Below, one piece after another: positions 1-64,000 of a stretch of DNA of 64,000 nucleotides. The notes below the pieces were generated by a model. It saw only the letters and a list, made by a program, of their open reading frames with translations. It did not search any database and had not been told where the DNA came from. Location of the stretch: contig NZ_JARXIA010000022.1 in assembly GCF_031127875.1 (NCBI RefSeq), positions 1-64,000 of the forward strand. The letters are read 5' to 3'. This stretch comes from Pelagicoccus sp. SDUM812005 (GTDB lineage Bacteria; Verrucomicrobiota; Verrucomicrobiia; Opitutales; Opitutaceae). Position numbers and translations under genes: made by a program. Each line of letters begins with the position of its first letter. The first letter of the stretch is position 1.

Positions 1-35
1 CTGCTTCTTCGACGTGGGAGTGGTAGTTTTCTGCT

Positions 36-266
36 TCATACACGGGAACCGTTAGCGTGATCGCTCACGACTGACAACTGCTCCCATGTCATCTTGTCCT
101 GCAAAAATCCCTCCGACTCCAAGGTCTTAACGATCCGCAAGGCGCTGGTGCGGGGAAGCTGCAAGGCCTCCGCCAGCTCCGTGACACTCTTCTCTCCGTC
201 CTGCTCGCCCAGATAGAGCAACAAGCGACAAGCATTGCGTAAGTTTGGAATATTGTACTCAGCCAT
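36..266 (-). pseudogene. IclR-type HTH fragment, probably broken regulator gene
   Basis: The 76-residue reading frame holds a clear winged-helix HTH of the IclR kind at about residues 5-55 (NLRNACRLL, then SVTELAEALQLPRTSALRIV, then a second helix ending in EGFLQ). IclR regulators run to about 250 residues, with an effector domain after the HTH. Here the frame stops about 20 residues after the HTH, where the wing should lead into that domain. Just left of the stop another frame on the same strand reads plausibly as protein (VPVYEAENYHSHVEEA) to the window edge, so a frameshift, a deletion or an unrelated neighbouring gene is possible. It lies upstream of nothing obvious; the gene to its right is transcribed towards it. 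A genuine short HTH protein cannot be excluded. Confidence 0.4.
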
Positions 267-370
267 CCCCCAAACTATGGGCCCCGCACCCCGCTCAAGA
301 ACAGCAAATTCTCATTCGAACAAGCCGTTCAGAAGTGAATCCGTCTGCCATCACGCCGCTTTCCTTTCCC

Positions 371-1417
371 TCAAGCATTCGTTTCACGAAACAGTTTACG
401 GCGCGCCTTCCTCAGCAAAGCCACCGTAAGCCTCGTTCCTTCGTCTTCCGACAAGCGCTCGCCTTCGTACTCCGCGCTAGCTAGCCCGCGAAATCCTCCC
501 TGCAACGCCGTTCGCAAGCACAGCTCGAAGTCCACCTTTGGCTCGTTTCCATCGGAATCGAAATCGTAGGACTTGGCGCTCACCGCTCTCGTATAAGGCG
601 CCAAATCGAGCATTCCTTGCAACGTATCGTAACGGCGTTCCGGCACATGCCCCCAGCCGCCCATGAAGAAGTTGTCGAAATCCGTAAAGGCGCCCAGTCG
701 AGGATGCTCCGCCATTTCCAGCAACATCGCCAGCCATGCCGCGTTGCTGCTGGGATGCCCATGGTTCTCGACCAGCACATGCAACCCCCTGGATTCAGCA
801 GCCTCCCCTAAGGCACGCAGGCTTTCCGCAGCATTTCGACAAAGCTGCAGGTAACTTCCGTCACCATAGGCGTTCACGCGCAAGAAACGACACTCCAGCG
901 ACGCTGCCGTATCCATCCACTGAATATGGTTCTGAACAGCCTTCCTACGTTCGACAGGATCGCTAGCTCCAATCTTGCCCAGCTCATCGCACATCAAGAC
1001 GCCGAAGCGAACGCCTTCTCCATCCGCCCGCTTCTTGAACTCAGCCAACCAGGCCGCATCGTCGCCACGCCCAAACCAAAGAATATTGACCAGGTCCACG
1101 ACCGAAACCTCCAACTCCCGCGCTTTGACCACGACGTCGCGAGGATCCAAATCTCCCTTCAGCACCGCGTCCGGATCGCTGCGCAAGGTTTTCAAAAACC
1201 ACCCATAGTCGTCGCGAGCGTTTCCAAAAATGGCTCGGTGGTAGCACCACTGCGACAAGGATATCTCGAAGAGGTCCTCCGGCTTGTCCGGAGCCGCAAG
1301 CGCCTTCGCGTTCTCCGGCGTGCCCGCTTTGGCACTGACGTGGCTGCCAAGCAGCGTTCCTGCAGCCAATGCCGCGCTTCGCGTGAGAAAGGTTTTCCGG
1401 TTCATGGTCATAGGCAT
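371..1417 (-). CDS. Secreted sugar-phosphate-isomerase-like TIM-barrel protein
   Basis: This 348-residue protein begins with a twin-arginine-like or Sec signal (RKTFLTRSAALAAGTLL) and then shows the xylose-isomerase-like TIM-barrel pattern: an early SLSQWCYH strand, VVDLVNILWFG, LRVNAYGDG, VLVENHGHPS, FTDFDNF and a final ASAEYEGE. The glutamate, histidine and aspartate of those strands are the usual metal and sugar ligands of the fold. Several starts are possible within the first five codons (M1, M3, M5). It follows the sulfatase by 12 bp and is the last gene of a three-gene operon with the sulfatase and the phosphoesterase, so a role in handling a sugar released by desulfation is likely. The substrate cannot be read from the sequence. 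Confidence 0.8.
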   Translation of the reverse strand: MPMTMNRKTFLTRSAALAAGTLLGSHVSAKAGTPENAKALAAPDKPEDLFEISLSQWCYHRAIFGNARDDYGWFLKTLRSDPDAVLKGDLDPRDVVVKARELEVSVVDLVNILWFGRGDDAAWLAEFKKRADGEGVRFGVLMCDELGKIGASDPVERRKAVQNHIQWMDTAASLECRFLRVNAYGDGSYLQLCRNAAESLRALGEAAESRGLHVLVENHGHPSSNAAWLAMLLEMAEHPRLGAFTDFDNFFMGGWGHVPERRYDTLQGMLDLAPYTRAVSAKSYDFDSDGNEPKVDFELCLRTALQGGFRGLASAEYEGERLSEDEGTRLTVALLRKARRKLFRETNA

Positions 1418-1429
1418 TGGGATAAGGGG

Positions 1430-3181
1430 TTAGCGACGACTCGCGACCAACCAGCGCAATGTCGCAATCTGCTCATCCACTCCTACCCCGGCGGCGCTAA
1501 GCCTCAAGCCTATCCGAGTAACATCTGGCGCTACCTGATGAGTCCCGAACTCAAGACTCCCCGCTCGCGCTTGCGAAGTGGCCACATGCTTCCCGTCCAT
1601 CAACAGGTCTAGCGCAACGCCATCCGCGCACTCCAGCGAGACCGCCATCTCGTAGACGCCCGCCGCCGGCACCTGTACCGCCCAATCGATGCCTGCTCCA
1701 ACTCCTGACCAATCGTGACTGTAGTGGCTACCCTGCCGCAAGCTTCCATGAATCGCAGCCGGGGCGCACCCGTGCAAGCGGAGCGAGCGGCCGGCATCCC
1801 TAGGCAATGGATACACCGGAAGGGCGTAGCTCGCTGGATTTTTCAACACCTTTTCCGTCCACCACTCCTCCAGACTCTTCTTTATATCATGCGCTCGTTC
1901 GGGCTCCGACGCAGCCAGGTTTCGCAACTCCTGTGGGTCGTCAACCACCTGATAGAGCTCTTCTCGCCCGTAGCCCTGAACCCATTTGTAATCTCCCAGC
2001 CGAGCGGACAACACCTGTTCTTCGAAGGCCATTACTTGCTTGTCCTGCAAGTAATCGTATAGCCGCGTCCGCTTTGGCCAAATGGCTTCGTGATTCGCGT
2101 ACACGCGTAGCTTGGGTTCGTAGTGATGCTTTCCATACAATCGATCCACGATACTCGTGCCATCGGGATCGAGTCCTTCTGGAGCCACACCCGCAATATC
2201 CAAAAGCGTCGGAACAATATCCGTTACGTCGCCTTCGAGACCGTCCCGACGAGCTGGAAAACGATCTCCAAACCGAACGAAGCTCGGAACGCGATGTCCT
2301 CCCTCGTACAGGTTTCCCTTCATCCCCTTCAGGCCAGAGGGATTCCGGCGCCGCATTTCCTCATCGCTGAGGTGCGGGACGTTCATGGGATTTCCGATCG
2401 GTCCATTGTCTCCCATAAACCAGATCAAGGTATTGTCGCGTAGCCCCATAGCGTCTATCGCATCGAGCAAACGCCCCACCTCCCTATCGAGGTGCTCGAC
2501 CATCGCGCAGAGGCGGGCATAGGATTCGGAAAGCCCTCTAGCCTTGTATCCGTCAACCAATGACTGGGGAGCGTAATAAGGCTCATGCGGATACGGGTGA
2601 GCCAGGTACAAAAAGAAAGGGCCCTCCTTGTTCTCGGAAATCCAATCGATGGCACGGTCCGTCAGGTACTCGGCTGTCCAGCCCTTGGGACGCAGTTCGG
2701 TACCATTGTGATCGATGACGGGATCGGTATGCTCGTAGAGACGATCCGTGATCGACCAAGTCGCATCGAAACCGCGATTGTAGGGCAAGTAGGCATCCGT
2801 CTTACCAAGGTGCCACTTGCCTAGCATCGCCGTGGCGTAACCGCTCTCGCGGAGGACCTCAGCCACCGTTTTCTCCGACAAGTCCAAATAATCGCGGCCG
2901 CCATGCACGCCCCAAACCCCGGCTCTCAAGAACTGTTTGCCCGTCATGAGCGAAGCTCGAGTGGGCGAGCAAACAGGAGCGGAATGGAAGTCGTCGAAAC
3001 GCACCCCCTCCGCAGCAAAAGCGTCCAACCGCGGCGTCTTCATGTCTGCGGCGCCGTGCGAGGAAATATCGCCATACCCCTGGTCGTCGGAAAGGATGAA
3101 AATGATATTGGGTCGACCACCAGCAGCAAGCAGTTGCTGTATTGCAATCGTAAATACAAATATGAGAATTAGTTTCTTCAT
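1430..3181 (-). CDS. Secreted type I sulfatase (arylsulfatase family)
   Basis: This 583-residue enzyme has a signal peptide (residues 1-20) and then the alkaline-phosphatase-fold sulfatase core starting RPNIIFILSDDQGYGD, where D32 and D33 are metal ligands. The sulfatase signature is complete: C71-S-P-T-R in CSPTRASLMTG, the cysteine that is converted to formylglycine. Later family marks are GKWHLG, the YLAHPYPHEPYY strand and the GDNGP metal site. A C-terminal beta-rich region of about 130 residues after the catalytic domain may be a carbohydrate-binding or Ig-like add-on. The start is 3 bp after the phosphoesterase stop, so the two are co-transcribed. It probably removes sulfate esters from a polysaccharide or oligosaccharide in the periplasm or outside. 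No anaerobic or FGE-type maturase is in the window. Confidence 0.92.
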   Translation of the reverse strand: MKKLILIFVFTIAIQQLLAAGGRPNIIFILSDDQGYGDISSHGAADMKTPRLDAFAAEGVRFDDFHSAPVCSPTRASLMTGKQFLRAGVWGVHGGRDYLDLSEKTVAEVLRESGYATAMLGKWHLGKTDAYLPYNRGFDATWSITDRLYEHTDPVIDHNGTELRPKGWTAEYLTDRAIDWISENKEGPFFLYLAHPYPHEPYYAPQSLVDGYKARGLSESYARLCAMVEHLDREVGRLLDAIDAMGLRDNTLIWFMGDNGPIGNPMNVPHLSDEEMRRRNPSGLKGMKGNLYEGGHRVPSFVRFGDRFPARRDGLEGDVTDIVPTLLDIAGVAPEGLDPDGTSIVDRLYGKHHYEPKLRVYANHEAIWPKRTRLYDYLQDKQVMAFEEQVLSARLGDYKWVQGYGREELYQVVDDPQELRNLAASEPERAHDIKKSLEEWWTEKVLKNPASYALPVYPLPRDAGRSLRLHGCAPAAIHGSLRQGSHYSHDWSGVGAGIDWAVQVPAAGVYEMAVSLECADGVALDLLMDGKHVATSQARAGSLEFGTHQVAPDVTRIGLRLSAAGVGVDEQIATLRWLVASRR

Positions 3182-3184
3182 GGC

Positions 3185-4897
3185 CTATGGGATTATAAAG
3201 GTTCCACTCCCTTCGAAATCCTCCTCAGATCCCCATTCGGGTTTCCAATAGAGTCGCGAGGGTTTCTGGTTCTCGCTCCAATCGTGATCGAGGTAACGAA
3301 GGTTGAATCGCACTTGGGAGCTATCTGCGGCGAGACCGATTTCATCGAACGGGATCTCGATCTGAAAAATAAGTTTCCCTTGCCAGTTGAGAAGCGACGC
3401 GGCCCCTGTGTAGCCTTTAGGAGCCAGAAGCTCCCCCTGCTCCGTTGGCACGAAATCAAAAACCTTAGCACCCGAGCCAGCGTCGAAGTACAGACGCAGG
3501 CGGTCGCTCAATTCTCCGGGCAGGAACAAGTGCACGTCATCTTCAACCTCGGCTCGAAGCACCAAACGGTCGACGAGACTACTCAACGAGAAATGCAACA
3601 AGCAGTCCTCGGGACCATGCCAATCCCATCCCTGGGTCAAATATCCAGGAGGATCCAGAGCTTCGTAGTCTCGGCGGGCCGAGTCGTCTCGCAGCATTCG
3701 CCGCTGCCAATCGATTCTCCACTGCTTGCGGGTCGGCAAGCCCAGCTCAGACACCGTACCGCGCCCGTAAGTCCCCACGATCTCCACGAACACCGGCGGC
3801 AAGCGGTCCAAGTACACCGCCCCGCCATTGCTCGCGCTTATGCTGAATGGGACGTCAACCGTTTCGCCCTTACCCAAGGAAACCGCAGCCCGATCGCATT
3901 GAAAGCGTACTCCCTCGATTTCGGGGAAACGTATTTCCACATCCAATACAGACTGATCCGGATTCTCGATGGTCACCCTCCCCTCCAACGAAGCGACATA
4001 GGGTCGCGAACTCACCGAGGCGGCGACCTGGACAAAGTCTCCCGAACGCAAGGTTTCCACGCGAGCGCGGTTCTCCTCGTTGACCACATCCTTTTCCACG
4101 AAGCCGTCTAGGCTCAGGTGCGTTATTTTGGGACCGCTTTCCGTAAGGACCACATGGGTAATGTGATCGAATTCGCCAAACTCCGCCCCGCGCAGGTAGC
4201 TCCCTCCGCCAGCCGTACCTAGGATCAGGCGCTCGTTTCCCGAACCGTCCGCTTCGTAGTAATAATTGTGATGGTGTCCCGAAAAAAGCGTGTACGTCCG
4301 TCCTCGCAGCGCCTTCTCGACGACCTCGAAGCCCTCCTTGTTTCCATAAGACCAAAGCGGACGGTGCATGAAGAGAAAGGTCCAACGCACGTCGGGATGC
4401 TCCGCCAGAGCCTTCGCAAAATAGACGCCCTGCTCGGCAGAGATCCCAGACCTTCCCCCGTCCTCCGTGTGCAGGACAAGAAACAAGGCCCCTTTGTATT
4501 GAAAATGATAGTACGGTTGCCCGAGGCGTTCACGCCATTGCTCCTCCATCCACTCGTTGCTGATGTCGTGATTTCCAGGAACGTAATAAAAGGGCATATC
4601 TAGAGTATCCACCATTTGGTCGAACTCCTTCCATTGGGAATCCAACAGCTGAGGATCCAAGGTGTATCCATCGATCAGATCTCCTACCGAAAGGAGAAAC
4701 TCCGGATGCATCAAGTTCGCCTTCCGCAATGCCTCCCTGAAGACACCGGCTCGCATGCCACCGGTCCGATCGGGCATGACGACGAAACGAATATCCTGAT
4801 CGGACGCGCTAGGCGCTCTGGATACAGGAAGGCCTTGCCCGAAACAAAGTCCGGCAAACAGCAAGAAAACAGTTAAGCAAAGAAAGAGACGGAGCAT
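3185..4897 (-). CDS. Secreted calcineurin-like metallophosphoesterase
   Basis: The start at 4897 is preferred over one 45 bp upstream because it puts a signal peptide (MLRLFLCLTVFLLFAGLCFG) at the N-terminus and has AGGA about 8 bases before it. The product is 570 residues. Metallophosphoesterase blocks are present in order: MPDRTGG (the first block, normally D-x-H, here D-R-T), SVGDLIDG, PGNHD, FLFMHRPLW and FSGHHHN. The second half is beta-rich and probably non-catalytic (Ig-like, then a domain resembling sugar-binding modules). It is the first gene of the operon with the sulfatase and TIM-barrel gene, separated from the TonB receptor by a terminator. It may hydrolyse phosphoesters on the same sulfated substrate, but this is inference. 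Confidence 0.85.
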   Translation of the reverse strand: MLRLFLCLTVFLLFAGLCFGQGLPVSRAPSASDQDIRFVVMPDRTGGMRAGVFREALRKANLMHPEFLLSVGDLIDGYTLDPQLLDSQWKEFDQMVDTLDMPFYYVPGNHDISNEWMEEQWRERLGQPYYHFQYKGALFLVLHTEDGGRSGISAEQGVYFAKALAEHPDVRWTFLFMHRPLWSYGNKEGFEVVEKALRGRTYTLFSGHHHNYYYEADGSGNERLILGTAGGGSYLRGAEFGEFDHITHVVLTESGPKITHLSLDGFVEKDVVNEENRARVETLRSGDFVQVAASVSSRPYVASLEGRVTIENPDQSVLDVEIRFPEIEGVRFQCDRAAVSLGKGETVDVPFSISASNGGAVYLDRLPPVFVEIVGTYGRGTVSELGLPTRKQWRIDWQRRMLRDDSARRDYEALDPPGYLTQGWDWHGPEDCLLHFSLSSLVDRLVLRAEVEDDVHLFLPGELSDRLRLYFDAGSGAKVFDFVPTEQGELLAPKGYTGAASLLNWQGKLIFQIEIPFDEIGLAADSSQVRFNLRYLDHDWSENQKPSRLYWKPEWGSEEDFEGSGTFIIP

Positions 4898-4944
4898 AGA
4901 ACAGATCCTAACCGACTCGTCGGCATTTTGTCGAATTTCCAAGG

Positions 4945-4980
4945 AATAAAGAAGACGCCGCGCCTTTCGACGCGGCGTCC
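4945..4980 (-). terminator. Intrinsic terminator after the TonB receptor gene
   Basis: Read on the minus strand, a 9-bp GC stem (GACGCCGCG at 4979-4971 pairing with CGCGGCGTC at 4962-4954) closes an 8-base loop and is followed by TTCTTTATT. It lies between the receptor stop at 5004 and the phosphoesterase start at 4897, so the sulfatase operon is likely to have its own promoter. Confidence 0.75.
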
Positions 4981-5003
4981 GCTACCGCTTTGATACAAGC
5001 GAA

Positions 5004-8000
5004 CTAAAACTCAAAGCTGTTGGTTAGAGTGAACAATCGTTTCGGAGCGATACGGGCTCCAGCCATGCCACCGTCCGGATTGCGGGTAAGTTCGATCAGA
5101 TCGTCGCCAGCGAGGACATCCTTCACGTTGAGTTGAATTCTCCACTGAACGTCTTCGCCGAAAATAGCCTTCTGGTACCCGATCCAGAGATCGAGATGGC
5201 TCTCGGAATCGCCAATATAAGGATTGCTCAGGTCGAAGGACTCGCCATCGGGCGTCGCGATCGGCGGGTATCCGATAGCCAGTTCGTCTTCCCATCGGTA
5301 GCTACCGCCCACGTTGACTCCACTGAACTTGCCCGACTCGAAACGGTAATTGCTGACTATGTTCGCTCGCCATGGACGCAGTTCCGCGACATTGGCCCCG
5401 TCCAGCAAACGCTGCAGCTGCCAGTTGCGGTAGAACGTATTGTTCCACTGCTGCTTGATGCTGCCGCTCCCCGTGCCGTTCCACATGCGGATATCGCCAG
5501 CAGGACCGTTCCAGATTTCGTTGCGAGACTCTACCCATGCCGCCAGGCTTCCGCCGGGGTTGGCGCGGGACGCTTCCGTCTTGGACGCATTGATCATGAT
5601 ATCCCAATTGCTGCGAGGGCGATAGAACAGCTCCATCTCAACCCCTTCCGAACGCGTATCGGAAGTAGCGGTGATGCCCGCTGGCTCGAAGCCGCCGCTG
5701 CTCCACGGATCCCACTGCTTGTTTTGCCACTTGCTATCCGCAGGATTTGCCCAGCCCCAAGCGGCAGCCATCTCCGGCGAAAAGGCGCCGAGCACCGCGT
5801 CGACATGCTGCTGCTGCAAGGCGCGATCCGCCGCAGTCTGTACAAACTCGCCGTCCACGTTGGAACCATAGTTCCAAGACGCCCCCGCGTAATCGGGGTC
5901 TCCGCTCAAGCCCGCCTCGAAGCCCTTGGCCGCTACCCAGGCACGCGACTCGACCGCGCCGATAAACCACTTGGACAATCCCAAGTTGTCGCTCGCGCCC
6001 GCGGCCACCGTTTCATACCAATTGACCTTGAGGCTCAAGCGATCCTCCCAGCCCGAGAGCATGAAACCAACTTCCTTGGTATCTCCACTGGGAGCTCCGA
6101 GGGGATTGCCGAGCGGGTCGATGCGGCCCGCGGCAGGCTGGAAGTTCTCGGAGGTGTTCCAGAAAAGGCTGAAGTTGAAGCCACCCAGCTTTTCCGACCA
6201 CGACTTGGGAGCGTGCACCACAACGCTGTAGGTTTTGGTATCGCCCTTGACGGTCGAGTCAGGATCCTCGCCGAAGGCGTAGAGCGGGGTATTCACTTCC
6301 TTGGTACCCGTTGCCGGATTGTTGGGAGCTTGCACCGACCAGGCCGAAGCCTCGTCACTGCGTAGTCCAATCGTGGGTACGAGCATTCCGTCTAACATCT
6401 TCGCCTGCCAGATGACCGCTTCGGACTCGACTGTGTCCTTGTCCAAACGGGCAGCTCGATAAAGTTGGTTTTCCGCCCCGTGCATGGCGTTGAGCAAACC
6501 GAAGCTCTCGGGAGACCAAACGCCAGCATCGATATCGTACACGGAAACGTATTGAGTCGCATTCGGCGCTTGCGGTACAGAGATCGTAGCGATGTCCAAG
6601 CCATCAGATAGGCTTTTCCCGATCAGCGAATCGCTCAGGTAGCTGACCAGCTGAAGTTCGCGATTGGGATCGATATTCGGCACCAAGCTCAAAGCACTCG
6701 TGTATCCGGTATCCAATCCGTAGAGAGCCCAACTCCTAGAGTCGGACTCGTTCGTCGTCTCCGACAGCAGTCCGGTGAAAGCGTGCTTCCCGAGGAACTT
6801 AGCAAGCATGCCATCCGAGTCCAAATGGTCGCGAAAATCGAACTCGGCGAACGCCGTAAAGCGCTTGTTCTCCCGTTCCGTCGTCAAACCGGTACTGGTG
6901 TAGGTCGTGCGATTGCTGACGAAAGCCCGCCCTACATTCGGATTCGGCTCGCCATTCAGGTAGTGCGTGTTGATGTCGACCTGAATCGCCGCATTGTCGC
7001 CTAGCATGTGCTTATTTTGCCCATCGCTGTAGCTCTGTTTGTTATAAACGAACTCGTAGCCGAGCTTGTTGTCGAGGAAGGTTTGCGAAAGAGCGAAGTT
7101 CGCGACGTCAAAGGAGCGGCGCTCGCGCTTCGTTTCGCCATCCAATAGATTATCATAGAAATTGTAGATACTCGTATCCGTGAGGACGCGGTCGCGGTAG
7201 TCTGCCCGAAACGGAATAGTCTCCCCATTGGGTCCACGGTAGGCGTTCACATATCCATTGTATCCATTAACGGATACCATTCGGGCGAAGTCACGCGGGT
7301 CCGGAGCGTCCGAAGGAAAGTTTACCGCATCGCCTTCGCGCGGAAACGCGCTCACCCCATCAAGCACGAACTGCTCGGCAGAGTCCGGATCCGCGAAGTA
7401 GATGAAGTTCCCGCCATAGAGCTGTCCGATCCAAGGTTCGGCATCGACCACTCCGTCCGGGTAGGCTTCCAGGGGATTGTAAGTGGCCTGGTCCAGCTCC
7501 GTGAACCACGGCGTGATGCGATCCTTCGGCGGCACGACCCGCGGACGGTTCGCCACGATGTCGCCATCCTCATAGCTAGCCTGGATCGAAGTGCTCCAGC
7601 TCTCTCCTTGCAACTTCTTAGGATCGAGCTTGAGCGAAAGGTAAACGCGCTCGTCATCCTCGAAGGCTGGCTTCTGTTGAAACGCTTGCTGATCGTTCAG
7701 GTAAATAAAACGAGCTGCCAACTGGTCTTCGATCAGCACTTGGTTATAGTCGAAAACACCGCGTACCGATCCGTGATTGTCGAGCTTCAGTTCGAAACGG
7801 CCTTCGTCTTCGTAGTGAGCGCGCTTCGTATGCGTATTTATGATACCCGCCGGCGATCCAAGACCGAAAAGGATCGAATTCGGTCCGCGCTGCAACTCCA
7901 CCCGTTCGACATTATAGGAATCCCAAGGAACATCCGTAATAAAAAAATCGCGGGTATTCTCCGCCGCTGCAAGCCCTCGAACACGCGTATTGGTATTCGG

Positions 8001-8381
8001 GCGAAGCTGGGCCGTGCTTTCGTCCAAGGTACTGCCATTGCCCAGACCCGCATAGTTTCCCTGCATGCCGCCTACTTCCGTGCCGGTCGTGTAGACGAGC
8101 AAGGATTCGCTATCGGTCGAGCCCGTATCGCGCAAGAACTCTTCGGTCACCACCGAAATGGCCGAGCCAACATCGCGCAGATCCGTTCGGATACGCGTTC
8201 CCGCTAGCGTACTGGTGGCTCGGTATCCGTCAGTCTTCTCTCCTTCTACCGTGAACGGCGAGAGCTCGAAGATGTCGTCGTCGGATTCTTGCTCTACTTG
8301 GGAATAAACAAAAGGGGACGCTATCGCTAACGCGGCGAAGCAAGTCCCTGTGTATCGTTTGTAGGATATATAGGTTTTCAT
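5004..8381 (-). CDS. TonB-dependent outer-membrane receptor
   Basis: The start at 8381 gives a normal signal peptide (MKTYISYKRYTGTCFAALAIASPFVYS) and a 1125-residue protein; a start 171 bp upstream is possible but has no signal. The mature N-terminus carries ELSPFTVEGEKTDGY, the TonB-interacting ELSPFxV motif common in Opitutia receptors. The plug domain follows at about residues 60-180 (TRIRTDLRDVGSAISVV, VERVELQRGPNSILFGLGSPAGIIN). The rest is a 22-strand-type beta-barrel rich in aromatic strands and ends in LTNSFEF with the typical terminal aromatic. It should import a large ligand, probably the oligosaccharide or glycan fragment acted on by the neighbouring sulfatase operon. No SusD partner is present, in keeping with Verrucomicrobiota. 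It is divergent from a XylR-like regulator. Confidence 0.92.
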   Translation of the reverse strand: MKTYISYKRYTGTCFAALAIASPFVYSQVEQESDDDIFELSPFTVEGEKTDGYRATSTLAGTRIRTDLRDVGSAISVVTEEFLRDTGSTDSESLLVYTTGTEVGGMQGNYAGLGNGSTLDESTAQLRPNTNTRVRGLAAAENTRDFFITDVPWDSYNVERVELQRGPNSILFGLGSPAGIINTHTKRAHYEDEGRFELKLDNHGSVRGVFDYNQVLIEDQLAARFIYLNDQQAFQQKPAFEDDERVYLSLKLDPKKLQGESWSTSIQASYEDGDIVANRPRVVPPKDRITPWFTELDQATYNPLEAYPDGVVDAEPWIGQLYGGNFIYFADPDSAEQFVLDGVSAFPREGDAVNFPSDAPDPRDFARMVSVNGYNGYVNAYRGPNGETIPFRADYRDRVLTDTSIYNFYDNLLDGETKRERRSFDVANFALSQTFLDNKLGYEFVYNKQSYSDGQNKHMLGDNAAIQVDINTHYLNGEPNPNVGRAFVSNRTTYTSTGLTTERENKRFTAFAEFDFRDHLDSDGMLAKFLGKHAFTGLLSETTNESDSRSWALYGLDTGYTSALSLVPNIDPNRELQLVSYLSDSLIGKSLSDGLDIATISVPQAPNATQYVSVYDIDAGVWSPESFGLLNAMHGAENQLYRAARLDKDTVESEAVIWQAKMLDGMLVPTIGLRSDEASAWSVQAPNNPATGTKEVNTPLYAFGEDPDSTVKGDTKTYSVVVHAPKSWSEKLGGFNFSLFWNTSENFQPAAGRIDPLGNPLGAPSGDTKEVGFMLSGWEDRLSLKVNWYETVAAGASDNLGLSKWFIGAVESRAWVAAKGFEAGLSGDPDYAGASWNYGSNVDGEFVQTAADRALQQQHVDAVLGAFSPEMAAAWGWANPADSKWQNKQWDPWSSGGFEPAGITATSDTRSEGVEMELFYRPRSNWDIMINASKTEASRANPGGSLAAWVESRNEIWNGPAGDIRMWNGTGSGSIKQQWNNTFYRNWQLQRLLDGANVAELRPWRANIVSNYRFESGKFSGVNVGGSYRWEDELAIGYPPIATPDGESFDLSNPYIGDSESHLDLWIGYQKAIFGEDVQWRIQLNVKDVLAGDDLIELTRNPDGGMAGARIAPKRLFTLTNSFEF

Positions 8382-8737
8382 AGTTTGGTTTATTGATCGG
8401 GGTAAATCGTCGATCCGTGCCACTGGCGGATGACTAGGAAAATCGTTCCACGGAAAGGTACTTGGCATGGGACACAAAGCAACCGGCCGAAAGCAGCGAC
8501 TCCGGTTTTCGTAACGAATATCAGGATACAGCCTATCCTGAGCTATTTTCACTTGTCAGCTCGATGCGTCCTAGTCGGAGTGAATCATGTGGGTTGCGGG
8601 GGGTTGGGGTTGGATAACAAAGGAAAGCGGCTCGCGATTCCTCGGGAGACGGCCCAATCTTAACCTAATCTCACCGCGATATCCATTTGAACGCTTGTTC
8701 GTAACCGTCGATATTTTACCACCTGACCCAATCCCCC
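8382..8737. promoter_or_regulatory. Divergent control region between TonB receptor and XylR-like regulator
   Basis: This 356-bp gap has no credible gene. Both flanking genes read away from it, so it must carry both promoters. Its clearest element is the inverted repeat at 8521-8541. I could not assign -35/-10 boxes with confidence. Confidence 0.65.
8521..8541. promoter_or_regulatory. Perfect inverted repeat, candidate operator
   Basis: Two 8-base arms, TCAGGATA (8521-8528) and TATCCTGA (8534-8541), are perfect reverse complements separated by CAGCC. The site is 140 bp upstream of the TonB receptor start and 197 bp upstream of the LacI/AraC-type regulator start. Its size and symmetry fit binding by a dimeric regulator, most simply the neighbouring XylR-like protein. 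Confidence 0.5.
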
Positions 8738-9931
8738 ATGAATCAAGCCAGCCGAAAGAGAGTCGCCATCATCATGCCCACCGGTCGCGAGGAATGCTTG
8801 CGATTCCTGAGAGGTGTCGGAGCCTTCCAATCCAGCTACGAGCGGTGGAACTGCCTTCTGGACAACGACGCCCACTCCATCGCCAACCCAGGCTGGCTCT
8901 TCAAGAACGAGCTCGACGGGGTCATCTGCCACCATCGCAACCCAGTGGTCCTGGAAGAGTGTCGTCAACGAAACATCCCCTGTATCGACATCAACGACGA
9001 AACCCCGCCACGCCCCGGCATTCCCAAAATCAGGCCCGACAACGTAGCGATCGGACAAATGGGAGGCGAGTACCTCATCGACCGCGGCTTCAAGAACTTC
9101 GGCTTCTGCGGATTCAACGACGAATCCTGGTCGCAGGAGCGCATGACTGGCTTTCGCGAAGCAGTCCAGCAAGTTCGCCGCAACAGCGCCGAATTGGAAA
9201 CTGAATACACCCTCAACGAATCCGAACTCCTCATCGTCGTCCAAGACGACTGGGCCGCCGAGCAAGAGAAGCACATTGCGGATTGGATACAGTCCCTCCC
9301 GAAGCCCGTCGGCATCATGGCCTGCAACGATCTAAGAGCGGTGCAAGTCATCAACGCCTGCCTGAAACTGGAGCTGCCCATTCCGGAAAGCGTGGCGATC
9401 CTCGGGGCCAACGACGAGAAATCGCGCTGCGACCTCTGCCACCCGTCCGTATCCAGCGTACCAGTCAACGCCTTCTACTGGGGACAAAGGACCGCCAGTT
9501 ACCTATCCAAGCTGATGAACGGCGAAGGGATTGATATCGAGGAAGAGCTGATCGAGCCCCTGGAAGTCGTCACCCGCAAGTCCACCGACATACTCGCCGT
9601 ACCCGACGCCCACATCGCCAAAGCCATGGCCCTGATTCGGGAGAAAGCCTGTAGCGGCCTCAGGGTCGAGGACCTGCTGGAGGAAATCCCCGTTTCCCGC
9701 AGCTATCTCGAGAAACGATTCCGCAAATACTTCGGCAAGTCTCCGCAAATGGAAATTCGGAACACCCAGATATCCCGCATCAAATCCCTGCTCGTCGAAA
9801 CCGATTTGACGCTGGGCGAAATCGCGGACCGGACGGGCTTCAGCCAAGCCGAATACCTCGGGGTCGTCTTCCGACGCGTAACCGGCGATACGCCTGGTGC
9901 ATTTCGGGCCAAGATGAAGATGACCACCTAG
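8738..9931 (+). CDS. XylR-like transcriptional regulator (LacI-type sensor, AraC-type DNA-binding)
   Basis: The 397 residues match the size and layout of XylR (about 390). The N-terminal two thirds are a periplasmic-binding-like sugar sensor: RVAIIMP at the start, LDGVICHHRN, DNVAIGQMGGEYL, NFGFCGFND and VAILGANDEKSRCDLCHPSVSSVPVN. The C-terminal 100 residues are an AraC-type double HTH (VEDLLEEIPVSRSYLEKRFR, then LTLGEIADRTGFSQAEYLGV and GDTPGAFR). It is divergent from the TonB receptor and probably activates it in response to a sugar. The inducer is unknown; related proteins in this phylum sit beside many different glycan loci, so the name XylR-like refers to architecture and does not imply xylose. 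Confidence 0.85.
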   Translation: MNQASRKRVAIIMPTGREECLRFLRGVGAFQSSYERWNCLLDNDAHSIANPGWLFKNELDGVICHHRNPVVLEECRQRNIPCIDINDETPPRPGIPKIRPDNVAIGQMGGEYLIDRGFKNFGFCGFNDESWSQERMTGFREAVQQVRRNSAELETEYTLNESELLIVVQDDWAAEQEKHIADWIQSLPKPVGIMACNDLRAVQVINACLKLELPIPESVAILGANDEKSRCDLCHPSVSSVPVNAFYWGQRTASYLSKLMNGEGIDIEEELIEPLEVVTRKSTDILAVPDAHIAKAMALIREKACSGLRVEDLLEEIPVSRSYLEKRFRKYFGKSPQMEIRNTQISRIKSLLVETDLTLGEIADRTGFSQAEYLGVVFRRVTGDTPGAFRAKMKMTT

Positions 9932-10022
9932 CCAGCCAAGAGCTCCGCGCCACCGGAAAAAAGAGTCTAGATTTACCCGAATATATCGTTAGCCTTTCAC
10001 CCTAGCTAACGCCTTCCAGTCT

Positions 10023-11186
10023 ATGCCCAAGAAAAAGCCGACCCTGCATTCCCACCTCACCGACGCCGTTTCCTCCATCGGAAAGCTCGTGACCGCGCCG
10101 CTTCATTTCGTTAAGCCCCCCAAGCCTACCGTGGCTCGCAAAATCGCGTCGTCTCCCGGCATCGAGCACGCGAAGGGCGTGGACGTACCGCCCGCAGACG
10201 GCTCCATTCCCATCCAATGCATCGACTTCGGCAAAGGCGGCTGCGAAAAAACGGACTTCTCCAACGTCACCGACCTCATCGCCCACCCCCGTCCCGAATG
10301 GGGCGGATTTCGCTGGATCAACATCGAAGGCCTGCACCCCTTCATCATCAACGAACTGCGGAAGGCCTACGACTTCCACACCCTCGCCGCCGAAGACGTC
10401 CTGCACACCCCTCAGCGCCCCAAGCTCGAGCTCTACGATACCCACAGCCTCATCATCCTCGACATGGTTCGCCTCAAAGGAGAATCCCTCGCGAGCGAAC
10501 AGGTCAGCATCATCGTCATCGGCGATACCCTCATCACCTTCCAGGAGAACCCCGGCGACGTCTGGAACCCCATCCGCACCCGTCTCCAAAATCCGGATGC
10601 GCGCTTCCGCCGCTACCCAATCTGGTACCTCGCCTACGCCCTCATCGACGCCATCGTCGACAACATCTACCCCATTCTCGAACGCTACGGCGACGTCCTA
10701 AACGACTTGGAAGAGGAGGCCATGGAAGACCCCAAGCCCAGCATCCAACAGCACATCTACCTCATCAAGCGCGAGCTCTACGCCCTGCGACGCTCCTTCT
10801 GGCCCGTGCGCGAGCTCACCAGCAAGCTCACCTTCGACGAGACCTCGCCCGTGGAAAAGAAAGTCCGCGTATTCATGCGAGACGTACACGACCACTCCTT
10901 GCAGATTATCGAACTCATCGAAAGCTCCCGGGAAATGTGCAACAGCCTGCAAGACTTCTACATTTCAGTGGTCTCCAACCGCATGAACGAAGTCATGAAG
11001 GCCCTCACCATCATGGCCAGCCTCTTCATGCCGATCACCTTCTTCGCCGGCATCTACGGGATGAACTTCGAGCACATCCCCGAACTCGGCTGGAAATACT
11101 CCTACCCCATCTTCTGGGGCCTCTGCATCAGCACGACCGTAGTCCTCCTCTGGTACTTCAAACGCAAAGGCTGGATCGGAAAGTAG
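10023..11186 (+). CDS. corA: CorA-family magnesium/cobalt transporter
   Basis: The 387-residue protein has the CorA layout: a long cytoplasmic N-terminal domain (acidic and helical), then two C-terminal membrane helices. The first helix (MASLFMPITFFAGIYGMNF) ends in the diagnostic YGMNF signature near residue 345, followed by the short periplasmic loop EHIPELGW and the second helix (YSYPIFWGLCISTTVVLLWYF), with a basic tail KRKGWIGK. The approximately 50-residue N-terminal extension before PIQCIDFG is basic and of unknown role. It forms a homopentameric inner-membrane channel for Mg2+. It stands alone; the gene downstream is more than 500 bp away. Confidence 0.93.
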   Translation: MPKKKPTLHSHLTDAVSSIGKLVTAPLHFVKPPKPTVARKIASSPGIEHAKGVDVPPADGSIPIQCIDFGKGGCEKTDFSNVTDLIAHPRPEWGGFRWINIEGLHPFIINELRKAYDFHTLAAEDVLHTPQRPKLELYDTHSLIILDMVRLKGESLASEQVSIIVIGDTLITFQENPGDVWNPIRTRLQNPDARFRRYPIWYLAYALIDAIVDNIYPILERYGDVLNDLEEEAMEDPKPSIQQHIYLIKRELYALRRSFWPVRELTSKLTFDETSPVEKKVRVFMRDVHDHSLQIIELIESSREMCNSLQDFYISVVSNRMNEVMKALTIMASLFMPITFFAGIYGMNFEHIPELGWKYSYPIFWGLCISTTVVLLWYFKRKGWIGK

Positions 11187-11722
11187 CCTCAGTTCCCTGC
11201 TTTTCTACAGAGAAAGACGATCGCAGAATTTCCGGTTTGGAACCGGCCAGAACGACGCGCGCTCCAAGGAGAGCGACGAGCGCATCCTCGAGATTATCCT
11301 CTCGCAAACAGTTTTGGGCACGGCACCCGTTTTATGATCGTTGCCCAAGACGGCGACACAGGCGCAGCAGTATCCGCTCGCTCCCATTCAGACTACCGAC
11401 CTAGTGGATTCCATGCAGTGCGAATAGCCGAGCCTAACTTGGCCTAATTGAGTGATGCGTTAAAGGTACCGACAACAACAACAATCCCCTTAGCCCCTCT
11501 CTATCAAGAACTAACCTGCCCATTCAGATTCGTTGTCGAAATACGTGACGCTTTCCAAATCTCGAAAAACAAACAACCAACTCATTTACCCTATTAAACC
11601 ACTGTTAAACATATACTTAACAAACCTGACCTACTTTTGTAAAAAATAAGGCCCAATGCCTGCTCTAGCGGGCATCGGCCAGAACCGCTCCCCAAAAACA
11701 AGCCTCCGGCCCCACTTACATA
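11187..11722. other. 536-bp intergenic region, AT-richer than its surroundings
   Basis: No convincing reading frame is visible on either strand. The right half is distinctly AT-rich compared with the flanking genes and ends in a hairpin (11650-11680) just before the VPDxG-tailed gene. It probably carries the promoter of that gene. Confidence 0.6.
11650..11680 (+). promoter_or_regulatory. Hairpin in the leader of the VPDxG-tailed gene
   Basis: ATGCCTGC (11656-11663) and GCGGGCAT (11668-11675) form an 8-bp stem (one G-T pair) around TCTA, and GGCC blocks on both flanks (11650-11653 and 11677-11680) extend it. It ends 42 bases before the start codon and lacks a T-tract, so it looks like a leader structure or operator more than a terminator. 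Confidence 0.4.
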
Positions 11723-12340
11723 ATGAATAACATAAAGAAGACACTCCTCGCACTCGCACTAGCGTTTAGCTCCTTCCAAGCTCAGGCCGTTCTCATCGAC
11801 AACGGGGACTATACCACGGACACCGAAACCGGTCTCGATTGGTTGGACATGTCGTTCACAATTGGAAAGACCTACAATGACGTTCTGTCCGCGACTACTG
11901 GCGGCAGCCTCAGCGGTTGGCGATTCGCGACGACATCGGAGTTTGACGCTCTCATTAGCAGCGCCGTTGGAAGTATCTATACACCTACAGCAAGTGGCAA
12001 TGACTCATCCATTCTCGTTCAAATGCAGAACCTGGTTTCGCTCCTAGGCTATACCTACTCCTGGACAACCACCAGCGAGTATACAGTAGGATTTGTAGAC
12101 AGTTCTAGCCTCTCCTTCGCAGACGCTCGTCAATTCGGCTACAATAATCCAAATGGCTTTGTACGCCCTGCTTCAAACACCAACTGGGACGCTTCGAAAG
12201 ACGATGATGTTTTTTCATCCTACCGAGGTAGCTTTCTCCTTCGCTCCTCCAATGCCTCTACCGTGCCAGACGTCGGCAATAGCGCCCTCTTGCTCGGACT
12301 CGCCCTCACAGGCCTCGCCTTTTTCAAGCGCCGCAAGTAA
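11723..12340 (+). CDS. Secreted protein with VPDxG-type C-terminal sorting signal
   Basis: The 205-residue product has a signal peptide (residues 1-22, ending AQA) and a middle region of the DUF1566/Lcl_C kind found in exported proteins (DTETGLDWLDM, GWRFATTSEFDAL, SWTTTSEY). Its tail is VPDVG, a hydrophobic helix (NSALLLGLALTGLAFF) and KRRK, which matches the VPDSG-CTERM sorting signal of Verrucomicrobiota: tripartite motif, membrane helix and basic end. Such proteins are thought to be processed by an exosortase; none is in this window. Codon use and local composition are more AT-rich than the neighbours. It is monocistronic with a hairpin in its leader and a terminator after it. Confidence 0.8.
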   Translation: MNNIKKTLLALALAFSSFQAQAVLIDNGDYTTDTETGLDWLDMSFTIGKTYNDVLSATTGGSLSGWRFATTSEFDALISSAVGSIYTPTASGNDSSILVQMQNLVSLLGYTYSWTTTSEYTVGFVDSSSLSFADARQFGYNNPNGFVRPASNTNWDASKDDDVFSSYRGSFLLRSSNASTVPDVGNSALLLGLALTGLAFFKRRK

Positions 12341-12368
12341 GGCGAGTTTAGCCAATTTCTTAATCATA

Positions 12369-12397
12369 GCCGGACGGGTCGCCTCGCCCGGCTTTTT
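12369..12397 (+). terminator. Intrinsic terminator after the VPDxG-tailed gene
   Basis: GCCGG (12369-12373) pairs with CCGGC (12388-12392), with further GGG/CCC pairing possible inside, and is followed by TTTTTT. It lies 28 bp after the stop codon. Confidence 0.75.
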
Positions 12398-12595
12398 TGC
12401 GTACACAAGCCATCGATCCTATCCGAGGAACGCCAAGGCAGCTTATAAACGATCCAAACGACAGCAGTCCGTCGAGGAATTCCAAAAGACCGTGACCTCT
12501 GATAAGAAGCTGCGAATCCTAAGCATCCATTGCGACACCGCCGACGCCGTATAGCAAAAGGACCGCTTCCTAACGCTCGCTTCGCGACCCCTAAG

Positions 12596-13213
12596 CTAGC
12601 ACTTTCTCAGGAACTTGTCCACCGCGCGCTTCGGGGTCTTGCACAGCTTCTGCATCAACGCGAAGGGCGCGTCGAAGATGCCGTGGCGATCCCCGATCGT
12701 ATCCAACATTCGGAGCCAGATCTTCACCGTCATCTCCGAATCGTAGAGGGCTCGGTGAAAGGTTCCGTCTACCGGAATCCCAGCGTAACTGACCAGACTG
12801 CCCAGCTTATGGTTGGGAGCGTCCTGAAACACCCGCCGCGCCGCGAGCATCGAACACACGAAGTTTCCCGAACGGCGACGGGCAATCCGTCCCAGCTCTG
12901 CATCTAGGAACCGTTGGTCGAAGGACGCGTTGTGAGCGACCAAGTTGAAATCTCCGATGAATTCCGAAAAACGCTCCATCACCGCTTCGCAAGGTTCCGC
13001 CTCCTGCAACATGGCGTTGGAAATCCCCGTGTAGCTCTCGATAAACGGGTCGATGCGTCGCCCCGGGTTCATCAGCTCCTGAAAACGCCCGGTAACTTCC
13101 CCTGCCTCGATCCGAACCGCCCCAATCTCGATAGCCCGATCACCCAGATTAGGAGAAAGCCCCGTCGTCTCGAAATCGAGAACCACCACCGTATCCGCCC
13201 TGCTCATACTCAA
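12596..13213 (-). CDS. DEDDh 3'-5' exonuclease (DnaQ/PolC-epsilon-like)
   Basis: This 205-residue protein is a bare DnaQ-fold exonuclease. The three Exo motifs are intact: ExoI VVVLDFETTGLSP (D and E ligands), ExoII NLVAHNASFDQRFLD and ExoIII HRALYDSEMT, with the histidine of the DEDDh class. There is no polymerase, helicase or UvrC-like domain. It could be a proofreading epsilon-like subunit or a general repair/RNA-processing exonuclease. It starts 10 bp after engB and is probably co-transcribed with it. Confidence 0.85.
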   Translation of the reverse strand: MSMSRADTVVVLDFETTGLSPNLGDRAIEIGAVRIEAGEVTGRFQELMNPGRRIDPFIESYTGISNAMLQEAEPCEAVMERFSEFIGDFNLVAHNASFDQRFLDAELGRIARRRSGNFVCSMLAARRVFQDAPNHKLGSLVSYAGIPVDGTFHRALYDSEMTVKIWLRMLDTIGDRHGIFDAPFALMQKLCKTPKRAVDKFLRKC

Positions 13214-13223
13214 CCTTCAAAGC

Positions 13224-13871
13224 CTACCGCTTCTTCAGCCAATTCAGCTGCACGCCCGTGCCGGAACCTTTCTTCGGTTTCTTCGGCAAGGCGCCTTGTA
13301 TGTACTGCAGCAATACGCCGCGTCCCGCTCGCTCCACGGAGGAGCAAGGAATCATTTCCACCTTCCTCAGCTCCAAGGCCTCCAGAGTCTCCTCGTAGAT
13401 CTCCATGTTGCGCTTCCAAACCTCTTCCTTCACCTCGTCCGTCTTCGTAAAGACGATCACGTGCGGCACGGGGCAGTCTTCCAGCCAATTGAGAAATCCG
13501 AGGTCGAGCTCGATCGGTTCGGAACGGGCGTCCACCAAGGCGCAGATCAGCTTCAGCTGCTTGCGCCCCATCAAGTACTCGCTCACCGCTTCGTTGAAGT
13601 CAGCCTGCTTCCCCTTGGAAACCTGAGCGTAGCCGTAGCCCGGCAAGTCGACGAGGTTCCACCATTTGTTCATGGTGAAGAAGTTCAGCAACTTGGTGGC
13701 GCCCGGCTTCTTGGACACCTTGGCCAAGCCCTTCTGCTTCGTGAGCATGTTCACCAGCGAGGACTTCCCCACGTTCGAGCGCCCGATAAAGGCAACTTCG
13801 GGCAAGGAGGAACGCGGGCAATCCTCCAAATTCTTCGCGCTGGTCAAAAACTCCGCAGATTCGATCTTCAT
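13224..13871 (-). CDS. engB: Ribosome-biogenesis GTPase YsxC/EngB
   Basis: The start at 13871 gives a 215-residue protein of standard length; a start 63 bp upstream would add a non-homologous leader. TRAFAC GTPase motifs are complete: G1 GRSNVGKSS (residues 30-38), G2 threonine within KKPGATKLLNFF, G3 DLPGYGYAQV, G4 TKTD and G5 CSSVERAG. The protein assists assembly of the large ribosomal subunit. It lies upstream of the exonuclease gene and back to back with tyrS, whose start is 138 bp away. Confidence 0.95.
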   Translation of the reverse strand: MKIESAEFLTSAKNLEDCPRSSLPEVAFIGRSNVGKSSLVNMLTKQKGLAKVSKKPGATKLLNFFTMNKWWNLVDLPGYGYAQVSKGKQADFNEAVSEYLMGRKQLKLICALVDARSEPIELDLGFLNWLEDCPVPHVIVFTKTDEVKEEVWKRNMEIYEETLEALELRKVEMIPCSSVERAGRGVLLQYIQGALPKKPKKGSGTGVQLNWLKKR

Positions 13872-14009
13872 GCCAGCGACACAAGGGACACAAACCTCGC
13901 AGGTCAAGGGAGCGTCTGCTCGCCACGACCCCAAGCCTCCCCAAATCCCCTTTCTCTCCGCACTTCGCGTTGGACACCTCCCTGATTTCTCCCCAAAACC
14001 GTTCGCCTT

Positions 14010-15299
14010 ATGAACATTTTGGAAGATCTACAGTGGAGAGGACTCTACACAGACTGCACGGCGCTCGAAGAGCTGACCAAGCGTCTCGAAGAAGGACCCA
14101 TCACCCTCTATGCAGGCTTCGACCCGACCGCGGACTCCCTCCACGTCGGCAACCTCGTCCCCCTCATCGCCCTGCGCCGCTTCCAAAACTACGGCCATAA
14201 GCCCATCATCCTCGCCGGTGGAGCGACCGGCAGCATCGGCGATCCCTCCGGCAAGAAGGCCGAGCGCCAGCTGCTGACCAAGGAGCTGCTCGCCCACAAC
14301 GTCGCCTGCGTCAAGAATCAGCTCGTCAAGATCCTCGATTTCTCCGAAGGGCTCGCCAACACCGCCCGCCTCGTCGACAACGCCGACTGGTTCGGCCCCA
14401 TTGGCTTCATCGAGTTCCTGCGCGAAACTGGCAAGTACTTCACCGTCAACTCCATGATCGCCAAGGAGAGCGTCAAGTCCCGCCTCGGCGGCGACAACGA
14501 GGCCGGCATCAGCTACACCGAGTTCTCCTACATGCTCATCCAGGGCTACGACTTCTTCCACCTCAACGCCACCTACGACTGCGAACTGCAGATCGGCGGC
14601 TCCGACCAGTGGGGAAACATCACGGTCGGCACCGAGCTCACCCGCAAGAAAGCCGGCAAGTCCGTCTACGGCCTCACCTTCCCCCTTATCACCAACGCCG
14701 ACGGCTCCAAGTTCGGCAAGAGCGTCGGCGGCGCCATCTACCTCGATCCCGCCCGCACCAGCGTCTACCGCTTCTACCAGTTCTTCATCAACGTCGACGA
14801 CCGCGACGTCATCAAGTTTCTCAAGTTCTTCACCTTCCTCAGCCACGAGGATATCGAAGCCCTCGAAGCCAAGCACAACGAAAATCCCGGAGCCCGCGAA
14901 GCCCACCGCGCCCTCGCCTTCGAAATGACCAAGCTCGTGCACGGCGAGGAAGCCACCAACGACGCCATCAACGCTTCCAAGATCCTCTTCGGCGGCGGCC
15001 TCGACGGCATCTCGGAAAACGCCCTCGCCCAAGTCGCCAGCGAAGTGCCCAGCGCCACCATCGCCAAGGCCGACCTCGAGTGCGAAGAAGGCCTCTCCCT
15101 GCTCGACGCCCTCGTCACCGCCGGACTGTCCCAGTCCCGCAAGACGGCCAAGAAGGACGTGCAAGGCGGCGGCGTGAACGTGAACAACGAACGCGTGCAA
15201 GACCTCGGCTACAAGCTCACCTCCGCCGACGTGCACTACGGCAAGTACATTCTCCTCCGCCGCGGCAAAAAGAACTACGCCGCCCTGATCGTGGAGTAA
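14010..15299 (+). CDS. tyrS: Tyrosyl-tRNA synthetase
   Basis: The 429-residue class I synthetase carries the HIGH-type motif H45-V-G-N within GFDPTADSLHVGNL, the tyrosine/ATP-binding GGATGSIGDPSGK, the GGSDQWGN strand and the KMSKS-type motif K234-F-G-K-S. An S4 RNA-binding domain occupies the last 60 residues (SLLDALVTAGLSQSRKTAKK, ending in KNYAALIVE). It charges tRNA-Tyr in the cytoplasm. The motif forms place it in the TyrS subgroup and not TyrZ. It is divergent from engB. No T-box or other attenuator is evident in the short 5' region. Confidence 0.97.
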   Translation: MNILEDLQWRGLYTDCTALEELTKRLEEGPITLYAGFDPTADSLHVGNLVPLIALRRFQNYGHKPIILAGGATGSIGDPSGKKAERQLLTKELLAHNVACVKNQLVKILDFSEGLANTARLVDNADWFGPIGFIEFLRETGKYFTVNSMIAKESVKSRLGGDNEAGISYTEFSYMLIQGYDFFHLNATYDCELQIGGSDQWGNITVGTELTRKKAGKSVYGLTFPLITNADGSKFGKSVGGAIYLDPARTSVYRFYQFFINVDDRDVIKFLKFFTFLSHEDIEALEAKHNENPGAREAHRALAFEMTKLVHGEEATNDAINASKILFGGGLDGISENALAQVASEVPSATIAKADLECEEGLSLLDALVTAGLSQSRKTAKKDVQGGGVNVNNERVQDLGYKLTSADVHYGKYILLRRGKKNYAALIVE

Positions 15300-15382
15300 A
15301 CGAATCCTAACCATCCTCTTAGTCCCACCATCAAAAAAAATGGATGAGGACCAAGGGGATGAGGAAGATTTGCCTCTCCGTT

Positions 15383-15424
15383 TTCACCCTTCACTTTTCG
15401 CTCTCCACAATTCACTCTTCCCTT
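15383..15424 (+). repeat. Degenerate heptamer array before fmdB-like start
   Basis: Six units in a seven-base register run up to the start codon: TTCACCC, TTCACTT, TTCGCTC, TCCACAA, TTCACTC, TTCCCTT. The last unit ends two bases before the ATG at 15427, where a Shine-Dalgarno would normally be. Related arrays occur at 42313-42354, 47653-47680, 48200-48227 and 49859-49879. Confidence 0.6.
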
Positions 15425-15426
15425 CC

Positions 15427-15657
15427 ATGGCTACTTACGTTTACGAGACCATTCCCCAGTCCGCTGACGAGAAGCCCGAGCGCTTCGAGATTCAGCAGAG
15501 CATGAAAGACGAAGCCCTCACCGCGCATCCGGAAACCGGCAAGCCGATCAAGCGCGTCATCGTGGGCGGCTACGGATTCACTATGGGCGGCAACGCGCCC
15601 ACGCCCTCCTCCGGCGGCCACTCCTGCGGCGGCGGTGGCTGCGGCTGCCACAATTAA
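15427..15657 (+). CDS. FmdB-like small protein with Cys/Gly-rich tail
   Basis: The start at 15427 begins MATYVYETIP, which matches the start of FmdB-family proteins (M-P-x-Y-x-Y-x); an upstream in-frame start would translate a pyrimidine-rich repeat and is rejected. The 76-residue protein shows the family's middle (RFEIQQSMKDEALT, then GKPIKRVIVGGYGF). It lacks the usual N-terminal CxxC zinc-ribbon cysteines and keeps cysteines only in the tail (GHSCGGGGCGCHN), which could bind a metal. The function of the family is not settled. It sits between tyrS and the glycosyltransferase and is bounded by the heptamer array before it and a REP-like element after it. Confidence 0.75.
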   Translation: MATYVYETIPQSADEKPERFEIQQSMKDEALTAHPETGKPIKRVIVGGYGFTMGGNAPTPSSGGHSCGGGGCGCHN

Positions 15658-15660
15658 TCC

Positions 15661-15735
15661 GTAGCGCTGCGCTTTAGCCAGCGACCGCAATGCAGGATCC
15701 ATTCTCCACGGACGCGGGCTAAAGCTCCGCGCTAC
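15661..15735. repeat. REP-like inverted repeat
   Basis: The left arm GTAGCGCTGCGCTTTAGCC (15661-15679) is an imperfect reverse complement of the right arm GGCTAAAGCTCCGCGCTAC (15717-15735), with 37 bases between. It starts 4 bases after the stop of the fmdB-like gene. Relatives lie at 49817-49855 and 53850-53869; the consensus head is GTAGCGCGGAGC followed by NNNAGCCCG. Confidence 0.7.
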
Positions 15736-15743
15736 GCCGACTC

Positions 15744-16874
15744 ATGCCTCCTAAAAAAATCGCCCTCATCGAGCCCTTCTTCTCCGGCTCGCACCAACGT
15801 TGGGCGGAGGAGCTCCAGCGCCACTCCCGCCACCAGTTCGACCTCATCACCCTGCCCGGGCGCAGCTGGAAGTGGCGCATGCACGGGGCCGCCGTCACCC
15901 TCGCCCAAGAGCTGCTGTCGCGAGAAACTCAATACGACCTGCTGCTCGCCACCGACATGCTCGACTTCGCCGTCTTCCTGTCGCTCGCCCGCTCCCGCTA
16001 CGCCCACACCCCCACCGCCGTCTATTTTCACGAGAACCAGCTCTGCTACCCCTGGTCGCCCCGCGACGCCGACGTTAAGAAAAAGCGGGACCTGCACTAC
16101 GCCTTCATCAACTACACCACCGCCCTCACCGCCGATCGCGTGTATTACAATTCCCAATACCACCGCGACGCCTTCGTCGGTGCCCTGCCCCAGTTCCTCG
16201 ACCGTTACCCCGACTTCCCAAACAAAGGCACCATCGCCAGCATCGACGCCAAGAGCCAAGCCCTCCCGCTCGGCATGGACCTCAAAGCCTTCGACGCCTA
16301 CCAGCCTGCCGCCCCCTCTCGCAACGACGTTCCCCTACTGCTCTGGAACCACCGCTGGGAATACGACAAAAACCCGAAAGGCTTCTGCAAGCTCCTCTTC
16401 GCCCTCGCCGACCGAGGGCTCGACTTCGAAGTCGCCCTGCTCGGCGACCGATTCGAAGAGGAACCCGAATACTTCCAACAAGCCCGCCAGAAGCTCGGAC
16501 AACGCATCGTCTCCTACGGACGCGCCGAGAAGTTCGAAGAGTATGCCCAGTGGCTGTGGCGAGCCGACATCCTACCCGTAACATCGCGGCAAGACTTCTT
16601 CGGCGGCAGCGTAGTCGAAGCCATCTATTGCGGCTGCCATCCCGTTCTGCCCAAACGTCTCGCGTATCCAGACCACATCGACGTCACCCAACATCCGGAG
16701 AACTACTACAAGACGCACGACGAAGCCGTTGAACGCCTCACCGCCTTGATCCAATCCGGCAATTGGCGCCAATCCAGCCCCCACGCCAGCAAGATGACTG
16801 CCTACGACTGGACGGATTGTATCGATAGATACGATACAGCCCTGTCTGAGACAGCGAGCGCGACAGCGCCTTGA
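15744..16874 (+). CDS. Glycosyltransferase of the tRNA-queuosine mannosyltransferase (DUF3524/GTDC1) family
   Basis: The 376-residue GT-B enzyme begins with the DUF3524 signature: IALIEPFFSGSHQRWAEEL, then LPGRSWKWRMHGAA, then DLLLATDMLDFAVF and YFHENQLCYPW. The C-terminal Rossmann half has LLWNHRWEYDKNPKGF and the E-x7-E-like region DFFGGSVVEAIYCGCHPVLP. The characterised animal member of this family adds mannose to queuosine in tRNA-Asp; bacterial members share the fold and motifs, but their substrate is less certain. It starts eight bases after the REP-like element. No queuosine genes are nearby. Confidence 0.8.
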   Translation: MPPKKIALIEPFFSGSHQRWAEELQRHSRHQFDLITLPGRSWKWRMHGAAVTLAQELLSRETQYDLLLATDMLDFAVFLSLARSRYAHTPTAVYFHENQLCYPWSPRDADVKKKRDLHYAFINYTTALTADRVYYNSQYHRDAFVGALPQFLDRYPDFPNKGTIASIDAKSQALPLGMDLKAFDAYQPAAPSRNDVPLLLWNHRWEYDKNPKGFCKLLFALADRGLDFEVALLGDRFEEEPEYFQQARQKLGQRIVSYGRAEKFEEYAQWLWRADILPVTSRQDFFGGSVVEAIYCGCHPVLPKRLAYPDHIDVTQHPENYYKTHDEAVERLTALIQSGNWRQSSPHASKMTAYDWTDCIDRYDTALSETASATAP

Positions 16875-16886
16875 AGGAACAGGCCT

Positions 16887-17990
16887 CTACTTCAGCTCTA
16901 CCACGTAGCAGCTGTTCAGGTTATTCAACAAATACTCGTAGGTGAAGAAGCCGTATCCGCCTGCGCCCCAGTCGTCGCCCCAAGAATTGCGGAAGATAAA
17001 CTTCGCATTCTCGATCTTTCCGTCTTCGCAGCGGTAGCCGATAATCGTAACCGCGTGACCGCCATCGGGCCGAACCGGCTGCTTGCTCAACACGCTAGTA
17101 TGAGCGATTCGCGAGTAGGCAGGCCATGAAACGCCAACCACCACCGGCATATTCGCATTGAGCACGTGTACGATATTCTGGATACCTTTCTCGCTACGCG
17201 CCCCAGGAACCATAAAGGGACTGAAGTTCACCGTATCCAACATCGAATACGGAGTCTTCGCCGCGCGCTCCTCGCGCGTCTGCTCCAGAGCGAGACCGTG
17301 GCCGCGTATCGCTTGGAATACGTGCTCAAGGGCAAACCCGAGATCCAAGCCGTTTCTTCGTCCCGTTTCCCTGTCGAAGCCAACCGCATCGGGTCGGCCC
17401 AAGGAACGCGAGGTGGCGTTGATCAAATACGGCTCCGAAAGGTTCAGGGCTTGGCCATGTCCTTCCGCAAACTGGTACTCCAAGGCAGCCACGATGGCAT
17501 GCACCGAACAACTCGGACCACTCTGGCTGCGCACCCGAATGCCATGGCTGCGGAAGCGGTCGCGCAGGTCGACTTCCGTCTTCAATTGCGGCTCCGTCCC
17601 GAAGAGCGAAAAGGCGCTGCTCGATCCCGCGGGCGACGGGGCGACGGCGCGGGCTTGGCTGCGGAGCTCTCGGGCTTGGACTGCCTTGGCCGCGGCGATG
17701 CGCTGTTCCTGGGCTTGAATCTGACGTTGGCGTTGAGCGGCCAGCTCCGCTTCGCGATCCGCCGCTCGCGCGGAGTCGTATCCATACTTCGCTTGCAGCT
17801 CCGGCGAGAGCTTCGACAGCGGCACTTGAGCGATGCCTCGAGCATGACGGATGGAAAGCGAAGACTCGTTGGCCGAGAGAACGACGACCCGATGGAAAAC
17901 GTCGCTCCCCACCTCCAGCTTTTCATAGGAGTCAGCCGCGAAGGCATGGAGCGAGAAGATCAAGGAGAAGAGCAAGAGGAAGGATTTCAT
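16887..17990 (-). CDS. Secreted papain-like (C1) cysteine peptidase
   Basis: The start at 17990 gives a signal peptide (MKSFLLLFSLIFSLHAFA) and a 367-residue protein. Residues about 22-75 form a small beta domain ending VPLSKLSPELQAKYGYD, as seen in SHD1-like modules of Planctomycetes and Verrucomicrobiota. A basic, glutamine-rich coiled linker (about 75-115) follows. The peptidase domain has a catalytic triad in order: C161 in SQSGPSCSVHA, H312 in GGHAVTIIGY and N335 in FRNSWGDDWG. It acts in the periplasm or outside. It is preceded by a terminator that separates it from the chemoreceptor gene. Confidence 0.85.
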   Translation of the reverse strand: MKSFLLLFSLIFSLHAFAADSYEKLEVGSDVFHRVVVLSANESSLSIRHARGIAQVPLSKLSPELQAKYGYDSARAADREAELAAQRQRQIQAQEQRIAAAKAVQARELRSQARAVAPSPAGSSSAFSLFGTEPQLKTEVDLRDRFRSHGIRVRSQSGPSCSVHAIVAALEYQFAEGHGQALNLSEPYLINATSRSLGRPDAVGFDRETGRRNGLDLGFALEHVFQAIRGHGLALEQTREERAAKTPYSMLDTVNFSPFMVPGARSEKGIQNIVHVLNANMPVVVGVSWPAYSRIAHTSVLSKQPVRPDGGHAVTIIGYRCEDGKIENAKFIFRNSWGDDWGAGGYGFFTYEYLLNNLNSCYVVELK

Positions 17991-18053
17991 AACGAGCGAC
18001 AGTGGATTCCTTTTCCTACCTTCGGATTTTTCGCGCGCTTCTTCAGCCGGATA

Positions 18054-18091
18054 CAAAAAAGACGCGCTCCCGAAAAGGAAGCGCGCCTTGA
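18054..18091 (-). terminator. Intrinsic terminator after the chemoreceptor gene
   Basis: On the minus strand a GC stem, GGCGCGCTTCC pairing with GGGAGCGCGTC with one internal mismatch, is followed by TTTTTT. It lies between the receptor stop at 18116 and the cysteine peptidase start at 17990. Confidence 0.75.
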
Positions 18092-18115
18092 AAACTTAGA
18101 ACTGGCTCGTGCGGA

Positions 18116-20038
18116 CTAGTTGTCCCACATGTCGGCGAAGGCGTCGTCCTTGACCACCTGCTTCTGGCGGGACGAGGTGCGAGGGGCCGGCGAATCGAAG
18201 GCATTTTCGATCGGAGCCGAGTAGGAACGTGCGACCGAAGAAGAGGCATTGCTGCGAGAGCCTCCATTAACCACGGCGACGAGGTCTTGGATAGTCTGCT
18301 GCATACTGTTCGACTGCTCGAGCAAGACGCGGCTGGAAGAGGCGGTTTCTTCCGCGCCAGCTGCGTTTCGCTGCGTAACGCTGTCCATGTTGCTGATAGA
18401 AGTCTGGATCAGACCCACGCCGCGGTTCTGCTCGGCGGAAGCATCGGAGATTTGGCCGACGATTTCGTCCATCTTCTGCGTATGGCTGACGATGGTCTGC
18501 AGGTTTTGGGCAACGCGCTGGTTGATCTCCACCCCGCGCTCGGACTTCTGAACCGAATTCTCGATCTTCTGAGCGGTAATGGAAGCCGCTTCCGCGGAAC
18601 GGTGAGCCAGGCTGCGTACTTCGTCCGCAACTACGGCGAATCCTGCGCCAGACTCGCCGGCACGTGCCGCTTCCACCGCTGCGTTGAGAGCGAGGATGTT
18701 GGTCTGGAAAGCGATTTCGTCGATGGTCTTGATGATGTTGGCGATGTTGTCGGAAGACTCCTTGATGTCCTCCATCGCAGTGATCATGTCCTTCATGGAC
18801 TCGGCGCCAGACTCCGCAGCAACACGGGCTTCGCTGGCGAGCTTCTTCGCGTTTTCGGCGTTCTGGGCGTTCTTCTCGGTCATGGCATTGACCTCCTCGA
18901 GCGACGAGCTGGTCTCCTCGATAGAGGCAGCTTGCTCGGAAGAGTCGCGGGCCAGGGCTTCGCTGCTCGCGGAGACCTGTTCGGAGGCGACCAAGGTTTC
19001 GGCGGCGGCGCCTTGCAGACGGCCTACGATCTCGTCGATGCTGCGAGTGATGCCGCGAACGACGTACCATCCGCCTACGGCGCCGATCGAAAGACCGACG
19101 AGGCTGATGATCATCACGGAGAGATTGACCGTAGCTTGGAGGCTCTCGGCGTTCTTCTTCAAATTAGCTTGATGCTCGCCGATGGTACGCTGGAAGACTT
19201 CAATCTTTTCCACAAACTCGGGACCGACCGGACGCAATTTCGTGGCGTCGATTTCCACGATGTTCTTGAGCGTGTCAGCCAGTTCCGCAACTCCCTTGGA
19301 GAAGGCGGCCGACACTTCGATGCTGTTGGCGAGGACGCGCTCCTTGAGCTCGTCCTTCAAGCTTTCGTCGAAGTCGACATTCATCTGGTAGTCTTCCTTC
19401 AGTACGCCGAGCTTGGACGCGAGCTCTGCGACCTTCTCCTTGGCTTCCGCGATGTCCTCGTCGTTGTACTTGACGATGACGCGGTTGATCGCGGAGTCGG
19501 CTTCGAACATGCTCTGCAAAGCGGACGAAGTAGCGAAGGCACCCGCGATGTCTCCCTTGGCCTGGTCGGCCGCGAGAAGCTCCTTGAGCATGTCCTTGAT
19601 CTCCTTGCCGCCCGGCTTGACGACCTCTTCCAGGAGCTCGCTCTGGCGGCCCTTGAGGCTGACGATTGAATTAAAAGCGGAATTGTATCCATCCATCAAC
19701 GCCGTCGCCTCCTTCAGGGCAGTGCGAGCGGTATCGTTGTCGGCTTCCCGAGCGAACTTCTCCAAGTCCGAAGAAAGCGCGCCATACATGGCTTCGTGCT
19801 TTTCGACGTGGCTGGGATCGGTCGTCGTAAGGTATTCGGCGATGTTGGATCGCATCGACAAGGCGACGTTTACTTTATCAGAGGCAGCGTTTCCTTCTTC
19901 AACGCTTTCGGAGAATTCTCCGAAAGAATCGTTGAGCTTCGATACCGCGACATAGGACACGGCAGCGAGCACGACGAAGAAGGTGAGAGCTATCGCGATG
20001 GTGAAGCCAATTTTCTTGGCGAGTGACATTGAGCTCAT
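18116..20038 (-). CDS. Methyl-accepting chemotaxis protein
   Basis: This 640-residue chemoreceptor has a first membrane helix at about residues 11-33, a long helical periplasmic domain (about 34-300, probably a helical-bundle HBM-like sensor), a second membrane helix at about 306-326 and a cytoplasmic signalling domain. The hairpin tip is intact: [20 protein letters not shown] and [20 protein letters not shown]. The cytoplasmic part has no clear HAMP spacing and is short. After an unstructured linker the protein ends FADMWDN, closely resembling the end of the other chemoreceptor in this window (FDDLWN). It should signal to CheA/CheW; no che genes are nearby. It has its own terminator. Confidence 0.92.
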
Positions 20039-20104
20039 TTTACAGGTGGGATGTGAGGTGTTGCTTAGTTTTTAGAGTATTAAGGTGTAGTTTCCTTTTG
20101 GATA

Positions 20105-20671
20105 CTAGCTTACAGGAGTCTCCTCGGCCGGAGACGGTGGCGGGGTATTTACAAACTTGAATGGGATTCTCAGCTTCGATCGAACCGACTTTCCTCCAAC
20201 CTTCGCAGGCTCGAAAATCCAGGACTTCGCAGCCGCCAGTGAAGGCGCCTCCAAATCCGAGTGGGTCGACTTCTTGATCGATGCGTGAATCACTTGTCCT
20301 GCTTCGTTCAATACGAGATCGACCGAAACGAGACCTTTAAATTCTTCGGCGAGATACTGCTCCGGCAGGGTCGGCATGGCGCTGGACTTGATCACCGGCT
20401 GCACGTCCCACTTCGTGTAGACATCTACCTTGAGCGGATTTTCCTGGGTCCAATGCGCGATCGCGGCCTGCGATTCCGCGTCGAACTCCGATACTGGCAA
20501 ATCGATGCGATCATCGCCTACTCGCAAGTAGACCGAGCCATCGAGAACCTTGTAAATGTTGCCGTCTAAGGAAGTGCCGTCCGCCTTGGTGTAGACGTCC
20601 GCAAACGCCGCTGCGATCGGAGAAATTCCGACGACGAAAAGAGCGACAATACGTGAGAGTTGGGTGTTCAT
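20105..20671 (-). CDS. Periplasmic TonB C-terminal-domain protein
   Basis: The start at 20671 gives a signal peptide (MNTQLSRIVALFVVGISPIAAAFA) and 188 residues; a start 102 bp upstream lacks one. Residues about 25-75 form a small beta domain (DVYTKADGTSLDG, then VYLRVGDDRIDLPVSEFD) similar to the module in the cysteine peptidase. Residues about 95-180 are a TonB C-terminal fold: VDLVLNEAGQVIHASI, then LEAPSLAAAKSWIFEPAKVGG and LRIPFKFV. Unlike TonB it has a cleavable signal and no proline-rich linker, so it is unlikely to energise receptors by itself. It is divergent from the thioredoxin gene. Confidence 0.75.
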   Translation of the reverse strand: MNTQLSRIVALFVVGISPIAAAFADVYTKADGTSLDGNIYKVLDGSVYLRVGDDRIDLPVSEFDAESQAAIAHWTQENPLKVDVYTKWDVQPVIKSSAMPTLPEQYLAEEFKGLVSVDLVLNEAGQVIHASIKKSTHSDLEAPSLAAAKSWIFEPAKVGGKSVRSKLRIPFKFVNTPPPSPAEETPVS

Positions 20672-20911
20672 TTTTTCAATACGGGAGATACCTAAACCGG
20701 CTAAGTAGAGAGCTCGGTCCCCTGTGAGATCGGTTATCGCACGTAAAGCTTGAACCGCTTTTTTCGTTCCCAATCGAAATTCAGTGAAAACAACTAGATT
20801 TCGGCGACGCTCGCCTCGGGAATTAACAATTGCTTAACGCAATTCAGGCGCGGCGGGGAGCGTTCCCTTCCCAAGGCGCACCTGCCAAAACCTTCAACAA
20901 AACGAATCGCA

Positions 20912-21319
20912 ATGCTACCCAGATCGCTTCTCCTCCTCGCTTCCCTATTTCTCTTCGCCATGCCCTCCCACGCCAAGTCCGTGGAGGTCGTGAAACCAAA
21001 GCTCGTCGGCCTCTACTTTCATGCGACCTGGTGCGCGTCCTGCAAAACCTTGGACCCAGAAGTCGAAAAAGCAGCGGCCAGCCTCAAGAAGAGCCCCTTT
21101 CTCCTAGTCAAGCTCGACGTGTCCAACAAGGTGACTCAACACCAAGCCGGCATGACCGCCGCCGCTCTGGGCTACGACGATATCTACGCGGAGACCGGGC
21201 TCAAGACTGGGTTCATCATCCTGGTGGATACCAGCACCGGCGCCGAAGTGGGACGCATCTCCCGCGACGACGACGCCGCCACCATCTCAAGCAAAGTGAA
21301 GGCCCTGACCAAAACCTGA
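20912..21319 (+). CDS. Exported thioredoxin-fold protein
   Basis: The 135-residue protein has a signal peptide (residues 1-21, ending SHA) and a thioredoxin fold with C41-A-S-C44 in HATWCASCKTLDPE. The cis-proline that normally follows in the fold is not obvious: the region reads TGLKTGFIILVDT. The spacing after the active site (LLVKLDVSNKVTQHQAG) is as in TlpA/DsbD-gamma-like or redoxin proteins. It may reduce or oxidise cysteines in the periplasm. It stands alone, divergent from the TonB-like gene, and shares a bidirectional terminator with glyA. Confidence 0.8.
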   Translation: MLPRSLLLLASLFLFAMPSHAKSVEVVKPKLVGLYFHATWCASCKTLDPEVEKAAASLKKSPFLLVKLDVSNKVTQHQAGMTAAALGYDDIYAETGLKTGFIILVDTSTGAEVGRISRDDDAATISSKVKALTKT

Positions 21320-21345
21320 AGCTGAAAACCGATTTTCGAAGACAC

Positions 21346-21385
21346 AAAAAAGGCGCGTCCCGAGCAAACGGGACGCGCCTTTGTT
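21346..21385. terminator. Bidirectional intrinsic terminator between thioredoxin gene and glyA
   Basis: A perfect 13-bp stem (AAGGCGCGTCCCG and its complement) with loop AGCAAA is flanked by A's on the left and T's on the right, so it can stop transcription from both sides. The two genes converge here. Confidence 0.9.
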
Positions 21386-21412
21386 TTAAATAGGTTCCGA
21401 GCGAGCGGCTTC

Positions 21413-22942
21413 CTAGCCCACGAAAGCGGACTTGAGGAACTCGAGGTCGATCTCCGGATAGAGCACGAACTCGTCGAGCAAGGCCTTCACGCGACCGCGA
21501 GCTTCGGCGATCACCTCGTCCGCCAGCTCGTACTTGACCTTGCTTTGCTGGCCGGCGTTCTTGCCGCTAGCGATGGTGGCTGGCTTGGTGTTGGAGAGGA
21601 TCAACTTGAAGATCGAAGCGATTTCCTTCATCTGCTCCACGCCCATGCCGAGCGAGGTAACCGCAGGAGCTCCCACGCGCAGGCCGCTGGTGTAGTGCGG
21701 GCCGTTCGGGTCGAACGGCAGGGAGTTTCGGTTCAGGGTAACACCGGCTTCGCGCACGGCGGCTTCCGCTTGGCGACCGTTGAGGCCGAAGCTGGTCACG
21801 TTGATCAAAAGCAAGTGGTTATCCGAACCGCCAGTCGCGATGGTCAAGCCCTCGTCGATCATGGCCTGGGCCAAGGCGCTGGTGTTTTCTACGACCTTGG
21901 CCGCGTAGTCCTTGAACTCGGGCTTGAGCGCTTCCTGGAAAGCGATGGCCTTGGCCGCCATGACGTGCGGGAGCGGACCGCCGATCACGAGCGGGCAACC
22001 CTTGTCCACGAACTCGGCGAACTCCTTCTTGCAAAGGACGATGCCGCCGCGTGGGCCGCGGAGCGTCTTGTGCGTGGTGGAAGTGACCACGTCCGCGAAT
22101 GGCATCGGGTTGAAGTCGCCTTCGAAAACGTCGCCTGCCACCAGACCGGCAAAGTGCGCCATGTCGACCATGAGAACGGCGCCCACCTTGTCAGCGATCT
22201 CCTTCATGCGGCGGAAGTTGACCTTGCGCGGATAAGCGGAATAGCCGGCCAGCAGGATCAGCGGCTTGACCTCTTCGGCCTGCTTCTCGAGGGCGTCGTA
22301 GTCGAGCAAGCCAGTCGATTCGTTGACCGAGTAGCTGTAGGCATCGAAGAACTGGGCGGAAACGTTGAAACGGTAGCCGTGGGTCAGGTGACCGCCGGAG
22401 TAGTAGTCGAGGCCGAGCATGCGCTGGTTACCCATTGCGGCCCGAACCTTGTTCCAGTCCTCGCGGGAAAGCTTGGCTGGGTTGGGCTCGCCGAGTTCCG
22501 CAAGAGTCGGTACGCCGACCTTGGCCTGCAGGATAGCCCAAAACGCGATCATGTTCGCGTCGGCGCCGGAGTGCGGCTGCACGTAGGCGTGCTCGGCCTT
22601 GAAAAGCTCGCAAGCGAGGCGGCATGCCTCGGACTCGATGTCGTCGATATTGTCGCAACCCGCGTAGTAGCGAGCGCCGGCGAAGCCTTCCGCGTACTTG
22701 TCAGTCAACAAGTTGCCCATGGCCGCCTGCGTGTTGGTGGAAGTGAAGTTCTCGGACGCGATCAGCTTCAAGTTGCTGCGCTGGTCCTCGAGCTCCTTCA
22801 CGATCGAGCGGGCGATCGATGGATTGACCTCTGCAACCTGCTGGAGGCTAGCGAGATAGCTAACCATTGCGGGCGAGATGGACTCGGCTGAACGGGAGGA
22901 CAAGTAGTCCTGCAGTGGCGTGGCGGCGGTGGTTTCACTCAT
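21413..22942 (-). CDS. glyA: Serine hydroxymethyltransferase, long form
   Basis: The enzyme interconverts serine and glycine with tetrahydrofolate. PLP-fold hallmarks are intact: LKLIASENFTS, the YAEGFAGARYYAGC substrate loop, VQPHSGADAN, MVDMAHFAGLVA and the Schiff-base lysine in TSTTHKTLRGPRGG. At 509 residues it is about 85 longer than the common bacterial enzyme. The excess lies in an N-terminal extension of about 35 residues and in an insert of about 50 residues after the SGADAN block (from LQAKVGVPTLAELG to NQRMLGLDYY). Chlamydial GlyA has a similar length and insert. It is monocistronic, with a shared terminator behind it. Confidence 0.95.
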   Translation of the reverse strand: MSETTAATPLQDYLSSRSAESISPAMVSYLASLQQVAEVNPSIARSIVKELEDQRSNLKLIASENFTSTNTQAAMGNLLTDKYAEGFAGARYYAGCDNIDDIESEACRLACELFKAEHAYVQPHSGADANMIAFWAILQAKVGVPTLAELGEPNPAKLSREDWNKVRAAMGNQRMLGLDYYSGGHLTHGYRFNVSAQFFDAYSYSVNESTGLLDYDALEKQAEEVKPLILLAGYSAYPRKVNFRRMKEIADKVGAVLMVDMAHFAGLVAGDVFEGDFNPMPFADVVTSTTHKTLRGPRGGIVLCKKEFAEFVDKGCPLVIGGPLPHVMAAKAIAFQEALKPEFKDYAAKVVENTSALAQAMIDEGLTIATGGSDNHLLLINVTSFGLNGRQAEAAVREAGVTLNRNSLPFDPNGPHYTSGLRVGAPAVTSLGMGVEQMKEIASIFKLILSNTKPATIASGKNAGQQSKVKYELADEVIAEARGRVKALLDEFVLYPEIDLEFLKSAFVG

Positions 22943-23135
22943 GATGGTTCTATGTGGAAGCGGTTAATCTCTGAAAAGTTCTACCCAGGCGCGCGATAGA
23001 ACTGAACCGCTTCCCAGCGGTCAATCCCGCCTTTGCTTCGCCAGTCGCATTTCGGAAAAAAGCCGCTGAGCCCCTTCAAGTCAATGCGAAGTCCGCGCAG
23101 ATTTGCAGCGCTTCAAGCCTGGCTTGCGCCCGCGG

Positions 23136-24320
23136 TCAAAGCTTGAGCTGGAAGCAGGCGCCCTTCCCCTGCCCCTCGCTTTCGGCGGAGAGCTTCCAGC
23201 CGTTGGCCTCGCAGATGAGGTTTGCCCGCGGCAAACTGAAGCCGTACCCGCCATCGCTGCGCTTGTGCTCCGGCATCTGGCACGGCTTGAAGACAACGCG
23301 CAGGTCCTCCCGTTCGATGCCAACTCCTTGGTCCCTGACCCGAAAGACGACTTGGCCCGCCTGACGCTCCAGCGAAATGCGGATGCTCTGCTCCCAAACC
23401 GAGAAGTCGACCGCGTTATCCAGCAAAACCTGCAAAACGAACAGAAGGCCCTCCTTGTCCACGATCAGGTTACCGCTCCAGCTGCCCTCGAACACCAGAG
23501 TGAGCTCCTTGGCGGCCAGCTTGGAAATCGTCTTGGATTGCAGCATCGCCTCCAGCTCGGAAAGGCTCAGGACCTGAGTCTCCCCGGGATGCTTCTGCCG
23601 GGCCTCCTCGAAGTAGGAACTGGCGAGCTGGGCCAGCTTGGAAATCCGCCTGAACCCCTTGCGCACGTAGTCCAAGTAGCGAGCGTTTTCGGGACTCAGC
23701 TCCTTGCTCTCCATCATGTTCAAGCTGCCGATCCAGTTGAGCGGCGTATTCAGCTCGTGGGAAATGTATTGGATGAAAGCCAGCTTGTCCGCGTCAAACT
23801 CCGCCAGGCGCGCGTTCGCTTCCGCCAAGCGCCGCTGGCTCTCCTCCAACGCCTCCTTCTGCAAACAGGCGTTCAAGGCGTTCGCCAGCTTGGAGTTCAA
23901 GCCGACCAGCGAATAAATCGTGCGTTGGTCCAGCGGCCCCCCGCTCTTGACCAGCGCGAGCAGGCCAAAGCCCGGCAGCGAGAAGAAGTAGGCGTACTCC
24001 TCCTCCAGCGAACTGTAGGAAAACGGAAGCTCCTCCCCCAAGGCCTTCAATCCAGCCGCGTCGTAGCTTCGTTCCAGTCGCGCTTCGACGATATGGACCG
24101 CCCGGTTGGCGGCCGCCTTCTTGGGCAGCAAGTAGAACGGCTCGAAAGCGAAGCGACCTTCCCCTGCCTCCACCTGCTTCAATACGCAGCCAGCCGAGAG
24201 GTTGAGCTTTCGCAGGTACTTCCCCAAGCACTCCTTGAGCATCTGCCGATAGCCTAAGCCGATGCCGATCGACATCGAAATCTCGTAATAGATCTGCTGC
24301 TCTTCCGCTCGCAGTAACAT
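23136..24320 (-). CDS. Cytoplasmic sensor histidine kinase
   Basis: The 394-residue kinase has no membrane helices. The N-terminal half (1-150) is a sensor without clear family marks. A coiled linker (about 150-180) leads to HisKA with the phospho-acceptor H188 in YISHELNTPLNW. The ATPase domain has an N box (LLDNAVDFS), G1 VRDQGVGIERED and G2 GYGFSLPRANLI. Its start overlaps the stop of the FIST gene (TGATG), so the two are translationally coupled; FIST proteins are known to sit beside signalling proteins. No response regulator is adjacent, so the partner is unknown. It ends the nine-gene run that starts at 32893. Confidence 0.87.
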   Translation of the reverse strand: MLLRAEEQQIYYEISMSIGIGLGYRQMLKECLGKYLRKLNLSAGCVLKQVEAGEGRFAFEPFYLLPKKAAANRAVHIVEARLERSYDAAGLKALGEELPFSYSSLEEEYAYFFSLPGFGLLALVKSGGPLDQRTIYSLVGLNSKLANALNACLQKEALEESQRRLAEANARLAEFDADKLAFIQYISHELNTPLNWIGSLNMMESKELSPENARYLDYVRKGFRRISKLAQLASSYFEEARQKHPGETQVLSLSELEAMLQSKTISKLAAKELTLVFEGSWSGNLIVDKEGLLFVLQVLLDNAVDFSVWEQSIRISLERQAGQVVFRVRDQGVGIEREDLRVVFKPCQMPEHKRSDGGYGFSLPRANLICEANGWKLSAESEGQGKGACFQLKL

Positions 24321-25444
24321 CAGGCTTCGATCACAGCGACCACCGCTGTCTTGTTATAGAATTCCAAGTAGTCCTTCCGGTTGTTGGCGATCTCGCCCAA
24401 GCTGAGCACGCCAAAGCTCGGAATCTCGGAATCGATCGACAGCGCCTTCAACTCCTCCTCGAAGGCCTCCCCAAGAAAGAGGTAGCGGGAAATGCAGTCC
24501 ACCAAAAACACTGCCCGCCGCTCGGGCCGCCCCTCGAAAGACTCCCTCCCCCGCCGCAATGCTTCTCGGGCCGCCGCGACCAGGGATGCCGGATCCCCCT
24601 TCAAGATATGCACGAACGACTGCTCCGGCACCTCGCCGATGCAGACGATCTCCTGGTTCGGCCCCAGCGAAATCGGGTCGCGTACGATCTTTTCGGCCGC
24701 CAGCCGACTGATGCCGAACGGATAGCTGTTAGCCACCTGGAAGAAATTCTTGGTCGCGAAAACGTTGCCCGCATGGGCCTCCACCATCTCGCGATAAACC
24801 TCGAAGGCCGGCTGCCAGTCGAGCGAGACGATCTTGTTGCGATCCGACTCCGTCACCTCGAACGGCCCCTCCAGCTCCTGCCAGCCATGCGAAACTCCGA
24901 TCCCCGTAGCCAAGTTGGAAAAGGCCAACACCGCGCAGTCCTTCAGCAGCCCCTCGTTCGTGAACAAGCACGGACGCTGCTCCAAGCTCAAGGAACCCGC
25001 TCCGCCGCCAATGTAGTTCGCCTCCAAGCCGAATACGGAAAACAGGTCCTCCACCAAATTGTTGATGCGCGTAGACAAGCCGTCCACGAAGACCATCACC
25101 GTGCGCGTCCGGGAAAAGTCCACCTCCAAAGCTTCCAAACGATCTTCGAAATCGTCGAAGGCATCGCTCAATCCCGCGATCGTCTCCACCTGCATCGTTT
25201 CGCCCAAGCCCACTACGATATGACCCTTCTCCATGCGGCAAGCGCCCAAGACGATCTGGGGAAAAATCCCGCCCACCACAGGGAGCGTCTGAGCCTTGAG
25301 GACCGGATCCACCGCGTCCGCCGCGTAACCGTTACCATCGCATGCCAGCACCAGCAGCGACGCCACCCCCGGCTGCGAGGCAACCGCCTCGAGGCTCCTT
25401 GCGAGCTCCCCGACCTCCGGACTTGAACTGCTCTTGATCGGCAT
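24320..25444 (-). CDS. FIST-domain sensory protein
   Basis: This 374-residue cytoplasmic protein has the FIST N-domain (GVASLLVLACDGNGYAADA, VVGGIFPQIVLG, TRTVMVFVDGLSTRINNLV, FGLEANYIGGGAG and CAVLAFSNLATGIGVSHGW) and the FIST C-domain (FEVYREMVEAHAGNVF, FLVDCISRYLFLGEAFEEEL, FGVLSLGEIANN and a YNKTAVV end). The family is proposed to bind small ligands such as amino acids. Its coupling to the histidine kinase suggests it modulates that kinase. It starts 11 bp after the MazG-like gene and appears to belong to the same transcript as the bacillithiol genes. Confidence 0.85.
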   Translation of the reverse strand: MPIKSSSSPEVGELARSLEAVASQPGVASLLVLACDGNGYAADAVDPVLKAQTLPVVGGIFPQIVLGACRMEKGHIVVGLGETMQVETIAGLSDAFDDFEDRLEALEVDFSRTRTVMVFVDGLSTRINNLVEDLFSVFGLEANYIGGGAGSLSLEQRPCLFTNEGLLKDCAVLAFSNLATGIGVSHGWQELEGPFEVTESDRNKIVSLDWQPAFEVYREMVEAHAGNVFATKNFFQVANSYPFGISRLAAEKIVRDPISLGPNQEIVCIGEVPEQSFVHILKGDPASLVAAAREALRRGRESFEGRPERRAVFLVDCISRYLFLGEAFEEELKALSIDSEIPSFGVLSLGEIANNRKDYLEFYNKTAVVAVIEA

Positions 25445-25455
25445 GGCTAAGGTAA

Positions 25456-25821
25456 CTAACCCCGCTTTTCCGAACTTCCCTTTGCTAGAATCACAGGATA
25501 CTTCCGCGCATTCTTTAGCATCTTCCGGTCAATCGCCTTAGCGAGGTCGATTCCCGCCCGATTGGCGAACTGCAAGGCGTAGATCGCTACGTCAGCCAAC
25601 TCGTCCTCGACCGCTTCGCGCTTCTCCCCGTCCCGCATCAGCGACTCGCATTGAGAACCTTCCAGCCATTGGAACGGCTCCATCAGCTCCGCCGCTTCGC
25701 CCGCCAAGGCCACGCTCAAGTTCTTCAAGGTGTGGAACTGCTCCCAATCCCGCTCCCTCGCAAACGCGGCCACACGCTCCTTCAAATCCGCAATGGGGGT
25801 ATCCTGATCGCTGCACGACAT
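25456..25821 (-). CDS. MazG-like nucleotide pyrophosphohydrolase
   Basis: The 121-residue all-alpha protein carries the MazG/RS21-C6 metal motif: LAGEAAELMEPFQW (E-x2-E) followed by EDELADVAIYALQFAN (E-x2-D). The N-terminus (ADLKERVAAFARERDWEQFHTLKNLSVA) is that of dCTPase-type members. It probably hydrolyses non-canonical or excess dNTPs to monophosphates. It lies between bshA (75 bp) and the FIST gene (11 bp) on the same strand. Confidence 0.9.
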   Translation of the reverse strand: MSCSDQDTPIADLKERVAAFARERDWEQFHTLKNLSVALAGEAAELMEPFQWLEGSQCESLMRDGEKREAVEDELADVAIYALQFANRAGIDLAKAIDRKMLKNARKYPVILAKGSSEKRG

Positions 25822-25896
25822 AGGTAATCAATCAACGGATACATCCGAAGAATGCGAGCGCCGAGCAACGATTTAAGTAAACCCACCTAAGCCGAA

Positions 25897-27045
25897 CTAA
25901 GCGACCGGCGCCCCTTCGAGCAAGGCCTGCTCGTAGCAAGCCAGGTACTTGGGAACGATCTTCTCGGCGGTGAAACGCTCCACCGCCCGTTCCTTGGCCG
26001 CAAGCCCCAAGGCGCGAGCCCGGGCCGGGTCTTCGACCAGCTCGTCGATACGGGCCGCCATCTCGTCGCAATTCCCAAAGTCGCAAAGCAAGCCGGACAC
26101 GCCTTCCTCCATCACTTCCGGAATCCCGCCCACTCGAAAGGCCAAGGACGCCTTGCCCAAAAACATCCCTTCCAGAATGCTCAGGCAAAAGCTCTCCGTC
26201 TCCGAAGTGTAGATACCTAAATCGCTCGCTTCGATGTAGTCTTCCACCGGATACCCGTTCTGACGCACGATCACCGTCGACTCCAAGCCAAGCTCCCGCA
26301 CCTTCCCCTCGAACTCCTCGAAAGAGTTACCCGCCAGCACGATCAGTTTCAGGCGGGAGCGAAACTTGCATCGGGCCACCGACTCCAGCAACAGGTCGAT
26401 CCGCTTGACCGAACGCAGGTTCGAAGCGTGGAAAAGCGTGAAGCAGTCTCCGAGCTCCAGGTCCTTCCTCATCCGCTCCCGGGTCGAAGTCGCCTGACCG
26501 GGCGTATAGAAATTATGGATAACCTCCACCGGCTTCCCCACGTCGAAAATCTCCTCCGTGTCCCGTCTCAAACTATCCGATACAGTCGTGACACGATCCG
26601 AGTGCTGCAGCGAATACTCGATTGCCCGTCGGTAGTTCGGGTCGCGACCGAGCAAAGTCGTATCCGTGCCGTGCAGCGTCGTCACGATGCGCAAGCGATC
26701 CTGCTTGGCCATTCGCTTGGCGATATACGCCGCCGTCGCATGCGGCACCGCGTAGTGAGCGTGGATGATGTCCAAATGGACTTGGTCGGCCACCTCGGCG
26801 ATCTTGACCGCCAGCGGCAGCGTATAGTCAGCGTATTCGAAAAGCTTATATTTCGAAACCGCGACCGCGTGAAAATGGATGCGCGGCAAGGACGTATCCA
26901 AGCGAACCGGCTTCGCGTAACTGAAGAAATGCACCTCGTGCCCACGAGCCGCCAACTCCATTCCCAATGCCGAAGCAAGAATTCCGCTGCCCCCGACCAA
27001 GGGGTAACAAGCGATGCCAATCTTAAGTGGGTTTTCGGAGTTCAC
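25897..27045 (-). CDS. bshA: N-acetyl-alpha-D-glucosaminyl L-malate synthase
   Basis: BshA joins UDP-GlcNAc to L-malate, the first step of bacillithiol synthesis. The 382-residue GT4 protein has the family pattern: CYPLVGGSGILASALG (donor loop), GHEVHFFSYAKPVRL, YADYTLPLAVKIA, IIHAHYAVPHATAAY, TTLHGTDTTLLG, DRVTTVSDSLRRDT, VIHNFYTPG and the E-x7-E motif ESFCLSILEGMFLGKASLAFRVGGIPEVM. The combination of malate-site residues in FEYADYTLPLA and gene order with bshB makes this assignment firm. Its start immediately abuts the bshB stop. Confidence 0.93.
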   Translation of the reverse strand: MNSENPLKIGIACYPLVGGSGILASALGMELAARGHEVHFFSYAKPVRLDTSLPRIHFHAVAVSKYKLFEYADYTLPLAVKIAEVADQVHLDIIHAHYAVPHATAAYIAKRMAKQDRLRIVTTLHGTDTTLLGRDPNYRRAIEYSLQHSDRVTTVSDSLRRDTEEIFDVGKPVEVIHNFYTPGQATSTRERMRKDLELGDCFTLFHASNLRSVKRIDLLLESVARCKFRSRLKLIVLAGNSFEEFEGKVRELGLESTVIVRQNGYPVEDYIEASDLGIYTSETESFCLSILEGMFLGKASLAFRVGGIPEVMEEGVSGLLCDFGNCDEMAARIDELVEDPARARALGLAAKERAVERFTAEKIVPKYLACYEQALLEGAPVA

Positions 27046-27762
27046 CTAAAACAGACGAATCCCGCGCGGAGCCGAATTCAACCCATTTACAAGAACAGGG
27101 TCATTCGGCCAGAGGGCTTGAGCGTACTCGCACCCTGCTTGCAGTCCTAAGGTCCGAGCCCGCGAAACCTGCAGGTCCAGGTAACGCCGTGTCTTCATCT
27201 GGGATTGGTGACAGCTCATCAACTCCCGCCAAGCCTCGATCTGCAGTGATACGTCGAAGACGAAGGGCAGCTGGGCAGCAGGCTCCGCCCCAGGAGTAAT
27301 CGCGTAAAAATAGAGCGACTCGATGGCGTGCGGCTTCAGCTCAGCCAAATCGCTTACGCCCGCGTACCGCGCCAGCCGGGCCGCGTCCATAGCCACTTTT
27401 CCAATCGCCACGTGGTCCGGATGCTGGTTTTCCACCCGGCTAGGCGCCAGCAGCACCGAAGCGCCCGTTGCCCGTATGACACGAGCCACTTCCATCGCGT
27501 TTCGAGGGCTGGCAACGATGCGCCCATCGCCGCCGCAATCGAGAAAGGAGAGACTCGCCCCGCAACGCGCCGCAGCAGCCTCGCTTTCCGCGACGCGCTC
27601 CTCCGGAGTCCCGTTGCTTCCCGACTCCCCCTTCGAACAAACCAAGAAATGGATACGGCTCCCCGCTTCCGCTTCCTTCAGCAGAATCGCCCCGCAGCCA
27701 AACTCGATATCGTCGGGATGCGCTCCTACCGCTAGAATGGTTGTTTCCTTACTCACCGACAT
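27046..27762 (-). CDS. bshB: Bacillithiol biosynthesis deacetylase BshB (PIG-L/LmbE family)
   Basis: The start at 27762 (MSVSKETTILAVGAHPDD) is preferred; it overlaps the end of the BshC-like gene by 14 bp. The 238-residue protein has the zinc motif AHPDDIEFGCG, then VCSKGESGSNGTPEERVAESEAAA, LDCGGDGRI and the third ligand in ENQHPDHVAIGKVAMDA. It deacetylates GlcNAc-malate to GlcN-malate. Motif details (KGESGSNGT) match the BshB1 branch. Operon position between the BshC-like gene and bshA supports the assignment. Confidence 0.92.
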   Translation of the reverse strand: MSVSKETTILAVGAHPDDIEFGCGAILLKEAEAGSRIHFLVCSKGESGSNGTPEERVAESEAAAARCGASLSFLDCGGDGRIVASPRNAMEVARVIRATGASVLLAPSRVENQHPDHVAIGKVAMDAARLARYAGVSDLAELKPHAIESLYFYAITPGAEPAAQLPFVFDVSLQIEAWRELMSCHQSQMKTRRYLDLQVSRARTLGLQAGCEYAQALWPNDPVLVNGLNSAPRGIRLF

Positions 27763-28519
27763 AGGCTTCGTCACTGCGTTCAATGGGGTCACGTTCAACA
27801 AACTCGATCTCAGGTGCGTCGTCCAGGTTCAAGTATTTAATCTCCCCCGCTCCAGCAACGTAGTGCGTGCAATGCAAGACCGACTGCATCCACCGCAGGC
27901 GCGTATCGCGCGTCGGCGTGATCTTCGCCTTGTCGCTCGCGTCAGCCTCCACCTGCAAGTAAGAGCTTCCCCCTTGGTGCAAGGCGAAGCCGTCCCCATG
28001 CTTGCGAGCGCGAACCACCTCGCCCTCCAGCATCGTATCCACGAAAAAATCATCCACCGAAATCGCCTTAGCCCGAAACTCAGCCGAACCGGAACGCTCA
28101 ATCCGCACCCCCTCCAGCAGTCCCATCCCGCGATACATCTCCAAGCAAAAGTCGGCTACGCTCTCCGCTTGCACCGAAGCGAAAAGCTCCGCCAACTCCG
28201 AGCTTACGAACTGCGGCAATTGTCGCGCCGTATTGGCCTGCCAACTACGATCCACTCGCTTTGCGAATAGCGGAGAGTACTTTTTCTGGATCTTGTTCTC
28301 GAAAGCAAAATTCAGGCACTGCAGCTCGCCGGTCTTCAAGTGGCAGAGCTTCGTCTGCGTTTCGCGCGGATCGTGATCGCAATCGTGATAAAAGAAAACG
28401 ATTTCCCCGCCTAGTTCGCGTTGCAGTCGCCTCGCCGTCCAAATCTTGGATACGAGAAAACGCTTCGGAAAGAAACCGCAGGGCTGCTGCCCAAAACAAA
28501 TAATCGGAGAGCTACTCAT
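27749..28519 (-). CDS. Half-length BshC-like protein, candidate cysteine-adding enzyme
   Basis: The 256-residue product is encoded exactly where bshC would be expected. Two blocks match the BshC core: residues 9-50, FGQQPCGFF followed by a helix and then VFFYHDCDHD (BshC: TGQQ..GLF..GPLYT, then VPVFW..EDHD), and residues 209-230, LRWMQSVLHCTHYVAGAGEI (BshC: VGGPGEIAY). Canonical BshC is about 540 residues and ends in a coiled-coil dimerisation domain, which is absent here; the interval between the two blocks is also shorter. It overlaps the symporter stop by 8 bp and the bshB start by 14 bp, indicating translational coupling. Inference: it adds cysteine to GlcN-malate. The blocks are seen directly; the activity is not demonstrated. 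Confidence 0.65.
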   Translation of the reverse strand: MSSSPIICFGQQPCGFFPKRFLVSKIWTARRLQRELGGEIVFFYHDCDHDPRETQTKLCHLKTGELQCLNFAFENKIQKKYSPLFAKRVDRSWQANTARQLPQFVSSELAELFASVQAESVADFCLEMYRGMGLLEGVRIERSGSAEFRAKAISVDDFFVDTMLEGEVVRARKHGDGFALHQGGSSYLQVEADASDKAKITPTRDTRLRWMQSVLHCTHYVAGAGEIKYLNLDDAPEIEFVERDPIERSDEAYVGE

Positions 28520-30221
28520 GCGTACCTACGCTCCTTCCCTTTCGAAAAACCGTCTGCTGCAACACAAAGGACAAAAGCATCACCATTCCGCATCCGATCA
28601 AGTTATACCAAAGGTAACCTATCTCCAAGGTCTGATACATTGCCAACACAGCCAATTGGCTCGCGATCGCTGCTGAGAAAACCGCGCTTCCTTTCACCGA
28701 CTTCACAAAAAACGCCACCAGAAACATACCCAAGATGCCCCCGTAAAAGAGGGAACCGAGAATATTAACCGCCTCAATCAAGTTCTCGACCAAGTTAGCA
28801 TACAGGGCAAAGGAAATAGCCAAGCCACCCCAAGCCGCCGTCAGTATTCGAGAAACCCTTACATAATGGGCATCGCTTTGGTCGGCCTTGGCAAGCCGCC
28901 GATAGAAGTCGACCATGGTCGTCGAACCCAAGGCATTCAATTCGGATGCGGTAGACGACATCGCCGCCGCAAAAATAACCGCCACTAACAAGCCAATAAG
29001 CCCCTCCGGAAGGTAGTTCAAAATGAACGTGATGAAAACGTAGTCGGAATCCTTCGCCTCGAAGTCCTCCCCTGCCTTGCCGATCAGCTCCTTCACCTCG
29101 CTGCGTACAAGCAAGGCCTCGGACTCCAAAGCCACCGCTTGCTCCTTGGACAACGCAATGGCAGCCGCGTCTCCTTGGTCCAGGTTCAAGGCAAGAGCGC
29201 GTACCGCTTCAGCCCTTTTCTCGACTACCGCTTCGTACCGATCCTGCAGGGCAGACAAATCGCCCGCGTATTCAGTTTCCGCGACCGCATCCAAGGTCGC
29301 TTGGTTGAAGAATACCGGCGGCTCCTCGAAAAGGTAGAAAACGAAAACCATCACCCCTACGAACAGGATGAAGAACTGCATCGGGATCTTAACGACCGCA
29401 TTGAACAGAAGCCCGAATCGGCTGGCGCTTACCGAACTGCCCGCCAAATAGCGCTGCACTTGCGACTGGTCCGTTCCAAAATAGGATAGCGACAGAAAGA
29501 GACCGCCGAACAAGCCGGACCAAAACGTATAGCGCTCTTCGATATCGAAGGAAAAGTTGACCACCTCCAGCTTATCCATGGCGCCGGCCACCGAAAGGGC
29601 CGTGCCGAAGGAAACTTCGTCCGGAAGGTTGCCGATGATCATAGCGAAGGCTACGAACATCCCGATCAAGATGATTCCCATCTGGTAGCGCTGGGTGATG
29701 CTCACCGCCTTGGTGCCGCCCGAAACCGTGTACAGCACCACCAACGCGCCTACCAATACGATAGTCAGATCGAGGTTCCACCCCAACAACGAGGAAATCA
29801 CAATGGCCGGAGCATAGATCGTAATCCCCGCCGCGAGGCCTCGCTGGATCAAAAACAAAAAGGCGCCCAGGTAGCGCGTCTTGGAATCGAACCGCTGTCC
29901 CAAGTATTCGTAGGACGTGTAGACGTTCAAACGGCGATAGATCGGAATGAAGAACACGCAAATAAAGATGATGGCGAACGGCATTCCGAAATAGTTCTGC
30001 ACGAAGCCCATTCCATCGTCGTAAGCCTTTCCGGGAGTCGAGAGGAAGGTGATCGCGCTCGCTTGAGTCGCCATGACCGATAGCCCAATCGTACCCCAGC
30101 GGATCGAATCATCTCCCTTGAGGTACCCCTGCAAGCCGCCCGAACTCCGCGTGCGCCACATCCCATACGCCGCGATTCCCACCAGCGTTCCGAGCAGAAC
30201 GATATAATCTAAAGTACTCAC
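28512..30221 (-). CDS. Sodium:solute symporter (SSS family)
   Basis: A GTG start at 30221 is chosen because the upstream gene ends in the same GTGA and the protein then begins directly with the first membrane helix (TLDYIVLLGTLVGIAAYGMW). The 569-residue protein has the SSS marks GTIGLSVMATQASAITFLSTPGKAYDDGMGF in helix 1-2 and AAMSSTASELNALGSTTMVDFYR near helix 9. A hydrophilic insert of about 115 residues, helical and charged (FNQATLDAVAETEYAG onwards), splits the middle. Similar symporters in Bacteroidetes lie beside PIG-L and bsh genes. The substrate is unknown; a product of the PIG-L hydrolase or a thiol precursor is plausible. Confidence 0.88.
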   Translation of the reverse strand: MSTLDYIVLLGTLVGIAAYGMWRTRSSGGLQGYLKGDDSIRWGTIGLSVMATQASAITFLSTPGKAYDDGMGFVQNYFGMPFAIIFICVFFIPIYRRLNVYTSYEYLGQRFDSKTRYLGAFLFLIQRGLAAGITIYAPAIVISSLLGWNLDLTIVLVGALVVLYTVSGGTKAVSITQRYQMGIILIGMFVAFAMIIGNLPDEVSFGTALSVAGAMDKLEVVNFSFDIEERYTFWSGLFGGLFLSLSYFGTDQSQVQRYLAGSSVSASRFGLLFNAVVKIPMQFFILFVGVMVFVFYLFEEPPVFFNQATLDAVAETEYAGDLSALQDRYEAVVEKRAEAVRALALNLDQGDAAAIALSKEQAVALESEALLVRSEVKELIGKAGEDFEAKDSDYVFITFILNYLPEGLIGLLVAVIFAAAMSSTASELNALGSTTMVDFYRRLAKADQSDAHYVRVSRILTAAWGGLAISFALYANLVENLIEAVNILGSLFYGGILGMFLVAFFVKSVKGSAVFSAAIASQLAVLAMYQTLEIGYLWYNLIGCGMVMLLSFVLQQTVFRKGRSVGTHE

Positions 30222-30355
30222 GCGTAGAACTTGGTAAACAAATAGAAGGCGATTACCTCCGCTACGAAGAAGAGAGCTACAAACCAGTATACCCGTCTCC
30301 AACTACCGAATACAGGAGCCTGGTCGCTCTCTCGTTTTTCTTTATTCGCTTCCAT
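30218..30355 (-). CDS. 45-residue single-pass membrane protein coupled to the symporter
   Basis: This short frame starts with ATG 9 bp after the PIG-L stop and ends in TGA that overlaps the symporter's GTG start (GTGA). It encodes a charged N-terminus (MEANKEKRESDQ), APVFGSWRRVYW, one membrane helix (VALFFVAEVIAFYLF) and TKFYA. The exact fit between two genes and the amphipathic basic-aromatic border before the helix argue for a real protein, probably an accessory subunit of the symporter, as small membrane partners exist for several secondary transporters. No function is assigned. Confidence 0.75.
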   Translation of the reverse strand: MEANKEKRESDQAPVFGSWRRVYWFVALFFVAEVIAFYLFTKFYA

Positions 30356-30364
30356 CAGTATCGA

Positions 30365-32893
30365 TTATGGTCGTGCGTCAGAGCTGGCTTCATGTCCGAG
30401 AGAAAGCAAGTTCGCAAAAATCCGGTACGCCCCGGGGACGCCCGCGGGCAGCTGGCGAAACCAAGAAATCCCCGTATAAACGAAATATCCTTTCCCATGC
30501 TTGGCGACTAGCAGGCTGCCTTCCCGAGCTGGCTCGCCGGGATCGTTGATCGAGAAAACGGGCGTGAACGCTCGATCCCAGGAATCGGGAAAATAAAGCC
30601 CCCTCTCCTGCGTCCAAAAATCAAAATCGTCGGCCGTGATGCGATTCGGCGAATTCATGACCGGATGCTCCGGCGCGATAACCCGTACCTCAGCCGACTC
30701 GTCCGTCACGCGGTCGCGGGAAAGGCTCAGCGGATACGGAGCGAACTTCTGAGTCTTCAAACCTCGGTTCGTATTGTACTGAACCAACACGGTGCCGCCC
30801 TCTTCGGCGAACCGAAACAGGTCTTCCATTATCGCATCAATATTCTCAACCGTATTGTAGGCGCGGATACCAACGACTACCGTATCGATTCCCACCAGCT
30901 GAGTTTGGTCAAAGCCTTCCGCGGAAAGCTCCACGACCTCGTATCCAATCTCCCGGATGCTGGCCGGTACCACATCGCCCGCCCCCGGCAGGTAGCCGAT
31001 GCGCTGCCCGAACCGGGCCACCTCCAGGCTGACTGCCCGAGTCGCTGCAGTCGCAAACACGGTCTGCTCCCGAATATGATCGTACTCGATCTGGGCAACC
31101 GACTGGTCGAACGCCCCCGCATTGGTAGACAGCCTTGCCGCGATGCTAACTTGCTCCGGCTGCGAGCGGGGCGTCACCGTAAACGAATAGCTTCGCGTGC
31201 CGCCGCTGCGCAGGGTCGGCACCTCGTAAGCCGAAGGCTCCACGGACCAACCTTTCGGCAGGTCGAGCGTCAAGCGCCCCTCGACGTCATCCAACAGAGC
31301 GCTGATGGTAACCTCGACTTGCCGGCTCTCATAGTTCGGGAAAAGCGTGACCGGATTCGCAAACTCGATAGCCGCCGCGGGCAGATTCAGAACCGGGTGG
31401 ATCGTTTCCCCTTTGGCTGGATCGACCTCGCGATAGGAGATCGGCAAGCCCACCAGAACCGCCGTATCCATAATCTCGATCGCAACTTCGGCGTAGAAAG
31501 CGGGGTCGTTCTCCGCCTTGCCAATCAGCAGCTGATCTTCGACGTCGAACATCCCCAGCGTCCCCTCCCTTTCCAGCCAATAGGGCTGAGGGTAGGCCGT
31601 ATCCTCCCCGATCGATACCGAAACCGAATGCTCCACTCGCTCGTTGTAGCTCAATTCCAAGCCGAGCCGCTCCGCATGCTTGGCGAAGGGGATCGCCAAG
31701 CCCACCAACTGGGCCGGAACCTGCGAGCGATTTATCAACTCGAGGGTGAGCTTCATGGAGTCGCCATTGCGAACGTACTGCTCTGAGCTCAAGGCCCTCA
31801 GATCCAGTCCCATGCAGGCCAATACGATCTCGTCCAGCTCGCCTCGCTTGCGCAAGGCCCAGCTCCCGTCGGGAAGTTCCGAGATCGCTTGCCGCAATTC
31901 GAGCAAAGCAGGCACCGAACGAGCAGGATCCCCTACATCGAAGCTGGAAATGATCTCCCTTAGCTCTGCTTGAACCGTATCCGATTTTTCGACACGCGCC
32001 CAAGTCGTATCCACTCCGCTAAAGATGTCCCCTCGCACCGGCGCGCCGACCAGATGCTCGAAGTACTCGATTCGGGAACCGCGATCGATGCGCGTGCCGA
32101 AGCCTTGGCTGAGGTGCTTGCTGCGGCTGGCGGAAGCGATTTCGTTGTAGGACTTTCCAAGCAACGGCTCGAAACCTCCCACATCGATACGGGCATACTT
32201 TTCATCGTCGAAGCTTGCATCGTTGTTCCTGAAGAACCAGCTGCTGGTATTCCAGACCACTCGCTTGGCTTGCCAGGTGTCGACGAACTCGAGCTGTTCC
32301 GGAAAGCGGCTCGGATCCGCAGCGGCCTCGAACGCTTCCAAGGCAAGGATGGTGGAAGCAGTGTGGTGGCCATGCGTGCGACCGGGCTCGAGGCCGAAAC
32401 GCGTAATCAAGACGTCTGGCTGAAAGTTGCGAATCACCCAGACCGTATCTGCCAAAACCGCTTCCCGGTCCCAAATCTGGAGGGTCTCGTCGGGATGCTT
32501 GGAAAACCCGAAATCCTTGGCCCGACTGAAGAACTGCTGACCGCCGTCCACCCTACGGGCCTCCAAAAGCTCTTGCGTACGGATTACCCCAAGCTGGTCT
32601 CGAAGTTCCGGGCCGATCAGGTTCTGCCCGCCATCGCCGCGCGTCAGCGACAGGTAAGCCGTATCGTATTTGCGACCCAACGACAGGTAGGAAATCAGGT
32701 TCGTATTCTCGTCGTCCGGGTGTGCCGCAACGTAGAGGGCTCGGCCCAGCGTATCCAGTTTCTGGAGCGACCAGAGAATTTCGGATCCGGTTCGCGGCTC
32801 CGGGGCGTTCACGGCTTGAGCTTGCAACAGGCTCGTCGCCGAAGCGAGCGAGAGCAGGTAGCAGCTCACGTTTCGGAAAAGTTCTAGGGACAT
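30365..32893 (-). CDS. Large exported PIG-L family deacetylase/hydrolase
   Basis: The 842-residue protein has a signal peptide (residues 1-28). Its PIG-L domain follows with the zinc motif AAHPDDEN (H58, D60, D61), LSLTRGDGGQNLIG, ARRVDGGQQFFSRAKDFGF and the distal histidines in GRTHGHHTAS. The remaining 550 residues are beta-rich (Ig-like regions, about 330-650) and end with a Rossmann-like domain (VDTVVVGIRAYNTVENIDAIM, GGTVLVQYNTNRG, WFRQLPAGVPGAYR). It is the first gene of the run leading through the symporter to the bacillithiol genes and probably acts on an N-acyl glucosaminyl compound outside the inner membrane. Confidence 0.85.
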   Translation of the reverse strand: MSLELFRNVSCYLLSLASATSLLQAQAVNAPEPRTGSEILWSLQKLDTLGRALYVAAHPDDENTNLISYLSLGRKYDTAYLSLTRGDGGQNLIGPELRDQLGVIRTQELLEARRVDGGQQFFSRAKDFGFSKHPDETLQIWDREAVLADTVWVIRNFQPDVLITRFGLEPGRTHGHHTASTILALEAFEAAADPSRFPEQLEFVDTWQAKRVVWNTSSWFFRNNDASFDDEKYARIDVGGFEPLLGKSYNEIASASRSKHLSQGFGTRIDRGSRIEYFEHLVGAPVRGDIFSGVDTTWARVEKSDTVQAELREIISSFDVGDPARSVPALLELRQAISELPDGSWALRKRGELDEIVLACMGLDLRALSSEQYVRNGDSMKLTLELINRSQVPAQLVGLAIPFAKHAERLGLELSYNERVEHSVSVSIGEDTAYPQPYWLEREGTLGMFDVEDQLLIGKAENDPAFYAEVAIEIMDTAVLVGLPISYREVDPAKGETIHPVLNLPAAAIEFANPVTLFPNYESRQVEVTISALLDDVEGRLTLDLPKGWSVEPSAYEVPTLRSGGTRSYSFTVTPRSQPEQVSIAARLSTNAGAFDQSVAQIEYDHIREQTVFATAATRAVSLEVARFGQRIGYLPGAGDVVPASIREIGYEVVELSAEGFDQTQLVGIDTVVVGIRAYNTVENIDAIMEDLFRFAEEGGTVLVQYNTNRGLKTQKFAPYPLSLSRDRVTDESAEVRVIAPEHPVMNSPNRITADDFDFWTQERGLYFPDSWDRAFTPVFSINDPGEPAREGSLLVAKHGKGYFVYTGISWFRQLPAGVPGAYRIFANLLSLGHEASSDARP

Positions 32894-32971
32894 GTTCGGA
32901 TCGGACAGGACTGGATGAGTGGAAAAAAGGCTTCCGCGGCGCGTTCGGGCGGATTCAGGGGAAAGGTAGTC

Positions 32972-33835
32972 TTAAAGCTGAGCCAGCATGTCCCGGGCAA
33001 TCTTCTGGTAGTCGGGATTCCCGCCGGCGGTCGCGAGCTCCAGCGTCTTTTCCGCCGACGCCTTGGCAGCCGCCTTCAGCCCCAGGTCCATTTCGATGCG
33101 GGCCTTGCGAGCATACATCCAGTAAGCCGGACGTTCGCTGAGCTCGCAGGCTTTGCTCACCCATTCGAGCGCCGTTTGCAAATCCTTGCCGGACTCGTGG
33201 TAGAAGGTAGCCGCATTGAAAAGCGCCCCCGGCTTTTCGAAAGCGGGCGTGCCCTTGAGGGATTCGATCTGGGCCATGACCTTCTGCTCGGTCGGAACCT
33301 GCAACGGCATCGAGATCCGAGTGCGGTCCCAGTCGAGGTTCAACACCGCGCCGTCGTTGCGAAGCGCGTCGATGGTGAAAGTCATGGATTCGACCGGACT
33401 GGAAAGCTGGGTCGGCTTGACGACGAAGCGGACGAGGTCGCCTTTCGGGTCGTAGCCCATCGCCCCCCAAAGGTCCGTGCTCTTGTAAACGATCACCGTC
33501 CACTGGTCCCTACCGGGAATGGTGTAGAGGGCGTACTGGCCCGCGGGGATGGTTTCGCCGCCTAGCGTAACCTCGTCGCTGAAGCTGATCTTACTCGGTT
33601 GGTTGGCCCCCGTTCGCCAGACTTGGCCGTAGGGCACGAGCCCGCCAAAAATCTCTCGGCCCTTCACGCTCGGTCGGGAGTAGTCGATGGCCACTTCCGT
33701 CAAGCCGACCGTTTGCTCCAGCAAGGAGTGCGGGCTGGCAGCCGGAGTCTTCAGTTGGGCCGCGGCGTTAAGCGCGAGGAAGAGCGCCAGCCCGGCAAAG
33801 GCAACGCGTTTGAGTGAGGCAGCAGTGTGGTTCAT
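32972..33835 (-). CDS. Exported DUF2911 protein with helical repeat tail
   Basis: The start at 33835 gives a signal peptide (MNHTAASLKRVAFAGLALFLALNAAA) and 287 residues; a much longer upstream in-frame extension is antisense to the MFS gene and rejected. Residues 30-175 are DUF2911: VAIDYSRPSVKGREIFGGLVPYGQVWRTGAN, then ETIPAGQYALYTIPG and WTVIVYKSTDLWG. The last 90 residues are TPR-like helices (ALFNAATFYHESGKDLQTALEWVSKACEL). Family function is unknown. It is 78 bp upstream of the PIG-L gene on the same strand and could share its promoter. Confidence 0.85.
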   Translation of the reverse strand: MNHTAASLKRVAFAGLALFLALNAAAQLKTPAASPHSLLEQTVGLTEVAIDYSRPSVKGREIFGGLVPYGQVWRTGANQPSKISFSDEVTLGGETIPAGQYALYTIPGRDQWTVIVYKSTDLWGAMGYDPKGDLVRFVVKPTQLSSPVESMTFTIDALRNDGAVLNLDWDRTRISMPLQVPTEQKVMAQIESLKGTPAFEKPGALFNAATFYHESGKDLQTALEWVSKACELSERPAYWMYARKARIEMDLGLKAAAKASAEKTLELATAGGNPDYQKIARDMLAQL

Positions 33836-34051
33836 GGAGAAGCAGTTAACTTGGGAACGGGACAGTCGGCGACCGGACCATCGAAATAGTCCAAGGATGC
33901 TAGATAGACTCCGAAAGCCCCGCTTTGGCTGCAGCTTTTTTACCCAAGCCGGAATTAGGAGAATGCGAGGGATTTCTCCAAAAATGCAGATGCCCAGCGC
34001 CTTCGCCTTTGCGCTTGCCTGCCCTAACGGGCCCCCTAATAAACGACGCCC

Positions 34052-35371
34052 TTGAGCCCATCTACCGACCAGTCCCGCACCAAGAGCCTCTCGCTCGGAG
34101 TCATCTTCCTGACGATTTTCATCGATCTCGTCGGCTTCAGCGTGATCTTCCCGCTCTTCCCCTCCATGCTCGACTACTACCTCGAGCTCGACGGCCAACA
34201 CGGCCTGCTCGCTTGGATCCTCGAGCAGCTCTCGCAAGTGACCGACGGTTCGGAGCGCTTCACCCCCGTTCTCTTCGGCGGAGTGCTCGGCTCCCTCTAC
34301 GCCGCCTTGCAATTCGTCTTCGCCCCGATCTGGGGCACTCTCTCCGACCGCCTCGGACGCCGCAAAATCCTCCTTATCACCACCACCGGTACCTTCCTTA
34401 GCTACTTCGTCTGGCTGTTCGCCGGCAACTTCGCGCTGCTCATCGCCGCTCGCTTGATCGGCGGGGCCATGGCCGGAAACCTCTCCGTCGCCACCGCAGC
34501 GGTGGCCGACGTCACCACCAAGGAAAATCGCTCCAAAGGCATGGGCATGGTTGGCGCCGCCTTCGGGCTCGGCTTCGTGGTCGGCCCCGCCATCGGCGGC
34601 GTCTGCGCCATGTTCAACCCCCTCGATTGGAATCCGCAGCTCGGCAACTTCGGCATCAACCCCTTCTCTACGGTAGCCCTCGTGGCCTGCGTTCTCTCCT
34701 TCGTAAACATTATTTGGATACGAGCCCGCTTCGCCGAATCGCTTCCTCCGGAAAAGCGCGGCCAAAGCGCCCAGTCGCCCAACCCGCTCAAGCGAATCTT
34801 CCAACCGCAGTCGCGAGCCGTCCTGCGCACCAACATAGCCTACCTCGTTTACATTTTCGCCTTCAGCGGCATGGAGTTCACCCTCTCCTTCCTCGGCGTG
34901 CAACGCTTCGACTACACCCCCGGCGACATCACCCTGATGATGGTCTTCATCGGCTTCATCCTAATCCTCGTCCAAGGCGGCATCGTACGCCGCCTCGCCC
35001 CCAAGATCGGAGAAAAGCCAACCGCCCTCATCGGCCTGACCCTCGTCGCCATCGGCCTCGCCCTGCTTTCCCAAGCCGAGTCGCAAGGCACCCTCTACCT
35101 CGGCCTTGCCTTCATGGCCTTCGGCTCAGGCCTGAGCATCCCGACCCTGACCTCCCTCATCTCGCTCTACGCCAAACCGGAAGAACAGGGAGCTGCGCTC
35201 GGCGTCTTCCGTTCCATCGGATCCCTCGGACGCGCCATTGGCCCCATCACCGCCAGCGTCATTTTCTGGTGGTACGGATCGGACGTGGTCTACCTGATCG
35301 GAGCCGGCATCGTAGCCCTCGCCGTGGTGCTCTGCCTGCGCCTGCCCAAGCCCATCAAGACCGAGGCCTAG
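34052..35371 (+). CDS. Major facilitator superfamily transporter, TetA-like drug:H+ antiporter branch
   Basis: The 439-residue protein has 12 predicted membrane helices. Motif A is clear in the loop after helix 2 (GTLSDRLGRRKILL), and helix 1 (LGVIFLTIFIDLVGFSVIFPLFP) carries the D-x-x-G-x-x-x-x-x-P pattern of TetA-type efflux pumps. Between helices 1 and 2 there is an enlarged loop (about 45 residues, DYYLELDGQHGLLAWI). TTG at 34052 is the only start near the first helix. Substrate is unknown; resemblance to TetA does not by itself mean tetracycline export. It is monocistronic, with its own terminator. Confidence 0.87.
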   Translation: MSPSTDQSRTKSLSLGVIFLTIFIDLVGFSVIFPLFPSMLDYYLELDGQHGLLAWILEQLSQVTDGSERFTPVLFGGVLGSLYAALQFVFAPIWGTLSDRLGRRKILLITTTGTFLSYFVWLFAGNFALLIAARLIGGAMAGNLSVATAAVADVTTKENRSKGMGMVGAAFGLGFVVGPAIGGVCAMFNPLDWNPQLGNFGINPFSTVALVACVLSFVNIIWIRARFAESLPPEKRGQSAQSPNPLKRIFQPQSRAVLRTNIAYLVYIFAFSGMEFTLSFLGVQRFDYTPGDITLMMVFIGFILILVQGGIVRRLAPKIGEKPTALIGLTLVAIGLALLSQAESQGTLYLGLAFMAFGSGLSIPTLTSLISLYAKPEEQGAALGVFRSIGSLGRAIGPITASVIFWWYGSDVVYLIGAGIVALAVVLCLRLPKPIKTEA

Positions 35372-35406
35372 CCGACCGGGAACTTCCATCCTCTCCCTCC
35401 TCTCCA

Positions 35407-35440
35407 CGCCCCACGCAGCTAGCCGATGGGGCGTTTTTTG
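35407..35440 (+). terminator. Intrinsic terminator after the MFS gene
   Basis: CGCCCCA (35407-35413) pairs with TGGGGCG (35427-35433) and is followed by six T's. Confidence 0.85.
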
Positions 35441-35741
35441 TGCCTGCCTGGCGCGAAGCTGAAAGGTGAAAGCGCCCCAACCGCTGAAACGGTGCGACGA
35501 ACAGGCGCTTCTGGGAACTAGGGAGTGCTCCTTGGAAAAAAGCTAAGCAATGGGCCCTAGCGCTTATAAAAGCCCCATAAAAGGAGCCGATCCCCTACCA
35601 AAAACTGAGCGGTTCCACTTATCAAAGAAACGCTGCCGCCGATACATCCCCCCACGGTGACCACGTAAATCGCGGGACCCCGCGCGGAGCCTCTTCCCGA
35701 AGCTCCTCAGTCCCTCAACACGCAACCACATCGGACCGCAA
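35441..35741 (+). promoter_or_regulatory. 301-bp leader/promoter region of the porin module
   Basis: No gene is visible. The region holds a nested hairpin (35470-35510): outer stem AAGCGCC/GGCGCTT and inner stem ACCG/CGGT around CTGAAA. A smaller GC hairpin (CGCGG at 35671, CCGCG at 35680) lies closer to the start. It matches no riboswitch class I can recognise. Confidence 0.4.
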
Positions 35742-36944
35742 ATGACTAAAACTCACATCATCTCTATCGCCACCGCGACCCTCCTTTCCGCATGCTCCGC
35801 CGCCGGGAGCGAGGTTTCCTTCGGAGGATTTTTCAGCAACGGCTACATCAAGTCCTCAGCCAACAACTACTTGGTAGATTCCGAGGAAGGCGATTTCGAC
35901 TTCGCGGAAGTCGGACTCAACGCCACCTGGTCCCCACTCGACCGCACCACCGTGCGAGGACAAGTCTTCGCCTTCGAAGTAGGCCCCTACGGAAACTTCG
36001 ACCCGCTCGTCGACTACCTATTCGTCGACTACAGCGTAAATCCAGCCTTCGGCTTCCGCCTGGGACGCATCAAGCGCTCCGAAGGCATCTACACCGATAT
36101 CCAGGACATCGACGTGGCCCGCACCACCGTGCTCCTGCCGACCGGCATGTACGACGCTCGCTACCGCGACTTCAGCGCCTCCGTGGACGGAGCCTCCCTC
36201 TACGGCAACTTCCAGGCAGGCAACCACTCTTTCGAATACACCGCCTACCATGGCGAAATCGATCTCGCCAAAGAAAGCGGCGTAGCGGCTTACGCTCTCG
36301 GTGAAATCGGCCGCGGCGGCATCCAAGGCGCCAATCTTACGGACATCTCCGCCAACACCAACTCCGGAGCCCAACTCTGGTGGTACACACCCCTGATCGG
36401 ACTCCGCTTCGGAGCCTCCTACACCTACTACGACGAATTCACCTTCGACGTGTCCGGAACCTTGCCACACCCCCTCTACGGTCCCCTGCCCCTGCGCATC
36501 GAGACCATCGCCAACGCCGAGCAAAACCGCTTCTCGGCCGAATACTTCCTAGGAGATTGGACCTTCGTCTCCGAATACAACACCATCACCATCGAAAGCT
36601 CGGCCCGCAACACCGTCGCCGGCGCTCCGGGCGATTGGGAGCCCAGCAAGGGCAAGGGCTACTCATGGTACCTCAGCGCCTCCCGCCGCTTTCTCGACAA
36701 GTTCGAAGCCGGCCTGACCTTCGCGGAATACGTCAACAACGAAACCCGCACCTCCAATCCAATCGACTACCAAAAGGATACCCAACTTTCCCTGCGCTAC
36801 AACGCCACCGACTTTTGGACCCTCAAGGCGGAGTTCCACATGATGGACGGCACCAACCGCCTCTTCAACCAGCTCGGGCAAAACGCCGGAGCGCTCGACT
36901 CCAAGTGGAACCTCATCGCGACCAAAAGCACCTTCTCCTTCTAG
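35742..36944 (+). CDS. Outer-membrane porin-like beta-barrel
   Basis: The 400-residue protein has a signal peptide (residues 1-23; a cysteine in SACSAAGS could also make it a lipoprotein, but no acylation box follows cleanly). The mature part is a series of amphipathic strands with aromatic girdles: FGGFFSNGYIKSS, DFDFAEVGLNATWSPL, TTVRGQVFAFEV, FGFRLGRIKRSEGIY, then regular strand pairs to a terminal phenylalanine (KSTFSF). The early GRIKRSEG loop resembles the constriction segment of porins. It is 31 bp upstream of the PstS-like gene and heads a three-gene unit with it and a chemoreceptor. Confidence 0.8.
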   Translation: MTKTHIISIATATLLSACSAAGSEVSFGGFFSNGYIKSSANNYLVDSEEGDFDFAEVGLNATWSPLDRTTVRGQVFAFEVGPYGNFDPLVDYLFVDYSVNPAFGFRLGRIKRSEGIYTDIQDIDVARTTVLLPTGMYDARYRDFSASVDGASLYGNFQAGNHSFEYTAYHGEIDLAKESGVAAYALGEIGRGGIQGANLTDISANTNSGAQLWWYTPLIGLRFGASYTYYDEFTFDVSGTLPHPLYGPLPLRIETIANAEQNRFSAEYFLGDWTFVSEYNTITIESSARNTVAGAPGDWEPSKGKGYSWYLSASRRFLDKFEAGLTFAEYVNNETRTSNPIDYQKDTQLSLRYNATDFWTLKAEFHMMDGTNRLFNQLGQNAGALDSKWNLIATKSTFSF

Positions 36945-36975
36945 AGGCCGATACGAAACACTGATCAAAACGAAA

Positions 36976-37389
36976 ATGAACGCTCCCATTAAAAGTCTCG
37001 TAGCCGCAGGAATCGCTTTCGTATCCGCAAGCATGATACACGCAGCCCCCGCAGTCGTCGTAAATCCGGAAAACGCGGATTCAGTAGACGCCGATATCCT
37101 GTCCGCCTACCTCATCGGCAAGCGCAAGTTCTGGGAAAGCGGCGGCGAAGTCATTATCGCCGTCCTCAAGGACGACGCCGACGCCAACGGCGCGCTCCAG
37201 CAGTTCACGAAAATGGACGATTCCCGCTTCAAGAGCCACTGGCAACGCCTCGCCTTCAGCGGACGCGGCACCATGCCAAAACAGTTCTCCGACCCCGCCG
37301 CCCTCCTCGCCTTCGTCAAGGTGAACAAAGGAGCCATCGGCCTCGTGACCGACACCGCAGACCTCTCCGGCGTCAAAAAGGTCAACTAA
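36976..37389 (+). CDS. Small PstS-like periplasmic phosphate-binding-fold protein
   Basis: The 137-residue protein has a signal peptide (residues 1-26) and one lobe of a PBP-like fold: VVVNPENADSVDADILSAYLIGKRKFWESG, HWQRLAFSGRGTMPKQFSDPAALLAFVK and NKGAIGLVTDTADLSGVKKV. This pattern is that of short proteins annotated as phosphate-ABC-transporter binding proteins, which lack the second lobe and have no transporter genes nearby. It lies between the porin and a chemoreceptor, so it may present a ligand to the receptor. Direct phosphate binding is not shown by the sequence. Confidence 0.75.
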   Translation: MNAPIKSLVAAGIAFVSASMIHAAPAVVVNPENADSVDADILSAYLIGKRKFWESGGEVIIAVLKDDADANGALQQFTKMDDSRFKSHWQRLAFSGRGTMPKQFSDPAALLAFVKVNKGAIGLVTDTADLSGVKKVN

Positions 37390-37430
37390 GGCTCCTTCCC
37401 AGAAAACCACCGACAGCGACCCTCAGCTAG

Positions 37431-39032
37431 ATGACTTCACTCAAAAACCTGAACCTGAAGAACTGCTTCCGCTTCATAAACGGCGCCCTCGCGATCCTCG
37501 CCGCCCTCATCGTCGTCGAAGGCATCTACATGTTCCGTTCGACGCGCACCGGCAGCGAAATCGTTAACCGCTTCCAACGGGAGAGCGTGCCCAGCCAAAA
37601 CCTGCTAAACGAGCTCCAGCAAACCTCGCTCAAGTTCGAAATCGCCAACCTCGGCTTCATCTTCGGACAAAGCGAGGAGATCAAGAAAGCCAAGGAGAAC
37701 GAAGCCATCGAGCTCGCCCAGTCGGCCCGGACCTCCATCAACGAGCTCGAAGCCCTCTCCTCCAATCCGCAAGTCGCCGCGCCCATCAACGCTATCCGCA
37801 ACGCCTTCGACGCCTACGCGTCCAAGACGCAGGAGATTCGCAAGCTACTCAAGCAGGACATGTTCTTCGAAGCGGTCGAGCTTTGGGATACCGACATCCC
37901 TGTCCTCAACGAAAACCTGCGCGCCTCCGTCCAACGCGGCGAAACCGCCGTCACCGCCATTTACAACAAGTCGGTGCAATCCACCACGGACAGCTTCGAG
38001 CAACTCTCCTCCAATATCTCCCTGTTCAGCCTCGTAAACCTCGCCCTGGCCCTGCTGATCGCCATCTTCTCGGGCTTCGCTTCCCTCAAGACCAAGAACA
38101 TCCTCGCCCGCTTGCTCCAGTCCCTCTCCGGAAGCGCCGAGCGCGTTTCAACCACTGCGAACGAGCTCGTCGGAGCCGCCGAGCGTTCCTCGCAATCCAG
38201 CGAAACCGGAGCCCGGCTCCTCGCCACCACCACCGAGTCCATGATAAACCAGGCCAACATGACTCAGACCACCGCCGTCAATTCTCGGGCCGCCGACGAG
38301 ATCACCACCGACTGCTTTAAGCGCTTCGAACGGACCCGGGACACCATCCTCGATCTCGACAAGTCCATGCAGCAGATTTCCGAATCCGGAACCGAGACGC
38401 AAAAGATCATCCAAACCATCAACGAAATCGCATTCCAAACCAATCTCCTCGCCCTCAACGCAGCCGTCGAAGCCGCCCGAGCAGGCGAAGCCGGCGCCGG
38501 ATTCGCAATCGTGGCCGACGAAGTGAGAAACCTCGCCATCCGCTCCGCGGACGCGGCCAACAACAGCTCCATGCTAATCGAAAAGTCCGCCCAAAACATC
38601 CGTACCGGCAGCCAAATCGTAAAGGAAACCTGCGAATCCTTCGACGAAGTTTCCGGCATGATGCAAACCGTCAGCACCCATATCCGCGAGATCGCGGACG
38701 AAACCGACAAGCAAGCCGCCTCGATCCAGGAAATGACCGCTTCCATTAGCGAACTTTCCCACAGCACCGAGGAAAACAAGCGCTTCGCCACCGAAACCGT
38801 TTCCTCCTGCAAGGGCCTGCAGGAACAGTCAGGCAACCTGGACACCATCGTGCATGAACTCCTGCACCTTTCCGGCGACTCCCAGAAGACAAGCCCCAAG
38901 CCTCAGAAATTCGAAACCGCCACCGCGACTCCTCCCGCCAGACCAAGCGTGGATCCCTTCGACGTGAACCGGAACCGACAAACGCTCACCACCTCCAGCC
39001 CGGCAGACAGCTTCGACGATCTCTGGAACTAG
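37431..39032 (+). CDS. Methyl-accepting chemotaxis protein next to porin and PstS-like genes
   Basis: The 533-residue receptor has membrane helices at about residues 15-36 and 197-217 with a helical, four-helix-bundle-sized periplasmic domain between them (about 38-195). The cytoplasmic signalling part has the invariant tip [20 protein letters not shown] and [20 protein letters not shown]. It ends after a long unstructured linker with FDDLWN. It follows the PstS-like gene by 41 bp and overlaps the stop of rsmB on the other strand by 4 bp. Context suggests that it senses a ligand bound by the PstS-like protein. Confidence 0.92.
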
Positions 39033-40285
39033 GGTCCCGCCCGCCTCATCAGAAAAACGCCCGCACCATCCCGAGCATCTCTCCAAGGCAAGCTCAGCTT
39101 CGACTCCACCAGAGCGAAGGGCTTGCCTTTTTCCGTCTGCAAAAAAGCGGACACGATCCCCTCGTTCTCCTCCGCATCCACGCTGCAGGTACTGTAGACC
39201 AAAGCCCCGCCTTCCTTTACGAAAGCCGAAGCCGCTGCCAGCAAGCGAGCCTGCAGCGCCAACAGCTCCTCCAAGCCCTGGGGAGACTGGCGCCAACGAG
39301 CGTCGACCTTGTGCTGCAACACTCCGGAATTGCTGCAAGGCGCGTCCAGCAAGACCCCGTCGAACAATCCCGTCGACGCCGCATCCAACTCGAAAAGGTC
39401 CGCCCCCAGCGCTCGCAAGCGCTTGGCCCGGTAGCGTTCGAAGTTTCCCTTCATGCGCTCCAGCCGCGGCCCTTCCAGGTCCACCGAGACGATCTCTTCG
39501 ATCCCCTCGCCCGCGACCGATTCCATAAACAAGCCCTTCCCGCCCGGCGCCGCGCAAAGGTCCAGCACTCGGCCGCTCCCCACCGCATCCAGCAAAAGCT
39601 GCGGAGCCAAGCCCGCCGCCGGATTCTGCACGTAGAGCCGACCCTCTTCTATATAAGAAGCAATCCACTGCCAGCTCCCCGGGATCACCCGGAAAAACGG
39701 CGAGCCATCGCCCAAAGGGCTCAAAGCCTCCAGTTCCTCCGGCTCCCGCTGCCAGCGCGCGAAGAGCCCCGCTTCCTCCTGGTTCCACTTCAGGAATGCG
39801 ATCGTCTCCTCCAAACCGAACTGCTTCAGCCACCGCTTCACCAGCCATTTCGGGTGGCTGTAGCGCCAAGCCAGGTCCTTCGCATCGCTTGAAACCACGT
39901 CCTGGAGTTCCGGCAAACGCTGGGCGACCTTTCGCAGAACCGCATTGGCCAGCCCCTTCTCCACCTTGCTGAAACGCTTGCCGATCCGCTCCACCGCATG
40001 GTGCACAATCTTGGCGCTGCGGTCCGGATTCTCCATCAGCTCCCGGCTCGCCACCAAGAGGCTAGCCCAGACCGCCGGCTTGGGCCGCCGCCGCAAAAAC
40101 TCGTCCAGCGCCTTCTCCAGCAGGCGAATATGCCGGACCGTTCCGAAGAGCAGCGACTGGCAGGTCCGCCGCGTCCCGGCATCCCAATGCGTCGGCATTT
40201 GCTCGAGCAAATGCGACATCCGTGCGGGTTTACGCGTAAAAGACGCCACTAAATCTACCGCTACACTCCAGGAATCATCGCTCAT
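39029..40285 (-). CDS. rsmB: 16S rRNA (cytosine-C5) methyltransferase, RsmB/Sun type
   Basis: The ATG at 40285 ([13 protein letters not shown]) is preferred over a GTG four codons earlier. The 418-residue enzyme has an N-terminal NusB-like helical domain (about 1-130, [16 protein letters not shown] to [10 protein letters not shown]), a linker and the RsmB/Nop2 Rossmann domain. SAM-binding motif I is [14 protein letters not shown]; motif IV is DAPCSNSG and motif VI is [13 protein letters not shown], giving the two cysteines used in m5C chemistry. The typical target is C967 of 16S rRNA. It converges on the chemoreceptor gene and is divergent from greA. Confidence 0.92.
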
Positions 40286-40376
40286 AAAAAGAAGCACCCT
40301 ATTGATGATCTGCCTGTCTCATTGACAACTCCATAAAAAGGCTCCTGTCTTAATCCTTTAGTCTCTTTACACGACG

Positions 40377-42227
40377 ATGAACGAAGAAGCCGTATTGGAA
40401 ATCATTTCGAAAAAGCCGGAGCTGAAGGCAGCGAAGGCCAAACTGGAGGCTATGCAGCCGGGCAACTACTGCATCCACCAAAGCTGGGGATTCGGTCAGA
40501 TCAAGGACTACGACGCTCCCGAAAATAAGCTGATCATCGACTTCGAAGGCAAAGAAGGCCACCGCATGGACCCAGGTTTTTGCGTCAACACCATGCAGGT
40601 CCTCCTTCCAGACCACATCCTCGTACAAAAGGAACTCGAGCCCGCCGCCGTCGAAGAGCTCATCGCCAAGGAACCTGCCGAGCTCATCGTAAACCTCCTC
40701 AAGCAGTACCCGAACACTGCCGCCAGCACCGCCGAAATCGAGAGCGTGCTCGCCCGCGTCATCGGACCTATCAAGTACAAGAAGTGGTGGACCGCCACCA
40801 AGAAGCTGCTCGCCAAGGACCCACGCATCTCCGTGCCCGCCCGCAAGACCGGCATGTACATCCTGCGCGACGAGCCTGTCACTCTAGAAGAAGAGCTCAT
40901 CGAGGACTACAACTCCACCCAGTCCGCCAAGCGCCGCGTCACCATCGCCGAGGCCCTGCTCGACACCGTCGCCGACAAGCTCGAAGAGCACCGCGACGCC
41001 CTCGGACTCATCCTCCACACCCTCGCGACCGCGGTGCGCGAATCCAACCAGCTCACTTCCGCCGAGAAGCTCAAGGGCGCTTGGATCCGTAACGACATCG
41101 CCCGCCTGCTCGAAATCGACGTCGAAACCTTCGAGCCCTCCGTCGTGCAAATCCTTTCCGACATCGACGGCCTCGACCAGCTCATCGACGAGCTGCCAAC
41201 CAATTCCCAAGGCCGCGCCCTCAAGGCCATCAAGGCATCCCACCCGGCCGACTGGAAGGAAATCTGCTTCTCGCTGCTCAAGAACAGCTCCGGCAAGTTC
41301 ACCACCGACAGCGTCAACTTCCTCGTCGAAAACGGCTTCGCCGACGAGATCAAGGAAACCTTCATCCGCTGGCAGACCGAGCAAAACCTCAAGGAGCCCG
41401 TACTCCTCTGGATCGTTAAGAACCGTAACTCCAAGAAGTACTCGGACCTCGTGCACGACATGATCCAGCCGCGCCTCCTCAACTCGATCTTCTTCGCGAT
41501 CGACTACGAAGCGCTGCAGTCCTCCACTTCCCGCCGTATCCCGCTCGCGGATATCCTCAGCGACGACAAGGAGCTCATCCCCGACCTCCTCGCCACCGCC
41601 GACGCAGAAACCGCTCGCGACCTCGCGAACAACCTCCTGCTCAACCAAGGATTCGAAGAACTCACCAAGAAGTCGCTGCTCGCGCGCTTCATCAAGCTCT
41701 TCCCCGGCGTACAATCCCTGCTCGAATCCGACGAAACCCAAGAGAGCCAAGGCCTCATGGTTTCCAAGGAATCCTACGAGCGCGCCGTCGCCGAATTCGA
41801 CGACATCGTCACCAAGAAGATCCCAGAGAACTCCCAAGCCATCGCCGAAGCGCGCGAACTGGGCGACCTCAAGGAAAACTCCGAGTACAAGATGGCCAAG
41901 CAGGACCAACAAGTCCTCATGTCCCGCCGCAACCTGCTCGAAGCCGACATCAAGCGCGCCCAGATCACCGACTTCACTTCGGCCACCACCGAAACCGTCG
42001 GTATCGGAAATATCGTTACGCTCAAGGACGCGGACGACAAGGAAGTCACCTACACCCTGCTCGGCGCATGGGACGGAGATCCAGACAACTTCGTCATCTC
42101 CTACCTCACCCCGCTCGGCAAGAGCATGCTCGGCAAGCGCATCGGCGACGAAGTCACCGTATCCGTCGACTCCAACGAAACGAAGCTCACTATCGTCGAT
42201 ATCACTCGCTACATCGACTCCAAGTAG
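40377..42227 (+). CDS. greA: Transcription elongation factor GreA, long form with N-terminal domain
   Basis: The last 155 residues are a complete GreA: the coiled-coil N-domain (SKESYERAVAEFDDIVTKKIPENSQAIAEARELGDLKENSEYKMAKQ, with acidic residues at the tip region) and the FKBP-like C-domain (VGIGNIVTLKDADDKEVTYTLLG to EVTVSVDSNETKLTIVDI). They follow about 455 residues of helical sequence that ordinary GreA (about 158 residues) lacks. Chlamydial GreA is similarly extended. The extra region begins with a beta-rich segment (IHQSWGFGQIKDYDAPENKLIIDFEGKEGHRMD) resembling CarD/RID-like RNA-polymerase-interacting folds, followed by helical repeats. It rescues backtracked RNA polymerase; the role of the extension is unknown. 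It is monocistronic with a strong terminator. Confidence 0.93.
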   Translation: MNEEAVLEIISKKPELKAAKAKLEAMQPGNYCIHQSWGFGQIKDYDAPENKLIIDFEGKEGHRMDPGFCVNTMQVLLPDHILVQKELEPAAVEELIAKEPAELIVNLLKQYPNTAASTAEIESVLARVIGPIKYKKWWTATKKLLAKDPRISVPARKTGMYILRDEPVTLEEELIEDYNSTQSAKRRVTIAEALLDTVADKLEEHRDALGLILHTLATAVRESNQLTSAEKLKGAWIRNDIARLLEIDVETFEPSVVQILSDIDGLDQLIDELPTNSQGRALKAIKASHPADWKEICFSLLKNSSGKFTTDSVNFLVENGFADEIKETFIRWQTEQNLKEPVLLWIVKNRNSKKYSDLVHDMIQPRLLNSIFFAIDYEALQSSTSRRIPLADILSDDKELIPDLLATADAETARDLANNLLLNQGFEELTKKSLLARFIKLFPGVQSLLESDETQESQGLMVSKESYERAVAEFDDIVTKKIPENSQAIAEARELGDLKENSEYKMAKQDQQVLMSRRNLLEADIKRAQITDFTSATTETVGIGNIVTLKDADDKEVTYTLLGAWDGDPDNFVISYLTPLGKSMLGKRIGDEVTVSVDSNETKLTIVDITRYIDSK

Positions 42228-42257
42228 CTCGTATCCAAGATCTCAAACATTTTCCAA

Positions 42258-42286
42258 CGCCGCTTCCCTCGGGAAGCGGCGTTTTT
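42258..42286 (+). terminator. Intrinsic terminator after greA
   Basis: An 11-bp perfect stem (CGCCGCTTCCC and its complement) with a 2-base nominal loop, so a few inner pairs open, is followed by TTTTT, 30 bp after the greA stop. Confidence 0.93.
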
Positions 42287-42312
42287 CGTACCCAGGTCCC
42301 ACCTACGCCACA

Positions 42313-42354
42313 ATTTCCTTTCCCTTTTCATTCGTCCCCCTTCACTCTTCCCCC
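42313..42354 (+). repeat. Degenerate heptamer array before the ArsR-methyltransferase start
   Basis: In a seven-base register ending at the start codon: ATTTCCT, TTCCCTT, TTCATTC, GTCCCCC, TTCACTC, TTCCCCC, then ATG at 42355. It shares TTCACTCTTCCC exactly with the arrays before the fmdB-like gene and oppB. Confidence 0.6.
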
Positions 42355-43287
42355 ATGAAACCCGCCTGGGACACCCTCAAAACCCTCGCCGATCCGACTC
42401 GCCTCCGAATCCTCAACCTCCTCTCCCGAGACGAGCTTTCCGTCGCCGAGCTCCAAGAAGCGCTCGGCATGGCCCAGTCCCGCATCTCCTCCCAGCTGGC
42501 CGTGCTCCGCCAGTCCGAGCTCGTCGCCGACCGCCGCGAAGGCAAGAAATCCTTCTACTCCCTCTCCCCCAACATCCCTCCCTCCGAAAGCGCCCTCCTG
42601 AAAGCAGCCCTCTCCGCTGCGGAAAATTCCAACGAAATCCAAGAGGACCTCGCCAACCTTGACCACGTCATCGCCAAACGCCGCCGCCAAGCCGAAGAGT
42701 ACTTCAACCTCATCGCAGGCCGCCTCGGAAAGAACTATTGCCCCGGCCGTTCCTGGGAAGGCATCGGCCACTTCCTCCTCTACCTCGTCCCCAAGATCCG
42801 CGTCGTCGATCTCGGCGCCGGAGAAGGCCTCATCTCCCAGCTCCTGGCCCGCCACGCCGAGCACGTCTACTGCGTCGACAGCTCTCCCCGCATGGTCGAA
42901 GTCGGCACCGACCTCGCCAAACGCAACAAGCTCGACAACCTGGAGTACATCCACGGCGACATCGAAGAAACGTCTCTCCCAGACCAATCCGTCCACCTCG
43001 CCCTGCTCAGCCAAGCCCTCCACCACGCCCTCCACCCGGAGCGGGCCATCGCCGAAGCTTTCCGCCTTCTCAAGCCCGGCGGGCGACTGGTCATACTCGA
43101 CCTCAAGGAGCACAACTTCGAAAAAGCCCACGAGCTATACGCCGACCGCTGGCTCGGCTTTCCCGAGAACAAGCTCCACCACTGGCTAAAGGCCGCCGGC
43201 TTCGAAAACGTAGAAGTCACCACCGTCGCCAAAGAGGAACAGGAGCCCCAGTTCGAAACCCTACTCGCCAGCGGCGTCCGCCCCTAA
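42355..43287 (+). CDS. ArsR-type HTH fused to SAM-dependent methyltransferase
   Basis: Residues 1-85 form an ArsR/SmtB winged helix (WDTLKTLADPTRLRILNLL, then LSVAELQEALGMAQSRISSQLAVLRQSELVADRREGK and YSLSP). Residues about 120-305 are a class I methyltransferase: motif I RVVDLGAGEGLISQLLA, the acidic turn YCVDSSPRMVEVG, HGDIEE and LLKPGGRLVILDL. Cysteines expected for metal sensing by classic ArsR are not placed in the HTH. Such fusions are widespread and are sometimes linked to methionine or SAM regulation; the methylation target is unknown. It is preceded by the greA terminator and a heptamer array and converges with ptsI. Confidence 0.87.
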   Translation: MKPAWDTLKTLADPTRLRILNLLSRDELSVAELQEALGMAQSRISSQLAVLRQSELVADRREGKKSFYSLSPNIPPSESALLKAALSAAENSNEIQEDLANLDHVIAKRRRQAEEYFNLIAGRLGKNYCPGRSWEGIGHFLLYLVPKIRVVDLGAGEGLISQLLARHAEHVYCVDSSPRMVEVGTDLAKRNKLDNLEYIHGDIEETSLPDQSVHLALLSQALHHALHPERAIAEAFRLLKPGGRLVILDLKEHNFEKAHELYADRWLGFPENKLHHWLKAAGFENVEVTTVAKEEQEPQFETLLASGVRP

Positions 43288-43359
43288 CGCGGTTTCGACA
43301 CGACCGTTTCCATACCCCAGGATACGGTTCGTTCAGGACCTGCGAGATTTCCGCAGATC

Positions 43360-45126
43360 CTAGTAAAGCTGGTCCATCTTCGACGTGTAGAAATCCAGCA
43401 AGCGCTCCAGAATCAAGGAGCCGTCCGTCGTCTCCAGCGCCATCTGGGCCAGAGCCTTCGCTTCGGCCATATCCATGTTCTGCACCATGAACTTCACGTT
43501 CGGCAAAAGGCTCGGCGACATGCTCAGGCTTTCCACCCCAAGGCCGACCAACAGCGGGACCATTACCGGATCCCCTGCCACTTCGCCGCAAATGCTTACG
43601 CCGATCCCGCCCTCGCGAGCCGCGTCGACGATCGTCTTAAGCGTGCGCACCACTGCAGGATGCGTCGGTTCGTACAAGTGGGCCACCCGGTCGTTCAAGC
43701 GATCGACCGCTAGGAGATACTGGATCAGATCGTTCGTTCCCACGCTGAAAAAGGAAGAACCTTCCACCAACGTATCCGCCGCGATCGCCGCGCTCGGGAT
43801 TTCGATCATCGCCCCCGCTTCCACCTTTTCGTCGAAAGCGATCCCCTTCTTGCGGAGCTGCTCCTTCGCCGTTTCCAAAACGAGATTGGCGCGGCTCAAC
43901 TCCAAGGCGCCGCTGATCATAGGATACATGATCCTGACCTTGCCGAAGGCGCTTGCCCTCAAGATCGCCCGCAGCTGCTCGAGAAAAAGGGGTTCGTGAT
44001 CCAGGCAGAAGCGAATCGCCCGGTATCCAAGAAACGGATTCGACTCCCGATAGGTCGGCATCTCGGAAGAGTCCATCACCTTGTCACCGCCCAAATCCAA
44101 GGTACGGATCGTGACCGGCAAACCGTTCATGCTGCGCACCGCCGTTTGGTAAGCCTCGAACTGCTCTTCCTCGGACGGCAAACGATTCGCGTTCATGAAC
44201 AAGTACTCCGAACGGAACAAGCCAACTCCGTCCGCGCCGAGCGAAACCGCCTTCGCCGCCTCCTCCGCGCGCTCGATGTTAGCCATCAAGTCGACTCGCG
44301 ACCCATCCCGCGTACGGGACGCATCCTTGGTAAACTCGATCATCCGCTTCTCCAAGGAGAGCTTCTTATCCTTCAGCTTACCGTACTTGAACAAAGTGCT
44401 CTCGCTCGGATTCACGACGACCTTGCCGTCGTAACCGTCAACTAACACCACCGAATCGGAATGCAGGCTGGCAAAAATATCGCCCAGTCCCACCACCGCT
44501 GGAATTCCCATCGACCGGGCCACGATAACCGTATGGCTCGTCTTGCTACCCGCCGCCGTCACGATTCCCAGCAAGCCGTTCTGGTCCATGCTCGCCGAAT
44601 CGGAAGGCGTCACGTCGTTGGCCACCAACACGCGATCCTTCACGATCTCGCCCAGATGCTGGAGCTGCTGCCCCGTCAAATTACTCAATAGGCGACGCAT
44701 CACGTCGCGAATGTCGCTGGCTCGCTCCCGCAAGTACTCGTCGTCGATCTGGTCGAAGGCCTCGATGTAGCGCTGCCCCACCTTCCAGATCGCGTTCTCT
44801 ATGTTGCAGGACGAGTCCTTCATCTCGCGGATCGACTCCGCGATCAAGGCCTGGTCCTCGAGCACCAACAAGTGGGCATCGAAAATTCGAGCTTCATCCT
44901 CGCCGATCGAATTCCGGATCTCCTCCTGGATCTTCTGGATCTGCTTGCGCGTTTCGACAATCGCATTGTCTAAACGCTCCTGCTCCGCATCGAACTTCGA
45001 CGCCGAAACCGCGTACTTAGGGATGGCGATCTCCCGCTCCGCCAAGATGTAGATCTGCCCATGGGCGATCCCCGGTGAAGCGGCGATTCCCGAGAAAACT
45101 TTTTCAGACCTGTCTTTGGATTCCAT
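43360..45126 (-). CDS. ptsI: Phosphoenolpyruvate-protein phosphotransferase (PTS enzyme I)
   Basis: The start at 45126 (MESKDRSEKVFSGIAASPGIAHG) gives 588 residues, close to other enzyme I proteins. The phospho-carrier histidine is H198 in GSKTSHTVIVARS. The PEP-binding barrel has the sequence GADGVGLFRSEYLFM, RTLDLGGDK, NPFLGYRAIRFCLD and FSVGTNDLIQYLLAVDR, with the catalytic cysteine in VSICGEVAGD. It transfers phosphate from PEP to HPr. No HPr or enzyme II gene is in the window; in Verrucomicrobiota the PTS often serves regulation. A small gap to ispE suggests a possible common transcript. Confidence 0.96.
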   Translation of the reverse strand: MESKDRSEKVFSGIAASPGIAHGQIYILAEREIAIPKYAVSASKFDAEQERLDNAIVETRKQIQKIQEEIRNSIGEDEARIFDAHLLVLEDQALIAESIREMKDSSCNIENAIWKVGQRYIEAFDQIDDEYLRERASDIRDVMRRLLSNLTGQQLQHLGEIVKDRVLVANDVTPSDSASMDQNGLLGIVTAAGSKTSHTVIVARSMGIPAVVGLGDIFASLHSDSVVLVDGYDGKVVVNPSESTLFKYGKLKDKKLSLEKRMIEFTKDASRTRDGSRVDLMANIERAEEAAKAVSLGADGVGLFRSEYLFMNANRLPSEEEQFEAYQTAVRSMNGLPVTIRTLDLGGDKVMDSSEMPTYRESNPFLGYRAIRFCLDHEPLFLEQLRAILRASAFGKVRIMYPMISGALELSRANLVLETAKEQLRKKGIAFDEKVEAGAMIEIPSAAIAADTLVEGSSFFSVGTNDLIQYLLAVDRLNDRVAHLYEPTHPAVVRTLKTIVDAAREGGIGVSICGEVAGDPVMVPLLVGLGVESLSMSPSLLPNVKFMVQNMDMAEAKALAQMALETTDGSLILERLLDFYTSKMDQLY

Positions 45127-45230
45127 GCGATGACGAGACGTTCGTGCAGAGGGGCTTAGCGAGCGAACGCGACATAGCAAACGGGAATGCCTTTCGCCTC
45201 AAGAGGAAATACTTCAATGTGCAGGAAACT

Positions 45231-46130
45231 TCACCCCAACAACCGCGCCCGCTGCGCAAAACTGCGCTCTCCCCAACAGGCCCGGACCTGCGAAACCACC
45301 CAATCCGCCGCCTCGTCCGAGTCGACCAACGCGAAGCAACAGCTTCCGCTGCCCGACATCAGGCACGCGACTTCCCGCTCTTCCAAGGCCTTGCACAAGG
45401 CCCCCAAGGCCGGAAACTTGTGGAAGGACGGCTGCTGGAAGCTGTTATGCAACAAGGACTCCAGCGAAAGCTCCCCCGCTTCCCAAGCCGCCAAACGCCC
45501 CTCCGACCACTCCCGTTCGTCGAAGGCGCCCGCCGCCTCAGACAAGGAACGGTACGCCCAAGCCGTCCCGATCGAAAAGCTGGGCTTGAACAAAACCAGC
45601 TCCCGGCCGGCCAAACTTTCCCGAGCTCGCGGCGAAATCGGCGCCAGCAATTCGCCGCGGCCCCGCATCACCACCGGCTTACCCTCCAAAAACAGCGGGC
45701 AATCCGATCCCAGCTCCGCAGCCAGCTCCAAGCGCTCCCCTCGCGAAAGCCCCAGCGCCCCCCGCTCCGCCGCCAGTTCAGATAGCCCCAGCAAAACCGA
45801 CGACGCGTTGCTGCTCCCGCCGCCCAGGCCAGCCCCATGCGGAATCCGCTTCTCCAATTCCACCTTCACCCGCCAGTTCAAGCCGCTGCGCAAAAGGAAG
45901 CCCTCCGCCGCCGCATAAGCCAAATTGCTCCGATCCGTCGGCAAGCTCGAGTCGCTGCAGCTCAACTCCACCGCCCCCTCCGCCGCATCTTCCACTTCGA
46001 TCCGGATCCGATCTCCGAAGTCCACCGGAGCCACCAGGCTGGCCAGCTCGTGGAAGCCACTGCTCATCTTCCCCAGCACCGACAGAAACAAGTTTATCTT
46101 TGCTGGACTGAAAACCTCGATTTGTCCCAT
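45231..46130 (-). CDS. ispE: 4-diphosphocytidyl-2-C-methyl-D-erythritol kinase
   Basis: The start at 46130 (MGQIEVFSPAKINLFLSVLG) gives a 299-residue GHMP kinase of normal size; the upstream extension overlaps pyrF antisense and is rejected. Substrate lysine and fold marks are FSPAKINLFL; the ATP loop is PHGAGLGGGSSNAS; the third GHMP motif is LMSGSGSCCFAL. It phosphorylates CDP-ME in the MEP isoprenoid pathway. It is divergent from pyrF and from ispD and ispF, which serve the same pathway on the other strand 770 bp away. Confidence 0.95.
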   Translation of the reverse strand: MGQIEVFSPAKINLFLSVLGKMSSGFHELASLVAPVDFGDRIRIEVEDAAEGAVELSCSDSSLPTDRSNLAYAAAEGFLLRSGLNWRVKVELEKRIPHGAGLGGGSSNASSVLLGLSELAAERGALGLSRGERLELAAELGSDCPLFLEGKPVVMRGRGELLAPISPRARESLAGRELVLFKPSFSIGTAWAYRSLSEAAGAFDEREWSEGRLAAWEAGELSLESLLHNSFQQPSFHKFPALGALCKALEEREVACLMSGSGSCCFALVDSDEAADWVVSQVRACWGERSFAQRARLLG

Positions 46131-46152
46131 AGTCCCGCAAACAAAAACCTTC

Positions 46153-46869
46153 ATGACCGACACGCTACAAAGCAAAAATTCCTGCGAGCTCATTCTCGCC
46201 CTCGACATCGAAGAACGCGAAGACGCCCTCGCCCTCCTCGCCAAGGCCGGCCCCGAACTCAAATGGGCCAAGATCGGCCTGCAGATGTTCACCAAATACG
46301 GTCCCGACTACGTCCGCCAAATCGCCGACCTAGGCGTCAACGTCTTCCTCGACCTCAAGCTGCACGACATCCCCAATACCGTCGCCAAGGCGATCGAATC
46401 CGTCGGCAAGCTGCCCATCCAGATGCTCACCATCCACACCTGCGGCGGAAAGGAAATGATGCAGTGGGCCATCCAAGCCCAGGAAAACGTCAATCCCGAC
46501 CTCCAGCTCCTAGGCGTCACCGTCCTCACCTCCATGGACCAGACCTCCCTCGACCTGCTCGGCATCCAGCAAACGCCCGCCGAACGCGTCTCCTACCTCG
46601 CTAGCCTCGCCAAGGACTCCGGCATGACCGGCCTCGTCTGCTCCACCCATGAAGTGCAAACCATCCGCGCCGCCCACGGCGACCACTTTAAGCTCATCAC
46701 TCCCGGAGTCCGCCCCGCCGGCTCCGCCGCCGGCGACCAAAAGCGCATCATGACCCCCGCCCAAGCACGAGCCGTCGGCTCCAACTACATCGTGGTCGGC
46801 CGCCCCATCTACGGCGCTGAAGACCCCGCCGCCGCCGTCGCCGCCATCAACGCCGAATTGCAACGGTAA
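46153..46869 (+). CDS. pyrF: Orotidine 5'-phosphate decarboxylase
   Basis: The start at 46153 (MTDTLQSKNSCELILALDIEERED) gives 238 residues. Catalytic motif DLKLHDIPNTV holds the lysine and aspartate of the active site (D-x-K-x-x-D). GLVCSTHEV, ITPGVRPAGSAAGDQKR and YIVVGRPIYGA form the phosphate-binding end of the barrel. It makes UMP in pyrimidine synthesis. It starts the run pyrF-ispD-ispF-oppABC, 34 bp before ispD, and its start is 22 bp from the divergent ispE start. Confidence 0.96.
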   Translation: MTDTLQSKNSCELILALDIEEREDALALLAKAGPELKWAKIGLQMFTKYGPDYVRQIADLGVNVFLDLKLHDIPNTVAKAIESVGKLPIQMLTIHTCGGKEMMQWAIQAQENVNPDLQLLGVTVLTSMDQTSLDLLGIQQTPAERVSYLASLAKDSGMTGLVCSTHEVQTIRAAHGDHFKLITPGVRPAGSAAGDQKRIMTPAQARAVGSNYIVVGRPIYGAEDPAAAVAAINAELQR

Positions 46870-46903
46870 GGCTGGACCGCCGGGCCAGCCGCCAACGCAC
46901 ACC

Positions 46904-47614
46904 ATGCCCATCTCAACCGCCATTCTTCTCGCCGGGGGCTCCGGCAACCGCATGCAAGGACAGGTCGAGGACAAGATCCTCGCCCCCCTCGCCGGCAAAC
47001 CCGTCATCGCCCACTCCATCGAAGCCTTCCTAGCGAGCGGCCAAGTACAGCACCTCGTTATCGTCGTACGAGACGCTGCCCAACAAGCCGCCATCGAGGC
47101 CATTCTCGCTTCATCCCTCATCCCTCATCCTTCCTCCGTCTCCTTCACAACCGGCGGCGCCCAACGCCAAGACTCCGTCTTCGCCGGCCTGCAAGCCGCG
47201 CCCGCCGACACCGAAATCGCGCTCATCCACGACTGCGCCCGTCCCTGCGTTACCCCCGAGGCCATCCGCGAATCCATCGCCCAAGCCGCCGATATCGGAG
47301 CCGCCTGCCTCGCCCGTCCCGTCACCGACACCATCAAGTCCGCCGACACCTACGACGGCGCCTACCTGCCCACCACCGTGGACCGATCCAAGCTCTGGGC
47401 CATGGAAACGCCCCAAAGCTTCCAGTATCCAATCATTCGCGACGCCTACCAAAGCATCATCGCATCCGGCGCCCAGATCACCGACGACCTCTCCGCCATC
47501 GAAGACATCGACCAACCCGTAGCCTTCGTCGACAACCGCCGCCCCAATCCCAAGCTCACCACCCCCGCCGACCTCCCCTACTTAGAATACCTGCTCACCC
47601 AATCCCTCTCTTAG
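46904..47614 (+). CDS. ispD: 2-C-methyl-D-erythritol 4-phosphate cytidylyltransferase
   Basis: The 236-residue enzyme has the nucleotidyltransferase loop AILLAGGSGNRMQ with the lysine in VEDKILAPLAGKPV, TTGGAQRQDSVFAGL, HDCARPCV, ARPVTDTIK and TVDRSKLWAMETPQSF. It makes CDP-ME from MEP and CTP. Between the first lobe and TTGGAQ lies SSLIPHPSS, encoded by three tandem TCATCCY heptamers (47111-47131) that are not part of the family core. The stop TAG (47612-47614) is in the same frame as the downstream ispF sequence. Confidence 0.95.
   Translation: MPISTAILLAGGSGNRMQGQVEDKILAPLAGKPVIAHSIEAFLASGQVQHLVIVVRDAAQQAAIEAILASSLIPHPSSVSFTTGGAQRQDSVFAGLQAAPADTEIALIHDCARPCVTPEAIRESIAQAADIGAACLARPVTDTIKSADTYDGAYLPTTVDRSKLWAMETPQSFQYPIIRDAYQSIIASGAQITDDLSAIEDIDQPVAFVDNRRPNPKLTTPADLPYLEYLLTQSLS
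47111..47131 (+). repeat. Three tandem heptamers inside ispD
   Basis: TCATCCC, TCATCCC, TCATCCT lie in tandem within the ispD coding sequence and encode a short surface-loop-like segment. The pyrimidine-rich seven-base period is the same as in the leader arrays elsewhere in the window. Confidence 0.6.
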
Positions 47615-47652
47615 CCTCCCCCCCAAAGCCGCCACGCACCCACAACCCTTAA

Positions 47653-47680
47653 GTCACTTTTCGCCATTAACTCTTCACAC
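47653..47680 (+). repeat. Degenerate heptamer array before ispF
   Basis: Units GTCACTT, TTCGCCA, TTAACTC, TTCACAC lie in seven-base register just before the conserved IspF N-terminus, followed by CTCCCAAAT. It is weaker than the arrays before the fmdB-like gene and oppB. Confidence 0.45.
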
Positions 47681-48163
47681 CTCCCAAATCTCCGCATCGG
47701 CCAAGGCTACGACATCCATCCCTTCCAAGACGGACGCCCCATGGTGCTCGGCGGCGTCACCTTCGACACCCCCTACGGCCTCGAAGGCCACTCCGACGCC
47801 GACGTGCTCACCCACGCCATCTGCGACGCCCTCCTCGGCGCCGCTGGCCTGCCGGACATCGGTCATTACTTTCCCAATACAGACCCAAAGTACAAAGGCA
47901 TCAACTCCCAGGAACTGCTCAAGGAAGTCGCCGCCACCCTGCGAGAAAAAGGCTGGGAGATCGTCAACATCGACACCGCCATGATCGCCGAAAAGCCCAA
48001 GATCTACCCCAAGCTCGGCGAAATGAAAGCTGCCCTTTCCCAATCCGCCGGGATCGAGCCCGACCGGATCGGCATCAAAGCCACCACCAACGAAAAGATC
48101 GGCTCCCTCGGTCGCGCCGAAGGCATCGCCGCCCACGCCTCCGCCCTTATTTACAAGACCTGA
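47666..48163 (+). CDS. ispF: 2-C-methyl-D-erythritol 2,4-cyclodiphosphate synthase with unclear start
   Basis: The reading frame encodes a complete IspF: RIGQGYDIHPF (zinc ligands D and H), LEGHSDADVLTHAICDALLGAAGLPDIGHYFPNTD and the end GSLGRAEGIAAHASALIY. The first ATG in frame (47741) lies after the zinc ligands and cannot give an active enzyme. Between the ispD stop and the conserved RIGQG there is no ATG, GTG, TTG or CTG in frame; the only plausible start is ATT at 47666, giving eight extra residues, or CTC at 47690, where family members normally begin. The frame is also continuous with ispD except for one TAG, so readthrough to an IspDF fusion is possible. The core assignment is firm; the start is not. 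Confidence 0.85.
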   Translation: MNSSHLPNLRIGQGYDIHPFQDGRPMVLGGVTFDTPYGLEGHSDADVLTHAICDALLGAAGLPDIGHYFPNTDPKYKGINSQELLKEVAATLREKGWEIVNIDTAMIAEKPKIYPKLGEMKAALSQSAGIEPDRIGIKATTNEKIGSLGRAEGIAAHASALIYKT

Positions 48164-48174
48164 ACACCGCTCAA

Positions 48175-49833
48175 ATGCACCAGCGTCGAAATCCAACTCT
48201 TCACCTTTCAGTCTTCACGCTTCTCGCCGCTGCCCTGCTGCTAGCTACCTCCTGCTCCCGCTCCCCCGGTGGCGATTCCCTCCGCGACCAAGCCACCCGC
48301 GACGGCATCCTTCTTTTCGGAAACTCCGGCGAGCCGCCCTCCATCGATCCCCACCTCAACACCTCCGTCAACGGCTCCCGCATCACCTCCGCCCTCGTGG
48401 AAGGCCTCATCGCCTACCACCCCACTGACGACAATTTGCCCGAACCCGGGGTCGCCGAATCCTGGGAAAACGTCGACTCCACCCTCTGGACCTTCCACCT
48501 CCGCAAGAACGCCCGCTGGTCCAACGGCGACCCCGTCACCGCCCACGACTTCGTCTATTCCTATCGCCGCATGCTCACCCCCGAGCTCGGCGCCAAATAC
48601 GCCCAACTCCTCTACATCATCAAAAACGGGCGCGAGTACAACACCGGCAAGCTCAAGGACTTTTCGCAAGTCGGCGTCAAAGCCCTCGACGACTACACCC
48701 TCCAGCTCACCCTCGCTGGTCCCACTCCCCACCTGCTCAACCTCATCAAGCACCCCACCTGGTATCCCGTCCATGCACCCACCATCGAAGCCTACGGTGG
48801 TATCGGAAAACCCGACTCGAACTGGACCCGAGAAAATTTCGTCGGCAACGGCCCCTACCAACTCAAGACCTGGATCATCAACAAAAGCATCGAAGTGGAA
48901 CGCAATCCCTACTACTGGGACGCCGACAAAGTATCCATCAAGGAAATACACTTCCTTCCCATCGATGATATCTCCACCGAAGACCAAGTCTTCAACTCCG
49001 GCCGCCTCCACTACCAAAATACCGTTCCCTCGGATATGATCCCCATCTACGTCAAGGAGAACGACCCCTACTTTCGTTCCGAGCCTTGGATCGCCACCTA
49101 CTATTATTCCCTCAACGTTACCGATCCCGTCCTCGCCGACAAGCGAGTCCGCCAAGCCCTCTCCCTAGCCATCAACCGGCGAGCCATTGTCAAAAGGGTT
49201 ATGAAAGGCGGGCAAGACATCGCCCTCTCCCTCACTCCCGACGGGATCAAGGGCTACCAACCACCCAAGCTCGAAAGGTTCAACCCCAACAAAGCCCGCC
49301 AACTCTTGGCAGAAGCAGGCTATCCAAACGGAGAAGGATTTCCCACCCTCAAATTTATTTTCAACACCTCCGAGCAACACAAGCAGGTCGCCGAAGCCAT
49401 CCAGCAAATGTGGCTAAATGTCCTCGGCATCAAAATCTCGCTCGAAAACCAGGTCTGGAAGTCCTTCATCGAAACTCGCAACAACCTCGATTTCCAGGTC
49501 GCGCGAAACGGATGGATCGGCGACTACGTTTTTCCCGACACCTTTCTCTCCATGTACAGAACCGGCGACGGAAACAACAACACCGGCTGGGGCGATCCCC
49601 GCTACGACCAACTCATAACTGACTCAATCACCGAGCCGGATTCAGCAAAGCGACTAGAAATGCTGCACGAGGCCGAAACCATCCTGCTCGAAGCGCAACC
49701 GATCATCCCACTTTTCCACTACAACCGCATCTACCGTATCGACCCCGCCGTCAAAGGCTGGTATCCAAAACTCACTGACAACCGCAACTACAAGTACATC
49801 TCCCTCGAACCTAAACGTAGCGCGGAGCGTTAG
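48175..49833 (+). CDS. oppA: Oligopeptide ABC transporter substrate-binding lipoprotein
   Basis: The 552-residue SBP_bac_5 protein has a lipoprotein signal with C27 in LATSCSRS. Family blocks: EPPSIDPHLNTS, ALVEGLIAYH, WTFHLRKNARWSNGDPVTAHDFVYSYRR, FVGNGPYQL, EVERNPYYWD, VRQALSLAINR, ARNGWIGDY and the end YKYISLEP. It should bind peptides in the periplasm for OppBC. Part of the signal peptide is encoded by a heptamer array (48200-48227), and the last residues (KRSAER) and stop codon are formed by a REP-like element (49817-49855). Only permease genes follow; no ATPase genes are in the window. Confidence 0.93.
   Translation: MHQRRNPTLHLSVFTLLAAALLLATSCSRSPGGDSLRDQATRDGILLFGNSGEPPSIDPHLNTSVNGSRITSALVEGLIAYHPTDDNLPEPGVAESWENVDSTLWTFHLRKNARWSNGDPVTAHDFVYSYRRMLTPELGAKYAQLLYIIKNGREYNTGKLKDFSQVGVKALDDYTLQLTLAGPTPHLLNLIKHPTWYPVHAPTIEAYGGIGKPDSNWTRENFVGNGPYQLKTWIINKSIEVERNPYYWDADKVSIKEIHFLPIDDISTEDQVFNSGRLHYQNTVPSDMIPIYVKENDPYFRSEPWIATYYYSLNVTDPVLADKRVRQALSLAINRRAIVKRVMKGGQDIALSLTPDGIKGYQPPKLERFNPNKARQLLAEAGYPNGEGFPTLKFIFNTSEQHKQVAEAIQQMWLNVLGIKISLENQVWKSFIETRNNLDFQVARNGWIGDYVFPDTFLSMYRTGDGNNNTGWGDPRYDQLITDSITEPDSAKRLEMLHEAETILLEAQPIIPLFHYNRIYRIDPAVKGWYPKLTDNRNYKYISLEPKRSAER
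48200..48227 (+). repeat. Heptamer array inside the oppA signal-peptide coding region
   Basis: TTCACCT, TTCAGTC, TTCACGC, TTCTCGC follow each other in a seven-base register at codons 9-18 of oppA. The unit matches the leader arrays, but here it is translated. Confidence 0.55.
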
Positions 49834-49855
49834 CCCGCGGCCGCATTGCAGGATC
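49817..49855. repeat. REP-like element overlapping the oppA 3' end
   Basis: This 39-base segment matches 15661-15699 at 33 of 39 positions (GTAGCGCGGAGCGTTAGCC at its head, GCATTGCAGGATC at its tail). It encodes the last five residues and the stop of oppA. Confidence 0.7.
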
Positions 49856-49858
49856 ACC

Positions 49859-49879
49859 TCCACCCTTCACTCTTCCCAA
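49859..49879 (+). repeat. Heptamer array before oppB
   Basis: TCCACCC, TTCACTC, TTCCCAA lie in register and end two bases before the GTG start at 49882. The 12-mer TTCACTCTTCCC is identical to that before the fmdB-like and ArsR-methyltransferase genes. Confidence 0.6.
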
Positions 49880-49881
49880 AA

Positions 49882-50799
49882 GTGCTCACCTTCATCCTAA
49901 AGCGACTCGCCCAAGCGATCCCCGTCCTGCTGGCGATCTACACGATCACCTTCTTCATGATCCGCTTCTCGCCGGGCTCCCCTTTCTCCGACGAGCGCAA
50001 GGTCGCCGAGCACATCATCGCCGCCCAAAGCGAGTACTACGGCTTCAACGACCCCGTACCCGTCCAATACCTCAACACCCTCCTCCAGCACCTCCAGCTC
50101 AACCTTCCTCCTATCACCAGTCACCCCGGCCTCACCGCCGCCGACATCATTTCCGAATCCTTCCCGGTCTCCCTCGAGCTCGGCATCTGGGCGATGCTCA
50201 TCGCCCTCACCCTCGGCATCCCCGCCGGCGTGCTCGCCGCCGCCCGCCAAAACACTACCCTCGACTACGCCCCCATGTCCCTGGCCATGGTAGGGATCTG
50301 CCTCCCCACCTTCGTCATCGGCCCCATCCTCGCGCTCGTATTCGGGATCTGGCTACAGTGGACCTCCGTCTCCGGCTGGTCGACTCCCACCGACCGCGTC
50401 CTCCCCTCCCTCACCCTCGGCCTCTTCTACGCCGCCTACATCGCCCGCCTCACCCGAGGCGGCATGCTCGAGATTCTAAGCTCCGACTTCGTACGCACCG
50501 CCAGAGCCAAAGGAGCCTCCGAATTCCGAGCCGTAGTGGTGCACGCCCTACGCGGCGGCATCCTCCCCGTGGTCAGCTTCCTCGGTCCCGCTCTCGCCGG
50601 CCTCGTAACCGGATCCTTCGTGGTGGAAAGCATCTTCCAAATCCCCGGCCTCGGCCGCCACTTCGTGGAAGCCACCTTCAACAAAGACCAATCCCTCATC
50701 CTCTCCACCGTGCTCTTCTACGCCGGGCTCATCATGCTCGCCAACCTCAGCGTCGACGTCGTCCAAGTCCTCCTCAACCCCAAGCTCCGCCACAAGTAA
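49882..50799 (+). CDS. oppB: Oligopeptide ABC transporter permease OppB
   Basis: GTG at 49882 starts the protein directly at LTFILKRLAQAIPVLLAIYTITFFMIRFSPGSPF, the typical first helix of OppB/DppB; an upstream ATG would translate repeat sequence. The 305-residue product has six membrane helices and the EAA loop RTARAKGASEFRAVVVHALRGGILPVVSFLG for contact with the ATPase. Family end FNKDQSLILSTVLFYAGLIMLANLSVDVVQVLLNPKLR is complete. It forms the inner-membrane channel with OppC. Confidence 0.93.
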   Translation: MLTFILKRLAQAIPVLLAIYTITFFMIRFSPGSPFSDERKVAEHIIAAQSEYYGFNDPVPVQYLNTLLQHLQLNLPPITSHPGLTAADIISESFPVSLELGIWAMLIALTLGIPAGVLAAARQNTTLDYAPMSLAMVGICLPTFVIGPILALVFGIWLQWTSVSGWSTPTDRVLPSLTLGLFYAAYIARLTRGGMLEILSSDFVRTARAKGASEFRAVVVHALRGGILPVVSFLGPALAGLVTGSFVVESIFQIPGLGRHFVEATFNKDQSLILSTVLFYAGLIMLANLSVDVVQVLLNPKLRHK

Positions 50800-50851
50800 G
50801 GCTAGCTCGGCCGCGAACCCGATCCCACCACCTAGCACCCACCGCCCGACC

Positions 50852-51919
50852 ATGCGACTCAGCCCGAAGCTTCCCACCGATACCGACGCGCCCAGCTCCC
50901 TCTGGAACGACGCCCTGCGACGCCTGCTCGACAATCGTCTCGCCATGGCAGGCCTCGCATTCTTCGCCTTCATCACCCTCTTCTGCTACGCCGGCCCGCT
51001 CGTCTACCGCTTCAACCCCGAAGCCCAAGTCCTCGCTCTCGAGAGCACCCTCCCCTTCACCACCGCCCACCTCGTCGAAGTCCGCTTCGACCCCAGCAAA
51101 GCCACCCCTGACGAAGTCACCACCCTCGAAGACTTCGCCGAAGTCTACGCCCAAAACCCCGAAGCCGAGCTCGCAGCCCTCGCCACCGGCCAGCCCCTCG
51201 AAGTAAACGGCATGCTGTTTACTCCACTCACCCGCTTCCACGTCTTCGGCACCGACGCCAAAGGCCGCGACATGCTGGCCCGCATCATGTCCGGCGGACG
51301 CATCTCCCTCGGCGTCGGCTTCCTCGCCACCGCCACCGCCCTGCTGATCGGCGTCGCCTACGGCTCCATCTCCGGCTACCTCGGCGGCCGCGTCGACGCC
51401 CTCATGATGCGCTTCGTCGACATCCTCTACGCCCTGCCCTTCCTCATCTTCGTCATCCTCCTCATGGTCCTCTTCGAAGACTTCGAGCACAAGATCCTGC
51501 TCGTATTCCTCGCCATCGGAGCCGTGGAGTGGCTCACCATGGCCCGCATCGTGCGCGGCCAAGTCATCAACCTCAAGGAGCAGGAGTTCGTGCTCGCCGC
51601 AAAAGCCACCGGCGTGCGCACCGCCTCCATCATCACCAAGCACATCGCCCCCAACCTCCTCGGCCCCGTCGTAGTCTACGCCACCCTGCTCATCCCCGCC
51701 GTCATGCTGCTCGAGTCCGTGCTCAGCTTCCTCGGCCTCGGCACCCAGGCCAACGCCGCCAGCTGGGGCAGCCTCATCCGCGAAGGCCAGCAAGCCATGC
51801 GCTCCGCCCCCTGGCAACTCATCGCCCCCTCCCTCTTCTTCTCCGCCACCCTCTTCGCCATGAACTTCCTCGGCGACGGCCTCCGCGACGCCCTCGACGT
51901 CAAGTCCGCCAAGGACTAA
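50852..51919 (+). CDS. oppC: Oligopeptide ABC transporter permease OppC
   Basis: The 355-residue protein has the OppC layout: an N-terminal helix (LAMAGLAFFAFITLFCYAGPLVY), a long periplasmic segment (about residues 55-140, longer than usual) and five further helices. The segment ends with HVFGTDAKGRDMLARIMSGGRISLGVGF, a family hallmark. The EAA loop is FVLAAKATGVRTASIITKHIAPNLLGPVVV, and the end LNFLGDGLRDALDVKSAKD is canonical. It lies 52 bp after oppB. No oppD/oppF follows; the next gene is an ABC exporter. Confidence 0.93.
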   Translation: MRLSPKLPTDTDAPSSLWNDALRRLLDNRLAMAGLAFFAFITLFCYAGPLVYRFNPEAQVLALESTLPFTTAHLVEVRFDPSKATPDEVTTLEDFAEVYAQNPEAELAALATGQPLEVNGMLFTPLTRFHVFGTDAKGRDMLARIMSGGRISLGVGFLATATALLIGVAYGSISGYLGGRVDALMMRFVDILYALPFLIFVILLMVLFEDFEHKILLVFLAIGAVEWLTMARIVRGQVINLKEQEFVLAAKATGVRTASIITKHIAPNLLGPVVVYATLLIPAVMLLESVLSFLGLGTQANAASWGSLIREGQQAMRSAPWQLIAPSLFFSATLFAMNFLGDGLRDALDVKSAKD

Positions 51920-52106
51920 GGCTGCGAGAGCTCTCGCCTCGCGTCACCTTCGCTTACCAAGAACCGCGCCTTGCGATCGTCCGCATGCTCAAGAAACAAG
52001 ACTTCGGGAAGTCCCTCGACCGCTAGCCTCCGCTCATTCTCCTTGTGCCCTCCGCTCCTTTTGTGGTTAACCCAGCTCCAGTTCCACCAATCCAATTTCC
52101 AGACGC

Positions 52107-53852
52107 GTGCTCAAAGACCTAAAAACCTTCCTCCTGCTCCTCGCAGACCATAAGAAACGGCTCAGCCTCGCCGTGCTCTTCGGCTCCATCGCTGGCTTCG
52201 TCACCGGATCCGTCCTCGTCGAAGGCGTGGAAAAGCTGTTCACCCTCATCATGGACGGCGAGCGCAACCTCTCCACCTCCGAAGTTGCCGCCATCGCCGC
52301 CGGCTTCCCCCTCATCTTCGTCGTCATCGGCGTCAGCGTATTCAGTAGCGCCTACCTGCTCAACTACGCCGGACTGGACTCCATCAGCTCCCTGCGCGCC
52401 CGCGTCTTCAACCAAATCCAAATCCTCCCCCTCGCCTACTTCGAGTCCAACAAGACCGGCGACCTCATCTCTCGCATCACCGCCGACGCCACCATCCTGC
52501 AGCAAACCATCACCTTCATCGCCCGCAACGTGATGATTCAGCCGGCCGTCGCCATCGGCGCCATCTACCAGCTCACCAGCCTCGCGATCGAAAACGAAGG
52601 CGTCTACAAGATCTACCTCTGCCTCGTCGCCCTGCCCTTCGTCATCTTCCCTATCCGCAAGTTCACCCACAAGATCGAGAAGAAAGCCCGCCAACAACAG
52701 GAAGAGCTCGGAGCCCTCACCAACAACCTCTCCCAAAACCTCACCGCCACCCGCGAAATCCGGGCCTTCAACCTCCAGCTCCGCGAAAACCGACGCTTCT
52801 CCCATCGCCTCGCGGAACTCTTCCGCTCCCAGATGAAGGTCGTCAAATACCAGTTCGGCCTCGGCCCCGTGGTAGAAGTCTGCTCCTCCATCGGCCTCTC
52901 CATCGCCTTCATCATCGGCTACTACAACGGCGTCTCCGGCGCCGTCTTCACCGCCATCTTCCTCGCCCTCTACCTGCTCTACACCGCCGTCAAGAAGCTC
53001 GGCACCTTCGCCTCCGAGCTGAAGAAAGGCGTCGCCTCCTACCAACGCATCGCCGAGATCATGGATACCCCCGTCGACATCGGCGACCCCGACGACCCTA
53101 TCGATATCGAAACCGTAGCCGGCGACATCGAGTTCAAGGACGTCTCCTTCTCCTACGGCGAAACACCCGCCCTCAAGTCCGCCAACGCCCGTATCCAAAA
53201 AGGCGATATCTGCGCCCTGGTCGGGCCCTCCGGCGCCGGCAAGTCCACCTTCGCCAACCTCGTCCCACGCTTCTACGACGTTACCAGCGGCTCCATCACC
53301 CTCGACGGACAAGACCTGCGACGCTTCCGCCTCAACGACCTGCGCGAGCAAATCGCCATCGTCTCCCAAGAGCCCGTCCTTTTCGACGACAGCATCCTCG
53401 AAAACATCCGCCTCGGCCGCCAGGACGCCACCGACGCCGAAGTCCGCGAGGCCGCCCGCCAAGCCTTCGCCCACGAGTTCATCTCCGACCAAACCAATTG
53501 TCCCGACGGCTACGACACCCTCGTCGGCGAACGCGGAGCCCGCCTCTCCGGCGGCCAAAAGCAACGCATCGCCATCGCCCGCGCCTTCCTGCGCAACGCC
53601 CCTATCCTCATCCTCGACGAAGCCACTTCCGCCCTCGACTCCGAGTCCGAAGCCAAGGTCCAAGCCGCCCTCGACAAGCTTGTATCCGGAAAGACAGTAC
53701 TGATCATCGCCCACCGCTTCAGCACCATCAAAAACGCCAACAAGATCCTCGTCTTCAACGAAGGCGAGATCAAGGACAGCGGCAGCCACGAAGAGCTCTA
53801 CCCCCGCTGCCCCCTCTACAAAGCCCTCTACGACCAACAGCAAAACAGCTAG
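52107..53852 (+). CDS. ABC exporter, MsbA/lipid-A-flippase-like half transporter
   Basis: The 581-residue protein joins a six-helix transmembrane domain (about 1-320) to an ATPase domain. The ATPase motifs are complete: Walker A GPSGAGKST, Q-loop VSQEPVLFDDSILENIRLG, signature LSGGQKQR, Walker B ILILDEATSALDSES and the H-loop IAHRF. The type IV exporter membrane domain (YFESNKTGDLISRITADATILQQ) suits MsbA or multidrug half-transporters that act as homodimers. Start is GTG. It stands after oppC on the same strand, 187 bp away, and its stop codon is part of a REP-like element. Confidence 0.92.
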   Translation: MLKDLKTFLLLLADHKKRLSLAVLFGSIAGFVTGSVLVEGVEKLFTLIMDGERNLSTSEVAAIAAGFPLIFVVIGVSVFSSAYLLNYAGLDSISSLRARVFNQIQILPLAYFESNKTGDLISRITADATILQQTITFIARNVMIQPAVAIGAIYQLTSLAIENEGVYKIYLCLVALPFVIFPIRKFTHKIEKKARQQQEELGALTNNLSQNLTATREIRAFNLQLRENRRFSHRLAELFRSQMKVVKYQFGLGPVVEVCSSIGLSIAFIIGYYNGVSGAVFTAIFLALYLLYTAVKKLGTFASELKKGVASYQRIAEIMDTPVDIGDPDDPIDIETVAGDIEFKDVSFSYGETPALKSANARIQKGDICALVGPSGAGKSTFANLVPRFYDVTSGSITLDGQDLRRFRLNDLREQIAIVSQEPVLFDDSILENIRLGRQDATDAEVREAARQAFAHEFISDQTNCPDGYDTLVGERGARLSGGQKQRIAIARAFLRNAPILILDEATSALDSESEAKVQAALDKLVSGKTVLIIAHRFSTIKNANKILVFNEGEIKDSGSHEELYPRCPLYKALYDQQQNS

Positions 53853-53869
53853 CGCGGAGCTCCAGCCCG
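53850..53869. repeat. REP-like half element at the exporter stop codon
   Basis: TAGCGCGGAGCTCCAGCCCG begins with the stop codon of the exporter gene and matches the head consensus of the elements at 15661 and 49817. No second arm was found. Confidence 0.6.
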
Positions 53870-53943
53870 ATCTCGCCGCCACGCGCTGAGCCAAAGAGGC
53901 GAAGCGCTTGAACAATCCCCCCTTCCCCGCAGTCTGAGCAGCC

Positions 53944-54831
53944 ATGATCCTGCTCAGGTACGTAGCCGCATCCTTCATCCTATTCGCAGCCAGCGCCCAA
54001 GCCCAACTGGCCCTGCGGCCTTACGCCCAAATCGAGCCCAAAGCCATCGACGAGCCTTCCGGCCTAGTCAAAAGCCGCCAGTTCGCAAACGTCTACTGGA
54101 CCCATAACGACTCCGTCGACTCCGCCCGCATCTTCGCCATCACCCGCGACGGCGCAGCCGTGCAAACGGCGCAGGCTAATCCCAACGCCCCAAGCTATCC
54201 CGGCATCCCCATCGCCGCCGCCGTCAACATCGACTGGGAAGACATCTCCACCGACGACCAGGGCAACCTCATCATCGCCGCCTGCGGCAACAACGACAAC
54301 AACCGCCGCGACCTCTCCCTCTACATCGTTCCCGAACCCGATCCTACCCAAACCGAAAAAGCCCGGGCCAGCCGACGTATCGCCTTCCACTATCCCGACC
54401 AAAAGAAGTTCCCCTCGAAAGGCCTCAAGGACTTCGACTGCGAAGCCCTCTTCTTCGCCAACGAAAAGCATTACCTCGTATCCAAAAACCGGAGCTCTCC
54501 CGAGACCAAACTCTACCGGCTCGACAGCCAATCGACCGCCCAAAGCAACCCCCTCACCCTTCTCAGCACCTTCAACCTGCGCGGACAAGCCACCGCAGCA
54601 GATGCCTCCCCCGACGGCCAGAAGCTCGCCGTCCTCACCTACTCAGGCTGCTGGGTTTTCGAAAAGCCGAGCGACAGCGACAACTACTTCGCCGGCCAAG
54701 CCTTCTACAAAACCTTCTACGCCAAGCAGTGCGAATCCATCTGTTGGGATGACGAAGAAACCTTGATCATTTCCAACGAGCAAAAAGACCTCTACCAAGT
54801 AACGCTCTCCGAGCTCGTTCCCAACCCGTAG
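53944..54831 (+). CDS. Exported beta-propeller-like protein of unknown function
   Basis: The 295-residue protein has a signal peptide (residues 1-20, ending AQA) and a repeated blade-like pattern: EPSGLVKSRQFANVYWTHND, RIFAITRDGAAV, WEDISTDDQGNLIIAACGNND, LSLYIVPEPD, CEALFFANEKHYLVSKNR, TAADASPDGQKLAVLTYSGC and CESICWDDEETLIISNE. The aspartate-rich turns resemble SdiA-regulated/esterase-like propellers that bind calcium. No catalytic residues can be assigned. It follows the ABC exporter by 91 bp and ends at a strong terminator. Confidence 0.7.
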   Translation: MILLRYVAASFILFAASAQAQLALRPYAQIEPKAIDEPSGLVKSRQFANVYWTHNDSVDSARIFAITRDGAAVQTAQANPNAPSYPGIPIAAAVNIDWEDISTDDQGNLIIAACGNNDNNRRDLSLYIVPEPDPTQTEKARASRRIAFHYPDQKKFPSKGLKDFDCEALFFANEKHYLVSKNRSSPETKLYRLDSQSTAQSNPLTLLSTFNLRGQATAADASPDGQKLAVLTYSGCWVFEKPSDSDNYFAGQAFYKTFYAKQCESICWDDEETLIISNEQKDLYQVTLSELVPNP

Positions 54832-54879
54832 TCACGTTTCAACTACAGGCGCTAAAAAGTAGAAGAAGCCATTAGCCGA

Positions 54880-54911
54880 AAGCGCCCCAGCCTCAAAAGG
54901 CTGGGGCGCTT
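54880..54911. terminator. Bidirectional intrinsic terminator
   Basis: A 13-bp perfect stem (AAGCGCCCCAGCC and its complement) with loop TCAAAA lies between two convergent genes and is followed by T-rich sequence on the right (TCGTTT). Confidence 0.88.
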
Positions 54912-54954
54912 CGTTTAAAGGTTACAACACACCACACACATAATAAAGCAGCCG

Positions 54955-55161
54955 TTAGAACAGCTGCCGTTTGGCTCGTTCCCTGAGACCTTGCTGCATT
55001 TTATGCAAACGCTCAGAGCGCTCCCGAACCCTCTCTGGACGAATCGGAGCCAGCTCATCAGGGTACTTGTTAAGCAGTTGCTCGATCCAATCTTCGAGAG
55101 GGTAGCGGAGCCGAACAGGTTCATCGAATCGATGACTCTCGTAGTTACGGTTCGTATCCAT
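54955..55161 (-). CDS. 68-residue basic orphan protein
   Basis: This short gene has an unusually good ribosome binding site, AAAGGAGGG ending 4 bases before the ATG at 55161, stronger than those of its neighbours. The product is hydrophilic and charged (DTNRNYESHRFDEPVRL, YPLEDWIEQLLNKYPDEL, RPERVRERSERLHKMQQ), mostly helical, with no membrane segment and no cysteine. I recognise no family. It is bounded by a terminator on its 3' side and a promoter-sized gap of 257 bp on its 5' side, so it is expressed alone. Confidence 0.75.
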   Translation of the reverse strand: MDTNRNYESHRFDEPVRLRYPLEDWIEQLLNKYPDELAPIRPERVRERSERLHKMQQGLRERAKRQLF

Positions 55162-55418
55162 TTTCCCTCCTTTAATTAGTGATACGTACGAAGGACATAA
55201 TTGGTTGTCTTACGTTCCGAACTCAGGGAAATTGACCAGGTTTTTAAAAAGCATTTACCTGCCCCTTTGGACTACTCCTAGACCCCAATCTCCCCAACAA
55301 TCGCACCCAGCTTCGCCGCAACTACCCCTGCCGCCGCACCACGCTATCCCTAACTCCTTTGCATTGACCGAGCTCCCTCACAAACAATAACCTCAGCGCC
55401 CCTCAACCCCATCGCCCT
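55162..55418. promoter_or_regulatory. 257-bp divergent gap upstream of the orphan gene and the TIM-barrel gene
   Basis: No reading frame stands out. The left third is AT-rich and should hold the promoter of the 68-residue gene; the right part is pyrimidine-rich without a clear heptamer register. Confidence 0.4.
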
Positions 55419-56294
55419 ATGCCCCAAGCACTTACCCGTCGCTCCTTCAACCGAGCCTTGCTTCTCCTTACCGGAGCGCTCGGCCTCGGCGGCCGACTCG
55501 CCGCCCAAGCTGCCCAACTGCCTCGCCTCGGCATCCAGTCCTCTCTCCAAAACGCCGCTAAGATCCACGCCGCCGGCGGCCAATTCGTCGGGCTCAGCGT
55601 GGCCGGCTTCCTCGATCCGCTCGGTCCCGAGTCCGAATTCGAGCAAAAGCTCCAGGATCTCGCCCAATCTCCCCTTCCCATCTACACCTGCAACAGTTTC
55701 ATCCGAGCCAAGCACCTGCGCTGCACCGGCCCCGACGCCAACCACGACGAAGTCGTAGCCTACTGCGAGAAAGCCTTCGATCGAGCCCAGCGAGCCCGCG
55801 TTTCCCACATCACTTTCGGCAGCTCCGGCTCCCGCAACATCCCCGAAGGCTTCGACTACGAGACCGCGATCGAACAATTCGTCTCCCTCCTCAAACGACT
55901 CGGCCCTCTCGCCGCCGAACGAGGCATCACCGTAAGCGTAGAACAACTACAGTCTCGCGAGTGCAACTTCATCAACCGTATCGGCGAAGTCGAACGCGTT
56001 GTTCGCGCCGCCAACCATCCGAACATACGCGGCGTCGCCGACTTCTACCATATGGCCGCCGAAGGCGACACCCCCGAGCAACTAGCCTCCGCCGCCGACA
56101 CCATCCACCACGTCGAGATCGCCGAGCTGGAAGGCCGCCGCGTCCCCGGCACCACCGGGCAGGATTTCCGCCCCTACTTCCGCGTCCTAAAAAAAGCCCA
56201 ATACGCCGGAGCCATCGGCATCGAAGGGCGCTGGGAAATCTCCGAAATCGAAGCCGCATTCAAAGAAATCAAAAAGCAATGGATCGAAGCCTAG
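55419..56294 (+). CDS. Exported sugar-phosphate-isomerase-like TIM-barrel protein
   Basis: The 291-residue protein starts with a Tat-like signal (TRRSFNRALLLLTGALGLGG). The barrel has LGIQSSLQNAAKIHAAGGQFVGLSV, HITFGSSGSRN, ITVSVEQLQSRECNF, IRGVADFYHMAAEG, HHVEIAELEGR and a last strand YAGAIGIEGRW. The E, D, H and final E of those strands form the usual metal site. It overlaps the cytochrome gene by 16 bp. It resembles in kind, but not closely in sequence, the TIM-barrel protein at 371-1417. Confidence 0.82.
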   Translation: MPQALTRRSFNRALLLLTGALGLGGRLAAQAAQLPRLGIQSSLQNAAKIHAAGGQFVGLSVAGFLDPLGPESEFEQKLQDLAQSPLPIYTCNSFIRAKHLRCTGPDANHDEVVAYCEKAFDRAQRARVSHITFGSSGSRNIPEGFDYETAIEQFVSLLKRLGPLAAERGITVSVEQLQSRECNFINRIGEVERVVRAANHPNIRGVADFYHMAAEGDTPEQLASAADTIHHVEIAELEGRRVPGTTGQDFRPYFRVLKKAQYAGAIGIEGRWEISEIEAAFKEIKKQWIEA

Positions 56295-57298
56295 CCACCC
56301 TCCTCACCGCTTGCAGCCTGCTCGTAACTGCAGGCTTCGCCCAAAGCAGCGGCGAGAAGACATTCTCGCAATACTGCGCCTCCTGCCACGGCGCCGACGG
56401 ATCCGGTCTGCTCGGCCCCAACCTCACCGACGCGGAAGTTCTCCACGGCAGCGAACTCGCCGACATCGAATCGGTAGTTAAAAACGGGATACCGAGCAAA
56501 GCCATGCCCGCCTGGGGCAGCGTGCTGGACGACAACCAAATCCGTGACGTCGCCCAATACGTCCAGTCCATCATGGGCACCAACCGCATCGGCCCCAGCC
56601 AGCTCGGCAAATCCACCGTGACCCCCTTCCCTGAAGGCACCCTCGGCCAGCCCTACCTCATCCGTACCTTCATGCCCACCCTTGGCTTGAGCGACGAAAC
56701 CTTTCCCCACCACGGCAAAGGAGCCCCCACCCCGCACTACAACCCACGCGACGCCAGCTTCGACAACGACAAGCTCGATCCCACCATCCCCGGCATTCCC
56801 GGCGCCATCGCCGTAAATTTCGGCGACACCCTTTCCTACTGCTTCGACACTACCGAGTGCCGCTTGCTCTACACTTGGAGCGGACCCTTTCTCGACATGA
56901 CCGACTACTGGGGCGAAGGAGAAGGCGGACAACGAAAACGCTTCGGCTACCTGCCAAAGGTGCTCGGGCCGCTCGTCTTCCAAGCCTCCGCCGCACCCAT
57001 CTTCGAAGGCGCCCCTCGCTTCCAAGCCTATCGCAAAGAAAACGGTGTACCCGTTTTTGAATACACGGTCGGCCAGCGAACGATTACCTTGAAGGTGGAA
57101 CCCACCGACACGCCCGGCGAAGCACGCTGCACCTACAGCAGCTCTCCCGCTACTGAGCTCTCCATCCCTCTGCCGGACTCGTCCTCCTACACCTTGAGCT
57201 GCGACCAAGGCAGCCTCGCAGCCGGCACCCTGCAGCTCTCCGCAGAAGAAGCCGCCACCTTCACCCTCACTCTCACCCCGACCCCAGCCGCTCGATGA
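56279..57298 (+). CDS. Exported c-type cytochrome with C-terminal beta domain
   Basis: The start ATG lies within the end of the TIM-barrel gene. The 339-residue product has a signal peptide (1-22), then one cytochrome c domain with C33-A-S-C-H37 and the distal ligand M76 in SKAMPAWG. Residues about 125-335 are a beta-rich domain without cysteine pairs (GTLGQPYLIRTFMPTLGLS, YCFDTTECRLLYTWSGPFLDMTDYW, FEYTVGQRTITLKVEPTD), similar in kind to domains seen beside PQQ or heme dehydrogenases in Verrucomicrobiota and Planctomycetes. It likely accepts electrons from the following gene's product. Confidence 0.85.
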   Translation: MDRSLATLLTACSLLVTAGFAQSSGEKTFSQYCASCHGADGSGLLGPNLTDAEVLHGSELADIESVVKNGIPSKAMPAWGSVLDDNQIRDVAQYVQSIMGTNRIGPSQLGKSTVTPFPEGTLGQPYLIRTFMPTLGLSDETFPHHGKGAPTPHYNPRDASFDNDKLDPTIPGIPGAIAVNFGDTLSYCFDTTECRLLYTWSGPFLDMTDYWGEGEGGQRKRFGYLPKVLGPLVFQASAAPIFEGAPRFQAYRKENGVPVFEYTVGQRTITLKVEPTDTPGEARCTYSSSPATELSIPLPDSSSYTLSCDQGSLAAGTLQLSAEEAATFTLTLTPTPAAR

Positions 57299-58785
57299 AA
57301 AAAGCCGCCACCCTCGCACTCTTCGGCCTGCTCTCCCAAGCTCCCTTCCTCAGCGCCGGCAGCTACGAAATAGAGGCCATCGAAGTTCCCCCCTACGTCG
57401 TGCCGGAGGTCGGAGGCCTCGGCTTCACTCCCGACGGCGAGCTGGTCGTCGCCCTGCGACGCCACGGCATCCTCATGGCCAAGCCTAGCGAAAACCCAAG
57501 CGCCTTCCCCTGGCGAGCTTTCTCCACCGATAGCCTGCACAATTCCTGCGGCATCCAAGTCATCTCCAGAAACGAAGTCATCGTCTCCCAGATGGCCGAA
57601 CTCACCCGCGTGCTCGACACCGACCACGACGGCATCGCCGACCGCTACGAAAACATAGCCGCCCCTTGGGGAGTCAGCGGCAACTACCACGAAACCAACA
57701 CCCTCGTACCCGACGAGCAAGGCGGCTGGTACGTCTCCGTAGGCACCGCCTCCCACAACGGCCCCACCTTCGCCCACACCCGCGGAGCTTTCGCCACCAA
57801 CGGACGCACCGGCCGCAACTACGCCGCCGTACCCTGGAAAGGCTGGATCCTTCACCTCGACGCCGCAGGCAACAGCACCCCCATCGCCAGCGGTTTCCGC
57901 ATGGCAAACGGAATCGCCCGCGATCCCCAAGGCCGCCTCTTCGCTACCGATAACCAAGGCGACTGGAAAGGAACCTCCCCTCTCTATCACGTCGAAGAAG
58001 GCAAGTTCTACGGACACCCATCCAGCCTCGTCTGGGACGAGGCCTTCATGGAGAACGTATCCAACGACCCCCTACAGTACTACATCGACGACTTCGAACA
58101 ATACCAGCAAGACCGCACCCGGGCCGCCGTCGAGCTCCCCCATGGCTTCATGTGCAACTCGCCCAGCGAGCCCCTCTTCGACACCACCGGCGGAGCCTTC
58201 GGTCCCTTCGCCGGACAGGCCCTCATCGGCGACATTGCCGGCGATCGCATCCTGCGCTGCATGATCGAAGAAGTGGACGGCGTCCTCCAAGGCGCCGTGG
58301 TCAAGTTCATCGACGGCGGACTCGGCGCCGGCAACAACCGCCTCGCCTTCAGTCCCGACGGCAAATCCCTGTACGTGGGCCAAACCGTACGCGGCTGGGC
58401 CAAGAACCTAGCCGAAGGCCTCAAACGCGTCATCTACACCGGCGAACTCCCCTTCGAGGTGCAAAACATCTCCCTCGAAAAGGACGGCTTCACCCTTACC
58501 TTCACCAAGCCCATTTCATCGGCGAGCTCGTATCAGCTCGCCAACTACGCTGCAAAATCCTACTGGTACAAGTCCTTCCACGCCTACGGCAGCCCTCAGA
58601 TGGACCTGCAGGAGCTCGAGATCCCCAAAATCCAAGTGGACGGCAATACCCTCTTCATCCAAGTGCCCCAACTGCAAGCGGACCGCATCGTCGAGCTCAA
58701 CCTACCCGCCGACCTGCAAGCCGCCGACGGCACCCCGCTCGGCCAAAGCCAAATCTGCTACACCATCCGCAAGCTGAGAAAGTAG
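57295..58785 (+). CDS. Exported beta-propeller dehydrogenase-like protein
   Basis: The start overlaps the cytochrome stop by 4 bp (ATGA). The 496-residue product has a signal peptide (1-20) and a glucose/sorbosone-dehydrogenase-like propeller: VGGLGFTPDGELVVALRRHGIL, TRVLDTDHDGIADRYE, GWILHLDAAGNSTPIASGFRMANGIARDPQGRLFATDNQGDW, YGHPSSLVWD, GQALIGDIAGDRILRCMIEEVDGVLQG and GAGNNRLAFSPDGKSLYVGQT. A C-terminal Ig-like domain (about 385-495) follows. Whether it binds PQQ cannot be told from sequence alone. With the cytochrome and the TIM barrel it forms a probable periplasmic sugar-oxidation unit. Confidence 0.82.
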   Translation: MKKAATLALFGLLSQAPFLSAGSYEIEAIEVPPYVVPEVGGLGFTPDGELVVALRRHGILMAKPSENPSAFPWRAFSTDSLHNSCGIQVISRNEVIVSQMAELTRVLDTDHDGIADRYENIAAPWGVSGNYHETNTLVPDEQGGWYVSVGTASHNGPTFAHTRGAFATNGRTGRNYAAVPWKGWILHLDAAGNSTPIASGFRMANGIARDPQGRLFATDNQGDWKGTSPLYHVEEGKFYGHPSSLVWDEAFMENVSNDPLQYYIDDFEQYQQDRTRAAVELPHGFMCNSPSEPLFDTTGGAFGPFAGQALIGDIAGDRILRCMIEEVDGVLQGAVVKFIDGGLGAGNNRLAFSPDGKSLYVGQTVRGWAKNLAEGLKRVIYTGELPFEVQNISLEKDGFTLTFTKPISSASSYQLANYAAKSYWYKSFHAYGSPQMDLQELEIPKIQVDGNTLFIQVPQLQADRIVELNLPADLQAADGTPLGQSQICYTIRKLRK

Positions 58786-59008
58786 CCTGCCTCCGCCGGC
58801 TGGCCCTCTTTGACCAGAGCTTTCCCTCCCTCGCTCGCGAGCGTTCGTCCGCCCGGCGAGCGTGCCCGACGCGACCCCGCTTTCAGAGTTGCCCCCGATC
58901 TCCTTTCCGACTAGGAGAACCCCTTAAACAACTCCGGTAGCCTATCCTTCGCCGGTACACTCGAAAAGCCTCCCAGCATCGCTCGGTCGGAATCCTCGCA
59001 GCGACACC

Positions 59009-60529
59009 ATGAATCCTCTCCTTCGCTCCCTTTTCCTCCTCTGCTGCCTGAGTCTCGCCAGCCAGGTCCTCGCCAAGAAAAACTGGATCCACATCCAGAG
59101 CGAACACTTCGAAGTGTTCAGCGAAACGGGAAAAGGCCGCACCCGCACCATCGTGGAGGAGCTCCACGACACCCACGGCATTTTCGAAGTGCTCTTCCCC
59201 AAACTCGGAAACAGCAAACGGCACCGGCTCAAGGTCATCATCGCCAAGGAAAGGACCTTGAATCGGGAAATCGCCCCCCTCTACAAAGGCAAACCCAAAG
59301 ACCTAGCCGGATTCTACGGAAAATCCCTGGAAGGCAGGCTCCTCGTCATCAACGGAAGCGTCGACTGGAATTACCTGCGGGAAGTCGTGCTCCACGAATA
59401 TACCCACTTCTTGCTCGATCAACCGGGAATCGAATTCCCGCTGTGGATGAACGAGGGGCTCGCTGAAGTATTCTCCACCATCAGCCGCAACGGAAAAGGA
59501 AAGGTCACAGTGGGAAGAGCAAACGATTACCGCCTCCTGCTGCTGGCCCGAAGCAAACTCATGCCGCTTGACGAATTGTTCGCCGTCGACCACAGCTCGC
59601 CCGTCTACAACAATTCCGGGCACGGGGCCGGCATCTACTACGCCCAGTCCTGGGCCCTCATCCACTACCTGCTTTTCGGCACGCACGAGCTGCCTAAGAA
59701 CGCATTTACCAAAGTCGTCGAGCACGCCATCGCAGGAAAAACCTTCTACGATACCGCCATCCAAAAGCTGCTGGGGCGAGACTTGGACACCCTCAAGCGC
59801 GAGCTCGACAGCTACTGCGACGGAGGCGAGTATTCGAGTTATCGATACACTCTGGACGACGCGGACTCGGACCTGCAATTCGAGGAGTTCAAGCTGTCCG
59901 GCAAGGAGCTCGAATACTTGATCGTGGAAGCTAAGCTCAGCATCCGCGGACGGAAAGAGGCCCAAGCAAGCGTCGACGCCTTCATCGAAGCCTACCCCGA
60001 CGAACCTGAGAGCTATTCCCTGCGCGGCTACCTGGAGCTCCTCTCCGGCCGGGACCCGCAAGCCATCGAGCTCTTGGAAAAAGCGGTGAAGCGTAGCAGC
60101 CAGTCACCCCAGACCTACCTCCACTTCGCCGGAGCCAAGCTGCGGCAATACATAAACTCGACCACCTATCGCGAAAACGCCCTCGACGAACTGAAAACGA
60201 GGGAACTGCTCACCTACCTCTTCAAAGCCCGAGCCCTGGCCGGCCCCTTCGACGAAAAGCTCTACCACTGCATCGGCGAAGTTTGGCTATCCTCCCAGGT
60301 CCGGCCCACCAGCGACCACATGGCAATCCTGATCGAGGGACTGCAAAACTACCCGCACGATTCCCACCTCGCCTTCTACCTCGCCCGCTACTACGAAAAG
60401 GAAGGCGAGTTCGAAAACGCCCTGCAGCTCCACCAACGCTACTACCAGCCCCACCTTCCCCCCTACCTCAAGGTCTCCTACGAACAGCTCGCCTACCGCA
60501 TCAAAACGACGCAAGAGCAGACGAAATAG
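59009..60529 (+). CDS. Exported HExxH metallopeptidase-like protein with TPR tail
   Basis: The 506-residue protein has a signal peptide (1-22). The peptidase-like part resembles DUF1570/gluzincin proteins: WIHIQSEHFEVFSE at the start, then H129-E-Y-T-H133 in VLHEYTHFLL and a downstream NEGLAEVFS whose glutamates could be the third zinc ligand. From about residue 290 helical TPR-like repeats follow (FEEFKLSGKELEYLI, SVDAFIEAYPDEPESYSLRGYLELLSGRD, AIELLEKAVKRSSQSPQTYLHFAGAKL). Substrate is unknown. Flanking gaps of 223 and 119 bp suggest it is monocistronic. Confidence 0.8.
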   Translation: MNPLLRSLFLLCCLSLASQVLAKKNWIHIQSEHFEVFSETGKGRTRTIVEELHDTHGIFEVLFPKLGNSKRHRLKVIIAKERTLNREIAPLYKGKPKDLAGFYGKSLEGRLLVINGSVDWNYLREVVLHEYTHFLLDQPGIEFPLWMNEGLAEVFSTISRNGKGKVTVGRANDYRLLLLARSKLMPLDELFAVDHSSPVYNNSGHGAGIYYAQSWALIHYLLFGTHELPKNAFTKVVEHAIAGKTFYDTAIQKLLGRDLDTLKRELDSYCDGGEYSSYRYTLDDADSDLQFEEFKLSGKELEYLIVEAKLSIRGRKEAQASVDAFIEAYPDEPESYSLRGYLELLSGRDPQAIELLEKAVKRSSQSPQTYLHFAGAKLRQYINSTTYRENALDELKTRELLTYLFKARALAGPFDEKLYHCIGEVWLSSQVRPTSDHMAILIEGLQNYPHDSHLAFYLARYYEKEGEFENALQLHQRYYQPHLPPYLKVSYEQLAYRIKTTQEQTK

Positions 60530-60648
60530 CCGCCGCGTCGGCCCTGCCACCCACTCCCAAGCAAATTTATCGAACCGGGTTTCCATGAATTAAACTCATG
60601 AAAAACCCCTTGCCTCATTCATGGCGGACGCGATTATCGCCGCCACAG

Positions 60649-61983
60649 ATGAAGCGAATAAAATCCCTCCTCCCTCTACTCGCTCTACTGTCCCTCCCCC
60701 AAGTCTGCTTCGCCCAAGAAGCGAACGCAGAAGGAGCAGTAGACACTGGCACTACCGCGTGGATGCTCATATCCACCGCCCTCGTCCTCTTCATGGTCCC
60801 TGGACTGGCCATGTTCTACGGCGGGCTCGTCCGTACCAAAAACGTGCTCAGCACCATGATGCATAGCTTCGTAGCGATGGCTGTCATCGGCGTGCTCTGG
60901 GTCGTTTGCGGCTACGCCCTCACCTTCGGCGACAGCGTGCTCGGCGGATTCGTCGGCTGGAATCCCAACTATTTCATGCTCAGCGGCATCGACGACAGCA
61001 TCGTGGATGGCATCCCCGAATACATCGTCGCCATGTTCCAAGGCAAGTTCGCCATCATCACGCCCGCCCTAATCAGCGGCGCCCTCGCGGAACGCGTATT
61101 CTTTCGTGGATACGTCTTCTTCATAGCCCTTTGGTTCCTCTTCGTCTACTGCCCGCTTTGCCACTGGATCTGGTCCGCGGACGGCTGGCTGCTCAACGCC
61201 GGGGCCGCAGGAGTCATCGACCTCGCAGGCGGCCTGGTCATCCACGTATCCGCCGGAACCAGCGCTCTCGTAGTCGCCCTTTTCCTCGGCAAGCGCCACG
61301 GCAACCCGCGCGACCTCATCAACCCGAACAACCTCGTCATGACCATGATGGGCGCCGGCTTCCTCTGGGTCGGCTGGTTCGGCTTCAACGCTGGCTCCAC
61401 CGTGCAGTCCGGACTCGACACCGCCCGCGCCCTCACCATGACGCAAATCTCCGGCGCCGCCGGAGCCCTCGCCTGGACCGTCATCGAAGCCATCAAGTTC
61501 CGCAAGGTCACCTCCCTCGGCTTCGTTTCCGGCATCCTTTCCGGCCTCGTCGTCATCACCCCCGCCGCAGCCGTGGTACAGCCCATGGGCGCCATCCTGC
61601 TCGGAGCCGCCTCCTCCTGCGTCTGCTTCCTCGCCCTCAAGATGAAGGACAAGCTCGGTTACGACGACACCCTCGACTGCTTCGGCATCCACGGCGTCGG
61701 CAGCGGACTGGGCGTAGTGCTGCTCGCCTTCCTCCTGCGACCCAGCTGGCTCGCGGAAGCGGCCGCCAATACCGAATCCGGAGTCTGGACCGCCATGGAC
61801 CAATTCGGTATCCAAATGCTGGGCATGGCCGCCACTATCGCCCTCTCCGGCGTCGCGACTTATCTCATTTGCGTGCTCGTATCCAAGACCACCGGCTTCC
61901 GCGTCGACAAGCAAACCGAGATCACCGGCCTCGACAAGACCCTGCACGGCGAACACGGCTACGGCCTCGCCAACAGCGAATAG
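60649..61983 (+). CDS. amtB: Ammonium transporter
   Basis: The start at 60649 gives a cleavable signal (MKRIKSLLPLLALLSLPQVCFAQ), as known for AmtB, and 444 residues. The eleven-helix Amt family is recognisable by DTGTTAWMLISTALVLFMVPGLAMFYGGLVR, NVLSTMMHSF, the twin-histidine positions in DLAGGLVIHVSAGTSAL and CFGIHGVGSGLG, and FLWVGWFGFNAGS. It conducts NH3/NH4+ across the inner membrane. No glnK gene follows; the next gene after the terminator is an EamA transporter. Confidence 0.96.
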   Translation: MKRIKSLLPLLALLSLPQVCFAQEANAEGAVDTGTTAWMLISTALVLFMVPGLAMFYGGLVRTKNVLSTMMHSFVAMAVIGVLWVVCGYALTFGDSVLGGFVGWNPNYFMLSGIDDSIVDGIPEYIVAMFQGKFAIITPALISGALAERVFFRGYVFFIALWFLFVYCPLCHWIWSADGWLLNAGAAGVIDLAGGLVIHVSAGTSALVVALFLGKRHGNPRDLINPNNLVMTMMGAGFLWVGWFGFNAGSTVQSGLDTARALTMTQISGAAGALAWTVIEAIKFRKVTSLGFVSGILSGLVVITPAAAVVQPMGAILLGAASSCVCFLALKMKDKLGYDDTLDCFGIHGVGSGLGVVLLAFLLRPSWLAEAAANTESGVWTAMDQFGIQMLGMAATIALSGVATYLICVLVSKTTGFRVDKQTEITGLDKTLHGEHGYGLANSE

Positions 61984-62013
61984 CCTGGCGCCGCCAATCC
62001 GAAAACTTTTACC

Positions 62014-62047
62014 AGCCCCGCTTCGCCCTTCGCGAGCGGGGCTTTCG
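62014..62047 (+). terminator. Terminator-like hairpin after amtB
   Basis: AGCCCCGCT (62014-62022) pairs with AGCGGGGCT (62035-62043), 12-base loop, followed by a weak T-tract (TTCGCT). Confidence 0.6.
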
Positions 62048-62204
62048 CTAGCCATCTTTTACATCCCCTCGGCGAACTGCTGCAACTCGTGCAGCAATTC
62101 CCCTAGCGCCATACGCCAAGGCAACGTCGACCAAACAAATCGCCGCCCCGCTTCCTTTTACGTCGTGACAGTCGCCGCCCTTCGTGGGAGATACGGCAGT
62201 TCGC

Positions 62205-63095
62205 ATGCTTCGCTTTCTCCTACTGCTCTCCGGCGTCTTCTTTTGCTCCACTTCGGTTATCCTGATCCGGTCGAGCAGCCTGCCGCCCGCCTTGGTCGGC
62301 ACCTACCGCCTCCTGTTCGCCTCCATCCTCCTGCTGCCGATCTTCCTCAAGAGCTGGAGCACGCACCGAGCCGCCGTGCAGCCGCGCCTGTTCCTCCGCT
62401 GCGTGATCCCCGCCGCCTTGCTGGCCATCCACCTGATGTCCTGGGCCATGGGCGCCCGGATGACCTACATCGCCAACGCCACCTTGATCATCAACCTCAC
62501 GCCTGCCGTCATGCCCTTGCTCGCCTTTTTCCTCATCAAGGAAAAGGTCACCCGTCGCGAAATTCTGGGTACGCTGGTCGCCCTGAGCGGCGTTGGCATC
62601 CTCTCCGCGAACGCTTTCAGCATCAATCCCGACTACCTCTGGGGAAATATCGTTTGCTTCGCCTCCATGATCACCTTCGCGGCTTACCTCGCCTTTGGTC
62701 GCATCAACAAGGACTTCCCCTCCATTTGGCTCTACATGGTCCCGATCTACATGATCGCGACCGTCTTCTGCCTACTCTTTTCCCTGGCCACCCTCGACTC
62801 GGTAAGCCTCGGCTCCTGGGAGGAAGCAGGCTGGATGCTGGCGATGGCCATCCTGCCCACCATCCTCGGCCACGTTACCCTCAACAATAGCCTGCGCTAC
62901 TTCACGGCCCAGACCTTCGCCGTCGTAAACCTGCACCAATTCGTTTCGGCCGGCATCATGGGCTGGCTCATTTTCGGCGACACCCCGCCGACCACCTTCT
63001 ACTTCGCCGCCGCCCTTTGCGTCAGCGGAGCTATCATCGTCATCCACGAAGCCGCCAAGATCCGCCGCATCGCCCGAGCCCGCCAGGCGGGTTAG
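62205..63095 (+). CDS. EamA/DMT-family transporter
   Basis: The ATG at 62205 puts the first helix at the N-terminus; a GTG seven codons upstream is possible. The 296-residue protein has ten hydrophobic helices in two EamA repeats: the first includes SVILIRSSSLPPALVGTYRLLFASILLLPIF, ANATLIINLTPAVMPLLAFFLIKEKVTRREILGTLVALSGVGIL; the second includes GNIVCFASMITFAAYLAFGR and VNLHQFVSAGIMGWLIFGDTPPTTFYFAAALCVSGAIIVI. It is a secondary exporter of unknown metabolite. Confidence 0.87.
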   Translation: MLRFLLLLSGVFFCSTSVILIRSSSLPPALVGTYRLLFASILLLPIFLKSWSTHRAAVQPRLFLRCVIPAALLAIHLMSWAMGARMTYIANATLIINLTPAVMPLLAFFLIKEKVTRREILGTLVALSGVGILSANAFSINPDYLWGNIVCFASMITFAAYLAFGRINKDFPSIWLYMVPIYMIATVFCLLFSLATLDSVSLGSWEEAGWMLAMAILPTILGHVTLNNSLRYFTAQTFAVVNLHQFVSAGIMGWLIFGDTPPTTFYFAAALCVSGAIIVIHEAAKIRRIARARQAG

Positions 63096-63125
63096 CGGAA
63101 GCGACAACAGTCGGACGCAGCTTCC

Positions 63126-64000
63126 CTATTCGATCTCGCTGACATCGCCCTGCAGGTATTCCTCGGGAAAGATCGGTTCCTCCGCCTCCCGTTTCGCTTC
63201 GATGGAAGCGATCACCTTGCCGGCCGTTTCGATGCGTTCGACCTCCTTGGCGGTCAGCTCTCCTTTGCGACTCCGTCCCCGCAGGGCCCTGTCCCAAAAC
63301 TCTGGATACCCCGCAATTTCGTAGTCGGCAGAAGCCAGCAGGTAGAGGGCGATCAAGTCGGCCTCGACTTCGAAGGCATGCGAGTAGGCGTTGCCGCCCA
63401 TGCCGCCAAAAATCCCGCCCGTATTCACTCCGCTGGCAGCCGCAGCCACGTCGAGCAATTGCCCCAGCATCGCGTTCTTTCCCTTCTGCTTGGAGTGGCG
63501 CATCACGTTTTTCGCGAGCGCGTAGGCGCAAAGGTAGGCGAGGTCCTCGCTGCGCTTAATGCTCTCCACCAAGGATAGGCCGATCCAAATCACGTCGCCG
63601 TCCACCTGCAAGTCCACCGCGTCGGTCGCGACCACCACCACGCCATAATAAGCGCCTTCGACGGGCGTCACCTCCAGTTCAAGAACCTCGTTCCCGCGCT
63701 GCACTTCCAACAGGTTGGGTCCGCCCGGCTCCAGCTGACGCTTGACCTGTCGTGCCGCGTAGATGGCCGAGCGAGAGCCTTGCGGCACCTTGGCTCCATT
63801 GATGGAGAGCAATCTGTCTCCCGCCCTCAAGCCCGCGCTCTCCGCTGGCGAATCGGGAAACACGGTGAGAACCGTCACCCACGGACCGAAGCCCTCCGCT
63901 CTCGCTTCCGCGAGTAGGGCCTCGCTGTAGAAGGCTTCCGTAACGAAGGCGGCTCCGATATAGCCGTGCGTTTCTTCGGCTCGATAGTTGGCCGCCTTTT
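63126..64000 (-). CDS. PDZ-containing M48-like protein with lost catalytic motif, partial
   Basis: The frame is open to the right edge of the window, so the 5' end is missing. A PDZ-like domain (LTVFPDSPAESAGLRAGDRLLSING to LEVQRGNEVLELEVTPVEG) is inserted before the M48 peptidase fold. The M48 region reads DLAYLCAYALAKNVMRHS where active enzymes have LA..L.HE.AH....RHS, so the HExxH is YALAK: both zinc histidines and the catalytic glutamate are gone. The later E-x-x-x-D element is retained (SHAFEVEADLIALYLLASADYE) and then PEFWDRAL. It is probably a non-catalytic, membrane-exported regulator or chaperone of the M48 type. Confidence 0.8.
   Translation of the reverse strand, partial: KAANYRAEETHGYIGAAFVTEAFYSEALLAEARAEGFGPWVTVLTVFPDSPAESAGLRAGDRLLSINGAKVPQGSRSAIYAARQVKRQLEPGGPNLLEVQRGNEVLELEVTPVEGAYYGVVVVATDAVDLQVDGDVIWIGLSLVESIKRSEDLAYLCAYALAKNVMRHSKQKGKNAMLGQLLDVAAAASGVNTGGIFGGMGGNAYSHAFEVEADLIALYLLASADYEIAGYPEFWDRALRGRSRKGELTAKEVERIETAGKVIASIEAKREAEEPIFPEEYLQGDVSEIE

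Follow-up and report, generated by a model that had tools for sequence, protein, structure and literature searches.

In the window, i.e., the whole stretch of DNA that was analysed (64,000 nucleotides from Pelagicoccus sp. SDUM812005), we identified a gene for a compact protein that is very probably a BshC-type cysteine ligase completing bacillithiol synthesis, both the catalysis and the bacillithiol product being inferred. The compact BshC-type family to which it belongs is new, while BshC itself is already known as the putative cysteine ligase of this pathway. The link to BshC rests on the predicted fold, the order of the motifs and the genetic context, and not on sequence profiles.

The compact gene and its operon

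The compact gene has an ATG start preceded by AAGGAG and a TAA stop, and its coordinates, strand and length agree exactly with those of the original prediction (Table 1). On the minus strand, the transcription order is long PIG-L gene, symporter gene, compact gene, bshB-like PIG-L deacetylase gene, bshA. The overlaps proposed for both sides of the compact gene are present: 8 bp with the symporter gene (28512-28519) and 14 bp with bshB, provided that the latter starts at ATG 27762; its frame stays open back to an alternative earlier start, TTG 27801. The claim that bshA and bshB are both intact and adjacent is borne out for bshA, which exceeds its equivalog cut-off, and for adjacency, as the bshB stop directly abuts the bshA start. 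For bshB it holds only in part: the best match of the protein, TIGR04001 (BshB1), is under the cut-off of 182.5 bits, so that its intactness depends on membership of the PIG-L family and on context. The match of the long PIG-L protein to TIGR03446 (mycothiol conjugate amidase) is likewise under the cut-off (277.15 bits). Pelagicoccus sp. SDUM812002 carries an 86% identical relative of the compact protein in the same gene order.

Table 1. Compact gene, its motif blocks and its neighbours in the window
Feature	Position	Strand	Remarks
Compact BshC-like gene	27749..28519	minus	256 aa; conserved family, predicted BshC fold
GQQPCG block, residues 10-15	28475..28492	minus	canonical counterpart GQQAG
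HDxDHD block, residues 45-50	28370..28387	minus	five canonical proteins have [EQ]DHD without the first His-Asp
RDTRLRWMQ..CTHYVAGAGE..Y block, residues 204-229	27833..27910	minus	canonical RP..Q ... GPxE..Y
bshB-like PIG-L deacetylase	27046..27762	minus	PF02585 73.4 bits; TIGR04001 125 bits
bshA (GlcNAc-malate synthase), GTG start	25897..27045	minus	TIGR03999 376.6 bits, cut-off 273.7
Sodium:solute symporter, conserved upstream neighbour	28512..30302	minus	PF00474/TIGR00813
Long PIG-L protein, 842 aa, conserved upstream neighbour	30365..32893	minus	PF02585; TIGR03446 48.3 bits

We found that the same genes are commonly associated with relatives of the compact gene. Among the best 80 of 326 loci, bshA and bshB are each located downstream in 76, the symporter gene lies upstream in 76 and the long PIG-L gene in 63, and all four neighbours occur together in 57. 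Missing neighbours often reflect short contigs. No bshA was detected within 6 kb downstream of the compact gene in loci L062 and L076, no bshB within 6 kb in L027 and L098, no symporter gene within 6 kb upstream in L058 and L068, and no long PIG-L gene within 6 kb upstream in L075. In four loci (L027, L063, L098 and L133), bshA comes after the compact gene with no bshB found in between. MazG, considered as a further downstream partner, was set aside (present in 2 of the best 80 of the 326 loci).

Two phylum members that encode canonical BshC (genomes G171 and G224) possess the organization bshC-bshB-bshA; thus, the compact gene occupies the same slot ahead of bshB-bshA as canonical bshC. In these two genomes, the 18 kb surrounding canonical bshC yielded no relative of the symporter or of the long PIG-L protein. 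In both genomes, a gene that looks like a SAM methyltransferase, an assignment made by appearance and not from a search, is positioned directly upstream of bshC (L121:738-1496, L130, L131). Its position hints at NmbA, which is no more than suggestive, and none of the best 80 of the 326 compact-gene loci contains a match to it. As for the upstream neighbours of the compact gene, the start of the long PIG-L protein resembles a signal peptide, although this is a reading of the sequence and was not computed. Given such a start and the weak likeness to mycothiol conjugate amidase, a role of the long PIG-L protein and the symporter in dealing with exported bacillithiol conjugates is possible, by inference only, the two perhaps forming a pair that processes and takes up these compounds.

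Predicted fold and motif order

Sequence-profile searches in Pfam, NCBIfam, PHROGs and PDB sequences did not provide a link to BshC, and the profile search against PF10079 and its TIGRFAM counterpart that had been proposed as a check thus failed to reach the compact family. The compact protein matches no family at E≤1 in Pfam, NCBIfam or PHROGs, including MshC (TIGR03447) in NCBIfam, and the family profile found nothing relevant when searched against PDB sequences. None of 18 compact family members passes the PF10079 or TIGR03998 cut-off; each of these profiles touches a single member (best E 0.12 and 0.029, respectively), while all five canonical BshC controls pass PF10079, PF24850 and TIGR03998. 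PF24850, the coiled-coil dimerisation domain, has no match in the 18 members, in accordance with the predicted lack of the coiled-coil part. Only a short tail follows R243 in the compact protein; visual comparison equates this residue with R363 of BshC, just before PF24850. Since the compact proteins neither reach the profile cut-offs nor have the coiled coil, both of which define the catalogued family, we describe them as a compact BshC-type family and not as members of TIGR03998; sequence profiles alone do not prove their kinship with BshC.

The structural evidence comes from an AlphaFold2 model of the compact protein built from 18 sequences (mean pLDDT 93.5, pTM 0.90) and searched with Foldseek against 350,542 PDB chains. 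B. subtilis BshC (4WBD) is the sole match at E≤0.001 (E 3.4e-9, probability 1.00, TM-score 0.67 by query length, 15% identity), followed from E 2.9e-3 by aminoacyl-tRNA synthetases, mostly GluRS. A second model, of the protein from locus L042 (record labelled Obscuribacterales; 28-row alignment, pLDDT 94.2), again matches 4WBD (E 1.7e-10, TM-score by query length 0.70) and nothing else below 0.001. With 15-16% identity and rmsd values of 6.3-6.6 across some 305 columns for the two models, the match is a distant one, yet according to these models the compact protein has the BshC core fold (TM-scores of 0.67-0.70). The structural match to BshC that the original prediction called for is therefore obtained as far as fold and alignment go, 4WBD standing alone at E≤0.001 and the motif blocks being collinear. 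Other class I aminoacyl-tRNA synthetases (GluRS, GlnRS, TyrRS, TrpRS) appear as weak matches of the compact models, whereas MshC and CysRS themselves are not among the 50 matches listed in either search.

Compared with BshC (YllA; TIGR03998, PF10079 plus PF24850; 4WBD), the compact protein is about half as long (canonical proteins have 521-554 residues) and lacks counterparts of the roughly 80 N-terminal residues and of the coiled coil. What the two share, in the same order, is GQQ, DHD, a beta hairpin, R..Q..GxxE..Y and a final R. The GQQPCG block aligns with BshC G88-Q90 and the HDxDHD block with D132-H133-D134; the beta hairpin ahead of the last block is retained. In the compact protein, strand 6-11 ends at GQQ, DHD follows strand 39-44 and AGxGE follows strand 219-222. 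We thus recovered the GQQ, DHD and YVAGAGEI-type blocks, named from the start as common to both proteins, in collinear order.

Of 109 compact proteins gathered, 101 distinct ones were retained for alignment; their median length is 257 residues (range 243-275), the shortest being truncated by a contig end. As many as 48 positions are identical throughout, including G10, Q11, Q12, H45, D46, D48, H49, D50, C125, R207, C217, H219, G223, E226, Y229 and R243. Within the GQQPCG block, P13 and G15 are likewise present in all 101 proteins, and C14 in 99, being replaced by Ser in the other two. C14, H45, D46, C217 and H219 have no counterpart in the five canonical BshC proteins. As judged from the alignments, the compact family differs from BshC also inside the motif loops (GQQPCG and HDxDHD against GQQAG and [EQ]DHD). 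A CysRS-like zinc site formed by the invariant Cys and His residues was considered and is kept only as a weak idea, given the Ser at position 14 in two proteins. It is also disfavoured by the location of C217 and H219: the former lies shortly before strand 219-222 and the latter opens it, and we infer this end of the strand to face away from the motif loops.

Profile-profile comparison with the five BshC proteins gave a local score of 35.1 for the 18-row alignment (best of 20 column shuffles 25.4, reversed 16.4) and 33.6 for the 101-row alignment (best of 60 shuffles 23.4). The former run aligns the N-terminal GQQ...DHD and the latter the hairpin and the C-terminal R..Q..AGxGE..Y. By itself, the C-terminal block scores 30.2 (best shuffle 21.4), and N-terminal columns 1-75 score 21.1 (probability 2.4%; best shuffle 19.8). 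HHalign gives the local runs probabilities of 20-36%; a forced global alignment, with a probability of 2.2%, is collinear. The combined collinear motif GQQ ... DHDxxE ... R..Q ... GxxE..Y ... R is found in 96 of the 101 compact and all five canonical proteins and in none of 20,000 shuffles; as written, it is missing in five compact proteins. Among 2,860 open frames of at least 150 aa from the window and 152 loci, it matches 133, which BLAST resolves into 126 compact and seven canonical BshC proteins with no others. Many of the 152 loci overlap, and these matches are thus not independent. The pattern was moreover written with both families already in view, so it demonstrates a shared order and is not an independent discovery.

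Distribution and co-occurrence with bshA

We confirmed 326 relatives of the compact gene in genome contigs which, with the 48 positions identical in 101 proteins, places the gene beyond chance; the family is widespread and not peculiar to the Pelagicoccus strain. The best 80 of these relatives, i.e., the closest ones, are labelled mostly as Verrucomicrobiota, with some Melainabacteria, Obscuribacterales and Cyanobacteria and one Phycisphaerales, but labels taken from MAGs are possibly wrong. A search of 72,556 plasmid records for the compact gene gave no match.

Among 141 genomes of the class, the compact protein is encoded by 18, in one of which (G079) the gene is interrupted by contig ends; the other 17 proteins share 59-64% identity with that of the window over the main match. 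BshA exceeds its cut-off only in the same 18 genomes, the next best glycosyltransferase reaching 173 bits with the BshA profile. PF10079 was not detected in any of the 141 genomes, while it was found in the B. subtilis, Thermus and Deinobacterium controls. A full-length canonical bshC elsewhere in the genome would have refuted the original prediction; we searched for it with PF10079 and found none in the strain's own genome (given as 99.51% complete), nor in 50 named carriers among the best 80 of the 326 relatives. In 288 genomes of the phylum, which overlap with the class sample, 17 encode the compact protein and two, G171 and G224, canonical BshC. These 19 are the genomes with BshA (E≤1e-60), and none of them has both forms or neither. 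In a separate sample of 146 genomes of a second lineage (the class that includes G383, a genome selected for its compact gene and the source of L042), 21 genomes encode the compact protein, and exactly these have BshA; PF10079 was searched in only six of these carriers, which belong to the 50 above, and none has it. No stops interrupt the compact gene matches in any of the three samples. Hence, in the samples searched, bshA is met with one cysteine-ligase candidate per genome.

We also considered an MshC-like substitute for cysteine addition, and none of the 141 class genomes passes the MshC cut-off (TIGR03447). A single CysRS/MshC-like match was found in 139 of them; G079 has two stretches of one open frame and G131 none. 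These matches are presumably the housekeeping CysRS, as is, we presume, the only such match of the strain's own genome (contig C30), also under the MshC cut-off.

In a midpoint-rooted protein tree, for which the true root is not known, sequences of the second lineage sit among those of Verrucomicrobiota, a placement that, judged by the tree, is to be expected from transfer; support for one group is weak (64/36). The longest branch (0.91) belongs to the compact protein of L132 (G307), which has 58% identity yet retains the full five-gene order.

Proposed function and its alternatives

Taken as a BshC-type ligase, the compact protein would act last in the pathway, translated probably from the same mRNA as BshA and BshB, which is itself an inference. 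BshA would couple UDP-GlcNAc with malate, and BshB would take off the acetyl group to yield GlcN-malate, the product attributed to these two enzymes in the accessible part of a review (PMC4360819). In the last step, the compact protein would attach cysteine to the free amino group of GlcN-malate, and bacillithiol would result. The Rossmann-like core of the compact protein is predicted to retain the BshC motif loops. The loops that follow strands 6-11, 39-44 and 219-222 would form a pocket that may bind cysteine and, presumably, ATP; the ligation reaction and the use of ATP are inferred. There is a good probability that the compact protein works like BshC. The mechanism of cysteine ligation by BshC was termed unknown in 2015, and the activity of canonical BshC had not been shown in vitro by then, as far as the accessible part of the review indicates (PMC4360819).

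The half length and the missing coiled coil could suggest a decaying remnant of full-length bshC. This explanation is barely credible in the face of an identity that stays near 60% between families and classes, the uniform length of the 101 proteins, 72 invariant positions in the 18-row alignment and the lack of internal stops. It also seems highly improbable that the compact protein is merely an accessory or regulatory BshC-like protein and that some unrelated enzyme, so far unrecognised, adds the cysteine. Although its failure with the BshC profiles would be compatible with such a role, the co-occurrence with bshA is without exception in three samples (two of them overlapping), the motif residues are invariant, no MshC-like candidate emerged, and both BshA-encoding genomes without the compact gene have canonical BshC.

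Somewhat more room, albeit little, is left for an operon that makes a different thiol, the compact enzyme ligating cysteine or another amino acid to another glycoside as a result of a different BshA acceptor or BshB substrate. This would suit the sub-cut-off BshB1 match, the family-own residues near the motifs that the five canonical BshC proteins lack, and the strain's own genome, in which YpdA (bacillithiol disulfide reductase) has only eight weak matches, the best of 68 bits against a cut-off of 339.9. Malate is nevertheless favoured as the acceptor, since wherever the compact gene occurs in the sampled genomes, BshA exceeds the equivalog cut-off. A BshC-type ligase completing bacillithiol synthesis remains the preferred reading.

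CysRS and MshC use a metal site for choosing cysteine. It is conceivable, but at present speculative and rather doubtful, that the compact protein is a self-sufficient minimal ligase free of the coiled coil, with a pocket rebuilt around the family-specific Cys14 and His45-Asp46, maybe as a metal or thiolate site that chooses cysteine, and that it explains the apparent absence of low-molecular-weight thiols in Verrucomicrobiota and in some non-photosynthetic cyanobacterial relatives. A 2018 survey of finished genomes, in the part accessible, lists Verrucomicrobia among the major lineages for which a low-molecular-weight thiol has been neither documented nor predicted; it filtered by 30% identity, a BLASTP E of 1e-20 and similar length (PMC6282198). 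A RefSeq survey of 2025 required coverage >80%, identity >25% and similar length, and the string "verrucomicrobi" does not occur in its main text as available (PMC12719100). With 256 residues and 15-16% identity, the compact protein falls outside the filters of both surveys, as far as their accessible parts describe them. Among the open-access matches listed, no title or abstract describes a compact or short BshC or bacillithiol in these groups; one further paper, judging by its accessible part, deals with how abundant bstA is in biofilms and has no bearing on the compact gene (PMC10881302).

The compact form would thus stand in for the usual BshC in many bacteria for which no protective thiol had previously been predicted. 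As a natural half-size core with its own invariant residues, it may separate what is needed for catalysis from what is needed for dimerisation.
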